Source of the DNA: Bradyrhizobium sp. WSM1417
GTDB lineage: Bacteria > Pseudomonadota > Alphaproteobacteria > Rhizobiales > Xanthobacteraceae
Assembly: GCF_000515415.1 (NCBI RefSeq)
Contig: NZ_KI911783.1
Location: forward strand, 3,710,392-3,774,391
DNA: 64,000 nucleotides
Reading direction: 5' to 3'
The position numbers and the translations under genes were made by a program. Positions 1 to 64,000 of this stretch are shown here, in pieces. The notes beneath the pieces were generated by a model. The model was given only the letters and a program-made list of their open reading frames with translations, ran no database searches and had not been told where the DNA came from. The stretch's first letter is position 1; each line of letters begins with the position of its first letter.

Positions 1-711
1 ATTTCGATCAGGCCGGCGCTGGCGCTGGGCGGTTGGCTTGCGTTCAAGCCTGCGCATGGCGGTGCCATGGTCATGGGCGACCTCGTGCTGCTCGAGACCG
101 AGATCAATCCCGTGATGGCGAAGATGATCGCGAGCGGGCTCGAGATCACCGCCGTACACAATCATCTGCTGCGTGCGAGTCCGGCCACGTTCTACATGCA
201 CATCGCCGGACACGGCGACGCCGTCAAACTGGCCTTGGCGATCCATGATGGGCTTGCCGAAAGCAAGACCCCGCTGACGGTCACGGCGCCGGCGAGCCCG
301 CCGCCCGCCATCGACCTCGACACCGCGAAGCTCGACCAGATCATCGGAGTGAACGGGAAAGCGAACGGCGGCGTCTACCAGTTCAACGTGAAGCGGCGCG
401 ATCCGATCACGCAAGACGGCATGTTGCTGACGCCCGTCGCCGCGATGGGCGTCGCGATCGCCATCAATTTCCAGCCAACGGGCGCGGGGAGGGCGGCCAT
501 CACCGGCGACTTCGTGCTGACCAGCGACGAGGTGAACCCCGTCATCCTGGCGCTTCGGACCCACGGCATCGAGGTAACGGCGCTGCACAGCCACATGCTG
601 GACGAACAGCCGCGGCTCTTCTTCATGCACTTCTGGGCCAATGACGATGCCGTCAAGCTCGCCGAGGGCCTCCGCGCAGCGCTCGACAAGACGGCGAGCA
701 CGAAGGGCTGA
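1..711 (+). CDS. DUF1259 (LppY/LpqO family) protein, 5' end missing
   Basis: The frame is open to the first base of the window, so the real start lies upstream and the Met at 67 is internal. The visible part holds one incomplete and one complete DUF1259-like repeat. Each repeat has a His-X-His pair (157-165 and 586-594) followed about ten residues later by an aromatic-Met-His, inside matching contexts (GDLVL or GDFVL, then EVNPV/EINPV). The repeated three-His pattern looks like a metal site, which is inference. LppY/LpqO proteins are usually exported and their function is unknown. The next gene starts 3 bp after the stop, so the two are probably co-transcribed. Family call is from sequence memory; biochemical role unknown. 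Confidence 0.75.
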   Translation: MSIRPALALGGWLAFKPAHGGAMVMGDLVLLETEINPVMAKMIASGLEITAVHNHLLRASPATFYMHIAGHGDAVKLALAIHDGLAESKTPLTVTAPASPPPAIDLDTAKLDQIIGVNGKANGGVYQFNVKRRDPITQDGMLLTPVAAMGVAIAINFQPTGAGRAAITGDFVLTSDEVNPVILALRTHGIEVTALHSHMLDEQPRLFFMHFWANDDAVKLAEGLRAALDKTASTKG

Positions 712-714
712 TGC

Positions 715-1410
715 ATGGACAAGCTCATGAACAAGCTCATGAACAAGCTCTTGGACAAGCTCATGGGCAAGCTTGCGCTGGCATGCATGCTGGCTTTGTT
801 AATGGGAGGGAACGCCATGGCCGAGACCTTGAATTTCGACAACACTGCTGCCGGAACTTCGCCCGACGGGTGGACTTTGACGATGACCGGCAAGGGACAG
901 CCGAAATGGACCGTGGAGGCCGAGTCCACAGCGCCAAGCAAGCGGAACGTTCTCAAGCAATCCGGCCGCGCAACTTTTCCCCTCGCTATCAAACGCGATA
1001 CGTCCATCCGTGACGGCTTCGTCGAGGTGAAATTCAAGGCCGTCGCAGGCTCGGAGGACCGCGCGGCGGGAGTCATCTGGCGTGCGAAGGATGCCGACAA
1101 TTACTACGTGGTCCGGGCGAACGCGCTGGAGGACAATGTCGTGCTGTACAAGACGGTCGATGGCGTTCGAACATCACTGGAGATCGTGGGTCGCAGAGGC
1201 GGCTATGGCGTCAGCGCGCCGGTGTCATCCGGGCAATGGCACCTGCTGCGCTGCGACTTCGCGGGACGTCGGTTCAAGGTGAGCTATGACGGCAAGCAAT
1301 TGTTCGAGGTGGAAGACGCCACCATTGCGGACGCGGGCATGATCGGCCTGTGGACCAAGGCAGATAGCGTGACCCTGTTCGACGATCTGACATATGGTGA
1401 GATCAAATAG
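715..1410 (+). CDS. Secreted LamG/DUF1080-like beta-sandwich protein
   Basis: The product is 231 aa. Its N-terminus is a run of (D/N)KLM units encoded by a 12-bp tandem repeat, followed by a hydrophobic signal segment ending near AMA-ET (about residues 17-36). The mature part resembles a concanavalin-like or DUF1080 fold: a region reading GVIWRAKDADNYYVVRANALE and a C-terminal IGLWTKADSVTLFDDL are typical of carbohydrate-binding/3-keto-disaccharide hydrolase-type sandwiches. A GAAGGG Shine-Dalgarno at 702-707 supports the start at 715; an in-frame Met at 763 would give a conventional signal peptide without the repeat. It sits 3 bp after the DUF1259 gene and just before a haem-binding protein gene. 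Enzyme activity is not established. Confidence 0.65.
   Translation: MDKLMNKLMNKLLDKLMGKLALACMLALLMGGNAMAETLNFDNTAAGTSPDGWTLTMTGKGQPKWTVEAESTAPSKRNVLKQSGRATFPLAIKRDTSIRDGFVEVKFKAVAGSEDRAAGVIWRAKDADNYYVVRANALEDNVVLYKTVDGVRTSLEIVGRRGGYGVSAPVSSGQWHLLRCDFAGRRFKVSYDGKQLFEVEDATIADAGMIGLWTKADSVTLFDDLTYGEIK
718..777 (+). repeat. 12-bp tandem repeat in the start of the secreted-protein gene
   Basis: Four near-identical 12-bp units (GACAAGCTCATG, AACAAGCTCATG, AACAAGCTCTTG, GACAAGCTCATG) plus a degenerate fifth unit cover the first codons of the gene at 715. The unit is a multiple of three, so copy-number change would lengthen or shorten the N-region of the signal peptide without a frameshift. Several units contain an in-frame ATG, giving several possible start codons. 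Confidence 0.85.
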
Positions 1411-1439
1411 GCGTTTGGTCACCTATGCCGGAGATTGTC

Positions 1440-1940
1440 ATGAACGTTCGATGCCTGTCGGTCGCGACGGCCCTGCTGATTGCGTCCATCTACCCGGTAC
1501 GGGCGGAGGAAAGCTTGGTCGCCTACAAATCGCTCGGTCCCGAACTGGCGCTCGATCTTGCGCGCGCTGCGTTGGCGAACTGCCGGACCCGCGGATACCA
1601 GGTTGCAGTTGCCGTGGTCGATCGCTTTGGCGTCACGCAAGTGATGTTGCGCGACCGCTTTGCAGGCCCTCACACGCCCTCGACGGCAGCAGGCAAGGCG
1701 TGGACGGCCGCCTCGTTCAAGACCAGCACGACCGAGCTGAATGCGATCAGCCAGCCGGGCATGATGCAGGCGGGCATTCGCAACCTTCCCGGAGCGGTCG
1801 TCATCGCCGGAGGACTGATCGTCGAAGCCGGCGGCTCCCTGGTCGGAGCGGTCGGCGTGTCCGGCGCGCCGGGCGGCGACGCGGACGAAGCGTGCGCGAA
1901 AGCCGGAATTGACGCCATACGCGACAAGCTGGACTTCTGA
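1440..1940 (+). CDS. Periplasmic GlcG/HbpS-like haem-binding protein
   Basis: The product is about 166 aa. An N-terminal signal peptide (MNVRCLSV to about PVRAEE) precedes a DUF336/GlcG-HbpS fold recognised from ALDLARAALANCRTRGYQVAVAVVD near the start, the central ISQPGMMQ...LPGAVVIAGGL, and the C-terminal GAVGVSGAPGGDADEACAKAGI. Proteins of this family bind haem or small cofactors; some act as extracytoplasmic haem sensors. GGAG about 7 bp upstream of 1440 favours this Met over the one at 1425. The gene follows the secreted LamG-like gene by 29 bp and probably belongs to the same unit. Ligand and physiological role are not visible from sequence. Confidence 0.75.
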   Translation: MNVRCLSVATALLIASIYPVRAEESLVAYKSLGPELALDLARAALANCRTRGYQVAVAVVDRFGVTQVMLRDRFAGPHTPSTAAGKAWTAASFKTSTTELNAISQPGMMQAGIRNLPGAVVIAGGLIVEAGGSLVGAVGVSGAPGGDADEACAKAGIDAIRDKLDF

Positions 1941-2039
1941 GGCGTTGTTCGCGAGCCGGGCGGCCGTCTGATCCACAGGGATGAGCAGACGCGCCGCCTT
2001 CACGCTGAGGTGTGACCGCTCATCGACAGGATATGACAA

Positions 2040-2279
2040 TCACCGGTCGTCGCGCCAACCTGAGAAGTAACACCGTCGAGCCTCCCCAACGATTGTTCTC
2101 GATAAGCCCATGTCAGCGAGAAGCCGGTCGTCCTGTTCGAGAAGCTCGTCGTATTGGCGTCGCCGTGTGATGCCGTCCAGCAGCGCGAGCGTGAGTTTCC
2201 AGAACCATCCAGGGTTTGGAGAAGGAACGAAGGCTGCGTTGGATGTGCAGATTGAGCCAGTGGTGCTGTCGCAAGACAT
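2040..2279 (-). CDS. Small DUF1127-family protein
   Basis: The product is 79 aa. The C-terminal half, about residues 25-65, carries the DUF1127 pattern: hydrophobic KLTLALLDGI, then RRRQYDELLEQDDRLLADMGLSR, matching the usual Arg-rich helix and LxDIGLxR core. An excellent Shine-Dalgarno (GGAGGTGAA, 3 bp before the ATG on the minus strand) confirms the start. Rhizobial DUF1127 proteins are small Arg-rich regulators, some linked to RNA turnover and phosphate or stress physiology; which role applies here is unknown. It is transcribed away from the GMC gene and alone in its strand block. Confidence 0.8.
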   Translation of the reverse strand: MSCDSTTGSICTSNAAFVPSPNPGWFWKLTLALLDGITRRRQYDELLEQDDRLLADMGLSRTIVGEARRCYFSGWRDDR

Positions 2280-2625
2280 GTTTCACCTCCATAAAGGAGC
2301 GAAACAACGCTTGGCTCGAAAGCTGGTCGGGCGGTTGTATTTGACCCGATAGCTCCTGCTATCATGCTCGTCTTTGCCGCACAAGTGATCGCTGAGGGCT
2401 CGCGCAGATAGGTCGGGATCAGCTGGCGATATGCACAATGGTGTCCCCGAGCGGTCTGAGGCGGGTCGCCGCGGAAATGGATGCCGTCGCTCTGCCGATT
2501 TGGGGCAGAGTTCAATGGGTGATCAAACGGGTTGCAGACCTGTTTGGTCGGATTGTGTGAAGCTCTTCATAAGCGCAGTGATTGAGGCGATGTAATCCTG
2601 TTTCGGGGACGAATAGGAGCATGCC
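2280..2625. other. Intergenic region between divergent genes
   Basis: This is the divergent promoter region for the DUF1127 gene (minus) and the GMC dehydrogenase gene (plus). A perfect small inverted repeat, GATAGC-TCCT-GCTATC, lies at 2348-2363, 69 bp upstream of the DUF1127 start, and could be an operator or a weak hairpin. The GMC gene has AGGAG at 2615-2619, 6 bp before its ATG. No convincing additional coding frame was seen. Confidence 0.4.
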
Positions 2626-4980
2626 ATGCTGCCACGCCTCAATCCCGATGCGAACGTTCTCACTGATGTCCAGCAGACGGCGTTTTCGTACGACGTTCTC
2701 GGTCGCTGGTGCTGCAGCACGTGGCACGAAGTTGCGAACAATGGTGGCGATCCCTTTGATGTCGTCGTTGTTGGTGCGGGCATGTTCGGCGGTTACATTG
2801 CCGAGAAGCTCTATCGGCGCGGCGAGGGCGTTGGCCTTCGGGTGTTGTTGCTGGATCCAGGGTCGTTCCTGGTACCCACGCACGTGCAAAACCTGCCTCG
2901 CCTTGCGCTCGGCGGGCCGGCCGAGCAGGTGGTCAACAGCAATGCAAGTGACCCGGGCCCGCAAAATATCGTCTGGGGCCATCCTTGGCACAGCAGCCAG
3001 GATTTTCCGGGAATGGCCTACTGTATCGGCGGTCGATCCCTGTACTGGGGAGGCTGGTCGCCGCGCCTCACTCCCGCCGATCTCGGCGCGCGACCGGCAG
3101 ATGAGGTCGCCTGGCCGGCAGATGCGGCGAGCTATCTGCTCGCCAATTACGAGGCCGTCGAAATCGAAATGGGCGTGAAGCCCACCACCGACTACATTTC
3201 AGGGTCGCTGTTCGAAAAATTGAGCGCGCGATTTGAAGGGGTCATTGGCGCCGGCCAATCCGTCGAGGAGGCCCCACTTGCCGTCCAGGGCAGATCGCCC
3301 GAGTCGGGGCTTTTCCCGTTCGACAAGTACAGTAGCGCCTATATCCTGTTCGATGCGGTCCGCGAAGACATCGGAAAGCGTTGGCGGAATAACATTGATG
3401 CTTGGCGGCATCTGATGATCTTGCCGCGAACCCAAGTGGTCAGGCTGGCCACATCCGGCAACCGGGTGACCGAAGTTGAACTGCTGGTAGATGGTCAGCA
3501 GCAGTTTCTTCGCCAGCCCCTGATTTCCCCCGACTGCATTTTCGTGCTGGCAGCCGGCACCATCGAATCAACGCGACTTGCATTGGATTCTCTGCAGGCT
3601 CCGGCATTGGGCACGAAGCGCATGGGTTCCAATCTGATGGCGCATCTGCGCAGCGACGTCACCGCCCAGATCCGTCGTTCCGCGATTCCCGGCCTGCCTG
3701 CGCACCCGACCGAGCTGGAGATGGCTGCGCTGCTCGTGCGCGGGACAACGAGTGATGGTCACGAGTATCACCTGCAGGTCACGGCAAGCGCAGGTAGCAG
3801 CTCCGACGCGAGCCTGTTTACGGCCGTTCCCGATCTGGATCTGCTGGATGCACTCCGAGCCAACCAGGACCCGGGATGGATCGCGATTACGTTGCGCGCC
3901 ATCGGGCAAATGATCGGGCATCCCAGTGCCCAACCCGGTGCTAGCAAGCAGAGCTGGATCAATCTCGCTTGGCAAAACGACCCGCGGACCGGAACGGCGC
4001 GCGCATGGGTCAATCTCGATCCCTCGGATGCCGACGTGAAGGCGTGGCAGGAGATGGAGGATGCGGGCGTGGCGCTTGCAAAAGCGGTGGCGGGGAATTC
4101 TGCGGACATCCGCAACGTCAAGGTCAACCGAAACAAGATCGGCACGACGCATCATGAAGCCGGCACATTGTGGATGGGGTCGCCCGGTCAGTCCGTCACG
4201 GATTCATTCGGCAAATTTCATCACCTCACCAACGCCTACGTTGCCGGACCAGCTCTGTTTCCGGTCATCGGATCGGCAAATCCGTCACTCACGGCCACGA
4301 CGCTGGCCCGGCGAACGGCAGATGCGATCGTCAGCAGCAAAACTGTTGCTCCCGACCTCGCCTTCAAGCCGCTATTCACCGGTTCGCGCCAGGGATGGCA
4401 GATGGCCGGCGGCGGTGACTTTCTTACCGTTTTTGGATCGATCCTGGAGGCGCAGCCGAACGGATTGGGCCTGCTTTGGTACACGCGGCAGGTCTTCCGC
4501 AATTTTATGCTGAAGGTCGATTGGTTGTCCTTCAATCCGACGACCAACGTCCCGGGTGGCCGTGCCGACAATTCCGGCGTGTTGATCCGTTTCCCTGCGC
4601 TGAATGCCAGCGATCCCGGCAATGACTGGAAGCTCGCATCGGACAAGGGCTACGAGATTCAGATCGACGACATGGGTTTCAACGTCGATACCGGACAAAA
4701 CTTCAGCGCGCTGCATCAAACGGGTGCCGTCTATGGACTGGCCCCCTCTTCATTAATCGCCTCGAAGCCCGCAGGTCAGTGGAATACATTCGAGATCGAA
4801 GCCACCGACGCGGCGATAAGCGTCAGCCTGAACGGGCAATTGGTCTCAAGCTACGCAATTCAAGCCAACGACGGACGCCGTCGACAGGGACATATCGGAT
4901 TGCAGTGCCACACCGGCAACGTGCAATTCAGGAATGTGATGATCCGCGCTTTGCCGGACACAGGCGCTCCCATCGCGTGA
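2626..4980 (+). CDS. GMC-family FAD dehydrogenase fused to a DUF1080 domain
   Basis: The product is 784 aa. Residues about 43-580 form a GMC oxidoreductase: the ADP-binding GAGMFG at 50-55, a middle substrate domain, and the C-terminal signature with catalytic His509/His510 (THHEAGTLWMG) and Asn552 (GSANPSLTATTLARR). No signal peptide or twin-Arg motif is obvious. Residues about 583-780 form a DUF1080/LamG-type sandwich (SGVLIRFP, GYEIQIDD, WNTFEIEA, GHIGLQCH). DUF1080 proteins are known as 3-keto-disaccharide or 3-ketoglycoside hydrolases, and GMC enzymes include glucoside 3-dehydrogenases, so the fusion could oxidise a glycoside and cleave it. Substrate is inferred, not shown. AGGAG at 2615-2619 supports the start. 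Confidence 0.85.
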   Translation: MLPRLNPDANVLTDVQQTAFSYDVLGRWCCSTWHEVANNGGDPFDVVVVGAGMFGGYIAEKLYRRGEGVGLRVLLLDPGSFLVPTHVQNLPRLALGGPAEQVVNSNASDPGPQNIVWGHPWHSSQDFPGMAYCIGGRSLYWGGWSPRLTPADLGARPADEVAWPADAASYLLANYEAVEIEMGVKPTTDYISGSLFEKLSARFEGVIGAGQSVEEAPLAVQGRSPESGLFPFDKYSSAYILFDAVREDIGKRWRNNIDAWRHLMILPRTQVVRLATSGNRVTEVELLVDGQQQFLRQPLISPDCIFVLAAGTIESTRLALDSLQAPALGTKRMGSNLMAHLRSDVTAQIRRSAIPGLPAHPTELEMAALLVRGTTSDGHEYHLQVTASAGSSSDASLFTAVPDLDLLDALRANQDPGWIAITLRAIGQMIGHPSAQPGASKQSWINLAWQNDPRTGTARAWVNLDPSDADVKAWQEMEDAGVALAKAVAGNSADIRNVKVNRNKIGTTHHEAGTLWMGSPGQSVTDSFGKFHHLTNAYVAGPALFPVIGSANPSLTATTLARRTADAIVSSKTVAPDLAFKPLFTGSRQGWQMAGGGDFLTVFGSILEAQPNGLGLLWYTRQVFRNFMLKVDWLSFNPTTNVPGGRADNSGVLIRFPALNASDPGNDWKLASDKGYEIQIDDMGFNVDTGQNFSALHQTGAVYGLAPSSLIASKPAGQWNTFEIEATDAAISVSLNGQLVSSYAIQANDGRRRQGHIGLQCHTGNVQFRNVMIRALPDTGAPIA

Positions 4981-5157
4981 GGACTGCCAAGGGCTGAATC
5001 GGTCTCGATAGCCGTGCTGCTTGTGTCACCATTTCGGTTTTGGGCGTGGTCAACTTTGCGACCCGCTGCCGGGCCGCTCCGCTCGCACCCGGGATCTGTC
5101 CGCCGAGCTTTGACGGTCCGGTGCCGCTGACGCTGGTCGGACCGCCCGTCGTCCGTT

Positions 5158-5185
5158 GGGGCCGGACCGGCCGCCGTCCGGCCCC
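5158..5185. other. Perfect 10-bp GC-rich inverted repeat (hairpin)
   Basis: GGGGCCGGAC and GTCCGGCCCC flank an 8-base spacer. No T-run follows on either side, so it is not a classic intrinsic terminator. It lies 178 bp after the GMC gene and 13 bp before the FNR/FixK-type box of the copper operon. It could slow readthrough from the GMC gene or be an operator. Confidence 0.5.
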
Positions 5186-5197
5186 GGTCACGAACCC

Positions 5198-5211
5198 TTG
5201 ACCGGGATCAA
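5198..5211. promoter_or_regulatory. FNR/FixK-type box upstream of the copper efflux operon
   Basis: TTGACCGGGATCAA matches the CRP/FNR-family consensus TTGA-N6-TCAA. Its centre is about 68 bp upstream of the ATG at 5273. A class II activator centred at -41.5 would place the transcript start near 5246, leaving a leader of about 27 nt. Match and spacing are seen in the sequence; the identity of the regulator (FixK2, FnrN or similar) is inference. Confidence 0.6.
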
Positions 5212-5272
5212 TGACTGTTTTCGGTGCCCGAGTATGGTACTGAGACCGTGTTCCGCCCGAAAGCTGATATTG

Positions 5273-5638
5273 ATGCAGTTCGTCCGTACCATCCTGGCAT
5301 TCGCCATCGCCATATCCTTGGCGGTGCTGCCGGCTGGCGTGTCCGCGGCGAACCTCGCGATGTCGTCCGATGACATGGCGACCACCATGCACATGAGCGG
5401 CGCCGGGGACATGTCGATGGACGATTGCTGTCCCGACATGAAGGGAACGGGCTCCCACACTGGCGGCTCCAAGTGCGGGATGGGCTTCTGCTGCGTTGGC
5501 GGGATCATCGCGCTCGGTGATGTCAGACCGGTCGCTTTTGAATATCTCGCCGTGGCGGCCAGCAAGATGACCCTTCCAGCCGACCAGGTTGTCTGCTTCC
5601 GCGGCGCCAGTCCTCCTTTCCGACCACCTCGAATCTGA
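5273..5638 (+). CDS. Small secreted Met/Cys-rich protein of the copper operon
   Basis: The product is 121 aa when read from the Met at 5273, which opens a clean signal peptide (MQFVRTILAFAIAISLAV...VSAAN). The mature part is unusually rich in Met, Asp, Cys and His, with MSSDDMATTMHMSG, a Cys-Cys pair in DDCCPDM, and CGMGFCC. This composition suits soft-metal binding. It is the first gene after the FNR/FixK-type box and precedes a YtkA/FixH-like protein and CusBA, so a periplasmic copper chaperone or buffer role is likely, perhaps replacing CusF. No family could be named with certainty. The upstream in-frame Met at 5156 would destroy the signal peptide and is rejected. Confidence 0.6.
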   Translation: MQFVRTILAFAIAISLAVLPAGVSAANLAMSSDDMATTMHMSGAGDMSMDDCCPDMKGTGSHTGGSKCGMGFCCVGGIIALGDVRPVAFEYLAVAASKMTLPADQVVCFRGASPPFRPPRI

Positions 5639-5738
5639 TCTCGCAAAGCCCGTGACGCGAGCGGCATGCCTGCTCGCGACGATGACTGACGTGCGCGCTT
5701 TTCGCCACGGCGATAGATCAATTCATGAGGACAGGACA

Positions 5739-6131
5739 ATGCTTTCCAGATTCAGCACCGCGGCTCTTGCCGCCACCCTTTCGCTCGCCGCTTCCGTCGC
5801 GATGGCGGGCGCCGGCGACTACGCCTTCGATCCGGTCAATCCGCAATTGAAGAAGGGCGAAGACGTCACGCTCGCCGTTCGCTTGACGAACAAGCAGACC
5901 GGCAAGCCCGTGCCGGACGCGGTCGTCTTCAAGACCCGCGTCGACATGGCGCCGGACGGGATGGCCGAAATGGAGTCGGCGGTCGCACCGCTGCCCTCCA
6001 AGGAGCCCGGTGTGTACGCCTTCAAAACGGACCTGCCGATGGCCGGCCGCTACCAGATGACGCTATCGGCGAAGGTGCAGGGCGAACCCGAGACCGTCAT
6101 CGGCAAGGTGATCGTCACGGCGACGAAGTGA
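5739..6131 (+). CDS. Periplasmic FixH/YtkA-like protein
   Basis: The product is 130 aa. A signal peptide (MLSRFSTAALAATLSLAASVAMAGAG) is followed by a single Ig-like sandwich: a strand-rich region containing VTLAVRLTNKQTGKPVPDAVVF and ending in GRYQMTLSAKVQGEPETVIGKVIV, the pattern of YtkA-like/FixH domains. AGGACA just before 5739 supports this start over the longer frame from 5589. YtkA-like proteins often sit in operons with metal efflux RND systems. The position between the Met-rich protein and cusB suggests an accessory periplasmic role in copper export. Confidence 0.7.
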   Translation: MLSRFSTAALAATLSLAASVAMAGAGDYAFDPVNPQLKKGEDVTLAVRLTNKQTGKPVPDAVVFKTRVDMAPDGMAEMESAVAPLPSKEPGVYAFKTDLPMAGRYQMTLSAKVQGEPETVIGKVIVTATK

Positions 6132-6215
6132 GCGTTCGGGCGCTGCCCCGGCGGCGCCCGACATTCCCCTTTTCATTCACATGGATGCGCGCTCCCGGGC
6201 GCGCGGATACACGAC

Positions 6216-7640
6216 ATGAAAACGCTGCGTCTCCTGACGGCTCTTGCGCTGGGCGGCGGCCTGGCCCTGGCCGGTTACTGGCATTTGAACCGTGCGCGAG
6301 GGCTCCTCGATGCCGAGATCATATCGGCCGCGGCTGCCGCCGAGCCAACTCCGCTCTATTACCGCGATCCGGGCGGTGCGCCGCTTTGGTCTGCCGGTCC
6401 GAAGAAGGACGAGCGCGGCCGGGACTACCTGCCGGTCTATGACGACGATCAGGCGGTCCAGGCCGGACCGAAGGCGCAGCAGGCGTTTTCGCGGAAAATC
6501 CTCTATTACCGCAATCCCATGGGCCTGCCAGACACCTCGCCGGTGCCGAAGAAGGATTCGATGGGGATGGATTATGTCCCCGTTTACGAAGGCGACGACA
6601 CCGACGACGGCACCGTGAAGCTGTCGCCCGGCAAGATCCAGCGCACGGGCGTGAAGTCCGAGCCGGTCGAGCGGCGCTCGATGCGGGTCGCGATGAAGGC
6701 GCCCGGTACGATCCAACTCGATGAACGCCGCATATCGGTGATCGCGATGCGCGCCGAAAGCTTCGTGCAGAAGGTCGCCGACGTGACCACCGGCACGCGC
6801 GTCAAGGCGGGCCAGCCGCTGATGGAAATCTACAGTTCGGCGGTCGCCTCCGCAGCGGCGGAATATCTCGCGACGATCACCTCCAAGACGGTCGGCGGCG
6901 TCGAGACGTATGGCCGCGGCTCGCGACAGCGGCTGGTCAATCTCGATGTTCCCGATGCGGTTATCGCGGAGATGGACAGGACGCACACCTCGCCGGTCAC
7001 CATACGCTGGTCTGCGCCGCGCGATGGAGTCGTGCTCGAGCGTAGCGCGATCGAAGGTATGCGGGCCAATCCCGGCGACGTGCTGTTCCGGATCGCGGAC
7101 ACCTCGGTTGTCTGGGCGCTGGTCGACGTGGCCGAGCGCGATCTCGGCAGCATCGCGGTGGGGCAGTCTGTCGCCGTGCGCGCACGCGGTTTCCCCGGCC
7201 GAACCTTCACCGGGACGATCGCCGTTGTCTATCCGCAGGTGAACCGCGACACGCGAACCGTTCGTGTCCGGATCGAGCTTGCCAATTTGGACGCGATGCT
7301 GCTGCCGGACATGTACGTCGATGCCGAGATCGACACGGCCGATGCCGCGCCCGTCCTGGCGATACAGGACAGTGCGGTGCTCGACACCGGCAGCCGGCAG
7401 AGCGTCCTCGTCGACACAGGGGAAGGGCGTTTCGAACCGCGCGAGGTCAAGCTTGGTCGTCGCGGCGGCGGTTACGTCGAGGTGCGGGATGGTCTCGCGG
7501 AGGGCGAGGCGGTCGTTACCTCCGCCAACTTCCTGATCGATGCGGAGAGCAACCTGAAGGCGGCGCTGAAGGGGTTTGGCGAGGCGGCGTCCCGAGCCAC
7601 CGACGCCGGCCCTAACCATGCAACGGGAGATCACAAATGA
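6216..7640 (+). CDS. cusB: CusB-like RND periplasmic adaptor with two HMBD motifs
   Basis: The product is 474 aa. An N-terminal membrane/signal anchor (about 8-22) leads to two heavy-metal-binding-domain-like motifs. The second, about 96-124 (YYRNPMG...MGMDYVPVY), is canonical. The first, about 47-75 (YYRDPGG...RGRDYLPVY), has lost its Met residues. Then come the barrel-sandwich/lipoyl half-motifs and beta-barrel (GDVLFRIADTSVVWALVDV, VNRDTRTVRVRIEL) and the membrane-proximal domain (REVKLGRRGGGYVEVRDGL). It links the inner-membrane pump CusA to an outer-membrane channel and passes Cu(I)/Ag(I). The stop overlaps the cusA start by 4 bp. No outer-membrane factor gene lies in the window. Confidence 0.9.
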   Translation: MKTLRLLTALALGGGLALAGYWHLNRARGLLDAEIISAAAAAEPTPLYYRDPGGAPLWSAGPKKDERGRDYLPVYDDDQAVQAGPKAQQAFSRKILYYRNPMGLPDTSPVPKKDSMGMDYVPVYEGDDTDDGTVKLSPGKIQRTGVKSEPVERRSMRVAMKAPGTIQLDERRISVIAMRAESFVQKVADVTTGTRVKAGQPLMEIYSSAVASAAAEYLATITSKTVGGVETYGRGSRQRLVNLDVPDAVIAEMDRTHTSPVTIRWSAPRDGVVLERSAIEGMRANPGDVLFRIADTSVVWALVDVAERDLGSIAVGQSVAVRARGFPGRTFTGTIAVVYPQVNRDTRTVRVRIELANLDAMLLPDMYVDAEIDTADAAPVLAIQDSAVLDTGSRQSVLVDTGEGRFEPREVKLGRRGGGYVEVRDGLAEGEAVVTSANFLIDAESNLKAALKGFGEAASRATDAGPNHATGDHK

Positions 7641-10600
7641 TCGCCCGAATCATCGCCTGGTCGGCGCGCAATCTGCTGCTCGTGCTGTTCGGTACCGGCT
7701 TCGCTGCCGCCGCCGGCCTCTATGCCCTGGTCCACCTCCCGCTGGATGCGATCCCGGACCTCTCGGACACGCAAGTCATCGTTTACACCGAGTATGCCGG
7801 GCAGGCGCCGCAGGTGATCGAGGATCAGGTCACCTATCCGCTGACGACGGCGATGCTCACCGTGCCGAAATCGAAAGTCGTGCGCGGCTTCTCGTTCTTC
7901 GGCGTCTCCTTCGTTTACGTGATCTTCGAGGACGGCACCGATATCTACTGGGCGCGCTCGCGCGTGATGGAATTCCTGAACGGCGCCTCGTCCAGACTTC
8001 CTACCGGTGTCACCCCAACCATCGGTCCCGATGCGACCGGCGTCGGCTGGGTCTACCAGTACGCCGTGATATCGAAGGAATTGAACCTGGCGGACACGCG
8101 CACGATCCAGGACTGGAATCTGAAGTTCGCGCTGGCCAAGGCCGATGGCGTCGCCGAGGTCGCCAGCATCGGCGGTTTCGTCAAGCAGTACAACGTGGTC
8201 CTCGACCCGCAGCGGATGCGCGACCGCGGCATCAGCATGCAAAAAATACGTGAGGCGATCCGCGCCAGCAACGCCGATGTCGGCGGGCGCACCGTCGAGC
8301 TCTCCGAGTTCGAATACGTCATCCGCGGCAGGGGTTACATCAAGAGCATCAACGATCTCGGCAACATCGTGCTGAAGACGAGCAACGGCACGCCGGTGTT
8401 GCTGCGGGACGTCGCCAACGTCGAGCTCGGGCCGGACGAGCGGCGAGGCATCGCCGAATTGAACGGCGAGGGCGAGGTCGCAAGCGGCATCGTGCTGCAG
8501 CGGTTCGGCGTCAACGCCCTCGACGTCATCGAAAACGTCAAGAAGCGCTTCGGGGAGATCGCCAGCAGCCTGCCGAAATCGGTCGAGATCGTACCGGTCT
8601 ACGACCGGTCGAACCTGATCTATGCGGCCATCGATACCCTCAAGCACACCCTGTTCGAGGAGAGCGTCGTCGTTGGGCTCGTCTGCATCGTGTTCCTTCT
8701 GCATGTCCGCAGCGCGCTGGTCGCGATCCTGATGTTGCCGGTTGGCGTGCTGATGGCGTTCGGCGCCATGAAACTGCTCGGGCTGGGATCGAACATCATG
8801 AGCCTCGGCGGTATCGCGATCGCGATCGGCGCCATGGTGGACGCCGCCATCGTCATGATCGAGAACGCACATAAGCACCTCGAACGGGCGAGACCCCATC
8901 AGTCCCGGGTGCAGATTCTGATCGACGCAGCATCCGAGGTCGGTCCCGCGCTCTTCTTCAGCCTGTTGATCATTACCGTGTCGTTCATGCCGATCTTCAC
9001 CCTGGAATCGCAGGAGGGCCGATTATTCAGCCCGCTGGCGTTCACGAAAACCTTCTCCATGGCTGCCGCGGCCTTGCTGTCCGTTACCTTGGTGCCGGCG
9101 CTGATGGTGATCTTCGTCCGCGGCAGGATTGTCCCGGAGAGCAGGAACGTCATCAATCGCTTCCTGATCTGGGTCTATCGTCCCGTGATCAAGGGGGTTC
9201 TGCGCGCCAAGACGCTGGTCATCCTGGTTTCGCTCGTCGTGCTTGCGGTGACAATCTGGCCGGCGCGCCAGCTCGGCACGGAATTCATGCCCGCGCTGAA
9301 CGAGGGAACGCTGCTCTACATGCCGACGACGCTGCCCGGCATTTCGGTCACCAAGGCGGCCGAGCTGATGCAGATGCAGGACCGCATCATCAAATCGTTC
9401 CCGGAGGTCGCTTCGGTCTACGGCAAGGCGGGACGGGCCGCCACTGCGACCGATCCCGCACCGACGGAGATGTTTGAAACGATCGTCAACTTGAAGCCGA
9501 AGGAGCAGTGGCGTTCCGGCGTTACGGTCGACGGCCTTGTCGCCGAGATGGACAAGGCGTTGCAATTCCCGGGCGTCTCCAACGCCTGGACCATGCCGAT
9601 CAAGGCGCGCATCGATATGCTCTCCACCGGCATCCGCACGCCGGTCGGCGTTAAGGTCATGGGCGCGGACCTCGTCGAGATCGACCGGCTCGCAAAGCAG
9701 ATCGAACGCGTCGTCAAGACCGTGCCCGGCACGTCGTCGGCCTACGCCGAACGCGGCATCGGCGGCTATTATCTCGAGATCGTTCCGGATCGCGAGGCGC
9801 TCGCCCGTTACGGCATCCTGATCCAGGACGTTCAGGACACCATCGCGGCCGCGCTCGGCGGTCAGACGGTCACGACGACCGTGGAGGGCCGGCAGCGGTT
9901 CACGGTGAACATGCGCTATCCGCGTGACCTCCGCGACAATCCCAAGGCGATCGCGAGCGACATCCTGGTGCCGATGCCTTCGGGCGGCGCCGTGCCCCTC
10001 GGCGAGGTGGCCAAGGTTGAGCCGGCACGCGGGCCGACCTCGATCCGAACGGAGAACGGCCAGCTTGCGACCTACATCTACGTCGACATCCGCGATCGCG
10101 ACATCGGGAGCTACGTCGCGGATGCGCAGCGCGCCGTCACCGAAAGCATCCAGTTTCCGGCCGGCTACTACGTGATATGGAGCGGCCAATACGAATATCT
10201 GCAGCGCGCCGCCGCCCGCCTGAAGATCGTCGTTCCGGTGACGCTTACGATCATCTTCCTGTTGTTGTACCTGAACTTCCGGGCGATGACCGAGACCCTC
10301 ATCGTGATGCTGTCGCTGCCGTTCGCGCTGGTCGGCGGCATCTGGATGATGTGGTGGCTCGGCTTCAACCTGTCCGTTGCTGTCGCGGTCGGCTTCATCG
10401 CTCTCGCCGGCGTTGCCGCCGAGACGGGCGTCGTGATGCTGATCTACCTCGATCACGCGCTGGTCGAGACAAGAGCCAGGTGCAGCGCTGACGGCAGGGT
10501 CTTTACCCGACGAGACCTTCACGATGCCATCATGGTGGGTGCGGTCGAGCGTGTGCGGCCCAAGATGATGACGGTGGTCGCGATCATGGCCGGTCTGCTG

Positions 10601-10807
10601 CCGATCATGTGGAGCACCGGAGCCGGATCGGAGATCATGCAGCGCATTGCGGTGCCCATGATCGGCGGCATGACGTCATCGACAGTGCTGACGCTCGTCG
10701 TGATCCCCGCGATTTTCGGCCTGGTGAAGGGGCGGGGGCTTCCGCCGGGTGAGCGAACGGCTCCTGCCGATGAGGGGGCCATGCGCGTTCCGCAAGCTGC
10801 CGAATAG
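7637..10807 (+). CDS. cusA: CusA-like Cu(I)/Ag(I) RND efflux pump
   Basis: The product is 1056 aa, the usual size for heavy-metal RND pumps. TM4 reads GGIAIAIGAMVDAAIVMIEN, the form typical of monovalent-metal CusA/SilA rather than CzcA. Porter-domain segments GTLLYMPTTLPGIS, PTEMFET and RIDMLSTGI match CusA and keep the Met residues that line its periplasmic metal site. Twelve transmembrane segments are implied by the N- and C-terminal hydrophobic blocks. It exports periplasmic or cytosolic Cu(I)/Ag(I) using the proton gradient with CusB. ATGA overlap with cusB shows translational coupling. A hairpin-like sequence follows the stop, then a convergent terminator at 10854-10880. Confidence 0.93.
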   Translation: MIARIIAWSARNLLLVLFGTGFAAAAGLYALVHLPLDAIPDLSDTQVIVYTEYAGQAPQVIEDQVTYPLTTAMLTVPKSKVVRGFSFFGVSFVYVIFEDGTDIYWARSRVMEFLNGASSRLPTGVTPTIGPDATGVGWVYQYAVISKELNLADTRTIQDWNLKFALAKADGVAEVASIGGFVKQYNVVLDPQRMRDRGISMQKIREAIRASNADVGGRTVELSEFEYVIRGRGYIKSINDLGNIVLKTSNGTPVLLRDVANVELGPDERRGIAELNGEGEVASGIVLQRFGVNALDVIENVKKRFGEIASSLPKSVEIVPVYDRSNLIYAAIDTLKHTLFEESVVVGLVCIVFLLHVRSALVAILMLPVGVLMAFGAMKLLGLGSNIMSLGGIAIAIGAMVDAAIVMIENAHKHLERARPHQSRVQILIDAASEVGPALFFSLLIITVSFMPIFTLESQEGRLFSPLAFTKTFSMAAAALLSVTLVPALMVIFVRGRIVPESRNVINRFLIWVYRPVIKGVLRAKTLVILVSLVVLAVTIWPARQLGTEFMPALNEGTLLYMPTTLPGISVTKAAELMQMQDRIIKSFPEVASVYGKAGRAATATDPAPTEMFETIVNLKPKEQWRSGVTVDGLVAEMDKALQFPGVSNAWTMPIKARIDMLSTGIRTPVGVKVMGADLVEIDRLAKQIERVVKTVPGTSSAYAERGIGGYYLEIVPDREALARYGILIQDVQDTIAAALGGQTVTTTVEGRQRFTVNMRYPRDLRDNPKAIASDILVPMPSGGAVPLGEVAKVEPARGPTSIRTENGQLATYIYVDIRDRDIGSYVADAQRAVTESIQFPAGYYVIWSGQYEYLQRAAARLKIVVPVTLTIIFLLLYLNFRAMTETLIVMLSLPFALVGGIWMMWWLGFNLSVAVAVGFIALAGVAAETGVVMLIYLDHALVETRARCSADGRVFTRRDLHDAIMVGAVERVRPKMMTVVAIMAGLLPIMWSTGAGSEIMQRIAVPMIGGMTSSTVLTLVVIPAIFGLVKGRGLPPGERTAPADEGAMRVPQAAE

Positions 10808-10853
10808 GTGAGGACGAGGTCGTCGTTCTCGGCAATGTGTCCTGCAATAAAAC

Positions 10854-10880
10854 ACCCGCGCCGGACTGCTCCGCGCGGGT
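10854..10880 (-). terminator. Intrinsic terminator, shared 27-nt hairpin
   Basis: Read on the minus strand, ACCCGCGC and GCGCGGGT flank an inner GGA/TCC pair and a 4-nt loop, followed by GTTTTATT. It starts 4 bp after the end of the minus-strand TonB/TolA-like frame. The same 27-nt hairpin, with two differences, occurs at 20943-20969. Confidence 0.7.
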
Positions 10881-10883
10881 TAG

Positions 10884-11186
10884 CTATGTCTTCGACCGCG
10901 AATTCCTGGCGCGTTCGTCGCTCTCGAACTGCCATCGGATCGACTGCGCCGGAAGCGTATCCTTTGGGAATTTTACCGGTGAACATTTGTTGATCTGCGC
11001 CGTCACCGAAGCTGCCGCGCGGGAATACTCCGCAATGTCCAAGGGATTAATGAGCATTGGCTTGCTCCGATACGTTCCGTCCCGATTGTAGTCGAGTGAG
11101 ATCCAGACCGTCGGCGGGTTCGCGGGAAACGGCCAGATCCGGGCGCGACGCCTTGGGGACTTCGCGCCGACATCGCAAGACGGCAA
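10884..11186 (-). pseudogene. TonB/TolA C-terminal-like small protein or gene remnant
   Basis: The frame encodes 100 aa. The part after about residue 20 resembles the C-terminal domain of rhizobial TolA/TonB-like proteins: PPTVWISLDYNRDGTYRSKP, then a helix with a Cys in INKCSPVKF, and a terminal SIRWQFE strand. The first 20 residues look unrelated, there is no membrane anchor or Pro-rich linker, and no clear Shine-Dalgarno was seen, so a truncated gene is as likely as a short functional one. A terminator follows immediately. It is convergent with cusA. Confidence 0.4.
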
Positions 11187-11214
11187 CGCTCGATCTGACT
11201 TAATGTACGGGGCC

Positions 11215-11628
11215 TTATTCGGACACCGCGAGAACGGTCAGGCCCCTGGTGCGCTTGTGGGGCGTCTCGAAGTCGATCCGCTGCCCCGGCGATAGGCCGA
11301 TCAAGGCCGCTCCAACAGGCGTCAGGACCGAGATCCGATTGAGCTCGATGTTTGCCTCATGCGGATAGACCAGCACGATTTCTCGGCTCGCACCCGTCTC
11401 GTCATCGCGATAGGTCACTCTCGAGCCCATCCTGATCACGCCTTGCAAATTGTTCTCGTCCGTCACCGTGGCACGTTCCATTTCTCGGGCCAGAAAATGG
11501 GCCACTCGCGGAAACAGATCCATGCTCGAATTGGCCAAGGAACTGAGGCGCCGCGATTCGTCCTCAGTGATCTTGATCGGCGGCAACGCGGGCTGTTCTC
11601 GCCGGCTCTCAGCTTCGAAATTGCGCAT
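11215..11628 (-). CDS. Rnk/GreA-family transcription elongation factor
   Basis: The product is 137 aa. An N-terminal short coiled segment (ITEDESRRLSSLANSS...FLAREMERATV) is followed by a GreA/GreB C-terminal FKBP-like domain: IRMGSRVTYRDDETGASREIVLVYPHEA, then ISVLTPVGAALIGLSPGQRIDF, the signature of Rnk (regulator of nucleoside diphosphate kinase). Rnk proteins bind RNA polymerase near the secondary channel but lack the long Gre coiled coil. A second diverged copy lies 9 bp upstream on the same strand, so the two are probably co-transcribed and this one is promoter-distal. Confidence 0.85.
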   Translation of the reverse strand: MRNFEAESRREQPALPPIKITEDESRRLSSLANSSMDLFPRVAHFLAREMERATVTDENNLQGVIRMGSRVTYRDDETGASREIVLVYPHEANIELNRISVLTPVGAALIGLSPGQRIDFETPHKRTRGLTVLAVSE

Positions 11629-11637
11629 TGGTCGCTC

Positions 11638-12153
11638 CTATGCTGCAGTTGGTCCGGGGTCGTCGTCGAACGGGTTGCCTGACCGCCTCGTCCCTCTCCG
11701 GAAGAGTGGGACGACCTTTGAATCCGATGGGGTCAGGCTTTGGACCCTGACGACATTCAGGCATCCGGCGATGAAGTACGGCATCTGGTCGCCGACCTGC
11801 AGTCCGATCAAAGCTGTACCCAGCGGGGTCAACACCGAAATGCAGGCGGGATCCGACCAGCACTCCTCGGGCCAGACCAGTTGCACGGTGCGACGCGGAA
11901 CGCCCCAATTCGTGCAATGGGTGACCCATGATCCGATCGTCACGAAAGGACGGACCTTGTCCGCTTCGTCCGGGACGATATCGGCGCGGTTGATTTCGCC
12001 CATGAGGAATATCCCGTCCAAATCTCCTTTTTGGACGGCGAGGCGGGCGAGCTGTTCGAGCCGCGGATAGTCTGATGAGGTCAGTGCGATTTTTGGAAGA
12101 GGCAGCACGGCGCACTCCTTCTGCTTCAAGACGACCTCTCGAGTGGAGGTCAC
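11638..12153 (-). CDS. Second, diverged Rnk/GreA-like protein
   Basis: The product is 171 aa. It has the same layout as its downstream neighbour: LTSSDYPRLEQLARLAV, IGSWVTHCTNWGVPRRTVQLVWPEE, and the well conserved ISVLTPLGTALIGLQVGDQMPYF. It carries an extra C-terminal tail (SDSKVVPLFRRGTRRSGNPFDDDPGP) with no clear match. Cys and Trp residues inside the C-terminal domain differ from typical Rnk. Tandem duplication followed by divergence is the simplest explanation. It is preceded on the same strand by a terminator-like hairpin at 12171-12194. A role in transcript elongation or stress adjustment is inferred from the family only. Confidence 0.8.
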   Translation of the reverse strand: MTSTREVVLKQKECAVLPLPKIALTSSDYPRLEQLARLAVQKGDLDGIFLMGEINRADIVPDEADKVRPFVTIGSWVTHCTNWGVPRRTVQLVWPEECWSDPACISVLTPLGTALIGLQVGDQMPYFIAGCLNVVRVQSLTPSDSKVVPLFRRGTRRSGNPFDDDPGPTAA

Positions 12154-12170
12154 GAAAGCTGGAAAAGAGC

Positions 12171-12194
12171 CCGGACGGCGCGAACACCGTCCGG
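12171..12194 (-). terminator. Terminator-like hairpin just upstream of the rnk pair
   Basis: CCGGACGG and CCGTCCGG form a perfect 8-bp stem with an 8-nt loop. On the minus strand it is followed by GGCTCTTTTCC, a short T-tract. It lies 17 bp upstream of the first Rnk-like start, directly after a 33-codon open frame (12195-12296). It could terminate a short upstream transcript or act as an attenuator for the rnk pair. Confidence 0.45.
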
Positions 12195-12775
12195 CTAACC
12201 GCCTGCTTGGAGGCGGCCGGCGTGAAGAGCAAAACGCGCGGTGCGCGCATCAATGTCGATGACATAAGCCATGATGCTCTGACTATAGTGGTTCATTTCC
12301 CTGGAAACATTGCGACGAAACCGCACAGCACCTGTACACGCGAAGTATCGAGAGGGACAAAGAAGCGTCTTTGAAGTGAGGGGGTCGGACAATCACGCGG
12401 TTTAATCGGCGTCGATCGCTTGCACCTGGCGATGGAACACTGAACGGGCGCCATGACATGCGATACCGCTCCGAGGTCAGCCCAGCTGAGGACACCGAGC
12501 CGGTCGAGATGAGTGGCTGGCGGTGATCGCGCTCTGCGGATTCTACGCGTTGCTCGGCGCTCTCGCGGCCCTCGTTGCCGCCGCGACTGGCACCCTTCCA
12601 CACTGGATCTGAACCGCTCGATCGCGGAGCCAGTGTCTGCCCAAATGGCGGTTTCCGGGCCAAACCATCACAAGGGCGCTAAATCTAGCAGTGGAGATAT
12701 CGATCCGCCTCGGCTAAGCATTTGAGGATCAGCGCAAGCATCTCTCCACCTCGCAGCCTGGGGCAATGAACGCAA
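12195..12775. other. Intergenic region with two weak small-ORF candidates
   Basis: No gene can be called firmly here. On the minus strand, 12195-12296 encodes a 33-aa peptide (starts MNHYSQSIMAYVIDIDA) preceded closely by AGGGAA and followed by the 12171 hairpin. On the plus strand, an ATG at 12458 opens a short frame (MRYRSEVSPAEDTEPVE) that stops at once, while the next frame over continues as a hydrophobic segment (EWLAVIALCGFYALLG...) to a stop at 12612, as if a small membrane protein gene had been frameshifted. The mrp promoter must lie near the right edge; no clear operator was recognised. Confidence 0.3.
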
Positions 12776-15697
12776 ATGTTCCTGCTTGCCGTTCTCGTCC
12801 TTCCTTTCGCAGGAAGCTTTATTGCGGCACTCTTGCGGGTCAATGCACGCAACGCTGAGGCGTGGCTCGCTGGAGCGGTCGCACTTACAGCTTTTTGCCT
12901 CATCGGCGCGTCTTATCCGAACGTGGCGAATGGCGGCGTTGTCGGGTGGCGGACGGACTGGGTCGCTGAACTTGGACTCGCGTTTGTGCTGAGGCTTGAC
13001 GGGTTTGCATGGGCCTTCGCCATGCTGATCACCGGCATCGGCTTTCTGGTGGTGCTGTATGCCCGCTACTACATGTCACCCAGTGATCCCGTTCCGCGAT
13101 TCTTCTCCCTCCTGCTCGCCTTCATGGGAGCAATGCTGGGAATCGTGCTCTCCGGCAACCTGCTCCAACTGGTTTTTTTCTGGGAGCTGACCAGTCTCTT
13201 TTCATTCCTGCTGATCAGTTACTGGCACCACAACGCGGCGGCGAGAGATGGCGCGCGGATGGCGCTGGTGATCACGTCGACGGGTGGGCTTTGCCTCTTC
13301 GCCGGCGTGCTGCTGATCGGGCACATCGTCGGCAGCTATGACCTGGAGCAGGTGCTGGCTTCCGGGAACGCGATCCGTTCGCACGCGCTTTATGTCCCCG
13401 CACTCGTTCTGATCCTTCTCGGCGCGCTCACCAAAAGCGCCCAATTCCCGTTTCATTTCTGGCTGCCGCACGCGATGGCCGCCCCAACTCCCGTTTCCGC
13501 TTATCTCCATTCGGCAACAATGGTGAAGGCTGGAGTCTTCCTTCTGGTGCGGCTCTGGCCGGCGATGGGTGGAACGAATGAATGGCTGTGGCTGGTGGGC
13601 TCGACCGGCCTGATCACGTTTTTTCTGGGCGCGTTTCTCGCCGTGTTCCAGCAGGATCTGAAGGGGCTATTGGCCTACTCGACGATCAGCCATCTCGGCC
13701 TGATCACACTTTTGACCGGACTCGATACCCCGTTCGGGCAGATCGCGGCGATTTTCCATATCATGAACCACGCGACCTTTAAGGCATCGCTGTTCATGGC
13801 GGCCGGCATCATCGATCACGAAACCGGCACGCGCGACATCCGCCGCCTTAGCGGGCTATGGGCCTTCATGCCGATTACGGCGACGCTGGCCATGGTGGCT
13901 GCCGCGGCAATGGCGGGAGTGCCGTTGCTGAACGGTTTTCTGTCGAAGGAAATGTTTTTTGCCGAGACGATCGAGGTCCATGACAACTCCCTCGTCGATC
14001 AGGCGCTGCCGTACATCGTCACTCTCGCCAGCACGTTCACGGTTGCTTATTCGCTGCGCTTCATTCGCGACGTGTTCTTCGGCCCGCCTCCAACCGGCTT
14101 GCCACGCGTTCCACATGAGCCGCCCCTGTTGATGCGACTTCCGGCCGAACTGCTCGTGCTGGCATGCCTCATCGTCGGCGTCGCGCCGGCTCTCACTGTG
14201 GCGCCGATCCTCGATACGGCTGCCCGGGCGGTTCTCGGCTCCGCGATGCCGGAGTACAGCCTTCGTCTCTGGCACGGAATTACGCCTGAACTTCTGATGA
14301 GCATCGTAGCGATGGCCGGTGGGTTGGGCGTCTACGTCATGCTGCGCTCCTACCTGCTCTCGCACGAGGGACCGCCCTTGCTCGGACGCATCAATGGCAA
14401 ACGGATATTTGACTGGGCGTTGGTGACATTGTCCTGGCGGCTTGCACGATGGCTCGCCACCAATCTCGGCACGAGGCGTCTCCAACCACAATTGAGACTG
14501 TTGGCCGGCGTGGCGTTCGTCGCTGCCCTGCTGCCCCTCTACGCCCGCGGCCTCTCGCTGACGGGACCGTCAGAGAGGGAATTCGACCTCGTCTTTGGAT
14601 TACTCTGGGTGGTCGGCGGTGGTTGCGCGGTGGGGACCGCGGTCCAGGCCAAATTTCATCGGGTGGTGGCGCTGATACTGCTCGGGACCGCGGGTCTCGT
14701 CACCTGCGTCAGCTTCGTCTGGTTGTCCGCTCCCGATGTCGCGCTGACGCAGATCGTCGTTGAGACGGTTACGACGGTTCTCCTGTTGCTCGGCTTGCGG
14801 TGGCTGCCGAAACGCATTGCGCGACCAGGCCCGGCCGAGGCGCCCGACAGCATTCGGTGGCAACGTGTTCGCGACTTCTCCATCGCGCTCCTCGCCGGGC
14901 TCGGTTTGGCCACCCTTGCGCTGGCAGCCATGCAGCTCCCGGACAATCACAGCATTTCGCGATACTTCGTGGAAAACGCATACACGAAGGGGGGCGGAAC
15001 CAACGTGGTCAACGTCATCCTGGTGGATTTTCGCGGGTTCGATACGCTCGGCGAGATCACGGTGCTTGCGGTCGTCGCGCTGACCGTCTTTGCGCTTTTG
15101 CGCCGTTTCCGTCCGGCCCCCGAAAGCATTCCCGTTCCCGAACAGCAGCATGTCCAGGATGCCCACGACGAGGCTCATCCCGATCGACAGAAGGGCGACA
15201 CTGCCAAGGACACGCTGGCTACTGCAGCATTGATGATGGGCTTGCTGTTTCCCGTGATCGGCGTCGTGGCCATCTTCCTTCTCTTGCGCGGGCACGACCT
15301 TCCGGGCGGCGGCTTCGTCGCCGGCATCGCAATGGCAACAGCGTTCATCCTGCAGTATATGGCTCGCGGCACGGTGTGGGTGGAAGCTCGTCTTCACGTC
15401 ATGCCGGTGCGTTGGATGGGTTTCGGCCTCTTGCTGGCAGGGTTTGCGGGAGTTGCCGCCTGCGTTTTCGGACACCCCTTCCTGACCTCGTACTTTGCAT
15501 ATGCCGAACTGCCTCTGCTCGGTCGCGTCCCCGCGGCCAGCGCTCTTCTCTTCGATATCGGTGTGTTCTCGCTTGTCGTCGGCGCGACGGTCCTGATGCT
15601 CATCGCAATCGCGCATCAGTCGCTACGTCGCTATGGCGTGTCGCTCCAGGCGGGGCAACGCGCGCCCGGTGAGCGACCGAAAGAGGAGTTGGTGTAA
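12776..15697 (+). CDS. mrpA: Mrp antiporter subunit A with fused subunit B domain
   Basis: The product is 973 aa. Residues about 1-720 are the NuoL-like MrpA core with many transmembrane helices and hallmarks such as FFWELTSLFSFLLI, LTKSAQFPFHFWLPHAMAAP and STISHLGLITLL. The C-terminal part, about 820-960, is a MrpB (MnhB) domain: LMMGLLFPVIGVVAIFLLLRG and DLPGGGFVAGIAMATAFILQY. A/B fusion is the arrangement seen in rhizobial Pha/Mrp systems. MrpA is a proton-translocating subunit of the multi-subunit Na+(K+)/H+ antiporter used for alkali, sodium or pH tolerance. It starts an operon A(B)-C-D-E-F-G. The start at 12776 lacks a strong ribosome-binding site. Confidence 0.93.
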   Translation: MFLLAVLVLPFAGSFIAALLRVNARNAEAWLAGAVALTAFCLIGASYPNVANGGVVGWRTDWVAELGLAFVLRLDGFAWAFAMLITGIGFLVVLYARYYMSPSDPVPRFFSLLLAFMGAMLGIVLSGNLLQLVFFWELTSLFSFLLISYWHHNAAARDGARMALVITSTGGLCLFAGVLLIGHIVGSYDLEQVLASGNAIRSHALYVPALVLILLGALTKSAQFPFHFWLPHAMAAPTPVSAYLHSATMVKAGVFLLVRLWPAMGGTNEWLWLVGSTGLITFFLGAFLAVFQQDLKGLLAYSTISHLGLITLLTGLDTPFGQIAAIFHIMNHATFKASLFMAAGIIDHETGTRDIRRLSGLWAFMPITATLAMVAAAAMAGVPLLNGFLSKEMFFAETIEVHDNSLVDQALPYIVTLASTFTVAYSLRFIRDVFFGPPPTGLPRVPHEPPLLMRLPAELLVLACLIVGVAPALTVAPILDTAARAVLGSAMPEYSLRLWHGITPELLMSIVAMAGGLGVYVMLRSYLLSHEGPPLLGRINGKRIFDWALVTLSWRLARWLATNLGTRRLQPQLRLLAGVAFVAALLPLYARGLSLTGPSEREFDLVFGLLWVVGGGCAVGTAVQAKFHRVVALILLGTAGLVTCVSFVWLSAPDVALTQIVVETVTTVLLLLGLRWLPKRIARPGPAEAPDSIRWQRVRDFSIALLAGLGLATLALAAMQLPDNHSISRYFVENAYTKGGGTNVVNVILVDFRGFDTLGEITVLAVVALTVFALLRRFRPAPESIPVPEQQHVQDAHDEAHPDRQKGDTAKDTLATAALMMGLLFPVIGVVAIFLLLRGHDLPGGGFVAGIAMATAFILQYMARGTVWVEARLHVMPVRWMGFGLLLAGFAGVAACVFGHPFLTSYFAYAELPLLGRVPAASALLFDIGVFSLVVGATVLMLIAIAHQSLRRYGVSLQAGQRAPGERPKEELV

Positions 15698-15698
15698 A

Positions 15699-16040
15699 AT
15701 GGAGCTTAGCCTGGCCTTCGGCATAGGTGCGCTTACGGCGTCCGGAGTGTGGCTGATCCTCAGGCCGCGCACGTTTCAAGTCATCATCGGGCTTTCGTTG
15801 CTCTCTTACGCCGTCAATCTCTTCATCGTGGCCATGGGACGGGTGCGGACGGGAGCGCCGGTGCTGATCGCAAAAGAGATCGGGGATGCAACGAAACATG
15901 CTGATCCGCTACCACAGGCGCTCGTACTGACTGCAATCGTCATCAGTTTTGCAACGACGGCGCTGTTCCTTGTCGTTCTCCTCGCGTCGCGCGGCCTGGC
16001 TCGGACCGATCACGTCGACGGTCAGGAGCCTGAAGCGTGA
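15699..16040 (+). CDS. mrpC: Mrp antiporter subunit C
   Basis: The product is 113 aa and NuoK-like, with three transmembrane helices. It begins MELSLAFGIGALTASGVWLI and contains VIIGLSLLSYAVNLFIVAMGR and the conserved DPLPQALVLTAIVISFA motif of MnhC/MrpC. AGAGGAG about 10 bp upstream of 15699 selects this Met over the longer upstream frame. It follows mrpA by one base and overlaps mrpD by 4 bp (GTGA), so it is translationally coupled within the Mrp complex operon. Confidence 0.93.
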   Translation: MELSLAFGIGALTASGVWLILRPRTFQVIIGLSLLSYAVNLFIVAMGRVRTGAPVLIAKEIGDATKHADPLPQALVLTAIVISFATTALFLVVLLASRGLARTDHVDGQEPEA

Positions 16041-17665
16041 GCGGAATCGCAAATCTGGTCGTTGCGCCCATCGTCCTGCCCCTGCTTGCCGGTGCAGGCA
16101 TGCTGCTCTTGAATGGAGAGCGGCACCGCAACATCGTGGCTGCGGTTAACGTCGCCACGACGGTTGCACTCGTTTGTGTCGCGGTGATCTTGCTCGGAAT
16201 GTCTGATTCGGGTCACCCCGAAATCAGGGAAGTCTATCGCCTGGGCGATTGGCCTGCGCCGTTCGGAATTGTCCTCGTTCTCGATCGGCTCTCCGGGCTC
16301 ATGCTGCTCCTGACCAGCATCCTGGCGCTGGCGTCGCTCGTGTTCTCTCTCGCCCGTTGGCACCGGACAGGCGCGCATTTCCATCCGCTCTTTCAGTTTC
16401 TGTTGATGGGCCTCAATGGTGCCTTCCTGACCGGCGATCTCTTCAACCTGTTTGTCTTCTTCGAGTTGTTGCTGGCCGCTTCGTACGGACTTCTGCTGCA
16501 TGGTTCCGGTCTCGCACGGGTGAAGGCTGGGTTGCACTACATCGTCATGAATCTGGTCGCGTCGCTATTGTTCCTGATCGGGGTCAGCCTGATCTATGGC
16601 GTCACCGGGACGCTCAATATGGCGGACCTCTCGGCGCGGATACCTGCAATCGCTGCGGAGAGCCGCGGTTTGCTCGAAGCAGGCGCCGGCATGCTGGCGG
16701 TGGCCTTCCTGCTCAAGGCCGGCATGTGGCCCCTGTGTTTCTGGCTGCCGACGGCCTACGCAGCCGCGAGTCCACCGGTGGCGTCGATCTTTGCGATCAT
16801 GACCAAGGTCGGCGTGTATATCATCCTGCGTCTATCGCTGTTGCTTTTTGGTGAGGGCAGTGGCGCGTCAGCGGGCTTCGGCAGTGACTGGTTGTTATGG
16901 GGTGGGTTGGCGACGATCGCCTTCGGAGCGATCGGCACATTGGCATCCCAGGACACCGCCCGTCTCGGCGGCTTTTCGGTGCTCGTATCCTCCGGAACCG
17001 TGCTGGCAGCCGCGGGGACCGGGCAAGTCAGTGTCACCGGTGGAGCACTGTTTTACCTGGTCAGCTCGACCCTCGGCATCAGCGCGTTCTTCCTTCTGGC
17101 CGAACTCATCGAGCGCGGCCGCGAACCCGGAGCTGACGTGATCGCCGTCACGCGAGAAGCTTACGGAGATGACGATGCGGACCATACCGAAGAGGAAGTC
17201 GGCACGGCCATTGTGGCCACAATGGGATTGCTTGGCGTCGCCTTTATCGGGTGCGCACTGGTCATCGCCGGGCTGCCGCCGTTGTCGGGGTTCATAGCCA
17301 AATTCGCGCTGCTGACGGCGGTGCTTCGCCCCTCAGACATGCATCCGGGCGGTGCCGTTCCTGGCAGTGGATGGGCGCTCCTGTTGGCGCTCCTCGTATC
17401 CAGTTTTGCGGCGTTGGTCGCGCTGACCAGAGCAGGTATCCGCTCCTTCTGGGCCTCGCCAGATCGTACCGTGCCGCGTGTGCGCTTGATCGAGATGGCG
17501 CCCATCATGTTCCTGTTGATCATTTGCGCGGCCCAGACAGTGCTCGCCGGTCCGGTGATGCGTTTCATGCAGGCAACGGCGCAATCGCTGCACGCGCCGG
17601 CGGGCTACATCAGCGACGTCCTGGAGATCAGCGCCCAAGGCAGCCGAAAGGCGGGCGGCAAATGA
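16037..17665 (+). CDS. mrpD: Mrp antiporter subunit D
   Basis: The product is 542 aa, starting with GTG inside the mrpC stop. It is a NuoN/NuoM-like polytopic subunit: LLMGLNGAFLTGDLFNLFVFFELLL, LLKAGMWPLCFWLPTAYA and the late PPLSGFIAKFALL motif are diagnostic of MnhD/MrpD. Together with MrpA it forms the ion-translocating pair of the antiporter. A charged cytoplasmic loop (EAYGDDDADHTEEEVG) near residue 380 is a family-typical feature of rhizobial copies. Its stop overlaps the mrpE start (ATGA). Confidence 0.93.
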   Translation: MSGIANLVVAPIVLPLLAGAGMLLLNGERHRNIVAAVNVATTVALVCVAVILLGMSDSGHPEIREVYRLGDWPAPFGIVLVLDRLSGLMLLLTSILALASLVFSLARWHRTGAHFHPLFQFLLMGLNGAFLTGDLFNLFVFFELLLAASYGLLLHGSGLARVKAGLHYIVMNLVASLLFLIGVSLIYGVTGTLNMADLSARIPAIAAESRGLLEAGAGMLAVAFLLKAGMWPLCFWLPTAYAAASPPVASIFAIMTKVGVYIILRLSLLLFGEGSGASAGFGSDWLLWGGLATIAFGAIGTLASQDTARLGGFSVLVSSGTVLAAAGTGQVSVTGGALFYLVSSTLGISAFFLLAELIERGREPGADVIAVTREAYGDDDADHTEEEVGTAIVATMGLLGVAFIGCALVIAGLPPLSGFIAKFALLTAVLRPSDMHPGGAVPGSGWALLLALLVSSFAALVALTRAGIRSFWASPDRTVPRVRLIEMAPIMFLLIICAAQTVLAGPVMRFMQATAQSLHAPAGYISDVLEISAQGSRKAGGK

Positions 17666-18150
17666 CGCGATTCCTGCCCTTTCCGCGGATGAGCTTCTGT
17701 CTGCTCGCATTGTGGCTACTGCTCAATCAGGCAGTCACGATCGGACATGTCCTTCTCGGTTGTGTGATTGCGCTCGTCGGCGGGCGGTTTCTCACCGTGC
17801 TGGAGTTACCAAGCACGCGCGTCAGGCGACCCGGCGTCCTTCTACGCCTGTTGGGATTGGTGGCGATCGATATCATCCGCTCCAACTTGGCGGTTGGCCG
17901 GATCATTCTCGGTTTTGGGCGCCGACAGCGAAAATCCGGGTTCGTGAACATTCCGCTCGATATGCGCAATCCCTACGGACTGGCGTTGCTGGCTTGCATC
18001 ATTACCTCGAGCCCTGGAACGCTGTGGGTGAATTTCGATGCACAGAAGGGCTTGTTGATGATCCATGTTCTCGACCTGGTCGATGAAGCCGAGTGGATCC
18101 GCACGATCAAGCAGCGCTACGAACGCCATCTGCTGGAGATATTCGAATGA
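17662..18150 (+). CDS. mrpE: Mrp antiporter subunit E
   Basis: The product is 162 aa from the ATG that overlaps the mrpD stop. Two or three N-terminal transmembrane helices (LLALWLLLNQAVTIGHVLLGCVIALVGG; LLGLVAIDIIRSNLAVGRIIL) precede a small cytoplasmic domain with FVNIPLDM, ITSSPGTLWVNFD and the C-terminal IKQRYERHLLEIFE, typical for MnhE/MrpE. The long upstream extension of the same frame is a shadow within mrpD. Its stop overlaps mrpF by 4 bp. Confidence 0.92.
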   Translation: MTRFLPFPRMSFCLLALWLLLNQAVTIGHVLLGCVIALVGGRFLTVLELPSTRVRRPGVLLRLLGLVAIDIIRSNLAVGRIILGFGRRQRKSGFVNIPLDMRNPYGLALLACIITSSPGTLWVNFDAQKGLLMIHVLDLVDEAEWIRTIKQRYERHLLEIFE

Positions 18151-18428
18151 GCCAGCTCTTGCTGATCTACGCGCTTGTCGCCGCGCAGGTACTTCTGGTG
18201 TTGGCTATCGGCTGTGGCGCGGTTCGCATCTTTCGGGGGCCGCGAGCACAGGATCGCGTTCTGGGCTTCGACACGCTGTCCGTGAACGCGATGTTGTTGC
18301 TTCTGACGTTCGGGATTCGATCCGGCGAAACGCTCTATTTCGAGGCGGCTCTCGCCATGGCCCTCTTCGGTTTTGTCGGTACGGTTGCGCTGGCGAAGTT
18401 TCTGCTGCGCGGCGAGGTGATCGAATGA
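18147..18428 (+). CDS. mrpF: Mrp antiporter subunit F
   Basis: The product is 93 aa with three transmembrane helices. MrpF landmarks are IFRGPRAQDRVLGFDTLSVNAMLLLL and the closing ALAMALFGFVGTVALAKFLLRGEVIE. It starts at an ATG overlapping the mrpE stop and its own stop overlaps mrpG (ATGA). It is an essential small subunit of the antiporter complex. Confidence 0.92.
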   Translation: MSQLLLIYALVAAQVLLVLAIGCGAVRIFRGPRAQDRVLGFDTLSVNAMLLLLTFGIRSGETLYFEAALAMALFGFVGTVALAKFLLRGEVIE

Positions 18429-18775
18429 ACGGCATCGAACACCTGCCGCCCTGGGCTGCGGCTCTCACGGCACTTCTCCTTCTTGCCGGCGCCGCCGTCA
18501 CACTGGTCGGTTCGCTGGGCCTTTTGCGGTTCGGCACGTTCTACGAGCGGGTCCACGCGCCGACGCTCGGGACAACGCTGGGCACCGTATTCATTGCAGC
18601 TGCTTCAATCGTTTGCTTTTCGGTACTTCAGAGCAGGCCCGTGCTGCACGAAATCCTGATCATCGGGCTTGGCGTGGTAACCACGCCTATTGCCCTGACC
18701 GTATTGGTGGGCGCAGCGCGATTTCGCGATACCGCCGAAAAGAGTGCGCAGGTTCGCGGACCAGAGGGCAATTAG
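18425..18775 (+). CDS. mrpG: Mrp antiporter subunit G
   Basis: The product is 116 aa with three transmembrane helices: TALLLLAGAAVTLVGSLGLLRFGTFYERVHAPT, then LGTVFIAAASIVCF, then LIIGLGVVTTPIALTVLVGAARFR, all matching the MnhG/PhaG family. Its ATG overlaps the mrpF stop. It is the last gene of the operon; a short GCGCG-AGA-CGCGC repeat after the stop is too weak to be called a terminator. Confidence 0.92.
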   Translation: MNGIEHLPPWAAALTALLLLAGAAVTLVGSLGLLRFGTFYERVHAPTLGTTLGTVFIAAASIVCFSVLQSRPVLHEILIIGLGVVTTPIALTVLVGAARFRDTAEKSAQVRGPEGN

Positions 18776-19183
18776 CGCGAGACGCGCGATTTCCTGCAGC
18801 AGGTTCCTTGACCTGCGAGTCGGTCAATCCAGGCTAAATGTCGCATTTGATTTCCTACATCGCATGCCCACCTCTAAGTGCATGATGCATGATGCTGAGT
18901 AGTAAACGGGTTCGCCGAAGTCTTTGCAGATTGGCCGCCTGATCGGAGGCAATCAGACCCGAACTCAGTCCACGTCGCGGCCGCGAGGCTCTAGCTCGCT
19001 GCCCCGCAGAGCGATGCACATGCCGCTCGCAAGCGAGCCGCACCGCAAACAGAGGCAGTGATGACTAGAACGCGACGACGCCGGATTTATAGGACCCAGC
19101 TGCAGATCCGCCGGTAACCCGGACGATTCATCTCGTCCGGGACGGTACCTCAATAGTTCTGCAACCACAGCCGGGAGTTTCTC
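18776..19183. other. Intergenic region, no gene seen
   Basis: This stretch holds no coding frame with recognisable features. It contains a short GCATGAT direct repeat (around 18880-18895). The right end is probably the promoter region of the small membrane protein at 19184. Confidence 0.4.
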
Positions 19184-19312
19184 ATGTCGGTGTTTTTCGC
19201 GCTGCTCGTCCTGACCTCATGGGTCATGTTCATCTGGATTTCAGATCCCGATGGCTTCCGCGAGGCATTCGCTCGCCGCCGAGCGCCAATTCCTCACAAC
19301 CCTAAAAGGTGA
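19184..19312 (+). CDS. Small single-span membrane protein, 42 aa
   Basis: The frame begins ATG TCG GTG with GGGAG six bases upstream and encodes a 42-residue peptide. Residues 2-20 form one hydrophobic helix (SVFFALLVLTSWVMFIWIS) and the rest is a polar, basic tail ending in NPKR. The clear ribosome-binding site and helix-plus-basic-tail design support a real small protein. It lies between the Mrp operon and the universal stress protein. No family or function is recognised. A GGAGG-TTCG-CCTCC hairpin follows within 10 bp of the stop. Confidence 0.5.
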   Translation: MSVFFALLVLTSWVMFIWISDPDGFREAFARRRAPIPHNPKR

Positions 19313-19568
19313 CGTTGGGAGGTTCGCCTCCGTCACCGCGTACAACAGTTGCTTATGAGCGAGAAATATATCGTGCTCCGCATGTTCGCGGGGCGCGATG
19401 CTTGGTTGCTTCTCGGCTCCACATCGTCGGTCCAACTTGGTGGACTAAACGAACGAAGCCGACCGGCGACAGCGTCATAGGCCCTCCGCAAGGCAACCGA
19501 ATTGCCGCGCTGGTCGAGCTTGCCAAGCCATCAGCCTGGCGGCCGTTCGCAATTATAAGGATTCTGAT

Positions 19569-20471
19569 ATGAATATCGTCGCTGCGACAGATTTCTCGAC
19601 CCGGTCCAATCGCGCTTTGCGGCAGGCCGGCCTGCTGGCGCGCTCCCCTGATGCAAAACTGCACCTTGTTCATGTCGTCGACGAGGATCAGCCAGCGGAG
19701 CTGATCCGCATCGAAGAGCGTGAGGCACAGCGGGTGCTGGTTGAGCAGATCGCATCCATGCCGGAGCTGCAAAACGTTCAGTGCTACCCGACTGTGGTCA
19801 GGGGCCATCCCTTTGACGGGATATTGCGAGCGGCTGCAGCAGCCGACGCGGATCTCGTTGTAATGGGAGCCCATCGTAAGCAGTTTCTGCGCGACATCTT
19901 CACAGGCACCACAATCGAGCGTGTAATTCGCGGAGGAAGGTATCCGGTTCTGATGGTGAACAACGAGGCGCAGCGGCGCTATGAACGCGCTCTGGTGCCG
20001 GTTGATATGTCGGATACATCCGCCGATGCAATCCGCGTGGGCCTGTCCACCAGACTTTTGACAGAGGGCGCAACAACGATCCTTCACGCCTTCTCGCCGA
20101 TGACGAAAGCGCGATTGGTCCGCTCCGGTGCGAGCGCGGCCGTCATCAGCGGATATGTCGATAGCGAGCGTCTAAAGGCAACGGAGGAGCTGACGAAGTT
20201 TCTGGTGGCGAACAAGCTCGGCACGCAGCGATGGTCTCTCCAGGTCGCCGAGGGCGGGCCCATGCAGGTCATCACCCGTGCTGTTTCGGAGAGGCAGTCT
20301 GACATGCTGGTGATGGGGACGCACGGGCGATCTGGATTGGTTCGGGCGTTGATCGGGAGCGTAACGGAAGAAGTCCTGCGTTCGGTGAGTGTGGACGTTC
20401 TCGTTGTTCCTCCGGTCGGCTCTGAACGTACAATGCCAAGCCGGCCGATCATCGCCGAACCGCAGGCGTGA
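19569..20471 (+). CDS. Universal stress protein with two UspA domains
   Basis: The product is 300 aa, two UspA domains in tandem. Domain 1 (about 1-140) begins NIVAATDFSTRSNRALRQAG and ends with a degenerate nucleotide motif (MGAHRKQFLRDIFTGTTIERVI). Domain 2 (about 140-290) has the intact ATP-binding pattern GTHGRSG...IGSVTEEVLR followed by VDVLVVPP. Loss of the motif in one half with retention in the other is common in tandem Usps. AAGGA lies about 8 bp before the ATG. Such proteins respond to energy or oxygen limitation in many proteobacteria; no FNR-type box was found in front of this one. Confidence 0.9.
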   Translation: MNIVAATDFSTRSNRALRQAGLLARSPDAKLHLVHVVDEDQPAELIRIEEREAQRVLVEQIASMPELQNVQCYPTVVRGHPFDGILRAAAAADADLVVMGAHRKQFLRDIFTGTTIERVIRGGRYPVLMVNNEAQRRYERALVPVDMSDTSADAIRVGLSTRLLTEGATTILHAFSPMTKARLVRSGASAAVISGYVDSERLKATEELTKFLVANKLGTQRWSLQVAEGGPMQVITRAVSERQSDMLVMGTHGRSGLVRALIGSVTEEVLRSVSVDVLVVPPVGSERTMPSRPIIAEPQA

Positions 20472-20556
20472 CGCGTACCGCGGCTCATCGCTCGCCGGCG
20501 AACCCTTCTTTTTTCCGCGAGACCACGGCTCCCGCTCTGTCGGGATGATCGATAGA

Positions 20557-20736
<180 letters not shown>

Positions 20737-20942
20737 TCAATCTCCGCGTTTAGCACTTGGTGACCGGCCGTCCGTGACCGAGGACAGTTGGCGCCAAAGC
20801 GAGCGGAATTGAGGATTTGGAATCAGTAAGGATCTCGAAGGAACAGCCCGGTGCTCGGGACACCCGCGGCGCTTAGTCTCGCCTGCTGCGGGGGGAGTGA
20901 GGTGCTTCTCCGATCATGGCACCTGCGCTCCGCCAAGAGAAA

Positions 20943-20969
20943 ACCCGCGCAGGAATGCTCCGCGCGGGT
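20943..20969 (-). terminator. Intrinsic terminator, second copy of the 27-nt hairpin
   Basis: On the minus strand ACCCGCGC and GCGCGGGT enclose an inner GGA/TCC pair and 4-nt loop, followed by TTTTCTC. It differs at only two positions from the hairpin at 10854-10880. The nearest upstream minus-strand gene is the DUF1254 protein ending at 21164. Confidence 0.65.
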
Positions 20970-21045
20970 GAACTTTCGATGATGCCATTCTGCCAGTGTT
21001 TTGCCCGACGAGTCAAAGCCGAACAGCGCGACGGGCAGGGATGTA
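20970..21045. repeat. Putative Bradyrhizobium-type intergenic repeat
   Basis: The block between the hairpin and the DUF1254 gene contains GTTTTGCCCGACGAGTCAAA (20998-21017), a sequence recalled as a recurrent intergenic element of Bradyrhizobium genomes, often next to hairpins. It occurs once in this window, so repetition cannot be shown here. The remaining stretch from 20734 to 21163 shows no gene apart from these elements. Confidence 0.35.
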
Positions 21046-21163
21046 TCGGTCCGGCAAACGCCTATTTGGCGCAACAAAAAAGGCTAATGATTTCAATGCC
21101 CTCGCTACTGTGCATGGGGTTGTTTTTCGATTTTTTGTTTTTGCGCCGCCGAGGCGGCACGCC

Positions 21164-21748
21164 TCAGCGCCGTCCGCGCGGCGCTTCGGCCTTGGCGGGC
21201 GGCTCGGTCTGCGGTCCGCAGCTCGCGGCCGCGAGTGAGCCTTGCGCTTGCGGCATCAGGCCGGGCTCGGGGGCGAGCGCCTTCATCACGATCAGGCCAG
21301 TGGTGCTGGGGGAATCGATGATCAGGCGATCGGCGGCGGTGATCTCTTCGTCCTCCGGCAGCTCGTTGTGCTGCGGCTCGGTCATCAGGTCGAGCTCGAT
21401 TACCTTCTTGCCGGCCGAGCGGTCGTTGATGGCGTAATAGGCGATCTCGTTGCGGGTGTAGAACGACACCGAGGTGTAGGCCTGGCTGACGGGGACCGTC
21501 AGCTTGATCGGCCCGTTCGACAGATCGTAGCGGCAGATCGCGAGCGCAAAGGCCGGGTCCATGAACGGCATCGGCGAGGTGCTGGGATCGGCGAGCGGAA
21601 GCTGCGTGACCGCGTTGAGCTTCGTCATCGGCGTCAGCCGCGAATAGGCGTCCTGGGTCGCGATCCGCGGCAACGCCAGCACGCTGACGAGATGGACCAC
21701 GAGGCCCAGCACCACGCCGGCAACGATGGTGAACAACAGCCGGATCAT
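21164..21748 (-). CDS. DUF1254-family membrane-anchored protein
   Basis: The product is 194 aa. It has an N-terminal transmembrane helix (IRLLFTIVAGVVLGLVVHLVSVLAL) and a periplasmic DUF1254-like domain: DAYSRLTPMTKLNAVT, MDPAFALAICRYDLSNGP, VSFYTRNEIAYYAINDRSAG. Its ATG overlaps the stop of the DUF1214 gene by 4 bp. DUF1254 and DUF1214 commonly occur together, as one protein or, as here, as two short coupled ones. Molecular function is unknown. The longer upstream extension of this frame is a shadow of its neighbour. Confidence 0.8.
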   Translation of the reverse strand: MIRLLFTIVAGVVLGLVVHLVSVLALPRIATQDAYSRLTPMTKLNAVTQLPLADPSTSPMPFMDPAFALAICRYDLSNGPIKLTVPVSQAYTSVSFYTRNEIAYYAINDRSAGKKVIELDLMTEPQHNELPEDEEITAADRLIIDSPSTTGLIVMKALAPEPGLMPQAQGSLAAASCGPQTEPPAKAEAPRGRR

Positions 21749-22323
21749 GAGCAGCCCGCCGTCGTGATCGTGGGCATCGGCGCGTCGCGCTGGGTGCGGG
21801 TGGCAACGCCGACCGGGGTGTCGTAGAGCCGCAGCATCAGCGCGTAACGCTCGATGCCGCCGGTCGGAAGCCAGTTGCCGGCGCGCGAGCGCGAGGCGAT
21901 GCGGATCTCGAACGAGCCGTCGGACTGCCGCACGATCTCCTGGCTGGTGAAGCCGTAGCGCTGCAGCGAATTCGGGACGAGATGACCCTTGCGGTCGTAG
22001 AGCGTCAGCGTCCAGAATCGCGCCGGCGGCGTCACGCCGGAGACCACGACGTCGCAGCGGCCGTCGAGCACCTTCTTCTTGTCGTCGGCGGTTGCGGTGA
22101 AGGCGACGCCATCGCCGGTGCCGATCGGCAGTTCGCCGTTGCGCACGATGGTGGCGCGCGAATAGGGATCGACGTCGGCGGTGCCGGTGCGCGGACGCGC
22201 GGTCCACGGGCCGATGGTCAGCGCGCCGATCTCGGTGCCGCGCGTCGTCGTCATCCAGGTCGCGCCGACGCCCACCACGGTTGCGAGCAGAAGGGCCGTC
22301 AATGTGATCAGGATCAGCCGCAC
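21745..22323 (-). CDS. DUF1214-family membrane-anchored protein
   Basis: The product is 192 aa. A leading hydrophobic helix (LILITLTALLLATVVGVGATW) anchors a periplasmic DUF1214 domain with DVDPYSRATIVRNGELPIG, ARFWTLTLYDRKGHLVPNSLQRYGF and GNWLPTGGIERYALMLRLYDTP, the family signature. It is coupled (ATGA) to the DUF1254 partner downstream and lies 25 bp after the penicillin-binding protein stop on the same strand, so the three may be one transcript. No catalytic residues are known. Confidence 0.85.
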   Translation of the reverse strand: MRLILITLTALLLATVVGVGATWMTTTRGTEIGALTIGPWTARPRTGTADVDPYSRATIVRNGELPIGTGDGVAFTATADDKKKVLDGRCDVVVSGVTPPARFWTLTLYDRKGHLVPNSLQRYGFTSQEIVRQSDGSFEIRIASRSRAGNWLPTGGIERYALMLRLYDTPVGVATRTQRDAPMPTITTAGCS

Positions 22324-22348
22324 TTGTTTCGATCAGTTCTTGTTTCGA

Positions 22349-24637
22349 TTAGTTCTTGCGCGGGGCGGATGCGTTCGCATTCTCTTCCGCATAATTCTGC
22401 GGGAAGGCGAGCGCGCTCGTGGACGATGCCGGCTTGGCTTGTTTGGGATCGGTGGCCGCTGATTTGGTCGCGGTCCGGGCCGCGTCATCCAGCAGCTTCT
22501 CGACCCGCACCAACACGTCGGCGCCGCGCTTGGTCAAGACGGGCGGCGGACCGGGCTTGGTCTCCAGCACCTTCGGCGCGGCATTGGCCTGCGCGTTGGC
22601 GATCCGCTCGGGCGGCAGCTTCTGGCCCATGCCGATGCCGGCGATTTCCCGCACCTCGACGCCCTGATGCGCCGCGAGCATGATGTCGTGCCAGGTCTGC
22701 GCCGGCAGCGAGCCGCCGGTCATGCGGTTGGTCGGCGAATAGTCGTCATTGCCGTACCAGACCGCGCAGGTGAAATTGCCGGTGTAGCCGACGAACCAGG
22801 CGTCACGGTAAGCATTGGTCGTGCCGGTCTTGCCCGCGGTGGGAATGCCGTCGAGGGCGGCGCGCCGCGCGGTGCCTTCGCTGACGACGTGGCTCATCAT
22901 GCCGGCCATGTCGGCAGCCACCGAGGCGGGAATGGCCTGGCGCGGCTTCGGCCCGTCGCGATCCCAACGCCAGACCGGATCGCCGGCGCCGGTGCGCACT
23001 TCCAGCACGGAATGCGGCGTCACCGCCTTGCCGCGGTTGGGGAAGGTCGCATACGCCACCGCGTGCTCGAGCACGGTGACTTCGTCCGAGCCGATCGGCA
23101 GCGACGGCGTGTCGGGCAGCGGCGCCTTGAGGCCGAAGCGGCGCGCGACCTCGACGATCTTGGCGCGGCCGATCTTGGCCGGGTTCGGCGCCTTCGGCTG
23201 CTCCTTCTGGCCGATCGCGATCGACAGCTTGACCGGCACCACGTTGATCGAACGCGTGATCGCCTGCGTCAGCGTCACCGCGCCGGAATAGGAATGGCCA
23301 TAGTTCTGCGGGCACCAATTGCCGATGCAGACCGGGCCGTCGACCACGATCGAATTCGGCGTGAAGCCGTTGAGGAGCGCGGTGGTGTAGACGTAAGGCT
23401 TGAACGACGAGCCCGGCTGGCGGTAGGCGTCGGTGGCGCGGTTGAACTGGCTGGCGCCGTAGTCGCGGCCGCCGACCATGGCGCGGATGCCGCCGTCGAG
23501 ATCGGAGACGACCGTCGCGGCCTGCGTCGCGTGATAATCGCGGCCGAACTGGCGCAGCTGGTTCTCGACCGCGTCCTCCGCGGCCTTCTGCACATTGGTG
23601 TCGATCGCGAGCCGGACCACGAAGACGCGCTCGGTGTAGGATTTCGGGAAGGTGTCGACCAGCTTGCGCATCTCGTCGAAGGCGTAGTCGAGATAGTAAT
23701 TCGGCGACGCCTCGTAGCGGCGGTCGACCGCGAAGGCGGGATTGCGGCGGGCGCCGAACACCTGGCCCTCGGTCATGAAGCCGGCGTCGACGAGATTGTC
23801 GAGCACGACGTTGGCGCGGGCGCGGGCGGCGGGCAGGTTGATGTGGGGCGCGTATTTGGTCGGCGCCTTGAACAGGCCGGCGAGCATCGCGGCTTCGGCG
23901 AGCGTCACGTCACGTGCCGATTTGTTGAAGTAGAAATGCGCGGCGCCGTCGACGCCGAAGGTGCCGCCGCCCATATAGGCGCGGTCGAGATACAGCTTGA
24001 GGATTTCGTTCTTGGTCAGGCGCCATTCCAGCCAGACCGCGAGGAAGGCTTCGTTGACCTTGCGCTCGATGGTGCGCTCGTTGCTCAGGAACAGGTTCTT
24101 GGCGAGCTGCTGGGTGATCGAGGAGCCGCCCTGGCGGACGCCGCCGGCCTGGGCGTTGGTGACGAGCGCGCGCGCGGTGCCGGCGATGTCGATGCCGAAA
24201 TGCTCGTAGAAGCGGCGGTCCTCGGTCGCGAGCGTCGCCTTGATCAGCACGTCCGGAAAATCTTCCAGCGGGATCGAATCGTTGTGCTTGATGCCGCGGC
24301 TGCCGATCGGGTTGCCGTAGCGGTCGAGGAAGGTCACCGCGAGGTCGGACTTCTTCAGCCAGTCCTCGTCCGCGGTCTCGCGGAAGGCGGGGATGGCGAG
24401 GGTCAGCATCACAACCAGGCCACCGAGGCCGAGGGTCGCAGCCTCCGACAGCGGCTCGATGAACACCCAGCGCTTCCAACGCCCGACATAGAAGCGGTCC
24501 ATGAAGGTCGAGTAGCGCTCGTAGAGCTCGCGGATGCCCTTGGCCGAGGAGAACAGCGAGGAGTCGATGCGCGCATCGAGATCCAGGAAGAAATTCCGGA
24601 TCCGGGCCTTCCAATGCGGTGGTATGATCTGGCGCAC
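22349..24637 (-). CDS. Class A penicillin-binding protein (PBP1A-type)
   Basis: The product is 762 aa. A cytoplasmic N-terminal stretch of about 65 residues precedes one membrane helix (about 68-90). The GT51 transglycosylase domain follows, with the EDRRFYEHFGID motif (its Glu is catalytic), GGSSITQQLAKNLFL and RKVNEAFLAVWLE. The transpeptidase domain has SxxK as Ser410-S-F-Lys413 (RQPGSSFKPY) and the KTGTT box (GKTGTTNAYRD). The C-terminal tail (about 690-762) is Pro/Ala/Lys-rich and disordered. It polymerises and cross-links peptidoglycan. It is divergent from the YcgN-type gene across about 290 bp. Confidence 0.95.
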   Translation of the reverse strand: MRQIIPPHWKARIRNFFLDLDARIDSSLFSSAKGIRELYERYSTFMDRFYVGRWKRWVFIEPLSEAATLGLGGLVVMLTLAIPAFRETADEDWLKKSDLAVTFLDRYGNPIGSRGIKHNDSIPLEDFPDVLIKATLATEDRRFYEHFGIDIAGTARALVTNAQAGGVRQGGSSITQQLAKNLFLSNERTIERKVNEAFLAVWLEWRLTKNEILKLYLDRAYMGGGTFGVDGAAHFYFNKSARDVTLAEAAMLAGLFKAPTKYAPHINLPAARARANVVLDNLVDAGFMTEGQVFGARRNPAFAVDRRYEASPNYYLDYAFDEMRKLVDTFPKSYTERVFVVRLAIDTNVQKAAEDAVENQLRQFGRDYHATQAATVVSDLDGGIRAMVGGRDYGASQFNRATDAYRQPGSSFKPYVYTTALLNGFTPNSIVVDGPVCIGNWCPQNYGHSYSGAVTLTQAITRSINVVPVKLSIAIGQKEQPKAPNPAKIGRAKIVEVARRFGLKAPLPDTPSLPIGSDEVTVLEHAVAYATFPNRGKAVTPHSVLEVRTGAGDPVWRWDRDGPKPRQAIPASVAADMAGMMSHVVSEGTARRAALDGIPTAGKTGTTNAYRDAWFVGYTGNFTCAVWYGNDDYSPTNRMTGGSLPAQTWHDIMLAAHQGVEVREIAGIGMGQKLPPERIANAQANAAPKVLETKPGPPPVLTKRGADVLVRVEKLLDDAARTATKSAATDPKQAKPASSTSALAFPQNYAEENANASAPRKN

Positions 24638-24931
24638 CTAGAACCCTTGCGGCTTGGTTCGAAAGCGTTCAAGCACCCGGCCGGGGCGGCATCGAGACGT
24701 CTTGCGGGAGTGTTGCGGCAAACCCAAGGCGCCCGGCCAGCGACGGTGGGGACTTGCTGTTCCTTCTAGCCGAGCAGGGCCTATAAACCAATGGTCACGC
24801 TTGCGATTTTGAACAACAGGCCTAATTGACCCCGGTTCATTACGGGCCTCACGCGGGCGTTGCTTGCGGCCCCACGGCCGCACGCCCTAGATGGCACCAG
24901 CCGTAGCTCTTTCGAACTTTTGTTGAGGCGC

Positions 24932-25447
24932 ATGACCGCAGCTCCCAAACGACCTTCAGGCCAGGAAGGATTCTTCTGGAAAACCAAGACGTTGGAAGAG
25001 ATGTCGGGGCCCGAATGGGAGAGCCTGTGCGACGGCTGCGGCCGCTGCTGCCTGAACAAGCTCGAGGAAGAGGGCACCGGCGACATCTACTTCACCCATG
25101 TCGGCTGCAAGCTGCTCGATGGGGTGACCTGCGGCTGCAAGGACTATGCGAATCGTTCCGACAAGGTTCCGGACTGCGTCCGCCTGACCCCGGCCAATGT
25201 CCGCGCCCTGAACTGGCTGCCGCCAAGCTGCGGCTACAAGCTCGTTGCGGAAGGGCGCGACCTCTATTGGTGGCATCCGCTGGTGTCAGGCGATCCCGAC
25301 ACCGTGCATGAGGCCGGGGTCTCCGTACGCGGACGGGTCGAAGGCAGCGAGGTGGAGATTCCGGACGACGAGCTCGAGAACCACATCGTGAAGTGGCCGG
25401 CGCAGCTGCCGAAACGAGCCCGCCTGAAGCGACGTCCGAAGGACTGA
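24932..25447 (+). CDS. YcgN/UPF0260 cysteine-cluster protein
   Basis: The product is 171 aa from the Met at 24932, preceded by GAGG. It carries the family cysteine cluster [12 protein letters not shown] near residue 37 plus [14 protein letters not shown] and VPDCVRLT, eight or more Cys likely to bind zinc or iron. [14 protein letters not shown] and [11 protein letters not shown] are conserved UPF0260 segments. Function is unknown. It stands alone in orientation between the divergent PBP gene and the MFS exporter 169 bp downstream. The in-frame Met at 24860 is less likely because it lacks a ribosome-binding site. Confidence 0.9.
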
Positions 25448-25616
25448 TCCGCCAAGGGGTTTGAAGAGGGGATTCGGATCACGTCTTCGGGAGGGCCGTG
25501 GGATGGGATGCACCCATGCGCCGCGGTGCCTGCCTGAGAAGAACTTTGCTGTCTACATTGGACTGCATAGAACGAATCCTTCGCGGCGTTGCGCCGCCTC
25601 ATGGCTTCCGATCGAG

Positions 25617-27197
25617 ATGAACAAGTTCGAGCGGCAGAGCAGTTCTGCCGACACCCAGACATTGCCCGACGACATCGCCGAGGAATTGTCGCGCCTTCCG
25701 AGCGAGGTCTTGAGCGTCGATGACGCTCCTTCGCTCGCGCCGCCGGCGCCATTGTCGCAGGACGAGGTCCGCACCATCGTCATCAGCCTGATGCTGACGA
25801 TGTTCCTGGCCGCACTCGACCAGACCATCGTCGCGACCGCGCTGCCGACCATCGGACGCCAGTTCCACGATGTCTCCAATCTCTCCTGGGTCATCACAGC
25901 CTATTTGCTCGCCTCGACCGCGGTCGCGCCGGTGTTCGGCACGCTCAGCGACATCTACGGCCGGCGCGTGATGATCATTATTTCGCTCAGCCTGTTCGTC
26001 GCGGGCTCGGTGCTGTGCGCGATTGCGCCGAACCTGCCGATGCTGATTCTTGCACGCGGTCTCCAGGGGCTGGGTGGCGGCGGCATCATGCCGGTGGTGC
26101 AGACCGTGATCTCCGACGTCGTGAGCCCACGCGAGCGCGGCCAGTACCAAGCCTATTTCTCCAGCGTCTGGATGGTCGGCGGCATTCTCGGCCCGGTCAT
26201 CGGCGGCGTGTTCGCCGAGCATCTGCACTGGTCGATGATCTTCTGGATCAATGTGCCGCTCGCGGCCGCAGCGATTGCGCTGCTGTTGCCGAGGATGAAG
26301 AAGATCCCGGTATTCCACCGCAAGCGCAAGGTCGACTGGCTCGGCGGCGTGCTGCTGATGGCCTCCGCCGTCGTCTTCATGCTGGTGCTGACGTGGGGCG
26401 GCACGCGCTTTCCGTGGCTCTCGCCGACCGTGCTTGCGATGGTGGGCGGCGCCGTCGCGCTCGCGGTCACCTTCGTGTGGCACGCACGCCGCGCCGACGA
26501 GCCGTTCCTGCCGCTGCCGTTGCTCGGAGGATCGGTTGTGCCGTTCGGGCTGACGGCCGGCGGCTGCGCGCTCGGTGCGATCACGGGCCTCACCGTGCAG
26601 CTGCCGCTCTATTACGAGGCGGTCTATCACCTCAGCGCCAGCGAAGCGGGTCTTGCGCTGATTCCGCTCGCGGCGGTCTCGACCGTCGGCGCGGCCGTCG
26701 CCGGCCGCACCATGGCGCGCGCCAAGCACTACAAGCGGGTCGCCATCGTCGGAACGTCCTGGGCCGCGCTGTGCGGCCTCGCCCTCACGTTGACGACGCT
26801 GCCGCTCTGGGCGCTGCTGACGCTGATGGCTGCGTTTGCGCTTGGCCTCGGCACCACCTTTCCGGTCTGCGTGGTCTCGGTGCAGAATTCGGTCGCCCGT
26901 CCGCAGGTCGGCACCATCACCGGCGCCTTGAACTTCTTCCGCTCGCTGATGTCCTCGTTCACGGTCGCGGCCTTCGCGGCCATCCTGCTCATTGCACTCG
27001 GCGCCGACGTTCCGCTCGCCGGCGAGCATCACGGCGCCGTCAATGCGATCCCAGCCGACGACATGCGGCATGCGTTCCGCTACGTCTTCGGCGCCGCGAC
27101 GGCGCTGATGGCCGGCGCCGCGCTCTGCCTGATCATGATGGAGGAGCGGCCGCTGGCCGGTCCGTCCACGACGCAACCCGTCGAGATGGCGGAGTAG
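25617..27197 (+). CDS. DHA2-type MFS multidrug exporter
   Basis: The product is about 526 aa. After a 60-residue polar N-terminus come fourteen predicted transmembrane segments: the TM1 motif LDQTIVATALPTI, motif A GTLSDIYGRRVMI, motif B-like ILARGLQGLGGGGI and motif C-like VGGILGPVIGGVFAE identify the 14-TM DHA2 (EmrB/QacA-like) family. It probably exports hydrophobic or cationic compounds by proton antiport; substrate unknown. No EmrA-type adaptor is adjacent. The start at 25617 (MNKFERQ) is preferred because the upstream extension has no family-like sequence, although its ribosome-binding site is weak. Confidence 0.88.
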   Translation: MNKFERQSSSADTQTLPDDIAEELSRLPSEVLSVDDAPSLAPPAPLSQDEVRTIVISLMLTMFLAALDQTIVATALPTIGRQFHDVSNLSWVITAYLLASTAVAPVFGTLSDIYGRRVMIIISLSLFVAGSVLCAIAPNLPMLILARGLQGLGGGGIMPVVQTVISDVVSPRERGQYQAYFSSVWMVGGILGPVIGGVFAEHLHWSMIFWINVPLAAAAIALLLPRMKKIPVFHRKRKVDWLGGVLLMASAVVFMLVLTWGGTRFPWLSPTVLAMVGGAVALAVTFVWHARRADEPFLPLPLLGGSVVPFGLTAGGCALGAITGLTVQLPLYYEAVYHLSASEAGLALIPLAAVSTVGAAVAGRTMARAKHYKRVAIVGTSWAALCGLALTLTTLPLWALLTLMAAFALGLGTTFPVCVVSVQNSVARPQVGTITGALNFFRSLMSSFTVAAFAAILLIALGADVPLAGEHHGAVNAIPADDMRHAFRYVFGAATALMAGAALCLIMMEERPLAGPSTTQPVEMAE

Positions 27198-27203
27198 GGA
27201 CCG

Positions 27204-29705
27204 CTAGCCGCGGCCTCCGTCCGGAAAGCTGCTGTTTCGCGGCAATCGAATCGTGAACTCGGTGAACGCGCCGGGCTCCGTCGCGACGTCGATGGTGCCG
27301 CCGTGCTGCTTCACCACGATGTCGTGGCTCATCGACAACCCAAGGCCAGTGCCTTCGCCGGCCGGCTTGGTGGTGAAGAACGGATCGAACATCTTTTCCT
27401 TCACCTCGTGCGGAATGCCGGTGCCATTGTCGCGGATGCGGATCTCGATGCTGTCGCCCCGGTCGCGTGTCGCGGCGATCACCTCCGGCTCGTAATCGGC
27501 GGCGCCGTCATCCGACTTGCGCTTGGCCACCGCGTGGAAGCCGTTCGAGATCAGGTTCAGCAGCACCCGGGTGATCTCCTGCGGAAACACTTCCGCCTGC
27601 CCGGCCGCCGGATCGAGCTCGCGCCTCAGCGTCACGTCGAACTGTGGCTTCTCGGCGCGGGCGCCGTGATAGGCCAGGTTGAGGCTCTCCTCGACCAGCG
27701 CGTTGATGTCGCTCAGCCGATGCTCGCCGCCGCCCTCGCGGGAATGCAGCAGCATGTTCTTGACGATGGAGTCGGCGCGCCTGCCATGCTGCACGATCTT
27801 CGCGAGATTGTCCTTCAGAAGCCCGGTCAGCTCGTCGACCTCGCTGCGGACCTCGTCCGCGAGCGGGACAGGCGCGAGCGCCTCGTTCAGCTCGTCCGTC
27901 AGCTCGGCGGAGAGCGATGCAAAATTGTTGACGAAGTTGAGCGGGTTCTTGATCTCGTGCGCGATGCCGGCCGTGAGCTGGCCGAGTGAGGCCAGCTTCT
28001 CGGTCTGGACTAGCCGGTCCTGGGCTGCGCGCAAATCGTCGAGCGATTTGGCGAGGTCCCTGGTGCGATCCTGCACCTCGTTGAACAGGCGCGTGTTCTC
28101 GATGGCGATCACGGCCTGGTCGGCAAAGGTCTTGAGCAGGGCGATCGCCTTGTCCGGGAAGGGACCGGCCTCCGGACGCGTCACGCCGATGGTGCCGATC
28201 GCGACGCCGTCGCGCAGCATCGGGATCACCAGGATGCTGCGATAACCTCTGGTCCGCGCCAGCTCTCTCATGGCGTCCGTGAGGTCGGGCTCGTTCTGCA
28301 TGTCGCTGCGGAATGCGAACTCTCCGCTTCTTGCCACCCGGCTGTGAATGCCGGACGCCGACAGCGGCGCCGGGAACGAGCTGAGCAGCTCTTCGTTGCC
28401 GGCTTCGTTGTCGGTGCTGAAGGCGGCCAGGTGCAGCAGGCCGTCGATGACGCGCGTGACGGTGGAGGAATGTCCGCCGACCAGGGATTTGGCGCTGTCG
28501 GAGATCGCCTGGAACACCGGCGTCACATCCGCCGGCGAGGCCGCGATCACCTTGAGGATGTCGGCGGTCGCGGTCTGCCGTTCCAGCGCCTCCCTCGTGG
28601 TATTGAACAGGCTGACATTCTTGATCGCGATCACCGCCTGGTCGGCGAAGGTCTGCAACAGTCGCACATGATGCTCGCCGAACGCGCCGGTCGCGCGCCG
28701 CGTGGCGATGATGACGCCGATGGCGTCACCGTCGCTCATCAGGGGCGCGAACAACATGCTGCGGTAACCGCGGGCGCGCGCGATGTCGCGGGCTGCCGGT
28801 TCGACCTCGGTGTCGGGCAATTGCGCCGCCGCCCCATCGGCCACGAGCCGGTAGGGCGGGAACTGCGCGAATGGCACCGGGAACGAGGACTGCAGCACGC
28901 GATCGCCGGCCGGATCGGTCGGCGTGAACGCCGCAAGGTGCGCGGCGCCGCCGATGTAGCGCAGCACCGCCGTGGAGAAGCCGCCGATCAGCCGGTTGGC
29001 GTTGGCGGCGATGGCATCGAACACCGGCTGTACGTCGGACGGCGAAGCGGCCATCACTTTCAAAATGTCGGCGGTGGCGGTCTGACGCTCCAGCGTCTCG
29101 CGTGTCTCGTTGAACAGGCGCGCATTCTCGATCGCGATCACCGCCTGGTCGGCGAAGGTCTGGAGCAGCTGCACGAGGTCGGCTGCGAACGCGCCGGGCT
29201 CGGCGCGGGTGACGCTGATCATGCCGACTGGCGTCCCCCGGTTCATCAGTGGCATGAACAGCACGCTGCGGAAGCCGCGCAGCCGCGCGAGATTCCGGTT
29301 CAGCTCCGGGACCTCCGCGGCTTCGCTATCTGGAAACTGGATCGTCTCGCCGCCACGCACCAGCGCGAAGGTCGGAAAGTCGGCAATCTTGCGCGGGAAC
29401 GACGCCTTGAGCCCTTCGTCCGCCTCGGGATTGGTTGGTGTGAACGCCACGAGGTGGAGCTCGTCCTCGATGAACTGAAGCACGGTGGCGGAGAAGCCGC
29501 CGAGCAAACGCCGGGAGCTTGACGCGATCGCCTCGAAGACCGGCCGGGCATCGGAGGGAGAGGCTGCGATGGTGCGCAGAATCCCGGCGCTGGCGCTCTG
29601 ACGATCGCGCGCGATCGCGAACTCGCTGCGAAGCTGCGCGTTCTCGGCCGTGGCCGACTGCAACAGGCGCGCGAGTTCCTCGATGTCGTTGGAAGGGGTG
29701 GTCAT
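27204..29705 (-). CDS. Triple-GAF sensor histidine kinase
   Basis: The product is about 833 aa and apparently cytosolic (no membrane helix). Three GAF domains of roughly 170 residues follow one another, each introduced by a repeated linker (ILRTIAASPSDARPVFEAIA; ILKVMAASPSDVQPVFDAIA; ILKVIAASPADVTPVFQAIS). A coiled segment (LAKSLDDLRAAQDRLVQTEKLASLGQL) leads to the H-box AGIAHEIKNPLNFVNNF, then the N-box NLISNGFHAV, G1 IRDNGTGIP and G2 GEGTGLGLSMS. No response regulator gene is adjacent, so it is an orphan kinase. GAF domains may bind small ligands or haem; no haem Cys/His can be assigned. An alternative start is 29732. Confidence 0.92.
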   Translation of the reverse strand: MTTPSNDIEELARLLQSATAENAQLRSEFAIARDRQSASAGILRTIAASPSDARPVFEAIASSSRRLLGGFSATVLQFIEDELHLVAFTPTNPEADEGLKASFPRKIADFPTFALVRGGETIQFPDSEAAEVPELNRNLARLRGFRSVLFMPLMNRGTPVGMISVTRAEPGAFAADLVQLLQTFADQAVIAIENARLFNETRETLERQTATADILKVMAASPSDVQPVFDAIAANANRLIGGFSTAVLRYIGGAAHLAAFTPTDPAGDRVLQSSFPVPFAQFPPYRLVADGAAAQLPDTEVEPAARDIARARGYRSMLFAPLMSDGDAIGVIIATRRATGAFGEHHVRLLQTFADQAVIAIKNVSLFNTTREALERQTATADILKVIAASPADVTPVFQAISDSAKSLVGGHSSTVTRVIDGLLHLAAFSTDNEAGNEELLSSFPAPLSASGIHSRVARSGEFAFRSDMQNEPDLTDAMRELARTRGYRSILVIPMLRDGVAIGTIGVTRPEAGPFPDKAIALLKTFADQAVIAIENTRLFNEVQDRTRDLAKSLDDLRAAQDRLVQTEKLASLGQLTAGIAHEIKNPLNFVNNFASLSAELTDELNEALAPVPLADEVRSEVDELTGLLKDNLAKIVQHGRRADSIVKNMLLHSREGGGEHRLSDINALVEESLNLAYHGARAEKPQFDVTLRRELDPAAGQAEVFPQEITRVLLNLISNGFHAVAKRKSDDGAADYEPEVIAATRDRGDSIEIRIRDNGTGIPHEVKEKMFDPFFTTKPAGEGTGLGLSMSHDIVVKQHGGTIDVATEPGAFTEFTIRLPRNSSFPDGGRG

Positions 29706-29818
29706 TCGCATTCCGGCTTGATGCCGCGACATGCGCGGCGCCCAGGCGGATTATCACATCTCCTGCGGCCGGAGCCAGCGTCCGCGACAGCGAGTTTGCT
29801 GTCGGAATCCAGCCCGCT

Positions 29819-31453
29819 TCACGTGCCCGGCCGCGACACCTCGGTCTCCTTGCTGGTGATGAACTCCAGCAGCACGGGAACGTCCTCCTGCGTCTTCTGG
29901 ATGCCGCGCTTGATTGCGGGGATGATGTCCTCAGGTTTCGTCACCCTCTCGCCATAGCCCCCGAAGGCGCGCGCCATCGCGGCGTAGTCGCCGGAAATGT
30001 CGGTCGAGCGATATTTCTCGGTCGAGACCGGCATCACCTTCAATTCGATCGCCATCGAAAAATTGTTCAGCAGGATCGACATGATCGGAATGCGCTCGCG
30101 CACCGCGGTCTCGAAATCCATGCCGGTGAAGCCGATCGCGGCGTCGCCCCAGACATTGATGCAGAGCTTGTCGGGCTTTGCGAGCTTTGCGCCCATGGCC
30201 AGCCCAAGGCCGTAGCCGAGCTGCGTTGTCTTGCCCCAGCCGAGATAGGTGAGGGGCTCGACCGACTTCCAAAACGGCGAGAGCTGGTCGCGGGGGCTGC
30301 CGGCATCGTGGGTGATGATCGTGTTGCCGATGTCGACGGTGTGCTGCAGGTCCCACAGCACGCGATAGGGGCTCAAGGGCGCATCATTGCTGGTGAGCTT
30401 CGGCATCCATTTCGCCAGCCACTCCTTGTGCGAGGCCGCGATCTCCGCCGCGACCGCCGATGCGTCGCGATCCGCGGTGACGGTCTTACCGATCTCCTCC
30501 AGCAGCGCGTCGAGCACGAGCCCGGCATCGCCGACGAGGCCGATCCTGGCTTCCACGTCCTTGTTGAGATGGTTCGGGTCGAGTGTGGAGTGGATGATGG
30601 TTTTGCCTTTCGGCATCGCAACGCCGAAGCTTGTTTCAGTGAAGGAGCAGCCGATGCCGAAAATGACATCGGCCTCGGCCAGGAACTTCGGCACCGCGCG
30701 CGGCACCGCAAGGCCGCCAGAGCCAAGCGAGAGCGGATGCGTCTCCGGGAAGGACGATTTGCCTCCAAGGCTGGTGGTGACGGGAATGGCGAGCCGTTCG
30801 GCCAGCCGTTTCAGTTGCGGCCAGGCCTGCGCGTAATGCACGCCCTGGCCGGCATAGATCACCGCGCGCTTGGCGTTGACGAGCAGGTGGGCGGCCTCCT
30901 TCACATGAACAGGGTCCGCCCCATAGCGGGTGCGCAGCACAGGCGTGTAGTTCAGCGGCTCCGGCACCTCCTCGTTCCACATGTCCGCGGGGATCTCGAC
31001 GATGACAGGCCCGCCGCGGCCGTTCTTCAGCTTGGTGAAGGCGCGGCGAAAAATGTTGGCGACTTCCGCGGCGAGGATGATCGGTTCGGACGATTTCGAA
31101 AACGCCTTCATCGCCGCGCTGGAATTGAAGTTCGGCTCGATATGCGCAAGCCGGCGCTGATAGCCCATCGGCAGCACCAGCACGGGAACGGATTCGCCGT
31201 AGCATTGCGCGACACCGCCCATCGCATTCTCAGCACCGGGGCCATGCTGCATGCAGAACGCGCCGATCGAGCGTCCCGATGTCACCCGCGAGATCGCATC
31301 CGCCATGTGGATGCCGACGCGCTCCTGCCGCACCATCACCGGCCTGATATCGGCCTTGGCCGCATGCTCGATCAGATGGTTGACCGGATAGCCGCAGAGG
31401 ATCTCGATCCCCTCGCGCTTCATGATTTCCGCAATCGCAGTGCCGAGCTTCAT
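29819..31453 (-). CDS. ThDP-dependent enzyme, acetolactate synthase-like
   Basis: The product is 544 aa with the three-domain layout of POX/ALS-type ThDP enzymes. The PYR domain has the ThDP-activating Glu in VRQERVGIHMADA. The middle domain is Rossmann-like (AKRAVIYAGQGVHYAQAW; DVIFGIGCSF). The PP domain has the GDAAIGFTGMDFETAVR...ILLNN metal-diphosphate motif. The substrate cannot be read from sequence; it is not a typical biosynthetic ALS because no small regulatory subunit is nearby. Its promoter region is shared with the divergent P-type ATPase and contains an FNR/FixK-type box at 31605-31618. Confidence 0.85.
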   Translation of the reverse strand: MKLGTAIAEIMKREGIEILCGYPVNHLIEHAAKADIRPVMVRQERVGIHMADAISRVTSGRSIGAFCMQHGPGAENAMGGVAQCYGESVPVLVLPMGYQRRLAHIEPNFNSSAAMKAFSKSSEPIILAAEVANIFRRAFTKLKNGRGGPVIVEIPADMWNEEVPEPLNYTPVLRTRYGADPVHVKEAAHLLVNAKRAVIYAGQGVHYAQAWPQLKRLAERLAIPVTTSLGGKSSFPETHPLSLGSGGLAVPRAVPKFLAEADVIFGIGCSFTETSFGVAMPKGKTIIHSTLDPNHLNKDVEARIGLVGDAGLVLDALLEEIGKTVTADRDASAVAAEIAASHKEWLAKWMPKLTSNDAPLSPYRVLWDLQHTVDIGNTIITHDAGSPRDQLSPFWKSVEPLTYLGWGKTTQLGYGLGLAMGAKLAKPDKLCINVWGDAAIGFTGMDFETAVRERIPIMSILLNNFSMAIELKVMPVSTEKYRSTDISGDYAAMARAFGGYGERVTKPEDIIPAIKRGIQKTQEDVPVLLEFITSKETEVSRPGT

Positions 31454-31604
31454 GGCGTCTCTCTCCCTGGCGAGGCCGGTTGATCCGGCTGATTAGGGGA
31501 GAGAGGATCAGGAAATTGGCGGAGGGTAAAGCACGGCGCGATGCCCGAGCAGGTAGGGTCAGCCATGCAGGACGGCCGTGCCGCCCCTTCTGTCAGGTCG
31601 ATGC

Positions 31605-31618
31605 TTGACGCAGGTCAA
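31605..31618. promoter_or_regulatory. FNR/FixK-type box between ThDP enzyme and P-type ATPase
   Basis: TTGACGCAGGTCAA is a TTGAC-N4-GTCAA inverted repeat matching TTGA-N6-TCAA. It lies 124 bp before the ATPase ATG and 152 bp before the ThDP enzyme ATG, so it could serve either direction. A class II arrangement would give a transcript start near 31653 for the ATPase. The related box at 38938-38951 shares its first nine bases. Confidence 0.6.
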
Positions 31619-31741
31619 GCCGGCCGCCGGTCGTCGCATGGCATGATGGCCGCGGTGGTGATGATGATGACACACCACATCTTTCCATGAATTCCCGGGG
31701 ACCCGGATGAGCTTCCAATATCTGTTGTTTGATCGCTGGCG

Positions 31742-34273
31742 ATGCAGGGGCTGACCGCGTCCGAAGCGTTGGCCCGGCTCAAGGCCGAAGGCTTCAATGA
31801 GTTGCCTCCGACGGGCGGGCGCACGATCGGGGGCCTCATCCTCGACGTTCTGCGTGAGCCCATGCTGCTGTTGCTGCTGGCCGGCGGGGTGATCTATTTT
31901 GTCCTGGGCGATCTCGGCGAGGCCTTGCTGCTCCTCGTCCTTGCGTCGATCTCGATTGTCATCACCATCGTGCAGGAAGCGCGCACCGAACGCGTGCTCG
32001 AATCGTTGCGGGATCTGACCAGTCCCCGCGCGCTTGTGATCCGCGCAGGCGAACGCATCCGTATTCCCGGCCGCGAGGTCGTTCGCGGCGACCTGATTGT
32101 GCTCTCCGAGGGGGACCGCGTGGCGGCCGACGCCAGCGTCGTTCAATGCGACGATCTGCTGCTGGATGAATCGCTGCTGACGGGGGAGTCCGTTCCGGTC
32201 CGAAAGCAGGCAAGTCCCGCTCTCGAACAGCCGCGCACGCCGCATGCCGGCGGTGACGACCAGCCGTTTGTGTTCTCCGGCACGCTGGTGGTGCGGGGCA
32301 GCGGCGTGGCCGAAGTCCTGTCGACCGGAATCCGGAGCGAGATCGGCAAGATCGGACAATCGCTCAGTGCCTTGGTGACGGAAACGCCACGCCTGCAGCA
32401 GCAGACCACGCGCCTGGTGACGATGTTTGCCATTGCCAGCGCCTTCGTCATCGCGTTGACCGTACTCCTCTACGGAATCTACCGCGGCGGCTGGCTGGAG
32501 GGCGTGCTGGCAGGCATCGCGCTTGGCATGTCGATGCTTCCCGAGGAGTTTCCCGTCGTGCTGACGGTGTTCCTCGCCATGGGCGCCTGGCGCATCTCAC
32601 AGGCTCGCGTGTTGACGCGGCGCGCCTCGGCGATCGAATCGCTGGGCGCAGCAACCGTGCTCTGCACGGACAAAACGGGCACGTTGACGGAGAACCGCAT
32701 GACGGTCGCGCGCCTGGTGCTGCCCGGCGGCACGCAATACACGCCTGGCGCCGCGGCGCGCCCTGAACCTGGGTTCGATCCGCTGATCGAAACCGGGGTT
32801 CTGGCCTGCGTTCCGGAGCCGTTCGATCCCATGGAAAAAGCGTTGCATTCGCTCGGACCCGGCACAGGGACCGGCCGACAGCTCGTGCAGAGCTACGGGT
32901 TGCGTCACGACCTCCTCGCGATGTCGAACGTATGGCGGGGAAGCGGTGACGAATGCGTTGTCGCAGCAAAGGGGGCACCGGAAGCGATCGGCTCGCTGTG
33001 CGCAATGAGCGCGGAAGAGCTGTCTGAATTGCGGGCACGTGTCGATGCTCTCGCTCGGGAAGGGCTTCGCGTGCTTGGCGTGGCGCGAGCGGCTTGCGCG
33101 GAGACGTCTCTTCCCGAGACACAACGCGGCTTTGCTTTCCGCTTCTGCGGCCTGACCGGTTTTGCGGATCCACTGCGGCCGCAAGTCGAGGGCGCCGTTG
33201 CCGAATGCCGCTCTGCAGGCATTCGTGTCGTCATGATCACTGGCGACTATCCGGCGACCGCATCTGCGATCGCGACGCGGGCGGGCCTCGATCCCCGGCG
33301 CGTCCTGACCGGAGCGGATGTCGAAAGCATGACCGATGCCGAACTCGCCCGGGCGGCGCGCGAACAAACCGTCTTTGCCCGAATTGCGCCGGCTCAGAAA
33401 CTGCGCATCGTCAATGTGCTCAAGGGCGCCGGCGAAATCGTCGCCATGACGGGCGACGGCGTCAACGACGCGCCCTCGCTGAAGGCTGCCCATATCGGCA
33501 TTGCCATGGGCGGGCGCGGCACCGACGTGGCGCGCGAAGCGTCTTCGATCGTTCTGCTCGACGACGATTTCGGCTCGATCGTGAAGGCGATTCGGCTCGG
33601 CCGCCGGATCTATGACAACCTTCGCAAGGCGATGAGCTTTATCCTCGCGGTGCATGTTCCGATTGCGGGGCTTGCGCTGTTGCCGCTGCTGACCGGGATG
33701 CCGCTGCTGTTCGGGCCGGTCCACATTGCGTTTCTCGAAATGATCATCGATCCCGTCTGCTCACTGGTTTTCGAGGCCGAGACCGAAGAGCGCGACGTGA
33801 TGCGGCGGCCGCCACGCGCGCCGGACGAGCCGCTGCTGCCAAGGTCCCTGCTGGTCTGGTCGGCGCTGCAGGGCGGTCTTGCGCTGGCCCTGACCGGCGG
33901 CATGATGGTGATGGCGAATAGCTACGGCATGCCGGAGAAGGAGGTGCGGGCGCTGACGTTCTTCTCGCTGGTGCTGGTGATCGTGAGCCTGATCTTCGTC
34001 AACCGCTCGTTCTCGACATCGCTTGTCGAAGCCTTCACCAGGCCGAACCGGACACTGGCCGTCATTGTCGTGTTCGTGACCGCCGTGCTCGCCCTGAGCC
34101 TTGCTTGGCCGCCTGCTGCGGAGCTGTTTCGGTTCGGCCCGCTGCATGCCGACGATCTCGCCGTCACGGTGGCGGCGGCGGTGGCTTCCCTGGTGTTGCT
34201 GGAACTGTCGAAATACCCGTTGCGCCATCGCTGGCCTGCCAGAGCCCCTAGCCCGCACGAAAGTTTGCCCTGA
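31742..34273 (+). CDS. Cation-translocating P-type ATPase, P2-like with atypical ion site
   Basis: The product is 843 aa. It has an N-terminal cation-ATPase domain, the actuator TGES motif (LLTGESVPV), phosphorylation site D310 in DKTGTLT, MVITGDYP-type and TGDGVNDAPSL hinge motifs, and ten predicted helices. No CPx metal motif or N-terminal metal domain is present. TM4 has PEEFP (267-271) where Ca2+ pumps have PEGLP, and TM6 has LEMIID (665-670) where Ca2+ pumps usually have Asn and Asp. Many bacterial ATPases share this variant and their ion is not established. A short frame (31707-31754, 15 codons) ends just after the start, possibly coupling translation. An FNR/FixK-type box lies upstream. 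Confidence 0.9.
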   Translation: MQGLTASEALARLKAEGFNELPPTGGRTIGGLILDVLREPMLLLLLAGGVIYFVLGDLGEALLLLVLASISIVITIVQEARTERVLESLRDLTSPRALVIRAGERIRIPGREVVRGDLIVLSEGDRVAADASVVQCDDLLLDESLLTGESVPVRKQASPALEQPRTPHAGGDDQPFVFSGTLVVRGSGVAEVLSTGIRSEIGKIGQSLSALVTETPRLQQQTTRLVTMFAIASAFVIALTVLLYGIYRGGWLEGVLAGIALGMSMLPEEFPVVLTVFLAMGAWRISQARVLTRRASAIESLGAATVLCTDKTGTLTENRMTVARLVLPGGTQYTPGAAARPEPGFDPLIETGVLACVPEPFDPMEKALHSLGPGTGTGRQLVQSYGLRHDLLAMSNVWRGSGDECVVAAKGAPEAIGSLCAMSAEELSELRARVDALAREGLRVLGVARAACAETSLPETQRGFAFRFCGLTGFADPLRPQVEGAVAECRSAGIRVVMITGDYPATASAIATRAGLDPRRVLTGADVESMTDAELARAAREQTVFARIAPAQKLRIVNVLKGAGEIVAMTGDGVNDAPSLKAAHIGIAMGGRGTDVAREASSIVLLDDDFGSIVKAIRLGRRIYDNLRKAMSFILAVHVPIAGLALLPLLTGMPLLFGPVHIAFLEMIIDPVCSLVFEAETEERDVMRRPPRAPDEPLLPRSLLVWSALQGGLALALTGGMMVMANSYGMPEKEVRALTFFSLVLVIVSLIFVNRSFSTSLVEAFTRPNRTLAVIVVFVTAVLALSLAWPPAAELFRFGPLHADDLAVTVAAAVASLVLLELSKYPLRHRWPARAPSPHESLP

Positions 34274-34290
34274 CAACGGCAGACAAACGT

Positions 34291-34617
34291 CTATTTGCAG
34301 TTCTTGCAGATCGTCAGCTTTCTCTTCAACAAGTCGTCTTCCTGATCGACCGATGACCGGCTGGCGCTATCCGGATTGGACCTGGAGCCCTTTGCTGCGC
34401 GTGACCTCACGGGCGGCATCTCCTGACTTGACGTATCGTTGTCGTCGCTGACGCCTGCGCTGAAGCCATCGTAATCGGCGGCCGGATCAGGCGCGGGCGA
34501 GGCATTGGGCGGAGCAATTGAAACCGGGGGCCTGATCGAAGTCTGTCCTGTCGCGCCGTCGTGCGGCCATGTGCCGGCAAACATGAGTCCGAGAGCCAAG
34601 AGCGCCGCGCTTCTCAT
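34291..34617 (-). CDS. Secreted proline/serine/aspartate-rich hypothetical protein
   Basis: The product is about 108 aa. A signal peptide (MRSAALLALGLMFAGTW) precedes a low-complexity, probably unfolded region rich in Pro, Ala, Ser and Asp, and a short C-terminal segment with a Cys pair (KLTICKNCK). AAGGA five bases before 34617 favours this Met over 34623. It is convergent with the P-type ATPase, 17 bp away. No family is recognised; the terminal CxxC could be a metal or disulfide site. Confidence 0.55.
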   Translation of the reverse strand: MRSAALLALGLMFAGTWPHDGATGQTSIRPPVSIAPPNASPAPDPAADYDGFSAGVSDDNDTSSQEMPPVRSRAAKGSRSNPDSASRSSVDQEDDLLKRKLTICKNCK

Positions 34618-34829
34618 TCGCATCCTTCAATCAGCTCTGGTTCATCGATTGGCAGGTTGGCTCATCGAGCCACGGTATGCCGAAGACTATCAGGACTCGC
34701 ATTGCCGTCAAAGCGCCGTAGCGCATCCTCGTCATTGCTTCGTCGCAAGGACTCCCCGCAGTGACGCGATTGGGCAGGGGGCTTTGTCGCCAAACGTCAT
34801 CGTGTCCGGCTATTCGTCCCAGCGTCCAG

Positions 34830-36425
34830 CTATCCATTCTCCTGCAGCGCCCGCCGCAGCCTTCGGATGATGACGCCGCGGGCGCGGTCGTCGGCGGCGG
34901 CTGCGACGCGGTCGTTGATGTCGAGCATGAGTTCCGACATCTCGTTGTGCCAGTCGAGACGGGTTACGGCTTCCGGCGTCAGCCTGCGTCGATGGTCGAC
35001 ATCGAGCACGCGCGGATCGGGGGTCGAGAGCTCATAGACGTCGTCCAGCATCGGCTGATAAATCTTCCCCGCCGGAAGGATACGTTCGGCGACGCGCTCG
35101 GCAAGACCCGCAATCGCGTTCTCTTCGCCATGGATCAGGAACAGGCCGCGCGCGATCGGACGGCGCGCAGCGATCCAGCGGGCGATGCCGGCGCCGTCGG
35201 CATGTCCGGAATATTCGTCGATCATCCGGATCCGCGCCGCGACCCGGATCTCCTCGCCCTGGATCCGCACCGCCTTGGTGCCGTTCTGGAGGAACCGGCC
35301 GAGCGTGCCGTTGGCCTGGAAGCCGGTGAGCAGCACGGTCGCATGCGCGTTCCACAGCCAGTGCTTCAGATGATGGCGGATACGGCCGGCATCGCACATG
35401 CCGCTGGCCGCGATGATGATGTGAAAGCCGGAGAGCCGCATGATCGCCTTGCTCTCGGCCACCGTCTCGGTGAACTTGAGATGCGGCGAGTTAAGCAGAC
35501 GGTTGGCATCGACGGTCTGATCGAGGCTCGTCGCGTTCTGCCGGAACACCTCGGTTGCATGGATCGCGAGCGGAGAATCCAGGAAGATCGGCTCTGCCGG
35601 AATCTCGCCGCGCTCCATCAGATCGACAAGGTCGACGATCAGTTCCTGGGTGCGCTCGACTGCGAAGGCAGGGATGAGCAGGGCGCCCTTGGCGGCCGCG
35701 GCATCGCGGACCTCGGTCGCAAGATGCTGCCGGCGCTGCTCCGGCGTCGTGACGGCACGCACGCGGTCGCCATAGGTTGACTCGGACATGACGTAGTCGA
35801 GGTCCGACGGCGCCTGCGGATCGGGCTGGAGCAGCTTAGCCTCGGGGCCGACGTCGCCGGAGAGCAGCACGCGCAATGGGCGCGTTGCACCCGCATCGGC
35901 AAATTCGAGCTCGATCGAGGCGGACCCGAGCAGATGGCCCGCGTTCCAGTAGCGCGCGCGAACGCCGGATATCACGTCGATCCAGCGTTCATAGTCGACG
36001 GGACGGAACGATTGCAGCGTTGCGAGCGCGTCTGCTTGCGTGTAGATCGGCTCGACCTCCTTCCGGCCACGCGCCGCGTTGCGCCGGTTGAGTTGTGCAA
36101 CTTCGGACTCCTGGATGTTGCCGGCGTCGGGTAGCATCCAGGAGCAGAGGTCGATCGTGCCCCGCGTCGCCAGGATCGGCCCGCCAAATCCCTCGCGGAC
36201 GAGCTTTGGCAGCAATCCGCTGTGGTCGATATGGGCGTGCGTGAGAAGCACCGCATCGATATCGGCGGGCCGGAAGGGAAACCCGCTGTAGTTGAGCTCC
36301 TTGAGCGTCTTCTGCCCCTGGAACAGACCGCAATCGACCAGGAAGCGGCCAGAGGCGGTCTGGAAAAGATAGCTCGAGCCAGTCACGGTGCGGGCGGCGC
36401 CGCAAAATCGAACGGTGATGCTCAT
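34830..36425 (-). CDS. Metallo-beta-lactamase/beta-CASP RNA nuclease-like protein
   Basis: The product is 531 aa. The N-terminal MBL domain has FLVDCGLFQG and the zinc motif THAHIDHSG (motif 2), a later NAGHLLGSASIELEF (motif 3) and DVGPEAK-type strand. The inserted beta-CASP domain (about 200-330) includes LIPAFAVERTQELIVDL and FLDSPLAIHATEVF. The RNA-specificity part follows with ASGMCDAGRIRHHLKH, VLLTGFQANGTLGR and the closing IHGEENA. These match CPSF73/RNase J-like bacterial nucleases. It is the last gene of a coupled operon (ATGA overlap with the PRPP-synthetase-like gene). An RNase role is inferred from family. Confidence 0.9.
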   Translation of the reverse strand: MSITVRFCGAARTVTGSSYLFQTASGRFLVDCGLFQGQKTLKELNYSGFPFRPADIDAVLLTHAHIDHSGLLPKLVREGFGGPILATRGTIDLCSWMLPDAGNIQESEVAQLNRRNAARGRKEVEPIYTQADALATLQSFRPVDYERWIDVISGVRARYWNAGHLLGSASIELEFADAGATRPLRVLLSGDVGPEAKLLQPDPQAPSDLDYVMSESTYGDRVRAVTTPEQRRQHLATEVRDAAAAKGALLIPAFAVERTQELIVDLVDLMERGEIPAEPIFLDSPLAIHATEVFRQNATSLDQTVDANRLLNSPHLKFTETVAESKAIMRLSGFHIIIAASGMCDAGRIRHHLKHWLWNAHATVLLTGFQANGTLGRFLQNGTKAVRIQGEEIRVAARIRMIDEYSGHADGAGIARWIAARRPIARGLFLIHGEENAIAGLAERVAERILPAGKIYQPMLDDVYELSTPDPRVLDVDHRRRLTPEAVTRLDWHNEMSELMLDINDRVAAAADDRARGVIIRRLRRALQENG

Positions 36426-37342
36426 GTTGTCGTCTCCGGCAAAGGTGTCTGGCTCAGTTCGGACCGCAGGGCGGCCGCGAGAGTCTCGTCGAGCGCGATC
36501 GCGTTGGTCGGATGCGGCACGCTGTCGGTCGAGCGGATGGAGCGGATGCCGGCGTCGCTGAACGCCGCGACCATTTCGGGCGGAAAGAGGGCATGCGTCA
36601 CGATTGCGTCTATGCCGGTCGCACCTGCGGCCTCGAGCGCCTTCGCCGCAACCATCAGTGTGGCTCCGGAAGAGATGATGTCGTCAACCAGCAGCGCCGG
36701 GCGACCGGAGAGCAGGCCGGGATCGGCAAACTCGATTTGCACGGAACGATCGCCGTGACGCATCTTCCGGGCAACGGTATGCTGCAATTGGAGCCGCCGG
36801 GCGAGATCGCTCACCCATGGCTCGGATTCGGAATCGGGGCCGATCACGACGGTGGCCGGATCGACTCCAGTCTTTGCGAGGGTGTCCGCAATCGCCGGCA
36901 TAGCGGACAGATTTTCCGCCTCGATGCCTGGAAACACGAGCTCGATCTTGGCCGTGCGGTGCAAGTGCGCGTCGACCGTGACGACACGATCGACGATTCC
37001 TGCAAGGAGCCGGCCGACGGCGTGCTGGCTGATCGCTTCGCCGGGATGAAACGCCGCGTCCTGCCGCATGTAACACAGATACGGCGCCACCAGGACCAAG
37101 CGCTTTGCGCCCGCGCGTCGCAGTGCTTCACAGGCCAGCAGCAAGGCGATGAGCTTCTCGTTGGGCTGGTCCAGCGCGGCGTAGAGGATAACCGTGTCCG
37201 CGAGCGGGCCGATCGTGATACGCAGTTCGCCGTCTGGGAAATGGTGAAGATCAATGTCCTCGCAGGCAAGCCCGAGCTTCGTCGCCAGCCGCGCTGCCGC
37301 ACCCGTGGCCGAGGGCAGGCTCTGGAACCCGATCGTGCTCAC
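36422..37342 (-). CDS. Ribose-phosphate pyrophosphokinase homologue
   Basis: The product is 306 aa. Key PRPP-synthetase motifs are present: FPDGE (about 36-40), [10 protein letters not shown] (flexible catalytic region), VTVDAHLHR (metal-binding loop) and the ribose-phosphate loop [14 protein letters not shown]. It is shorter and more divergent than housekeeping Prs, and resembles the Prs-like proteins that accompany AMP-phosphorylase homologues. It may make PRPP or act on ribose 1,5-bisphosphate chemistry; only the first is known for the family. ATGA overlaps link it to the genes on both sides. Confidence 0.88.
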
Positions 37343-38880
37343 GGCGCGGTCCCGCCTTGGAGGGTATCCCGATCTTTGATGGCGTACCCGGCGTCGGCAG
37401 CGGTCGCAGTCGCCGCGAGATCGTACTCCGGCTGGTCGAAGGTGTAGACGCGGTAGAGCGGCTCGCCCTGCTCGACCCGGTCGCCGATCTTCTTGAACAG
37501 CCGAATGCCGGCGCCCTTGTCGAGCGGCGCGCCGGCGGTGCGTGCCAGGCGATTGAGTCGCAGGCAGTCGATCTCGGTGACGACGCCGTCGTGCGCGGCC
37601 TTGATGTCAAACGAGAGATGGCCGAGCTCGGTGCTGCAATTCGAGGGGCCCTGGGCGTCGATGATCCTCTGCATCTGCTTCAGCGCCGCTCCGTTATCGA
37701 GCAGCTCGCGGGCCCGCGCATAGCCTGCGCCGCCGCGCAGCTTCGGATCGTGTTCCAGAAGATGGGCAGCGAGGCGCAATGATTTCTCGCGCAGGTCGCG
37801 CGGGGCATCCGGGTCATTGCCGAGCACGGCCATCACGTCGTTGGCCTCGAGCACCGGCCCGATGCCGTTGCCGATCGGCTGGCGGCCGTCGGTTGTGATC
37901 ACTTCGACCGTGCGACCGAAGCGGTCGCCGACGAATTCGAACATTTTTCGCAGGCGCATCGCTTCGACGGCGCTGGTGACCTTCGCCGTCGGTCCGACAG
38001 GAATGTCGATCAACAGGTGCGTCGAGCCAGCCGCGATCTTCTTGGACATGATGGATGCGACCATCTGCTCGCGGGTATCGAGACTGAGCGGGCGTTCGAC
38101 CGAGATCAGGACGTCGTCGGCGGGCGATAAATTCACGTGTCCGCCCCAGATCAGGCATCCATTGCAGGTCGAGACGATCGCCTTCATCTCCTCGACCCCG
38201 ACATTCACCCGCGCCAGCACCTCCATCGTGTCGGCGGTCCCAGCCGGCGAGGTGATGGCGCGCGAGGACGTCTTGGGGATCGGCAGGCCGTGCGCGGCGA
38301 CGATGGGTACGACGACCATCGAGGTGCGATTGCCGGGAATGCCGCCGATGCAATGCTTGTCGACGACGATCGGGTCCGGCCACACCAGTTGCGTGCCGGC
38401 CTCGGCCATCGCAGCGGTAAGAGACAGGAGTTCATCACTCGTGATGAAGCTCGCCGAGCCGATCAGGAATGCGGCGATCTCCATGTCGGAGTAGCGGTAA
38501 TGTGCGAGATCATCGATGATCGCGCCGATTTCGGCGCGACTCAGCGTTCGTCCGCGAATTTTGGCGCGCACCGCCTCCAGGCTCTCCGGAGGGGAGGCGG
38601 GCGTGACCATGACCAGCGTGCCGGCGGCTTGCGCGAAACGCCGGAACGCAGGCTCGGAGAGGCCGATCTCGTCGGGGGCGGCCAGTGCGTCGTCGTCAGT
38701 GATCAAGAGCGTCGCGAGCAGCACCTTGCCGTCGAGACGAAGCTCGACCCGACTGAACCCGCGAAAGATGTCCGCACGCAGCGCCTTCGACCGCCTGGAA
38801 ATGACGACGACGTTCTCGCGGCCGGTATCGAGATTGACACGGCGGATCTTGAGTTGGGGACGTGAGAGGTCTGGATGCAT
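37339..38880 (-). CDS. AMP-phosphorylase / thymidine-phosphorylase family enzyme
   Basis: The product is 513 aa. It begins with a domain of about 85 residues ([20 protein letters not shown] ... [11 protein letters not shown]) that ordinary bacterial DeoA (about 440 aa) lacks but archaeal AMP phosphorylases have. The core follows: [53 protein letters not shown], and the C-terminal barrel domain ([17 protein letters not shown]...[18 protein letters not shown]). AMP phosphorylase converts NMP plus phosphate to ribose 1,5-bisphosphate and base. First gene of the operon; an FNR/FixK-like box lies 58-71 bp upstream. Annotation tools will probably call it thymidine phosphorylase. Confidence 0.88.
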
Positions 38881-38937
38881 GAAGGGGCCGGCAGGAAGGC
38901 GGGGGCTCCATGTTTACCGGCCGCTGTATTCATGCAC

Positions 38938-38951
38938 TTGACGCAGATCAT
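38938..38951. promoter_or_regulatory. FNR/FixK-like box upstream of the AMP phosphorylase operon
   Basis: TTGACGCAGATCAT fits TTGA-N6-TCAA with one mismatch at the last base. Its centre is about 64 bp upstream of the minus-strand ATG at 38880, which would give a transcript start near 38903 and a leader of about 23 nt for a class II site. It shares TTGACGCAG with the box at 31605-31618. Confidence 0.5.
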
Positions 38952-39140
38952 GTCCGACGCCCTGGCCGGGCATCGAGCTCGGGTCGCCTCGCGGTGACGA
39001 GCAGCAGGCGGGCTGCAGACTGCGATCTCGAACGCACGCCAGGAATATGGTTCATAAATGGTAATCGTCCGCCGCGCACTCCTCAGTCGCCGTGAACGTC
39101 AAAGAGGAATTTAACGCTTGGGCCCTAACTTGCGCTCGCC

Positions 39141-40586
39141 ATGAGTGACCAGGCCGTCCACAGCGAGGTTCAACCGTTTTCGGCGCGTGCGGCGCTCCCC
39201 TGGCTGGTGAGCCTTGGCGTCTATGTCCTGCTGCTGATCCTTGGACCGCGGCTGCTCAATGATCCCGATAGCTATTCCCACATCGAGGTCGGGCGCTGGA
39301 TCATCGCGCACGGCACGCTGCCGGCGAGCGACCCATTTTCTTTTTCGAGGCACGGCGCCCCCTGGATCACCTTCGAATGGCTCTCGGAGATCATCTACGC
39401 CGGAGCCTACGCGCTTGCCGGCTGGCAGGGCGTCCTGGTCCTCGCCGCCGCGGCGATAGCGCTCGCCTTTGGCCTGTTCACGTTCTTCCTGCTGCGCGAG
39501 CTTTCGCCGGCCCAGACGCTGCTCATGGTGATCGTGGCCGTGATCCTGTTGGCGCCGCATATGCTGGCGCGGCCACATGTGCTGGTGCTGCCGCTGATGG
39601 TGACCTGGGCGGCTGCCCTGGTACGCTCCATGGATCGTGGAGGGCCCCCGCCGTACTGGGCTCTTCCGCTGCTGGTCGTGTGGGCCAATCTGCACGGCAG
39701 TGTGGTGCTGGCGCTTGGACTGATCGGCCCTGCGGGGCTCGAGGCGCTGCTGCGCGAGAAGCGCAGCGAATGGCCACGCGTATTCCTGCGTTGGCTCCCA
39801 TTCACCGCGCTCGCGGTCGCGGCGTCCTGCCTGACACCCCACGGGCCGGAACCGCTGCTGATGCCGCTGACCACGCTCGGCCTCGGCCCCGCGCTCGGTT
39901 GGATCGCGGAATGGCGGCCGCAGGATTTCAGCCACATAGGTATCTTCGAGTTGCTGCTGCTGGCCGGCATCTTCGCGCTCTCGCGTGGCGTGACGCTGCC
40001 GGTCGTGCGGGCCTTGGTCGTGATCGGCTTGCTGCATTTCGCCCTGGCCCAGATCCGCAATGCGGATCTGCTGGCCATGCTGGCGCCGCTCTATCTGGCG
40101 GCTCCGCTGGGGCGGACGTTCGGCGGACGGATTGCGGAGGATGCTGCGGGCTCGTCGCGCGGTCTGAACCTGGCCGCGCTCGGTGTATTGATCGTGGTGA
40201 GCGGGGCGACGCTGGCCCGTGATATACGGCCGGCTCCGGCCATTACCCCCCAGGCTGCCATCGCTGAAGCCACGCTCGCCACGGCGGGGCCTGTGCTCAA
40301 CGATTATTCCTTCGGTGGCTATTTGATCTTTGCCGGCATTCCCACCTTTATCGACGGTCGCGGTGAACTGTACGGGGGAGCGTTCATCAACCGCTACAAT
40401 CGCGCCCTGGCGCTGGTCGATCTCGGCGACTTTCTCAAGTTGCTCGACGAATACAACATCGCCGCGACGCTGCTCGCGCCGGGGACGCCGGCGATAGCGA
40501 TGCTGGACCGGCTGCCCCAATGGCAGCGCGTCTACAGCGACGACGTGGCGGTCGTGCACAAGCGGCGAGATATGCCGCAAAGATAG
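39141..40586 (+). CDS. Polytopic membrane protein, possibly GT-C glycosyltransferase-like
   Basis: The product is 481 aa with about ten hydrophobic helices. After TM1 a periplasmic loop carries an acidic motif (LNDPDSYSHIEVGRWIIAHG), a placement reminiscent of the catalytic Asp of GT-C transferases. The C-terminal 130 residues are a soluble domain (VLNDYSFGGYLIFAGIPTFIDGRGELYGG). The family is not identified with confidence; similar proteins are annotated as hypothetical membrane proteins. It is convergent with the methyltransferase gene, one base apart, and faces the glycan-related cluster 40588-44013. Confidence 0.7.
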   Translation: MSDQAVHSEVQPFSARAALPWLVSLGVYVLLLILGPRLLNDPDSYSHIEVGRWIIAHGTLPASDPFSFSRHGAPWITFEWLSEIIYAGAYALAGWQGVLVLAAAAIALAFGLFTFFLLRELSPAQTLLMVIVAVILLAPHMLARPHVLVLPLMVTWAAALVRSMDRGGPPPYWALPLLVVWANLHGSVVLALGLIGPAGLEALLREKRSEWPRVFLRWLPFTALAVAASCLTPHGPEPLLMPLTTLGLGPALGWIAEWRPQDFSHIGIFELLLLAGIFALSRGVTLPVVRALVVIGLLHFALAQIRNADLLAMLAPLYLAAPLGRTFGGRIAEDAAGSSRGLNLAALGVLIVVSGATLARDIRPAPAITPQAAIAEATLATAGPVLNDYSFGGYLIFAGIPTFIDGRGELYGGAFINRYNRALALVDLGDFLKLLDEYNIAATLLAPGTPAIAMLDRLPQWQRVYSDDVAVVHKRRDMPQR

Positions 40587-40587
40587 A

Positions 40588-41271
40588 TCAAGCGGTCCCG
40601 TAGGCGGCGTATTGGCCGCCGAGCGGCACGCCGCTCAGGGTCGCTTCGAAGCGCCGCGCCGGCTTGGTGTTCCAGGGCAGCAGCAGGAAATGGCGCGCAC
40701 CGATCTCGCGCAAGCCGCCGGCAGCCATCAATTTTTGGGTTGTGCCGGCCCCGAGCAAGATGGCGTCCCGGTCGAACTCACAACGCGCGACGGCAAGGCG
40801 GGTCAGCGGGTTGTATGGATTGTGCTCGATGACGCAGACGAGTCCACCGGGGCGGGTCACGCGCCGCATCTCCGCGATGAATTGCGCCCATTCGGTCGGC
40901 ACGACGTGGTGCAGCACGCAGACGGCCGTGACCAGATCGAAGCTGGCATCGTCGAATGGAAAGGTGCGGCCGTCAAACTCACGGTAGTCGACCCTGCCAT
41001 TATCGGCGCGTGCCTGCGCTAGGCTGGCCGACGAAACGTCGATACCGCTCAAGCGGCCGACCATCCCGTGCAGCAGCGGATGAAGGCTGCCGACGCCGCA
41101 GCCGACGTCCAGCATGTCGGGCCTCTCCGTGTCGAGCCGCTGCGCGATCAGATTGCCCAGCAGATCGGCCTTGGCGCGCATGAAGAAATGATGCGGCAAA
41201 CCGGAGAAGGCGATCGAGGATTGGACCACGTCACGGTAGTTGTCGTGATAACCGTCGAAGAGCTCGGTCAT
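40588..41271 (-). CDS. Class I SAM-dependent methyltransferase
   Basis: The product is 227 aa. Motif I is MLDVGCGVGSLHPLL; then GIDVSSASLAQARA, FDDASFDLVTAVCVLHHV and MRRVTRPGGLVCVIEHNPYNP give the full class I fold. The substrate is unknown; neighbours suggest a lipid-linked sugar or glycan. A GTG at 41283 overlaps the stop of the upstream glycosyltransferase (GTGA) and would add four residues; either start couples the two genes. Confidence 0.88.
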   Translation of the reverse strand: MTELFDGYHDNYRDVVQSSIAFSGLPHHFFMRAKADLLGNLIAQRLDTERPDMLDVGCGVGSLHPLLHGMVGRLSGIDVSSASLAQARADNGRVDYREFDGRTFPFDDASFDLVTAVCVLHHVVPTEWAQFIAEMRRVTRPGGLVCVIEHNPYNPLTRLAVARCEFDRDAILLGAGTTQKLMAAGGLREIGARHFLLLPWNTKPARRFEATLSGVPLGGQYAAYGTA

Positions 41272-41279
41272 GCGCTGGG

Positions 41280-42275
41280 TCACTCGTTGACGGCGTGGAT
41301 CGCGGGCGCGGCCGCCGCCTCGTTGCCGTCGAAGCCGGCGCGCGTCTGCACCACGTAGAGCGGGCGACGTTTCACCTCGGAATGGATGCGGCCGACGTAA
41401 AGCCCCACGATGCCCGTCATCAGCATGTTCATTCCACACAGCAGGGACACGACGACGATCGTCGAGGACCAGCCGGTCACAAGATGACTGTCGTTGCTGA
41501 GCCACAACAGGATCACCCAGCCGCCATAGAGCAGGGCCAGACCCGAGACCGTCAATCCGCACCAGATTGCGAGCCGCAAGGGCAAATCGGAAAAGCCAAG
41601 CGCGGCGTTCATCGCGAGCCGCACCATCTTGAACAGCGGATATTTGGTCTCGCCCGCTGCACGCTCGAGGCGGTGAAAGGTGACCTCGGCCTGCCGGAAG
41701 CCGAGCCAGGCGATCATGCCGCGTACGAAGCGGTCCTGCTCCGGCATCTGCCGAAGCGCGTCGAGCACCTTTCGATCGATCAGGCGGAAGTCGCCGACAT
41801 CGGCGGGGATGCCGACCGAGGACATTCTGCCGAGAAGCCGGTAGAACAGATGCGCGGTTGCGCGCTTGAATCGGCTTTCGCCGTCGCGCGAGAGGCGGCG
41901 GGCATGGACGATGTCGTTGCCTTCCTGCCATTTTGCGATCAATTGCTCGATCACTTCGGGCGGATCCTGCAAGTCGGCATCCATGACGATGATCGCTTCA
42001 CCCTGCGCGACGTCCATGCCGGCGGTGATGGCGATCTGATGCCCGAAATTTCGCGACAGGCCGATATAGCGAAAGCGCGGGTCTCGCGTGGCGAGCGCCT
42101 GTAGCACGATCGAGCTGGAATCACTGCTGCCGTCGTCTACGAAGATTGCTTCTGCCGGCCCGTCGAGCCGGGACAAGACCAGGTCGAGCCTGCGCAGCAG
42201 CACCGGCAACACGGCTTCCTCGTTGAACACGGGGATGACGAGGCTGTAGCGGATCGACTGGAAATTGGCCGCCAT
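41280..42275 (-). CDS. GT2 glycosyltransferase, GtrB/DPM1-like
   Basis: The product is about 331 aa. The GT-A domain has YSLVIPVFNEEAVLPVLL, FVDDGSSDSS, GLSRNFGHQIAITAGMD and the metal-binding DADLQDPPE, then the acceptor-side motif ADVGDFRLIDRK and MPEQDRFVRGM. Two C-terminal transmembrane helices (LAIWCGLTVSGLALLYGGWVILLW; VVVSLLCGMNMLMTGIVGLYVGR) place it with bactoprenyl-phosphate glycosyltransferases. It likely charges undecaprenyl phosphate with a sugar for envelope glycan modification. The Met at 42275 is chosen because the fold begins right after it. Confidence 0.92.
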   Translation of the reverse strand: MAANFQSIRYSLVIPVFNEEAVLPVLLRRLDLVLSRLDGPAEAIFVDDGSSDSSSIVLQALATRDPRFRYIGLSRNFGHQIAITAGMDVAQGEAIIVMDADLQDPPEVIEQLIAKWQEGNDIVHARRLSRDGESRFKRATAHLFYRLLGRMSSVGIPADVGDFRLIDRKVLDALRQMPEQDRFVRGMIAWLGFRQAEVTFHRLERAAGETKYPLFKMVRLAMNAALGFSDLPLRLAIWCGLTVSGLALLYGGWVILLWLSNDSHLVTGWSSTIVVVSLLCGMNMLMTGIVGLYVGRIHSEVKRRPLYVVQTRAGFDGNEAAAAPAIHAVNE

Positions 42276-42450
42276 GCGAGAGAGTCCAACTCGTTGCAGG
42301 AGCGGAAGTCTATGCCGGCGGTGGTTAAGGTCGCCTTGCCACAACCATTAAGGATATGGGGCACCGGGGCTGGCTTCGAAAAGGCGGTGCGAATGGTGAT
42401 GCCCGATTAACCACGCTGGGCAGCCGCGGCTTTGGCCCAGGACTTGCGAC

Positions 42451-44013
42451 TTAGGACTTGCGGTGGATTTTGTAGAGAACAAATCGCTCCGAAGTATCCA
42501 GCGATTCCAGCAGATACGGCAGCGGGTTTGGGGCCTGCGGCCCGAGGACGTAGAGATAGTCGTAATCCTGGTGCCAGGTGCGAACGAACGGCGGAACGCC
42601 AGCCGGCGGCCGGCTTGCCGCAATCGCGGCAAGCACGCCGAGCGGCACCGGGCCCCCGTAGGGAATGGCAAGACGGCGTACGTCCTCGCGGGCTCGCACG
42701 GGCTGCTTGCCCGCTTCCGTGAAGAGATTGGGCACGAACGCGCTGGCATAGTGCACGGCGAGCGTCGGCGCATAGTACATCGGATATGAGGTGAGGTCGG
42801 CGAAGGGCGGGTCTCCATTGTCGTCCGTGCTGGCGACGAGGATGCGCGAGCCGCGATCGATCTTGTGGAACGACTGGATGATGGCCGCATAGTCGGTGCG
42901 GTAAGGCAACCACACTGCGAGCACGACGGCGAGATTGATCAGTATGACGCCACTGATCGCTGCGAGCGCTGCCATTCTCCATGCCCGGCTGGGCAGCGTC
43001 AGCGAGCAGAAAGCCGGCAGGATCAGAGCCGCAGCGGGGATCACGCGCAGGTCGACGAACGAGGTTCCGAACAGCTTCGAGGGAATGACGACGTAGAGCA
43101 GCGCGAAGCCGATCGCGAGCCAGATTCCGGCTGCTTCGAGCTTGAGGACGCCGCGTCTTGCGGCGAAGAACAGCGAGATCATCAGCGTAAGCCCGGTCGC
43201 CGCCGCGACCGTCAAATTGTAGCCGTTCATGATGCGCAACGGCCAGATCGGCTTGAATCCGAGAAACCAGCTCGTTCCTTCGCTTCCGATCGATCCCGCC
43301 GTCATGCGCATGATCCCAAACAGGGCAAGCGCCGGTATGGCCAACGCGGCGAGCCGCGCGGCGGCGACACCGTACGATATTCGCCCATGGCGGATGCGCG
43401 AGAGCTCGTAAAGGCCGAGCGTCGCGCCGTAGATGCCGAGGGAGAAGAAATGCGCCGCAAACAGCGCAGCGACGAAGGCCATGTTGACGACGAAACGCAG
43501 TGGCCATGGGCGTTCGGCGAGCATCAGGTAGACGGCGATCCCGCAGAGAGCGAGGCCCAGTCCGAACTCGAAATTCACGAAGCCCCAGCTGAACGGCAGA
43601 CAGTAAAGGAACGCGAGCGCCGCAAAGCCGGCGAGATGGACCCGTCCCTTCCGGGCCCATTCGAGCAAGAGCGCGCCCCCGACGATCAGCAATTGACTCA
43701 GGAGCAGAAACAGCCGCGTGGCGTTCTCGACGCCGATCAGCCGCGCCATTTGCGGGACCAGCAGATCCATTCCAAGGTTGGGATAGAATGCCCAGACCAC
43801 CTCGTAATGCGGATTGGCGTTGGGAGTGCCGTTCTGGCTCAGAATATACATCCGGGCGAGGTGATTGGGATAGTCGACCATCGCGGGGATAGGGGTCAGC
43901 AGCACCGGAAGAAACGACACGGTCGCCAGGACAGCAAGAACGGTGATCGCTAGCGATCGGTCCGAGCCAAGACGAGCCCGGATTGTCGAGGTCGGCTTCT
44001 CGGAAGGAATCAT
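42451..44013 (-). CDS. Large polytopic membrane protein of the glycan cluster
   Basis: The product is about 520 aa with ten or more predicted helices. Near the N-terminus a periplasmic loop reads PIPAMVDYPNHLARMYIL, an Asp/His arrangement often seen in GT-C-like or YfhO-like membrane proteins. The C-terminal 130 residues form a soluble domain (ILVASTDDNGDPPFADLTSYPMYYAPTLA...YDYLYVLGPQAPNPLPYLL). It probably uses the lipid-linked sugar made by the adjacent GT2 enzyme, which is inference from position. A GTG at 44070 is an alternative start. Confidence 0.75.
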   Translation of the reverse strand: MIPSEKPTSTIRARLGSDRSLAITVLAVLATVSFLPVLLTPIPAMVDYPNHLARMYILSQNGTPNANPHYEVVWAFYPNLGMDLLVPQMARLIGVENATRLFLLLSQLLIVGGALLLEWARKGRVHLAGFAALAFLYCLPFSWGFVNFEFGLGLALCGIAVYLMLAERPWPLRFVVNMAFVAALFAAHFFSLGIYGATLGLYELSRIRHGRISYGVAAARLAALAIPALALFGIMRMTAGSIGSEGTSWFLGFKPIWPLRIMNGYNLTVAAATGLTLMISLFFAARRGVLKLEAAGIWLAIGFALLYVVIPSKLFGTSFVDLRVIPAAALILPAFCSLTLPSRAWRMAALAAISGVILINLAVVLAVWLPYRTDYAAIIQSFHKIDRGSRILVASTDDNGDPPFADLTSYPMYYAPTLAVHYASAFVPNLFTEAGKQPVRAREDVRRLAIPYGGPVPLGVLAAIAASRPPAGVPPFVRTWHQDYDYLYVLGPQAPNPLPYLLESLDTSERFVLYKIHRKS

Positions 44014-44197
44014 GTCATCGGGCCGCTGGAGTTCGAGCTTACGCTCTACGACGGCGCAGCCGCCGGACACAACGCCATAATGCGAACTTCGCGAAAATCA
44101 AGCTGGGGTCGCCGCCGCATCGGAAGGAGGAGCCCGTCATCCAGCGCGCTGCACGCGGACTCGTGCCGATGAGATTGCGGCGCGCCGGCTATGCCGG

Positions 44198-44362
44198 CTA
44201 CTTCACCGCCGCGCTGATCGAGTTGAATTTGCCGCTCAGGAGTGCGCCGCCGGTGTTGTTCACAGCCGTGATGATCGCGAGCGCGATGCCGGTGGCGATC
44301 AGACAATACTCGATGGCGGTGGCACCATTTTCGTCGGCAAGAAATGACTTGAGCAAAGTCAT
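44198..44362 (-). CDS. Orphan Flp/Fap-type IVb pilin
   Basis: The product is 54 aa. It has the Flp layout: short leader MTLLKSFLADENGATAIEY, then one hydrophobic helix (CLIATGIALAIITAV) and a polar tail (NNTGGALLSGKFNSISAAVK). A Cys stands where most Flp pilins have Gly after the Glu-Tyr pair. AGGAG before the ATG supports this start over the upstream GTG. No Tad/Cpa assembly genes are in the window, so this is an isolated pilin copy. Confidence 0.9.
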   Translation of the reverse strand: MTLLKSFLADENGATAIEYCLIATGIALAIITAVNNTGGALLSGKFNSISAAVK

Positions 44363-44552
44363 CGTCAACTCCTGTTCATCCGTCCAACGTAGGCTGGTGC
44401 CGTTTTCGGAATGGTAAATTGATTCACTAATCTTTCGGGGCGCGTCAAAACGCAGGTAGATGGTCCTCACCTGCCGTTTGATATGGTGTCATCGATTGAC
44501 TTAAGGTTTCGTCACCCAATTCGGACGCATTTGGCGATATCGTCATCCCGTC

Positions 44553-44735
44553 TCAGGACGAGATCTGGCGTTCCGGCGCGGCCTTGTCGGGGCGTTTCAG
44601 CACCGTTGCCAAGCGTCCGACGAGATAGCTCACCACCCACGGCTGCGCCCGCGCGGACCTGCCGGCGAGGCGTTCTTCCTCGGCCGTGTCGTTGACGATG
44701 CCGATGTAGTTCTTTCTGGCGTCCTGCTGCTGCAC
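44553..44735 (-). CDS. Small hypothetical protein, 60 aa
   Basis: This frame starts with GTG and encodes a 60-residue protein with a natural composition: polar N-terminus (ARKNYIGIVNDTAEEERLAG) followed by an amphipathic helix (WVVSYLVGRLATVLKR). The overlapping longer frame is Arg/His-rich and looks like a shadow. No family is recognised and the ribosome-binding site is only AGG. It lies between the pilin and another small gene on the same strand. Confidence 0.45.
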   Translation of the reverse strand: MQQQDARKNYIGIVNDTAEEERLAGRSARAQPWVVSYLVGRLATVLKRPDKAAPERQISS

Positions 44736-44906
44736 GAGCCTGCAAATCCCGGGTTCGATCGAGGCGCGACCATGCTGCGTGAAGCGGGAACCGTCGGTTA
44801 ATTTTGTCTTCCGTACGATTACGTATCGTTTCGTCCCCGCGCGGCAGGCGGGTGCAGAAATCGATGGTCAGCTTAACGGATTGTTGAGCCTGTTAGGGTG
44901 CCGGGC

Positions 44907-45143
44907 TCACTCGCGCCGACCATCCGCATTCAGCGCCCGCAACACGGCGATGCGGGCGAACATCATCCAGCCGCCGCCGGTCTCGGCCGCGTTGATCAGG
45001 GTTTCGATCGCGGTCTGCCAGTGGCTCGCATGCTGCGTATCCTCGGGCAGCCGCATGATGTAATCGGCAGCTTCTTGCAGCGTCCGCAGCTTGCGCCCGC
45101 CACGTAACGAAATGGGGTCGTCGAACGCGGTCGACCAGGGCAT
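44907..45143 (-). CDS. Conserved small rhizobial hypothetical protein
   Basis: The product is 78 aa: MPWSTAFDDPISLRGGRKL, then LQEAADYIMRLPEDTQHASHWQTAIETLINAAE and a terminal helix with FARIAVLRALN. The FDDPI opening and the AADYIM...LP helix recur in small Bradyrhizobium proteins (from memory), often in several copies per genome. Function unknown. It lies 57 bp downstream of the Ku gene region in the opposite reading context but on the same strand order, with its start facing the Ku stop. Confidence 0.75.
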   Translation of the reverse strand: MPWSTAFDDPISLRGGRKLRTLQEAADYIMRLPEDTQHASHWQTAIETLINAAETGGGWMMFARIAVLRALNADGRRE

Positions 45144-45200
45144 GTCAGGTCGGCCGATCGACGAGGGGAGGCATCACGGCTTCGTCGCTGTGCGATGCTT

Positions 45201-46184
45201 CTAGCCGGCCTTCTTCGCCCGCGCCGGCGCGCGCACTGGCTTGTCGGCCTTCTTGGGAGCGGCTTTCGCAGCAGCGTCCTTGCCGCCCTTGCCGGCGATC
45301 GGCAGCAGCATCTCGCGCTGGCCTTCGACGCGCTTCTTCGGCTTCTTGCCCTTGACGGCGTCTTTGGTCACGTCCTTGGTCACCTTCGCCGCGGGGCTTG
45401 CGTCCTTCTCGTTCGCGATGCTCTTCTTCAGCGCGTCCATGAGATTGATGACGTTGCCGCCTGTCTTGGGCGCGGCCTTCGCGGCGATGGGCGCACCGCT
45501 GCGCTTCTTGTTGATGAGGTCGATCAGCGCGCTCTCGTAATGGTCCTCGAACAGCTCGGGCTCGAACGCGCCGGACTTCTTCTCGACGATGTGCTTTGCG
45601 AGGTCGAGCATGTCCTTGGTCAGCTTCACGTCCTGGATGTCGTCGAAATAGTCTTTCTCGCCGCGCACCTCATAGGGGTAGCGCAGCAGCGTCCCCATCA
45701 GGCCGCTCCCGAGCGACTCCAGCGCGATGATGTGCTCGCGGTTGGTCAGCACCACGCGGCCGATCGCGACCTTGTCCATGCTCCGGATCGTCTCGCGGAT
45801 CACCGCAAAGGCGTCGTGGCCGACCTTGCCATCGGGCACGAGATAATAGGGGCGGATCAGATAGCGGCTGTCGATGTCGGTCTTCGGTACGAATTCGTCG
45901 ATCTCGATCGTGTGGGTGGACTCCAGCGCGATGTCGTCGAGCTCGTCCTTGGTGACCTCGATATAGGTGTCGGTGTCGACCTTGTAGCCCTTGACGATGT
46001 CCTCCGAGGTCACCTCGTCACCGGTCTGGGCGTCGACCTTGAGGTACTTGATCCGGTGGCCGGTTTTGCGGTTGATCTGGTTGAACGAGACCTTCTCGGT
46101 ATCCGAAGTGGCCGGATAGAGCGCGACCGGGCAGGTCACGAGCGACAAACGCAGAAAACCCTTCCAATTGGCGCGGGGGGCCAT
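45201..46184 (-). CDS. ku: Ku-type DNA end-binding protein
   Basis: The product is 327 aa. The bacterial Ku core spans about residues 1-255: WKGFLRLSLVTCPVALYPATS, ETIRSMDKVAIGRVVLTNREHI, LRYPYEVRGEKDYFDDI and ELFEDHYESALIDLINKK. A Lys/Ala-rich tail (about 255-327) is typical of Ku proteins that bind DNA or ligase through a basic extension. It acts in non-homologous end joining by holding double-strand breaks for LigD; no LigD gene is in the window. Single gene, divergent from the small membrane protein at 46415. Confidence 0.97.
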   Translation of the reverse strand: MAPRANWKGFLRLSLVTCPVALYPATSDTEKVSFNQINRKTGHRIKYLKVDAQTGDEVTSEDIVKGYKVDTDTYIEVTKDELDDIALESTHTIEIDEFVPKTDIDSRYLIRPYYLVPDGKVGHDAFAVIRETIRSMDKVAIGRVVLTNREHIIALESLGSGLMGTLLRYPYEVRGEKDYFDDIQDVKLTKDMLDLAKHIVEKKSGAFEPELFEDHYESALIDLINKKRSGAPIAAKAAPKTGGNVINLMDALKKSIANEKDASPAAKVTKDVTKDAVKGKKPKKRVEGQREMLLPIAGKGGKDAAAKAAPKKADKPVRAPARAKKAG

Positions 46185-46414
46185 GGGCTACTCCAAACGC
46201 AACGGGGACAGAAGACGAAGATACCATCGGGGAACAACGAATCATAGCAAGGCGGATCGGTGAATCTTGCAACTGCGTTAACCGGCCACCCGGCGCGCGG
46301 TTGCAACCTGATCGGGCCGCAAAGGCCGGAACATCATATCCCATCATGCGTTGGCACGAGACATTCCGCCGCGAGGAGTCGCGGCCATCGACGACAGCCA
46401 GAATTGAGGTCACC

Positions 46415-46570
46415 ATGGCAACCACGCGAGACCAACGTCAGATCGTGGAAACTCCGACCGAGGCGCGCCAGGGCGAGCCTGGGCCGTCGGTGGCGGCGCT
46501 GCTCGCCATATCCACCGGGCTCGCAATCCTGATCCTCGCGGTCATCTGGTTCGTGTTCTTCCGGACCTGA
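46415..46570 (+). CDS. Small single-span membrane protein, 51 aa
   Basis: The product has a polar N-terminus (MATTRDQRQIVETPTEARQG) and one C-terminal helix (ALLAISTGLAILILAVIWFVFF) that ends the protein at RT, a tail-anchor design. GAGGT six bases before the ATG supports the start, while the longer frame from 46301 has no such signal. Similar tail-anchored small proteins are common in Bradyrhizobium. Function unknown. It lies between Ku (divergent) and the two-component genes. Confidence 0.75.
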   Translation: MATTRDQRQIVETPTEARQGEPGPSVAALLAISTGLAILILAVIWFVFFRT

Positions 46571-46729
46571 TCGGGCAGATCGACCGGACGGTTCGCACCT
46601 TCCGACTCGCCGCGTAACGCGGCACATTGCGCCCGCCACGCCGCCGGTTCGTCCGGTGGCCTGGCGGGCGCAACGCGTTTAGCGCGAACAGGTCGGATAT
46701 GACCAAAAAGTAACGCGGCCGGTTCCCCG

Positions 46730-46746
46730 TGTTCATATTCAGTTCA
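46730..46746 (+). promoter_or_regulatory. PhoP-box-like direct repeat upstream of the response regulator
   Basis: TGTTCA-TATTC-AGTTCA has two hexamers separated by 5 nt, the 11-bp periodicity of PhoP boxes ((T/G)GTTTA-N5-(T/G)GTTTA). A third TGTTCA occurs at 46772-46777. The element is 56 bp upstream of the GTG of the PhoP/FeuP-like gene and could mediate autoregulation. Match is partial (C for T at one position of each half). Confidence 0.45.
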
Positions 46747-46801
46747 CGCCGGAATTGCTCATCTGTGCGGGTGTTCATGCGGCCTAATTCTGGAGAGAAG
46801 C

Positions 46802-47473
46802 GTGCGCCTGCTCGTCGTTGAGGACGACCCCGATCTCAATCGCCAGCTCACCAAGGCGCTGACCGACGCCGGCTATGTCGTCGATCGCGCCTTCGACGGG
46901 GAGGAGGGGCATTATCTCGGTGACAACGAGCCCTACGACGCCGTGGTGCTCGACATCGGCCTGCCGAAGAAGGACGGCATCTCGGTGCTGGAAGCCTGGC
47001 GGCGCAACGGCCGCACCATGCCGGTCCTGATCCTCACCGCGCGCGACCGCTGGAGCGACAAGGTCCAGGGCTTCGATGCCGGCGCCGACGACTATGTCGC
47101 AAAGCCGTTCCACCTGGAGGAGGTGCTGGCGCGCATCCGCGCGCTGCTGCGCCGCTCCACCGGCCACGCCCAGAGCGAGCTGAGCTGCGGCCCCGTCACG
47201 CTCGATACCAGGACCGGCCGGGTCAGCGTATCAGGCAATCCCATCAAGATGACGTCGCACGAATATCGGCTTCTGGCCTACCTGATGCATCATTCGGGGC
47301 GCGTCGTGTCCCGCACCGAGCTGGTCGAGCATCTCTACGACCAGGACTTCGACCGCGACTCCAACACCATCGAGGTCTTCGTCGGCCGCATCCGCAAGAA
47401 GCTCGACGTCGACATCATCCAGACTGTCCGTGGCCTCGGCTATCTCCTGACGCCGCCGACCCCCGGCACTTGA
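46802..47473 (+). CDS. OmpR/PhoP-family response regulator
   Basis: The product is 223 aa from a GTG start with GGAGAG upstream. The receiver domain has acidic pair ED (VVEDDPDLN), phosphoacceptor Asp51 (VVLDIGLPKKDG), Thr in LILTARDRWSDKV and Lys in DDYVAKPFHLEE. The winged-helix DNA-binding domain ends with NTIEVFVGRIRKKL...VRGLGYLL. With the kinase 76 bp downstream it resembles PhoPQ/FeuPQ-type systems of alphaproteobacteria that sense envelope or osmotic conditions. PhoP-box-like repeats precede it. Confidence 0.93.
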   Translation: MRLLVVEDDPDLNRQLTKALTDAGYVVDRAFDGEEGHYLGDNEPYDAVVLDIGLPKKDGISVLEAWRRNGRTMPVLILTARDRWSDKVQGFDAGADDYVAKPFHLEEVLARIRALLRRSTGHAQSELSCGPVTLDTRTGRVSVSGNPIKMTSHEYRLLAYLMHHSGRVVSRTELVEHLYDQDFDRDSNTIEVFVGRIRKKLDVDIIQTVRGLGYLLTPPTPGT

Positions 47474-47549
47474 AGCGTGGTGTCTCGAACGATCTTGTCT
47501 AGACGTATCTTGGCTTGACGGGCGGCTCGGCAGGGGCCTTGTTCGGGTC

Positions 47550-48971
47550 ATGAGTTCCGATGCCATGCCACCCCGCGCCTCCGGGATCATTCCGATGCCC
47601 GCCAGCTCGCTCGCGAACCGCCTGTTCCTGTCGGCGACCGCGTGGCTCGTGGTGATCCTGGCCATCACCGGCGTGGTGCTGTCGTCGGTCTACAAGAACG
47701 CCACGGAGCGCGCCTTCGACCGCCGGCTCAATCTCTATCTCCGCACACTGATCGCCGAGGTCGCCACCCCCGACGAGCCGCCGGACCGCCAGTTCCAGTC
47801 GCTCGGCGAGCCTCTGTTCGAGCTGCCGCTGTCCGGCTGGTACTGGCAGATCACGCGGACCGACACCGAAAAGCCGGAGGTGCGCTCGTCGCGCTCGCTC
47901 TGGGACAAGAAGCTGCCGAAGCTGGAAGAGCAGGGCACCGAGCTTACCGCCGCCGGCATCCGGATCGCTTATGTCGACGGTCCCGAGGGACAGAACCTGC
48001 GCATGGTGGAGCGACCGGTCGATCTCGGCGCAGACGGCAAATTTCTTGTCAGTGTCGCCGGCGACGACACCGAGATTTTCGACGAGACGCGCAGTTTCGA
48101 CTACTACCTTGGCGGCACCTTCACCGCGCTCGGCATCGTGTTGCTGCTGACGACCGTGTTCCAGGTCCGCTTCGGTCTCGCGCCGCTCAAGCGCATCTCC
48201 GAATCCATCGCCGACATCCGGTCCGGGCGGGCCGAGCGGCTCGAGGGCGAGTTCCCGGTCGAGATCGCGCCGCTAGCGCGCGAGACCAACGCGCTGATCG
48301 ACGCCAATCGCGAGATCGTCGAGCGCGCCCGCACCCATGTCGGCAACCTCGCCCACGCCATCAAGACGCCGCTCTCGGTCATCGTGAACGAGGCCGGCGC
48401 GCATGCCGCCGATCCGTTCGCGGCCAAGGTGATGGAGCAGGCAGACGTGATGCGCGACCAGGTCGCCCATCATCTCGAGCGCGCGCGCATCGCCGCGCGG
48501 GTCTCGGTCGTCGCGACGGTGACGGAGGTTGCACCGGCCATCGAGGCATTGCGGCGGACCATGGAGAAGATCCACCGCGGCCGCGGCATCGTGGTCGAGG
48601 CCGAGGCCGATCCGTCGGCGAAATTTCGCGGCGAGCGGCAGGATTTGGAGGAGATGGTTGGCAATCTCGTCGACAACGCCTGCAAATGGGCGGCCTCGCG
48701 GGTCTTCATCGAAGTTCTGGTGGAGGTGGCGCATCAGGCGAGCGCCGGTCCGCGGCTGCATATCATCGTCGACGACGACGGCCGCGGCCTGTCGGAGGCC
48801 GAGCGTACTCAGGTCTCACGGCGCGGCCAACGGCTCGACGAGTCCAAGCCCGGATCGGGGCTGGGGCTGTCGATCGTGACCGAGCTCGCTGCGCTCTACG
48901 GCGGCAGCGTCTCACTCGGCCGTGCGCCGACCGGGGGCTTGCGGGCGGAGCTGGTCCTCCCCGGGGTATAA
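47550..48971 (+). CDS. PhoQ/FeuQ-like sensor histidine kinase
   Basis: The product is 473 aa. TM1 (about 30-50) and TM2 (about 185-205) flank a periplasmic sensor domain of about 135 residues that is rich in Asp/Glu. A HAMP segment follows (PLKRISESIADIRSGRAERLEGEFP), then the H-box HVGNLAHAIKTPLSVIVNEA, N-box NLVDNACKWA, G1 VDDDGRGLSE and G2 KPGSGLGLSIV. HAIKTPL is typical of PhoQ-type kinases. It pairs with the preceding response regulator. The signal is unknown; acidic sensor domains often bind divalent cations. Confidence 0.93.
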   Translation: MSSDAMPPRASGIIPMPASSLANRLFLSATAWLVVILAITGVVLSSVYKNATERAFDRRLNLYLRTLIAEVATPDEPPDRQFQSLGEPLFELPLSGWYWQITRTDTEKPEVRSSRSLWDKKLPKLEEQGTELTAAGIRIAYVDGPEGQNLRMVERPVDLGADGKFLVSVAGDDTEIFDETRSFDYYLGGTFTALGIVLLLTTVFQVRFGLAPLKRISESIADIRSGRAERLEGEFPVEIAPLARETNALIDANREIVERARTHVGNLAHAIKTPLSVIVNEAGAHAADPFAAKVMEQADVMRDQVAHHLERARIAARVSVVATVTEVAPAIEALRRTMEKIHRGRGIVVEAEADPSAKFRGERQDLEEMVGNLVDNACKWAASRVFIEVLVEVAHQASAGPRLHIIVDDDGRGLSEAERTQVSRRGQRLDESKPGSGLGLSIVTELAALYGGSVSLGRAPTGGLRAELVLPGV

Positions 48972-49131
48972 TCCCTTGTTCCGACGCGACTATTGGACTT
49001 GCAGCAGCATACCCATCGGGACGAAACCAGGTATTCGGAGCGACTTCCTAAACGGCTTCTTAAGTGGGCTCACCTATGATCGAGCAGGACGGAACCCACG
49101 TCCGCCAATTTATCGTTCATTACCCGGGCGC

Positions 49132-50532
49132 ATGAGCCAGACATCGATCGAGCGGCTGAGGGACTATCTCGCACAGCTCCCGCCGCAGGCGCAGGCGCTG
49201 CTGATGCGGGAGTTCGAGCGCGCGCTCGAGCGCGGCCAGGACACGGCCGTGGCGACCCTCGTGCTCGACCAGCTGCGCAAGATCGTCCGTAAGACCGAAG
49301 CCGACGCCGCCCCACCGCCGCGTACGGACGATCTGTCGCGGCTGCTGTTCCAGGTGCTGGAACCATTCCTGGTCGAAGCGGGTGCCCCGATCCGGGCCGG
49401 GCAGATCCGCCGCTCTTCGCTGGCTCCGATCTGGCAATGGCTCGGCCGCGACGGTGCTCCGGCCAAGCTGAGCGAATTCGAGGCGGCGCTGGCACGCATG
49501 CCGGCCGACAGCGCAGGGCAAGTCGAAGCGCTGGCCTCGAAGCTCCAGGCGGTTGCCGCGGATGCCATCTTCGAGCTGACGGGGCCGGGCGGGGGTGACA
49601 AATCGCGTGCGCTCGCCCGCGTCGGTCCGCCCAACGTGATCGAGGATCTCTATTCGACCGGGGCGGTCCTCGCGGTCCGCGAGGCTATCGCCACCCTGAA
49701 CGAGAAGCTGCCGCGCTCTTTGCGCGCCTTCAGCGACGCCCAGATCGCCTCCGTGACTGCCGCGCTCAACATTCCCGTCCTCCAGACGCCGCAGATGCTG
49801 CCTTTCGCGCTTTCCATCGTCATGCAGCGGATGACCGCGCCGTGGCAGATCATCCGCCTCGCCATCAAGATTGCCGCGTCCGACGACGAGATCCGTGTCG
49901 CGGCAACGCCCTATGGCGTCGCCGTCACGATGGCGCTGCATGATCTGTCCTGCGTGGCCGCCATCCTGCGCATGGACATCAAGCGCGGCCATTTCGACAA
50001 TGTCGCCGGCAATCTCAAGACGCTGCACGACGGCGTCCGGGGCCTGCGTACCGAGCTCGACCTGCGCAACGATTCCGCCTGGGGCAAGCAGTTGACGTCG
50101 ATCCGGGCCGACATCTCCAACGCGCTGCAATCCGAGATCGACAGTGTGCCTGGCCGCGTCCGCCGCATCCTGCGCCAGCGTGCCGAGAAGGACATTCCGC
50201 CGGGCGCGCGGATCGACAGCACCGAGGTCGAGGAAACCGTGGCGCTGATCGATTTCGTCGCGACCTGCCGCAACTATGCGAGCGAGCTTGCGATCAACGA
50301 GGTGACACTGCGCACCTATTCCGACCTCCAGCAATATGTCGAGCGTTCAACCGAGCAGTTGGTGCAGTCGCTACGCGGGGCCGATCACAAGGTCCGCACC
50401 TATCGGCAGCAGCAGGTGCAGGCCGCGATCCGCTTCTGCCAGGTGCTGTTCGGCGATGATTATGCCTCGCTGATGAGCCGCGCCGCGGAGAACGCGGCCA
50501 CGGGCGAGCGCAAATCGTCGCGCGCGAGCTGA
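49132..50532 (+). CDS. Conserved alphaproteobacterial protein of unknown function
   Basis: The product is about 466 aa, soluble, largely helical, with no signal peptide. It begins MSQTSIERLRDYLAQLPPQAQALLMREFERALERGQD and contains PFALSIVMQRMTAPWQIIRLAIKIA and a C-terminal helical region with VRTYRQQQVQAAIRFCQVLFGDDYASLM. No known domain is recognised. It follows the PhoQ-like kinase by 160 bp in the same direction, but a functional link is only suggested by position. The Met at 49132 is chosen because sequence before it lacks protein-like character. Confidence 0.75.
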   Translation: MSQTSIERLRDYLAQLPPQAQALLMREFERALERGQDTAVATLVLDQLRKIVRKTEADAAPPPRTDDLSRLLFQVLEPFLVEAGAPIRAGQIRRSSLAPIWQWLGRDGAPAKLSEFEAALARMPADSAGQVEALASKLQAVAADAIFELTGPGGGDKSRALARVGPPNVIEDLYSTGAVLAVREAIATLNEKLPRSLRAFSDAQIASVTAALNIPVLQTPQMLPFALSIVMQRMTAPWQIIRLAIKIAASDDEIRVAATPYGVAVTMALHDLSCVAAILRMDIKRGHFDNVAGNLKTLHDGVRGLRTELDLRNDSAWGKQLTSIRADISNALQSEIDSVPGRVRRILRQRAEKDIPPGARIDSTEVEETVALIDFVATCRNYASELAINEVTLRTYSDLQQYVERSTEQLVQSLRGADHKVRTYRQQQVQAAIRFCQVLFGDDYASLMSRAAENAATGERKSSRAS

Positions 50533-50578
50533 TCCAGGCGCATATTTCAGCAGTCACAATTTCAGGTTGACGGTACCC

Positions 50579-50902
50579 ATGTCGGGCCCTACGGTTGCCG
50601 TGCAAATTTTTGATATTTCTATCTGTGGGCGCATGAAATCCGTTATCAGTTCCATCGAAATCGAGAATCGCGTCGTCGTTGCCAAATATCAAAGGCTGAT
50701 GGTCGGCGCGAAAGTGGTGCTGGTCGAGAAGGCAAGCGGTCGGCAGCTTCCTGAGACGGTGACCAGGGTTGCATCGCCCGTTCCGGTCGGGGCGTTGCGC
50801 ATCAGATTGCCCGACGCTATCGAGCCGGGAACATACTTCCTGAAGGCCTTCAACGGGCATGGCGAGGACGCCGCTCAAAGCGCGGACTTCGAGATCGGCT
50901 AA
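50579..50902 (+). CDS. Small hypothetical protein with Ig-like C-terminus
   Basis: The frame gives about 107 aa from the ATG at 50579; TTG at 50567 and ATG at 50633 are alternatives. The centre (SISSIEIENRVVVAKYQRLMVGAKVVL-type strands) and the end (GTYFLKAFNGHGEDAAQSADFEIG) look like one Ig-like/IPT sandwich. No signal peptide is evident. Function unknown. The FNR/FixK-type palindrome 45 bp after the stop probably serves the cyc operon rather than this gene. Confidence 0.5.
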   Translation: MSGPTVAVQIFDISICGRMKSVISSIEIENRVVVAKYQRLMVGAKVVLVEKASGRQLPETVTRVASPVPVGALRIRLPDAIEPGTYFLKAFNGHGEDAAQSADFEIG

Positions 50903-50946
50903 GCCGTTGGATTTTCACCATTTCGGGACTGTGCGCGGTCGCGCCG

Positions 50947-50964
50947 AATTGACAATTGTCAATT
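50947..50964. promoter_or_regulatory. 18-bp perfect palindrome with FNR/FixK-type box, before ccmI
   Basis: AATTGACAATTGTCAATT is a perfect palindrome in GC-rich surroundings. Its core 50949-50962 (TTGACAATTGTCAA) fits TTGA-N6-TCAA exactly. The centre is about 78 bp upstream of the ccmI ATG; a class II site would start transcription near 50997 and leave a 37-nt leader. Regulation of cytochrome c maturation by oxygen would make sense. The regulator is not identified. Confidence 0.65.
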
Positions 50965-51033
50965 GCCGCATCGTCCGGCCGTGGTGTAAAGCCACCTGTG
51001 GGCGCGGCTTGCGCGCTGCCGGAAGCTTGCCAG

Positions 51034-52149
51034 ATGACGCTATGGTTCGTGTTCGCGCTGATGACGGTCGCGGCGATCTTCGCCGTGCTTCTGCCGCTCG
51101 GCCGTAGCGGACGCGCGCAAAATCAGGGCAGCGAGGTCGCGGTCTACAAGGACCAACTCGCCGAGATCGAGCGTGATCTTGACGCAGGGCTGATCGCAGC
51201 GCCCGAAGCTGAGGCCGCGCGCGTCGAGGTCAGCCGCAGGCTGCTCGCCGCAGCCGGCAGCGAGCCCGCAACGGCGCCGAAATCCAGCCTCAAATGGCGC
51301 CGCGCGGCGGCCGTGCTGGCGCTTGCCGGCCTGCCGCTGGTTGCGATCAGTGTCTATGTGCCGCTCGGCTCGCCCAGGCTTCAGGACTTTCCACTGGCGC
51401 AGCGGGAGCGCGGATCCGGGTCCGGCATGGCGCAGTCGCTCGAGAATCTGGTCGTCCAGGTCGAGCAACATCTGGAAAAGAATCCGACCGACGGGCGCGG
51501 CTGGAACGTGATCGCGCCCGTGCTGGAACGGCTTGGCCGCTTCGACGACGCCGTGCGCGCCTATCGCAACTCGCTCACCTACAATGGCGAGAGCGCAGAG
51601 CGCCGGTCCGATCTCGGCGAAGCGATCTCGGCCGCCGCCGGTGGCGTCGTGACCGCCGAAGCCAAGACCGAGTTCGAGCGCGCGCGCTCGCTCAGCGCCG
51701 ACGACCCCAAGGCGAACTATTTTCTCGGCCTCGCCGCCGAGCAGGACGGCCGCAAGGACGACGCCGCCAATATCTGGCGCGCGCTGCTGGCGAAAGCGCC
51801 GGCGGATGCGCCGTGGCGCCCTCTGGTGCAGACCTCGCTCGCGCGGGTCGGCGGCGGTGGCGCTACGATGCCGGCGCTGTCGGATGAGACCCTCGCAGCT
51901 TCCAAGGACATGAAAGAGGGCGATCGCAATGCGATGGTTCGCGGCATGGTCGAACGGCTCGCCACGCGCCTCAAGCAGAACGGCGACGACGTCGAGGGTT
52001 GGCTGCGCCTGGTGCGCGCTTATCTCGTGATGGGTGATCGCGACAAGGCGGTGGGGGCATCGACCGATGCCCGCCAGGCGGTTGCCAACGATGCAGCGCG
52101 GTTGCGCCAGCTCGATGAAGGCCTCAAGACGCTCGGGCTCGACGGATGA
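51034..52149 (+). CDS. ccmI: Cytochrome c maturation protein CcmI (CycH)
   Basis: The product is 371 aa. Two N-terminal helices ([20 protein letters not shown] and [21 protein letters not shown]) flank a cytoplasmic loop with [20 protein letters not shown], the CcmI signature. The periplasmic C-terminal part has TPR units ([48 protein letters not shown]). CcmI holds apocytochrome c and delivers it to the CcmF/H haem ligation complex. GGAAG about 8 bp before 51034 supports the start. First gene of cycH-J-K-L, with an FNR/FixK-type palindrome upstream. Confidence 0.95.
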
Positions 52150-52186
52150 CCATGTCAGGACGAGACGGGCAGGGAATGGATACGCC

Positions 52187-52714
52187 ATGACGCGCAAGCA
52201 GCGACGTATGACCATCATCGGCGGCTCGCTTGCCGTGCTCGCGCTTGCGGCCGCGCTGGTGCTCAACGCGCTGCGCGACTCCATCGTGTTCTTCTCGACG
52301 CCGACCATGGTCGCCGAGAAGCACGTCGCGCCCGGCAAGCGGTTTCGCCTCGGCGGCCTGGTGCAGCCCGGCTCGCTCCAGCGCGGCGACAATCTCGCGG
52401 TGACCTTCGAGGTCGCCGACGGCGGCGCAAAGCTTCCGGTCGCCTTCAAGGGCATTTTGCCTGATCTGTTCCGCGAAGGGCAGGGCGTCGTCGCCGAAGG
52501 CGCGCTCGACGCCGATGGCGTGTTCAAGGCCGACACCGTGCTCGCCAAGCACGACGAAACCTACATGCCCAAGGACGTCGCCGATGCCCTGAAGAAGCAG
52601 GGGCACTGGAAGGATGACTACGGCGCCAAAGCTTACGATGGCGTCAAGCCTTCCGATGGCGTCAAGCCCGCGGCCACGACCGCGCAGGGCAATTCGCAGG
52701 GAGCAGTGCGGTGA
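52187..52714 (+). CDS. ccmE: Haem chaperone CcmE (CycJ)
   Basis: The product is 175 aa. An N-terminal basic stretch and membrane anchor ([26 protein letters not shown]) leads to a periplasmic OB-fold. The haem-attaching His122 lies in [11 protein letters not shown], with the tyrosine motif nearby, as in CcmE. The C-terminal tail has an 18-bp direct repeat at DNA level (52637-52668) encoding [11 protein letters not shown]. CcmE carries haem covalently to CcmF. Its stop overlaps the ccmF start (GTGA). Confidence 0.96.
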
Positions 52715-54693
52715 TTGCGGAGTCAGGACATTACGCGCTGGTGCTGGCGCTCGGACTGGCACTGATCCAGTCCATCGTGCCCCTGATCGGCGCGCGGCTG
52801 CGCGATGATGCGCTGATGAATGTGGCGCGCTCCACTGCGCTGGCGCAGCTCTTGTTCGTCGGTGCGTCGTTCATCGCGTTGGTGATGCTGCACGTAGAGT
52901 CAGATTTCTCCGTCGTCAACGTCTACGAGAATTCCCACTCCATGAAGCCGCTGCTCTACAAGATCACCGGGGTGTGGGGAAACCATGAAGGCTCGATGCT
53001 CTTGTGGGTGTCGATCCTCGCGCTGTTCGGCGGATTGGTCGCGGCCTTCGGCAACAATCTGCCGCTGTCGCTGCGCGCGCATGTGCTGGCCGTACAGGCG
53101 TGGATCGCCAGCGCCTTCTATCTCTTCATCCTGGTGACGTCCAATCCGTTCCTGCGCATCGCCAACCCGCCGATCGAGGGACGCGATCTCAATCCGGTGC
53201 TGCAGGACATCGGTCTCGCCGTGCATCCGCCAATGCTCTATCTCGGCTATGTCGGCTTCTCGATCTCGTTCTCCTTCGCGATCGCGGCGTTGCTGGAGGG
53301 GCGAATCGATGCCGCATGGGCGCGCTGGGTGCGGCCGTGGACGCTGGTCGCCTGGATCTTCCTGACCCTCGGTATCGCCATGGGGTCGTACTGGGCCTAT
53401 TACGAACTGGGTTGGGGCGGCTGGTGGTTCTGGGACCCGGTCGAGAACGCTTCGCTGATGCCGTGGCTTGCCGGCACCGCGCTGCTGCATTCGGCCCTGG
53501 TAATGGAGAAGCGCAACGCGCTGAAGGTCTGGACCATCCTCTTGTCGATCCTGACCTTCTCGCTGTCGCTGCTCGGCACCTTCCTGGTGCGCTCGGGGGT
53601 CATCACCTCGGTGCATGCCTTCGCGACCGATCCAACCCGCGGCGTGTTCATTCTCCTGATTCTCTGCCTGTTCATCGGGGGCAGCCTGTCGCTGTTCGCG
53701 GGGCGCGCGACCTCGTTGAAGCAAGGCGGCCTGTTTGCGCCGATCTCGCGCGAGGGTGCGCTGGTGCTGAACAATTTGCTGCTCACGGTCGCCTGTGCGG
53801 TGGTGCTGTTCGGCACGCTCTATCCGCTGGCGATGGAGATGCTCGCCGATTTCAAGATGTCGGTCGGTGCTCCCTTCTACAATCTCACCTTTGCTCCGCT
53901 GTTCACGCTGCTGCTGCTCGCCGTGCCGTTCGGGCCGTTACTGGCATGGAAGCGGGGCGATCTGCTCGGCGTGACGCAACGCCTGCTGGCGGCTGGCGTT
54001 GCCGGGCTTGTCGTCGCCGCTATGGTCGGGGGCTGGGCGCGCGGTGGCAGCGCGCTGGCGCCGCTCGCGATCGGGCTTGGCGTCTTCGTGATCGCCGGTG
54101 CCGTCACTGACATCGTCGAGCGCACCGGCCTCGTGCGGCTACCGTTCGCAACGGCGCTGCACCGGGCCCGCGGCCTGCCGCGCTCCGCCTGGGGCTCCGC
54201 GTTTGCGCATGCCGGCCTCGGCATCGCCCTGATCGGGATCGTCTGCGAGACCACCTGGAACAGCGAATATATCGCGACGATGAAGCAGAACGACGTCGCC
54301 CATGTCGCCGGCTATGACGTCAAGCTGGACGGCCTGTTTCAGCGCCAAGGGCCAAACTTCCACGAGATGATCGCCGAATTCAACGTCAGCAGTGACGGCG
54401 AGAAGCTCAGCGTGATGACGCCGTCCAAGCGCAGCTTCACCACTCGCGGCTCATCGACCACCGAGGCCGCCCTGCTGACGCGCGGCGCCAGCCAGCTCTA
54501 CGTCTCGCTCGGCGACGCCACTGCCGAGGGCGCCATTGCCGTGCGCATCTATCACAAGCCGCTGGTGCTGCTGATCTGGTGGGGACCGGTGCTGATGGCG
54601 TTCGGCGGCGTGCTGTCGCTGTCGGACCGGCGCCTCCGGGTGGGCGCGCCGAAACCGGCGCGGGCCAAGCAGCGCCTGCAGCCGGCGGAGTGA
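52711..54693 (+). CDS. ccmF: Haem lyase subunit CcmF (CycK)
   Basis: The product is 660 aa, GTG start inside the ccmE stop. It is highly polytopic with the tryptophan-rich WWD haem-handling motif [20 protein letters not shown] and conserved His residues in periplasmic loops ([30 protein letters not shown]). The N-terminal half and C-terminal [17 protein letters not shown] match CcmF/NrfE. CcmF transfers haem from CcmE to apocytochromes with CcmH. ccmG, which often follows ccmF, is absent here; in Bradyrhizobium it is known to lie in a separate cluster. Confidence 0.97.
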
Positions 54694-54697
54694 TCCA

Positions 54698-55177
54698 ATG
54701 CGTCGGATGATGGCCGCGTTCGTCGCGCTGATGCTGCTGGCCTTGCCCGCGGCGCATGCCGTGCAGCCCGACGAGATCATGTCGGATTCGGTGAAGGAGT
54801 CGCGTGCACGCGACTTGTCGCGCGAGCTGCGCTGCATGGTCTGCCAGAACCAGTCGATCGACGATTCCGATGCGCCGCTGGCGCGCGATTTGCGGCTCCT
54901 GGTGCGCGAGCGTATCGCGGCCGGCGACAGCAATTCGCAAGTGCTCGATTTCCTGGTCGCGCGCTACGGCGAGTTCGTGCTGCTCAAGCCGCGCTTCGAG
55001 CGCCAGAACATGCTGCTGTGGCTGCTCGCGCCGCTGCTGCTGCTTGGCGGCGGCCTGGCGCTATGGCTGCAAATCCGCCGGCGCTCGCGAAATGGTGCAG
55101 ATCTACCGGCTCCGCCGCTCACGCCCGACGAGGAAGCGCGGCTCGCCGCATTGATGGCGGATGAAGCCAAGTCTTAA
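54698..55177 (+). CDS. ccmH: Apocytochrome thioreductase CcmH (CycL)
   Basis: The product is 159 aa. A signal peptide (MRRMMAAFVALMLLALPAAHAV) precedes the three-helix domain with redox motif LRCMVCQNQ (Cys46, Cys49) and DLRLLVRERIAAGDSNSQVLDFLVARYGEFVLL. One C-terminal membrane helix (LLWLLAPLLLLGGGLALWLQIR) follows, and the short tail ends in LAALMADEAKS. It keeps the CXXCH cysteines of apocytochromes reduced for haem ligation. It starts 4 bp after ccmF and ends the maturation cluster. Confidence 0.96.
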   Translation: MRRMMAAFVALMLLALPAAHAVQPDEIMSDSVKESRARDLSRELRCMVCQNQSIDDSDAPLARDLRLLVRERIAAGDSNSQVLDFLVARYGEFVLLKPRFERQNMLLWLLAPLLLLGGGLALWLQIRRRSRNGADLPAPPLTPDEEARLAALMADEAKS

Positions 55178-55319
55178 GCTGCTTCAAGCCTTTGGCTAAT
55201 TCAAATTGTCCTGGTTACGCAATGATACGTAGCTGCTTGCCACAGCATGTTTCATGCTCTGTTGACCTTTGTCTGAAAGCTTGTCGCGAGATTCGATTCC
55301 AGACTTTGAGTCCTCAATT

Positions 55320-56663
55320 ATGTTCGCGAACAGCAATCTGACGATCCGCTTCCTGGTCGGCGCCGTCGTCGCTGCATTATTGTTCCTGCTGGGCATCGGA
55401 GGCGGCACTGGCTTCGGCGCGGTGCTCTATCTCAACAACGAGATCACCAGCCTGTCGTCGGACTTCGCCGCGCTGAGTGGTCCCGCGCACGACCACGCGA
55501 TGCAGATTTACCAGCAGGCGCAGACCGCGTTCTCCTATTTTCTCGTCGCTTGCGGCGTGATTGCCGTTGTCGCCATCGCAATCTGCCTCATCACCTGGTT
55601 TGCCGTGCGCAACGGCATCCTGAATCCGCTGGCGGCGATCGTTCATGCCATGCGCGAGGTCGCCGACCAGAAGTTCGAGACGTCGGTTCCGGGTCTCGGC
55701 GGCACCAACGAGATCGGCCTGCTCGCCGGTGCATTGGAGGTGTTCAAGACCAATGGTGTGGAGCGGCGCCGCCTCGCCGAGCAGCAGCTCCACGAAGCGC
55801 AGCACCAGGCCGAGCGATCGAAATTCCTGGACGCGCGGATCAAGCGCTTCAACGATCTCGTCGCCAGCGTCGTGGACAGCGTGGCATCGTCGGCCGTGCA
55901 TCTCGAGAGCAACGCCGAGACGTTGTCGCGGACGGCCAACGACACCAGCACCAAGGCCAATGCCGTGGCAAGCGCGGCGAGCCAGGCCAGCGGCAGCGTG
56001 CAGACGGTCGCGGGCTCGGCGGAGGAGATGACGAGTTCGATCGGCACGATCAGCCGCCGCGTCACGGACGCGACCCAGCGCGCCGAGGGCGCGGCGACGC
56101 AGGTCGAGAAGAGCCGCGACACCATCCACACGCTGTCGGATGCTGCCGAAAAGATCGGCGAGGTCGTGCAGCTGGTGCAGGCGATCGCGTCACAGACCAA
56201 TTTGCTCGCGCTCAACGCCACCATCGAGGCGGCACGGGCTGGCGAAGCCGGCAAAGGATTTGCCGTGGTCGCCTCCGAGGTGAAGAATCTAGCGCACCAG
56301 ACCAGCAAGGCGACGGAGGAGATCACGTCCCACGTCGCCAGCATCCAGGACATCACCGCACAGACGCGCGGCGCGATTGACGGCGTCTCGCAGACCTTGT
56401 CGGAAATCTCGTCCATCATGTCCGGCATCGAGATCGACACCGCCCAGCAGCGCACCGCCACGCAGGAGATCACGCGTAGCGCCCAGGACGCCGCGCGCGG
56501 CACGCTCGACGTCTCCAATCACATCGTCCAGATCACCTCGACGTCCGCCGAGACCGGCCGAATGGCCGCCGAGGCGCGGGATTCCGCGGTCGATCTGTCG
56601 CAGCAGGCCGAGACTTTGAAACGCGAGGTCGACGAATTCATCGTCAGTGTGAGGGCGAGCTGA
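55320..56663 (+). CDS. Methyl-accepting chemotaxis protein with minimal periplasmic part
   Basis: The product is about 447 aa. TM1 (about 11-38) and TM2 (about 72-96) are separated by only some 33 residues, so there is almost no periplasmic ligand domain. A HAMP-like stretch ([21 protein letters not shown]) leads to the MA signalling helices with the hairpin tip [47 protein letters not shown]. It may sense membrane or energy state rather than a periplasmic ligand. TTG at 55269 is an alternative start. It sits between ccmH and degP without obvious coupling. Confidence 0.93.
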
Positions 56664-56884
56664 GAGCCTTGAAAAGGGCCTGTCCGCGCCACCGCCGGAA
56701 CCAGATTAAGTTCCTGTAAGACCAGGACTTTCGAGCTGCGATAAACTGCCGCATCCGCATCCGCGTTCATTACAAAAGTTTAACCCCGCCGCCAGCGCAC
56801 GGTAAGGCGGCAGCCCCCATCTTCAGGTCCGTAAGGTGCCGCCGTCAGGTACCAAATGGATTTCAAGGCCCTGGAGATCTCTGC

Positions 56885-58468
56885 ATGACCGACCGTTCCG
56901 ACCTCTCGAAACTCCCGTCCTACCAGCAGCCCCGCCGGTCCGTTTTCTCGGCCCGCAAGATCGCGCTGATGGCATCGGTCGTCGCCGGCCTCGGCGCCGC
57001 CGTCTACGGCTTCGGCCCGTCGACCTCGCCGGCCGACCTGTTCTCGAGCCCGGCGCATGCACAGGTCAACAACGAGGTCCGCAAGGTTGAACGCCCGATC
57101 GGCTTTGCCGACATTGTCGAGCGCGTGAAACCGTCGGTGATCTCGGTGAAGGTCAACATGAAGGAGAAGACCGCGAGCAACGATAGCGGCGACGATGAGT
57201 CGTCGCCGTTCCAGCCGGGCTCGCCAATGGAGCGGTTCTTCCGCCGCTTCGGCGGTCCGGATGGCATCCCGGGCCTGAAGGGTGGTGGAGGTCGTGGCCG
57301 CGTCGTGCAGGGCCAGGGCTCCGGCTTCTTCATCTCTGCTGATGGCTTTGCCGTGACCAACAACCACGTGGTCGACGGCGCCGACAAGGTCGAGGTCACG
57401 ACCGACGACGGCAAGACCTACACCGCCAAGGTGATCGGCACCGACCAGCGCACCGACCTCGCCTTGATCAAGGTCGAGGGCAGCTCGAGCTTCCCGTTCG
57501 CGAAGCTTGCCGACGGCAAGCCGCGGATCGGCGACTGGGTGCTCGCGGTCGGCAATCCGTTCGGGCTGGGCGGCACCGTGACCGCGGGCATCGTCTCGGC
57601 CAGCGGCCGCGACATCGGCAACGGCCCCTACGACGATTTCATCCAGATCGACGCGCCCGTGAACAAGGGCAATTCCGGCGGTCCGGCCTTCGACACCAAC
57701 GGTGAGGTGATGGGCGTCAACACCGCGATCTACTCGCCTTCCGGCGGCAGCGTCGGCATCGCGTTCTCGATTCCTGCGAGCACCGTGAAGAGCGTGGTGG
57801 CGCAGCTCAAGGACAAGGGCTCGGTCAGCCGCGGCTGGATCGGCGTGCAGATTCAGCCGGTGACATCCGACATCGCCGACAGCCTTGGCATGAAGAAGGC
57901 CGAAGGCGCGCTGGTTGCCGAGCCGCAGGCGAATGGTCCGGCGGCCAAGGCCGGCATCGAGTCCGGTGACGTGATCACGTCGGTTAACGGCGAATCGGTC
58001 AAGGACGCGCGCGAGCTCGCCCGTACTATTGGCGGCTTGGCGCCTGGCGCGACCGTGAAGCTCAACGTGCTGCACAAGGGCCAGGACAAGGTGGTGAACC
58101 TCACCCTCGGCCAGCTGCCGAACACGATGGAGGCCAAGGCCGACATCGACAAGGACAGCGGCAAGGGCGCGAGCCGCGGCACCGACGTGCCCAAGCTCGG
58201 CATGACCGTGGCGCCCGCCGATTCCGTGGCCGGTGCCGGCAAGGAAGGCGTCGTGATCACCGAAGTCGATCCGAAGAGCGCTGCGGCCGAACGCGGCTTC
58301 AAGGAAGGCGACGTGATTCTCGAAGTCGGCGGCAAGAGCGTAAGCACCGCCGGCGAAGTCCGCGACGCCATCAACACGGCGCGGACCGACAACAAGAACA
58401 GCGTCCTGATGCGGGTGAAGAGCGGCGGCCAGTCGCGCTTCGTCGCCGTGCCCATCGCCAAGGGTTGA
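56885..58468 (+). CDS. degP: Periplasmic serine protease of the Do/DegP family
   Basis: The product is 527 aa. A membrane/signal segment (about 24-48, IALMASVVAGLGAAVYGFG) precedes the trypsin-like domain with catalytic His161 (TNNHVVDGAD), Asp191 (RTDLALIKV) and Ser264 (GNSGGPAF). Two PDZ domains follow (SRGWIGVQIQPVTSDIADSL...; about residues 320-410 and 430-520). Gly/Arg-rich GGGGRGRVV lies before the protease domain. It degrades or refolds misfolded envelope proteins. It is followed by a strong terminator (58619-58657). Its place between cyc genes and a two-component pair is conserved in Bradyrhizobium to my knowledge. Confidence 0.95.
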   Translation: MTDRSDLSKLPSYQQPRRSVFSARKIALMASVVAGLGAAVYGFGPSTSPADLFSSPAHAQVNNEVRKVERPIGFADIVERVKPSVISVKVNMKEKTASNDSGDDESSPFQPGSPMERFFRRFGGPDGIPGLKGGGGRGRVVQGQGSGFFISADGFAVTNNHVVDGADKVEVTTDDGKTYTAKVIGTDQRTDLALIKVEGSSSFPFAKLADGKPRIGDWVLAVGNPFGLGGTVTAGIVSASGRDIGNGPYDDFIQIDAPVNKGNSGGPAFDTNGEVMGVNTAIYSPSGGSVGIAFSIPASTVKSVVAQLKDKGSVSRGWIGVQIQPVTSDIADSLGMKKAEGALVAEPQANGPAAKAGIESGDVITSVNGESVKDARELARTIGGLAPGATVKLNVLHKGQDKVVNLTLGQLPNTMEAKADIDKDSGKGASRGTDVPKLGMTVAPADSVAGAGKEGVVITEVDPKSAAAERGFKEGDVILEVGGKSVSTAGEVRDAINTARTDNKNSVLMRVKSGGQSRFVAVPIAKG

Positions 58469-58618
58469 GCAAGGGCCAGGCCTCAGGAGGCCCACGAGAT
58501 GAAGGGTGTCGCCGGCATCAGTCGCCCCCGCCGACGGCGCCCTTCGGGGGAGCAGCGCAACGTTTGCTTCCCCTGGCTACCTTCCGGTGGAATACGCCCC
58601 CCTCCGTCGGAAGGCCTA

Positions 58619-58657
58619 GGGCGGTGAAGTCCCCCCAGCTTCACCGCCCGCCTTTTT
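58619..58657 (+). terminator. Intrinsic terminator after degP
   Basis: GGGCGGTGAAG pairs perfectly with CTTCACCGCCC over 11 bp around a 9-nt loop and is followed within 3 bases by TTTTT. It ends degP transcription and separates degP from the response regulator gene. Confidence 0.92.
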
Positions 58658-58751
58658 CTCCATGCCAGAGTCTCTCACTCGGCTTGCATGCGATTGCCGC
58701 TCGCGCCATGTTTAGAGAAGGTTCACTCCCTTGACCGTTGCCGAACGCACG

Positions 58752-59432
58752 ATGCGCCTCCTCATCATCGAAGACGACCGCGAATCCGCCGACTACCTCG
58801 TGAAGGCGTTTCGCGAGGTCGGCCACATTGCCGACCACGCCGCCGACGGCGAGGAAGGCCTCGCCATGGCCGAGAACGGCGATTACGACGTGCTGGTGGT
58901 CGACCGCATGCTGCCCAAGCGCGACGGCCTGTCGGTGATCGGCGCGCTCCGCGACAAGGACGATTCGACGCCGGTGTTGATTCTCTCGGCGCTCGGCCAG
59001 GTCGACGACCGCATCAAGGGTCTGCGCGCCGGCGGCGACGACTATCTGCCAAAACCCTATTCCTTCGCCGAGCTATTGGCCCGGGTCGAGGTGCTGTCGC
59101 GCCGCCGCGGCGGTCCGGCCGAGGACACGCTGTACCGCGTCGGCGATCTCGAGCTCGACCGGCTCTCCCACCGCGTCGCGCGGGGCAAGGACGAGCTGAC
59201 GCTGCAGCCGCGCGAATTCCGCCTGCTCGAATATTTGATGAAGCATGCAGGCCAGGTGGTGACCCGCACCATGCTGCTGGAGAACGTGTGGGACTATCAT
59301 TTCGATCCGCAGACCAACGTGATCGACGTGCACATTTCGCGGCTGCGTTCCAAGATCGACAAGGGTTTTGAGCGGCCGCTGCTGCACACGATCCGCGGCG
59401 CGGGATACATGATCCGTGACGGCATTCGGTAA
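58752..59432 (+). CDS. OmpR-family response regulator
   Basis: The product is 226 aa from ATG at 58752; a TTG at 58731 would add seven residues. The receiver has ED at LIIEDDRES, phosphoacceptor Asp in VLVVDRMLPKRDG, Ser in ILSALGQVDDRI and Lys in DDYLPKPYSF. The C-terminal winged helix has LQPREFRLLEYLMKHAGQVVTRTMLLENVW and NVIDVHISRLRSKI. Its 3' end overlaps the kinase gene by 17 bp, so it is coupled with it. In Bradyrhizobium the pair has been called tcsR/tcsS (from memory). Targets unknown. Confidence 0.93.
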   Translation: MRLLIIEDDRESADYLVKAFREVGHIADHAADGEEGLAMAENGDYDVLVVDRMLPKRDGLSVIGALRDKDDSTPVLILSALGQVDDRIKGLRAGGDDYLPKPYSFAELLARVEVLSRRRGGPAEDTLYRVGDLELDRLSHRVARGKDELTLQPREFRLLEYLMKHAGQVVTRTMLLENVWDYHFDPQTNVIDVHISRLRSKIDKGFERPLLHTIRGAGYMIRDGIR

Positions 59433-60876
59433 ACTCGTCCGCACCACGGCATTCCGGCTGACGCTGGTCTATTTGCTGTTGTTCGCGATGTTCGCGGCCT
59501 CGCTGCTGGCCTATTTCGCCTGGAATACGCGGCGGCTGATCACCGAGGAGATCACGCAGACGGTCAATGCCGAGACGTCGGAGATCAACGAGATCTACGG
59601 CCGCCGGGGCTTGCGCGCTCTCGTGCTCGCGATCGAGTACCGCGCGCTGCGGCCGGGCGCTAACCTCTATCTGGTGACGACGCCGACGGGCCAGTCGATC
59701 GCCGGCAACGTCGGCTCGCTCGCGCCCGGCGTGATGGCGACGCGCGGCTGGTCCGAGACCGCCTACCGGCGGATCGAGGATGCCGATGATCGGGACCATC
59801 TTGCGCTCGTCCGCGTCACCGAATTGGAAAACGGCTTCCGGCTTCTGATCGGACGCGATCTGGCCGAGCGGCGACGGCTGTTCGGCATCGTGGCGAAGGC
59901 CGCGCAATGGTCGATCCTGATCGTCGTGGTGCTCGGCCTTGGCGGCGGCATCTTCGTGGCGCGCAGGGTGCTCAGGCGCATCGACGCGATGAGCGGCACC
60001 GCCCATCGCATCATGACCGGCGATCTCAGCGAACGCCTGCCGGTGGGGCGCAGCGGTGACGAGCTCGATCGCCTGGCCGAAAACCTCAACGCCATGCTGG
60101 AGCGGATCGAGGCGTTGATGGCGGGGCTGAAGGAGGTCTCCGACAACATCGCCCATGACCTCAAGACGCCGCTGACGCGCCTGCGCAACCGTGCCGAGGA
60201 GGCGCTGGCGAAATCCGGCGGCGAGGCCGACTACCGCGCCGCGCTGGAGCGGACCATCGAGGAATCCGACGGGCTGATCCGCACCTTTAACGCCCTGCTG
60301 ATGATCGCGCGCGCCGAGTCCGGGCAGGCGCGCGGCAACATGGATGATTTCGACGCGGCTGATGTCGCCAACGGCATTCACGAGCTCTACGAGCCGCTGG
60401 CCGAAGACGACGGCATGACCTTGAAGGTCAGGTGCGAGCCGACGCCGGTTCACGCCAACCGCGAATTGATCAGCCAGGCCCTCGCCAATCTTGTCGAGAA
60501 TGCGATCAAATACGGCAAGCCGGCCGCGCAGCCGGCGGGAACTGTGGTCAGCATGGAGGGCAGGCAGATCACGATCGAATCGAGGCGCGAGGGCGATCAG
60601 GTCCTGCTCAGCGTCACCGATCGCGGTCCCGGCATCCCCGAAGCCGACCGCAAGCATGTCGTGGAACGATTCGTGCGGCTGGAAGCCAGCCGCACGCTGC
60701 CTGGATCCGGCCTCGGCCTCAGTCTCGCCTCCGCGGTCGCGACATTGCATGGCGGTGAGTTGAGGCTGGGTGACGCCCAGCCCGGGCTTGTCGCCACGCT
60801 AGTGCTGCCGGCGCGCGCGGGGGCCGGCGACAGGGTTGCTCCGCCAATGCCGGATGTGCCACAGAAGGTGGCATGA
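59416..60876 (+). CDS. Sensor histidine kinase, HAMP-containing
   Basis: The product is 486 aa, GTG start within the response regulator gene. TM1 (about 13-36) and TM2 (about 165-185) enclose a periplasmic domain of about 125 residues. HAMP (RRIDAMSGTAHRIMTGDLSERLPV) is followed by H-box VSDNIAHDLKTPLTRLRNRAE, N-box NLVENAIKYGKPA, G1 VTDRGPGIPEAD and G2 LPGSGLGLSLASAV. The ATGA overlap with glnE couples the kinase to nitrogen metabolism genes at the level of transcription, though a functional link is not shown. Confidence 0.94.
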   Translation: MTAFGKLVRTTAFRLTLVYLLLFAMFAASLLAYFAWNTRRLITEEITQTVNAETSEINEIYGRRGLRALVLAIEYRALRPGANLYLVTTPTGQSIAGNVGSLAPGVMATRGWSETAYRRIEDADDRDHLALVRVTELENGFRLLIGRDLAERRRLFGIVAKAAQWSILIVVVLGLGGGIFVARRVLRRIDAMSGTAHRIMTGDLSERLPVGRSGDELDRLAENLNAMLERIEALMAGLKEVSDNIAHDLKTPLTRLRNRAEEALAKSGGEADYRAALERTIEESDGLIRTFNALLMIARAESGQARGNMDDFDAADVANGIHELYEPLAEDDGMTLKVRCEPTPVHANRELISQALANLVENAIKYGKPAAQPAGTVVSMEGRQITIESRREGDQVLLSVTDRGPGIPEADRKHVVERFVRLEASRTLPGSGLGLSLASAVATLHGGELRLGDAQPGLVATLVLPARAGAGDRVAPPMPDVPQKVA

Positions 60877-63860
60877 ACCATTCCGCGCCGGGAAACGCGG
60901 ACAAGCATGGTGAGAGACTTGCCGCACGCTTCGCGGAGGCTCCCCATATTGCCGCTTCCGTCACCGACCAAGGACGTTTTGAAAGCTGGCTGGCCGAGCT
61001 CGAGCCCGCGCAATTCACTCGTCTTGAAGCGCTGCTGGCTCACCGCTTCGCGCGGGACATCCTGGCCGGCATTGCGGAATTCTCGCCTTATCTGTTTGAG
61101 CTGGTGCGCGCTGATCCGCAGCGTCTGATCCGGCTGCTGGAATGCGATCCGGATGCGCATCTCGCCACGCTGGTCGCGGAGGCGAGCGGCGCCGTGCTCG
61201 CGGCATCCGACGAAGCCGAGGTGATGCGGCTGCTGCGCCGCATGAAGGCGGAGGCCGCGCTCCTGATCGCACTGTGCGACATCGGCGGGGTCTGGCCGGT
61301 GATGCGGGTGACCGCAGCGCTCACCGATGTCGCAGTGTCCTCGGTGCGGGCGGCGCTTCAATACCTGCTGCGGCAGGAAGCCGCGCGCGGCAGGCTCTCG
61401 CCGCCCAATCCCGAGGCGCCGGAGGAGGGCTGCGGGCTGATCGTGCTTGCGATGGGCAAGATGGGCGCAGGCGAGCTGAACTATTCCAGCGACATCGATC
61501 TCATCGTGTTTTTCGATCCCGACAATACGACGCTGGCCGCGGACATCGAACCCCAGCCATTCTTCGTGAGGGTGACGCAGGGGATGGCACGCATTCTCCA
61601 GCAGCGCACCTATGACGGTTACGTCTTCCGCGTCGATCTGCGCCTGCGTCCCGATCCATCCTCGACGCAGGTGGCGATTTCGCGCGAGGCCGCGCTGAAT
61701 TATTACGAGCGGGAAGGGCGCACCTGGGAGCGCGCCGCGATGATCAAGGCGCGCGCCTGCGCCGGCGATCCCAGGGCGGGCGAGGCGCTGCTCGCGGAGA
61801 TCGCGCCCTTCGTCTGGCGCAAGCATCTCGACTTCGCCGCGCTTGCCGACGTTCACGACATGAAGCGGCAGATGCAGACCTATCGCGGCCAGAGCGAGGT
61901 CGCGGTCGAAGGCCATAACGTGAAGGTCGGGCGCGGCGGAATCCGCGAGATCGAGTTCTTCGCCCAGACCCAGCAATTGATCGCCGGCGGCCGGCATCCC
62001 GAACTGCGCGTGCGGCCGACACTCGCCGCGCTCGGCGTGCTTGCTTCCAGCAACTGGATCACGATTGCGGCGCGTGACGAGCTGACCACGGCGTACCAAT
62101 TCCTGCGCCGGGTCGAGCATCGCCTCCAGATGATCGCCGACGAGCAGACCCATACGCTGCCCGAGGACAAGGAGGCGGTCGAGCGTTTCGCCTGGTTCTT
62201 CGGCTATCCGGATCGCGAGGCCTTTGCCCGAGACCTCTTGCGCCAGCTCGAGATCGTTCAGGGCCACTACGAAAAACTGTTCGAGGGCGACGATCCGACC
62301 GGGACGGCCAAGCTGCCCGCGCTCGACTACAGCGCGGGTCCCGACGATCCGCGGCTGCTTCAGTATCTGGCCACGCTCGGCTTCAAGAAGCCTGCCGCCG
62401 TCGCGCAGACCGTGCGTGACTGGATCACCGGCGAGTACCGCGTGTTCCGCGTCGAGGCGACGCGAAACGCATTCGTCGAATTCGTGCCGGCCCTGATCGA
62501 CGGTCTCGCTCATGCCGAGGAGCCGGATCGGGCCGTCGTGGCGTTCGACCATTTCCTTGGAGCGCTTCAGCGCGGCGGCCGGCTGATCACGCTGCTCGGC
62601 CAGAACCGCGATCTCGTTGCGCTCGTGGCCCTGGTGCTGGGCGCGGCGCCCCGGCTCGGCGAGATGCTGGCGCGGCAGCCGCAGCTCATGGACGGCCTGA
62701 TCGATCCGCGCTTCTTCGGCGCCATGCCCGACCGGCAGGAATTGTCAGGGCGGCTCGCGAGCACGGTGCAGGATGCCGGCTCTTACGAAGAGTTCCTCGA
62801 CCGCCTGCGCCTGTTCGGGCAGGAGAGCCTGTTCCTGATCGGCACGCGCATTCTCTCCGGCACGGTCTCGGCACAGCAGGCGAGCACGGCCTTTGCCGAC
62901 GTCGCCGAGGGCATCGTGCATACCGTGCATGGTCTCGTCGCCGACCGCTTCGCCGCCCAGCATGGCCGGATCAAGGGGCAGGAGAGCGCAATCATCGCGA
63001 TGGGCCGGCTCGGCAGCCGGGAGATGACCGCGTCGTCCGATCTCGACCTGATCCTGCTTTACGATTTCGACAGCGACAATCCGGACTCCGACGGTGCGAA
63101 GTCACTGCAAGGTGCGCACTACTTCGCCCGCTTCACCCAGCGCCTGATCAGCGCGTTCACGACGCGCACCAATTACGGGGTTCTTTACGAAATCGACATG
63201 CGGCTGCGCCCCTCGGGGCGGGCCGGCCCTGTGGCCTCGAGCCTCGTCTCGTTCGCGGACTACCAGGCCAACGAGGCCTGGACCTGGGAGCACATGGCGC
63301 TGACGCGGGCGCGCGTCGTGTCGGCTTCGCCCGAATTCCGGGAGCGGATCGAGCGCGTGATCCGCGATGTCCTGACCCGTCGCCGCGATCGCGCAATCAC
63401 CGCCAACGACGTTGCCGACATGCGGCGTGCGATTGCCCAGGAGAAGGGCGAGGCCGATTGCTGGGATCTCAAATATGCCGCCGGCGGCATGGTCGACATC
63501 GACTTCATCGCGCAATATCTCCAGCTCGTGCATGCGCACGAGAAACCGGAAATTCTCGACGTCGGCACCACGCAGGTGCTGGACAATGCATGCAGGCTCG
63601 GCGTGCTCGCGCAATCGGAGACCGAGATATTGCGTGCCGCGGCGCGGCTCTATCACGACCTGACGCAGATCCTGCGGCTCTGCGTCAGCGACCGGTTCAA
63701 GCCGGAAACCGCCGGCACCGACCTCTTGCGCGTGATGGCACGCGCCGGCGACGCGCCGCATTTCTCCTCGCTGGAGGCGCGCGTGAAGGAGACGCAGAGC
63801 GAGGTGCGTCGTGTCTTCAGGGCGCTGCTGGAAGGGACGTCGTCGGCTTCAGCGAGGTGA
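60873..63860 (+). CDS. glnE: Glutamine synthetase adenylyltransferase/adenylyl-removase GlnE
   Basis: The product is 995 aa with the full bifunctional layout. The N-terminal adenylyl-removing nucleotidyltransferase domain has GAGELNYSSDIDLIVFFD (about 195-215). The regulatory helical linker follows, then the C-terminal adenylyl-transferase domain with GSREMTASSDLDLILLYDF (about 715-735) and a GlnD-like helical end (MVDIDFIAQYLQLVHAHE). It adds or removes AMP on glutamine synthetase according to PII state. It starts in the kinase stop (ATGA), and its last 44 bp overlap the convergent fdsD gene. Confidence 0.97.
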   Translation: MNHSAPGNADKHGERLAARFAEAPHIAASVTDQGRFESWLAELEPAQFTRLEALLAHRFARDILAGIAEFSPYLFELVRADPQRLIRLLECDPDAHLATLVAEASGAVLAASDEAEVMRLLRRMKAEAALLIALCDIGGVWPVMRVTAALTDVAVSSVRAALQYLLRQEAARGRLSPPNPEAPEEGCGLIVLAMGKMGAGELNYSSDIDLIVFFDPDNTTLAADIEPQPFFVRVTQGMARILQQRTYDGYVFRVDLRLRPDPSSTQVAISREAALNYYEREGRTWERAAMIKARACAGDPRAGEALLAEIAPFVWRKHLDFAALADVHDMKRQMQTYRGQSEVAVEGHNVKVGRGGIREIEFFAQTQQLIAGGRHPELRVRPTLAALGVLASSNWITIAARDELTTAYQFLRRVEHRLQMIADEQTHTLPEDKEAVERFAWFFGYPDREAFARDLLRQLEIVQGHYEKLFEGDDPTGTAKLPALDYSAGPDDPRLLQYLATLGFKKPAAVAQTVRDWITGEYRVFRVEATRNAFVEFVPALIDGLAHAEEPDRAVVAFDHFLGALQRGGRLITLLGQNRDLVALVALVLGAAPRLGEMLARQPQLMDGLIDPRFFGAMPDRQELSGRLASTVQDAGSYEEFLDRLRLFGQESLFLIGTRILSGTVSAQQASTAFADVAEGIVHTVHGLVADRFAAQHGRIKGQESAIIAMGRLGSREMTASSDLDLILLYDFDSDNPDSDGAKSLQGAHYFARFTQRLISAFTTRTNYGVLYEIDMRLRPSGRAGPVASSLVSFADYQANEAWTWEHMALTRARVVSASPEFRERIERVIRDVLTRRRDRAITANDVADMRRAIAQEKGEADCWDLKYAAGGMVDIDFIAQYLQLVHAHEKPEILDVGTTQVLDNACRLGVLAQSETEILRAAARLYHDLTQILRLCVSDRFKPETAGTDLLRVMARAGDAPHFSSLEARVKETQSEVRRVFRALLEGTSSASAR

Positions 63861-64000
63861 GCGCCTCCCGCACGTTCGGCTCCAGGCCCGCGCCGCCGGC
63901 ATCGAGATGGGCGAAGATCGCGCGCTTCATCCGCGGATCCCAGAACTTCTTGATGTGGTCGGCGATGCCCGGCACGGCCTTGTCGTGGCCCTGGCTCCGG
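63817..64000 (-). CDS. fdsD: Formate dehydrogenase delta subunit FdsD, 5' end outside window
   Basis: The minus-strand frame enters from the right edge and ends at TGA 63817-63819. The visible 60 residues include RSQGHDKAVPGIADHIKKFW, then DPRMKRAIFAHLDAGGAGLEPNVREAL, the conserved core of the NAD-dependent formate dehydrogenase delta subunit. FdsD is a small accessory of the Mo-containing FdsGBA complex, normally the last gene of the fds operon. It converges on glnE and overlaps its 3' end by 44 bp. Confidence 0.88.
   Translation of the reverse strand, partial: RSQGHDKAVPGIADHIKKFWDPRMKRAIFAHLDAGGAGLEPNVREALTSLKPTTSLPAAP

Follow-up and report, generated by a model that had tools for sequence, protein, structure and literature searches.

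Locus organization

Three genes lie head to tail on the minus strand of the window, by which we mean the whole 64,000-nucleotide stretch of Bradyrhizobium sp. WSM1417 DNA that was analysed. ORF coordinates confirm this three-gene locus and place each pair of adjoining frames in overlap:

37339..38880, minus strand: gene 1, predicted AMP-phosphorylase-type NMP phosphorylase, 513 aa (TIGR02645, TIGR03327, 4ga5, diagnostic columns)
36422..37342, minus strand: gene 2, Prs paralogue NF005537/PRK07199, 306 aa, GTG start (NF005537, residues, AlphaFold2, fold matches, co-inheritance)
34830..36425, minus strand: gene 3, predicted MBL-fold beta-CASP nuclease of the TTHA0252 type, 531 aa (Pfam domains, TTHA0252, metal-binding motifs)
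37339..37342, minus strand: overlap of genes 1 and 2, GTGA (stop/start letters)
36422..36425, minus strand: overlap of genes 2 and 3, ATGA (stop/start letters)
38938..38951, minus strand: FixK/FNR-like box ATGATCTGCGTCAA, whose first base is at -71 relative to the gene 1 ATG (B. diazoefficiens counterpart)

Both overlaps span 4 nt, as the original prediction had it; it read each as ATGA, which applies to genes 2 and 3 but not to genes 1 and 2.

Gene 1 resembles AMP phosphorylases

Gene 1 had been assigned to AMP phosphorylase on the basis of an extra N-terminal domain and core motifs. In profile searches its protein scored above the cut-off of TIGR02645 (744.6 bits) but below that of the AMP_phos equivalog model TIGR03327 (485.7 bits against 535). 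The assignment holds for the domain and the core residues and falls short at the equivalog level. The best solved match, AMP phosphorylase from T. kodakarensis (4ga5), has an E-value some 60 orders of magnitude better than those of the other solved structures and aligns from residue 11, thereby including the N-terminal domain that classical thymidine phosphorylases lack. We also defined a diagnostic set of 36 alignment columns dividing the bacterial family of gene 1 from classical thymidine phosphorylases. The gene 1 protein carries its own bacterial type at all 36, and the T. kodakarensis enzyme shares 29 with the bacterial family and 2 with the classical enzymes. Classical rows show the bacterial type at just 0 and 1 columns. 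These comparisons support an AMP-phosphorylase type over a classical thymidine phosphorylase.

It is improbable, though consistent with the shortfall against AMP_phos, that gene 1 encodes a (deoxy)nucleoside phosphorylase, whose ribose 1-phosphate would be passed by phosphopentomutase to R5P and on to the Prs paralogue. Database names agree with this possibility, relatives of gene 1 being called ‘thymidine phosphorylase family protein’ (one protein bearing the name of B. diazoefficiens shares 91% identity with that of gene 1). Set against it are the 4ga5 match, the classical rows at the diagnostic columns, and the fusion of gene 1 relatives to PhnN, described below.

Gene 3 is a TTHA0252-type beta-CASP protein

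The gene 3 protein contains Lactamase_B, Beta-Casp and RMMBL domains (Pfam), and its metal-binding motifs could be located, the combination that characterizes TTHA0252-type beta-CASP proteins. Its closest solved relative is the Thermus RNase TTHA0252 (E 4.5e-68), which has the same domains; unlike that enzyme, the gene 3 protein extends about 100 aa C-terminally past the match, and its RNase role is a prediction. An earlier description as CPSF/RNase-J-like is thus retained for the CPSF-like half, whereas no protein named RNase J occurred among the 43 solved sequences matched.

Gene 2 is a divergent Prs paralogue tied to the phosphorylase

Gene 2 had been called a divergent PRPP synthetase, and our searches bear this out. 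The protein exceeds the cut-off of NF005537, a ribose-phosphate diphosphokinase subfamily (387.3 bits against 322), its AlphaFold2 model has a pLDDT of 94.8, and the best fold matches of the model are Prs structures. It shares fold and catalytic residues with the PRPP synthetases of M. jannaschii (1u9y) and T. volcanium (3mbi), and all mappable residues published as contacting nucleotide or R5P (PMC9232217, PMC6332680) are invariant in 33 of 33 aligned paralogues. In contrast to 1u9y and 3mbi, the gene 2 family has additional invariant residues beside the catalytic ones (H128, R129, E172, W176 and D198 in a 24-row alignment) and is genetically tied to the phosphorylase. The allosteric-site loop that bears R102, S103 and R105 in E. 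coli Prs (PMC6332680) is altered in the paralogues, as it also is in the aligned archaeal PRPP synthetase.

The tie to the phosphorylase was examined in a phylum sample with 34 genomes over the TIGR02645 cut-off, in an independent class sample of 240 genomes with 35 phosphorylase-positive alphaproteobacteria, and in two neighbourhood sets of 37 loci and 80 named loci. Every genome with an NF005537 protein over cut-off also carries the phosphorylase (33/33 in the phylum sample and 17/17 in the independent sample), with two weaker exceptions to the rule; this association is new here. NF005537 was over cut-off in none of 44 hand-chosen, family-matched negative genomes. Among the 80 named loci the phosphorylase is present in 79, and in 78 it lies on the same strand directly upstream of the Prs paralogue. 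The dependence is one-way: the Prs paralogue accompanies the phosphorylase, and the reverse fails. A converse rule, under which no phosphorylase would occur without the Prs paralogue, had arisen from a 34/34 count in the phylum sample (33 over the NF005537 cut-off plus G285 at 299.6 bits). It was overturned by the 240-genome sample: of its 35 phosphorylase-positive alphaproteobacteria, 18 have no NF005537 protein. Three Azospirillaceae plasmid loci likewise have phosphorylase and nuclease without an NF005537 protein. The nuclease is the least constant member of the operon, occurring in 17/37 and 35/80 loci and hence absent from about half, so the expected synteny of all three genes in other genomes was borne out for genes 1 and 2 but only partly for gene 3. 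Two apparent fusions suggested by long open frames, phosphorylase–Prs in G246 and nuclease–phosphorylase in G154, were rejected because the domains occupy different frames.

PhnN fusions and the fate of the phosphorylase product

Some phosphorylases without a Prs paralogue are fused to PhnN, and one has PhnN as a divergent neighbour (L193). All PhnN joins occur in genomes or loci without NF005537 over cut-off (G249, G355, G447). The substrate of PhnN is ribose 1,5-bisphosphate (R15P; PMC11452294), which NCBIfam likewise names. Because phosphorylases lacking the Prs paralogue join or adjoin an enzyme that uses R15P, the arrangement points to R15P as the phosphorylase product. The fusions, which NCBI names PhnN, thus appear to combine the same phosphorylase family with a predicted consumer of the phosphorylase product. 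They differ from the operon described here in having a kinase instead of Prs, in forming a separate clade (support 100/100) and in their NAD-type context, the PRPP user nadC lying directly upstream in four examined fusion loci (L071, L180, L181, L201).

PhnN does not appear to be a general outlet for R15P. It was found in 9/36 phosphorylase-positive genomes and 47/263 others (p 0.36, Fisher test ignoring relatedness), and was rejected in that role because it is not enriched.

In archaea, R15P is disposed of by an isomerase and then type III RuBisCO. Part of this route is stated in PMC8376864. Gene 1 is predicted to be of the same AMP phosphorylase type as in the archaeal pathway, whereas its surroundings differ: the Prs paralogue occupies the place beside the phosphorylase, a curated R15P isomerase was over cut-off in 0/36 phosphorylase-positive genomes, and RuBisCO was present in 19/36. 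A search of the whole WSM1417 genome gave a single RuBisCO match, below the type III cut-off (TIGR03326, 397.3 against 497.45), and a single sub-cut-off match to the R15P isomerase model, which is MtnA; the genome therefore lacks the pairing of R15P isomerase with type III RuBisCO. The archaeal outlet was accordingly rejected for most genomes. Both matches fall outside the window, in keeping with the original prediction that the window holds neither enzyme. That prediction had left the fate of R15P open, and the choice is now narrower: WSM1417 encodes RuBisCO and PhnN (R15P to PRPP) elsewhere and no curated isomerase, and phosphoketolase is a recurrent neighbour in other genomes. Fifteen of the 36 phosphorylase-positive genomes lack RuBisCO, PhnN over cut-off and isomerase alike. 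One obvious candidate for the putative use of R15P is the Prs paralogue.

What the paralogue might catalyse can be read in two ways. Tentatively, it may be a novel R15P-handling enzyme, either replacing PhnN (R15P + ATP to PRPP + ADP) or running R15P + ADP to R5P + ATP. It is quite possible, if somewhat short of even odds, that it is an ordinary PRPP synthetase (R5P + ATP to PRPP + AMP) which has shed the usual ADP allostery and never touches R15P; its PRPP would salvage the bases freed by the phosphorylase, which itself consumes AMP. The invariant contact residues, the agreement of model and fold with Prs structures and the changed allosteric loop all fit an ordinary synthetase. However, WSM1417 already encodes a separate housekeeping Prs, the paralogue is genetically tied to the phosphorylase and, adjoining the catalytic residues, carries invariant ones of its own, and an ordinary synthetase leaves the PhnN joins unexplained. 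An R15P-handling paralogue would give bacteria an R15P route needing neither RuBisCO nor R15P isomerase and would assign a new reaction to the PRPP-synthetase fold; in its ATP-forming version, phosphorolysis of RNA nucleotides would conserve energy and feed phosphoketolase.

Low-oxygen regulation

Upstream of gene 1, the FixK-like box reads TTGACGCAGATCAT at 38938-38951, or ATGATCTGCGTCAA on the coding strand, and the orthologous operon of B. diazoefficiens has ATGATCTGGGTCAA at -74 (PMC9104804, Table 2). By itself the motif is weak evidence, and it was rejected as sole evidence: allowing no more than one mismatch, the window contains it at 26 places, whereas simple letter shuffles contain it at 7.35 on average. 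Upstream boxes are nevertheless enriched, at 29/75 loci against 433/3950 random stretches (Fisher test ignoring relatedness), though the 29 are not independent events because many are close Bradyrhizobium relatives.

Expression data come from the B. diazoefficiens FixK2 regulon operon bll3117-bll3116-bll3115, which has the same three genes and a box near the same position. Deleting fixK2 reduces expression of bll3117, bll3115 and the phosphoketolase–acetate kinase pair bll2518-bll2517 under 0.5% O2 (PMC9104804, Table 2). All three operon proteins and the phosphoketolase rise microoxically according to Table 2 of PMC6515984, a table that does not list the operon genes as changed in soybean bacteroids or as direct FixK2 targets. 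FixK2-dependent low-oxygen expression is therefore already published for the orthologous operon (PMC9104804, PMC6515984), and the low-oxygen expression predicted for WSM1417 follows by analogy. Those tables present the genes as regulated genes and propose no joint function.

A proposed module for recovering ribose phosphate

We propose, with a probability of about 0.5, that the operon is a low-oxygen module recovering ribose phosphate from RNA. In it, the gene 3 nuclease would help cut RNA, and the phosphorylase, judging from family features and the PhnN fusions, would convert NMP and phosphate to base and R15P. The Prs paralogue, whose association with the phosphorylase is observed, would be its dedicated partner, acting at the R15P/PRPP/R5P node; PhnN in WSM1417 could also convert R15P to PRPP. 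The pentose phosphate might then supply PRPP for salvage or, when respiration is limited, be used by phosphoketolase and acetate kinase to make acetyl phosphate and ATP, an outlet suggested by gene order and shared regulation. Several observations count against the module: the AMP_phos shortfall, the 18 of 35 phosphorylase-positive alphaproteobacteria and three Azospirillaceae plasmid loci without NF005537, the unenriched PhnN, the absence of the operon genes from the bacteroid changes and direct FixK2 targets listed in PMC6515984, the nuclease missing from about half of the loci, and the lack of an adjoining phosphoketolase in most (32/37 and 78/80). If the proposal is true, cells could draw on RNA as a store of energy and carbon at low oxygen, and many proteins now called ‘thymidine phosphorylase’ or ‘PhnN’ would carry a wrong or incomplete name.

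Less probably, the module makes PRPP and not energy, running from NMP through R15P to PRPP and so moving RNA ribose phosphate onto different bases or into NAD synthesis. The names of the two partner types, PhnN and Prs, both denote PRPP formation, and nadC adjoins the fusions; nadC was, however, seen with the fusion clade only. Phosphoketolase is co-directional with the phosphorylase–Prs pair in 5/37 and 2/80 loci, and low-oxygen regulation is common to the operon, phosphoketolase and acetate kinase; the seven loci and the shared regulation therefore point to catabolism. Our search of an open-access library found no paper joining AMP phosphorylase with phosphoketolase, and we do not claim novelty in print for the module. 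The WSM1417 phosphoketolase gene carries the box TTGACCTCACGCAA, with the same letters as that of bll2518, and on two named plasmids the phosphoketolase gene sits between those of the Prs paralogue and the nuclease.

Gene identities and operon layout

A single 8.05 Mb contig contains the window as bases 3710392-3774391, and re-checking the three ORFs returned the strand and coordinates that had been claimed. Both gene junctions had been described as ATGA overlaps; this is correct for genes 2 and 3, while genes 1 and 2 overlap by GTGA.

37339-38880, - strand, gene 1, phosphorylase
37339-37342, GTGA overlap of genes 1 and 2
36422-37342, - strand, gene 2, Prs (PRPP synthetase) paralogue
36422-36425, ATGA overlap of genes 2 and 3
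34830-36425, - strand, gene 3, beta-CASP nuclease

Gene 1 scored 744.6 bits against TIGR02645 (cut-off 434.6) and 485.7 bits, under the cut-off of 535, against the AMP_phos equivalog TIGR03327. Its top Phmmer match is the T. kodakarensis AMP phosphorylase 4ga5 (E 6.9e-100, residues 11-489), with pyrimidine/thymidine phosphorylases far behind (best E 5.7e-39). Thirty-five bacterial members, the window's included, can be told apart at 36 core columns from 8 classical enzymes taken from the same phylum sample; at these columns the T. kodakarensis enzyme has the bacterial-type residue at 29 and the classical one at 2, and the two classical rows shown have the bacterial-type residue at 0 and 1. Together, the top match and these columns uphold the proposed AMP-phosphorylase type, a sequence-based assignment that is well supported, and NMPs would be the substrate. 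The nearest proteins are ~90% identical, the named ones near the top of the matches being from Bradyrhizobium (91% for the one named B. diazoefficiens).

Gene 2 passes the NF005537 cut-off, and Prs structures are the best matches to its AlphaFold2 model (mean pLDDT 94.8). When 33 NF005537 proteins were aligned with 13 housekeeping Prs, one from this genome and 12 from elsewhere, the residues matching nucleotide or ribose 5-phosphate (R5P) contacts named in the accessible parts of PMC9232217 and PMC6332680 are invariant in both groups, except T225 (not fully) and R99 (not kept). Beside these contacts the NF005537 group has residues of its own: R129 (33/33; Q in 13/13 housekeeping Prs), E172 (33/33; G in the 13) and W176 (32/33; R in the 13). 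H128, R129, E172, W176 and D198 are invariant in a 24-row alignment. Gene 2 is thus a divergent Prs, as predicted, with Prs-type contacts kept and group-specific residues added; its reaction would lie at ribose 1,5-bisphosphate (R15P), PRPP and R5P.

Gene 3 encodes a beta-CASP nuclease with an RMMBL domain, its nearest solved relative being RNase TTHA0252. On Niveispirillum and Azospirillum plasmids (L185, L186, L187) the phosphorylase is followed directly by a beta-CASP nuclease, with no Prs paralogue found in the stretch; HlyD, RbbA and an ABC permease come next in both Azospirillum loci.

Co-inheritance of phosphorylase and Prs paralogue

Among 299 genomes of the phylum sample scanned for TIGR02645, 34 exceeded the cut-off, and G249 and G255 gave strong matches beneath it. 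NF005537 was sought in these 36 phosphorylase-positive genomes and in 44 negatives of our choosing; it was above cut-off in 33 genomes, every one phosphorylase-positive, and in none of the 44 negatives (best 159 bits). G285 has a match beneath cut-off adjoining its phosphorylase, and NF005537 is absent from G249, which carries a PhnN (R15P kinase)-phosphorylase fusion, and from G255, where the phosphorylase reading frame is cut short.

The second sample comprised 240 genomes of Alphaproteobacteria, with the phosphorylase counted at E up to 1e-100: all 17 genomes above the NF005537 cut-off had a phosphorylase match (in G506 a partial one beneath the TIGR02645 cut-off), 18 had the phosphorylase without NF005537 and 205 had neither (Fisher p 1e-16, relatedness ignored). 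Thirteen of the 17 pairs are adjacent by coordinates, three are split between contigs where the assembly is fragmented, and the last, in G456, lies on separate contigs of a five-contig genome. Of the best 80 loci from a scan of named genomes anchored on the Prs paralogue, 79 include a phosphorylase, and in 78 it lies directly upstream in the same orientation, no more than 350 nt away. L126, counted among the 80, and L054 of our other locus set are one and the same locus. Since NF005537 genomes and loci have the phosphorylase while 18 phosphorylase genomes are without NF005537, the dependence is one-way: the Prs paralogue implies the phosphorylase. The expected co-inheritance accordingly holds for genes 1 and 2 in that direction, but not in reverse. 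There are two weaker exceptions, G342 (NF005537 312 bits, beneath cut-off; no TIGR02645 match found at 1e-100) and L116, where no phosphorylase was found in the 16.9 kb stretch that contains the Prs paralogue:

8001-8918, Prs paralogue of L116, Bradyrhizobium nitroreducens TSA1

By eye, CBS-domain-like proteins flank this gene on both sides. In four alphaproteobacterial loci from genomes without the Prs paralogue (L190, L196, L203, L205), the AMP phosphorylase-like gene adjoins heat-shock genes (dnaK, dnaJ, hrcA or grpE, by eye from translations). Seven small genomes of 1.1-1.9 Mb (G300, G331, G338, G357, G359, G448, G453), some of them incomplete assemblies, have the phosphorylase and no convincing PRPP synthetase (best NF005537 match 3e-16 to 5e-4).

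Candidate outlets for R15P and joins to PhnN

In the window's own genome PhnN is above cut-off, MtnA is present with no R15P isomerase found, and the one RuBisCO falls beneath the type III cut-off. None of the 36 phosphorylase-positive genomes in the phylum sample has R15P isomerase above cut-off; RuBisCO occurs in 19 of them and PhnN is above cut-off in nine. All three are missing in 15, two of which (G148, G236) are incomplete assemblies.

PhnN-phosphorylase fusions of ~600 and ~680 aa occur in Caballeronia, Cupriavidus, Pseudomonas, Bosea and others. All five fusion proteins read start with PhnN; those scanned have PhnN above cut-off and then the phosphorylase, whose N-terminal domain is kept in the longer form. 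Within the bacterial family, eight fusion rows group together as a single clade, with support of 100/100. In all four loci examined nadC lies directly upstream of the fusion:

L071, 7281-9077, fusion
L180, 7998-10151, fusion
L181, 7959-10085, fusion
L201, 7641-9674, fusion

Possibly, nadC and the fusion form a nucleotide-to-PRPP-to-NaMN route hidden by the annotation name PhnN. In Variovorax, nadC-phnN-bug27 are reported as neighbours (PMC11452294), and the available text of that paper has no occurrence of 'phosphorylase'. Transporter genes stand alongside nadC and the fusion in L180 (TTT binding protein) and L181 (TRAP). In G447, whose genome has no NF005537 protein above cut-off, a stand-alone PhnN (above cut-off) is divergent from the adjoining stand-alone phosphorylase. 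The fusions and this neighbour argue that the phosphorylase makes R15P, which would then be its product. No PhnN was found near the remaining Prs-less loci, an argument against PhnN being the substitute in general. No description of the module as a biochemical unit was found in the literature reached, a partial coverage with key reviews outside it.

Phosphoketolase context and low-oxygen regulation of the orthologous operon

Phosphoketolase is present in 12/36 phosphorylase-positive versus 36/263 other genomes (p 0.006, relatedness ignored). It is co-directional with the phosphorylase-Prs pair in 5/37 loci (L046, L059, L064, L065, L068) and in two of the best 80 (L111, L170). Five of these loci also carry acetate kinase within the stretch: L064, L065 (there on the opposite strand), L068, L111 and L170. 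In L064 and L065 the Prs paralogue and phosphorylase flank phosphoketolase and nuclease; the order Prs - phosphoketolase - nuclease - phosphorylase is found on plasmids from Rhizobium rosettiformans and from Paracoccus sp. AK26, their phosphoketolase being annotated 'xylulose 5-phosphate 3-epimerase' and ~70% identical to the L065 protein. The module may have an energy role.

The low-oxygen expression suggested in the original prediction agrees with published data on the orthologous B. diazoefficiens operon, whose regulation is already known. Entries available from Table 2 of PMC9104804 give, for a fixK2 deletion at 0.5% O2, changes of -6.6-fold for bll3117 and -30.6 for bll3115, both of the operon, -10.0 for phosphoketolase bll2518 and -10.2 for acetate kinase bll2517, with putative boxes upstream. 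Those from Table 2 of PMC6515984 give microoxic protein rises (log2) of 2.1 for phosphorylase, 4.4 for Prs, 2.9 for nuclease and 4.3 for phosphoketolase; there, the operon proteins and phosphoketolase show no change in the bacteroid column and are unmarked as direct FixK2 targets. Upstream of the phosphoketolase gene in the window's genome (NF003621, 1660 bits) stands the box TTGACCTCACGCAA, which begins at -90 relative to the called start and has the letters reported for bll2518 in the accessible part of PMC9104804. Within the window, a perfect FixK-like palindrome, TTGACGCAGGTCAA, stands at 31605-31618, 124 nt upstream of a further gene:

31742-34273, gene for a cation-transporting P-type ATPase, running convergently to the operon
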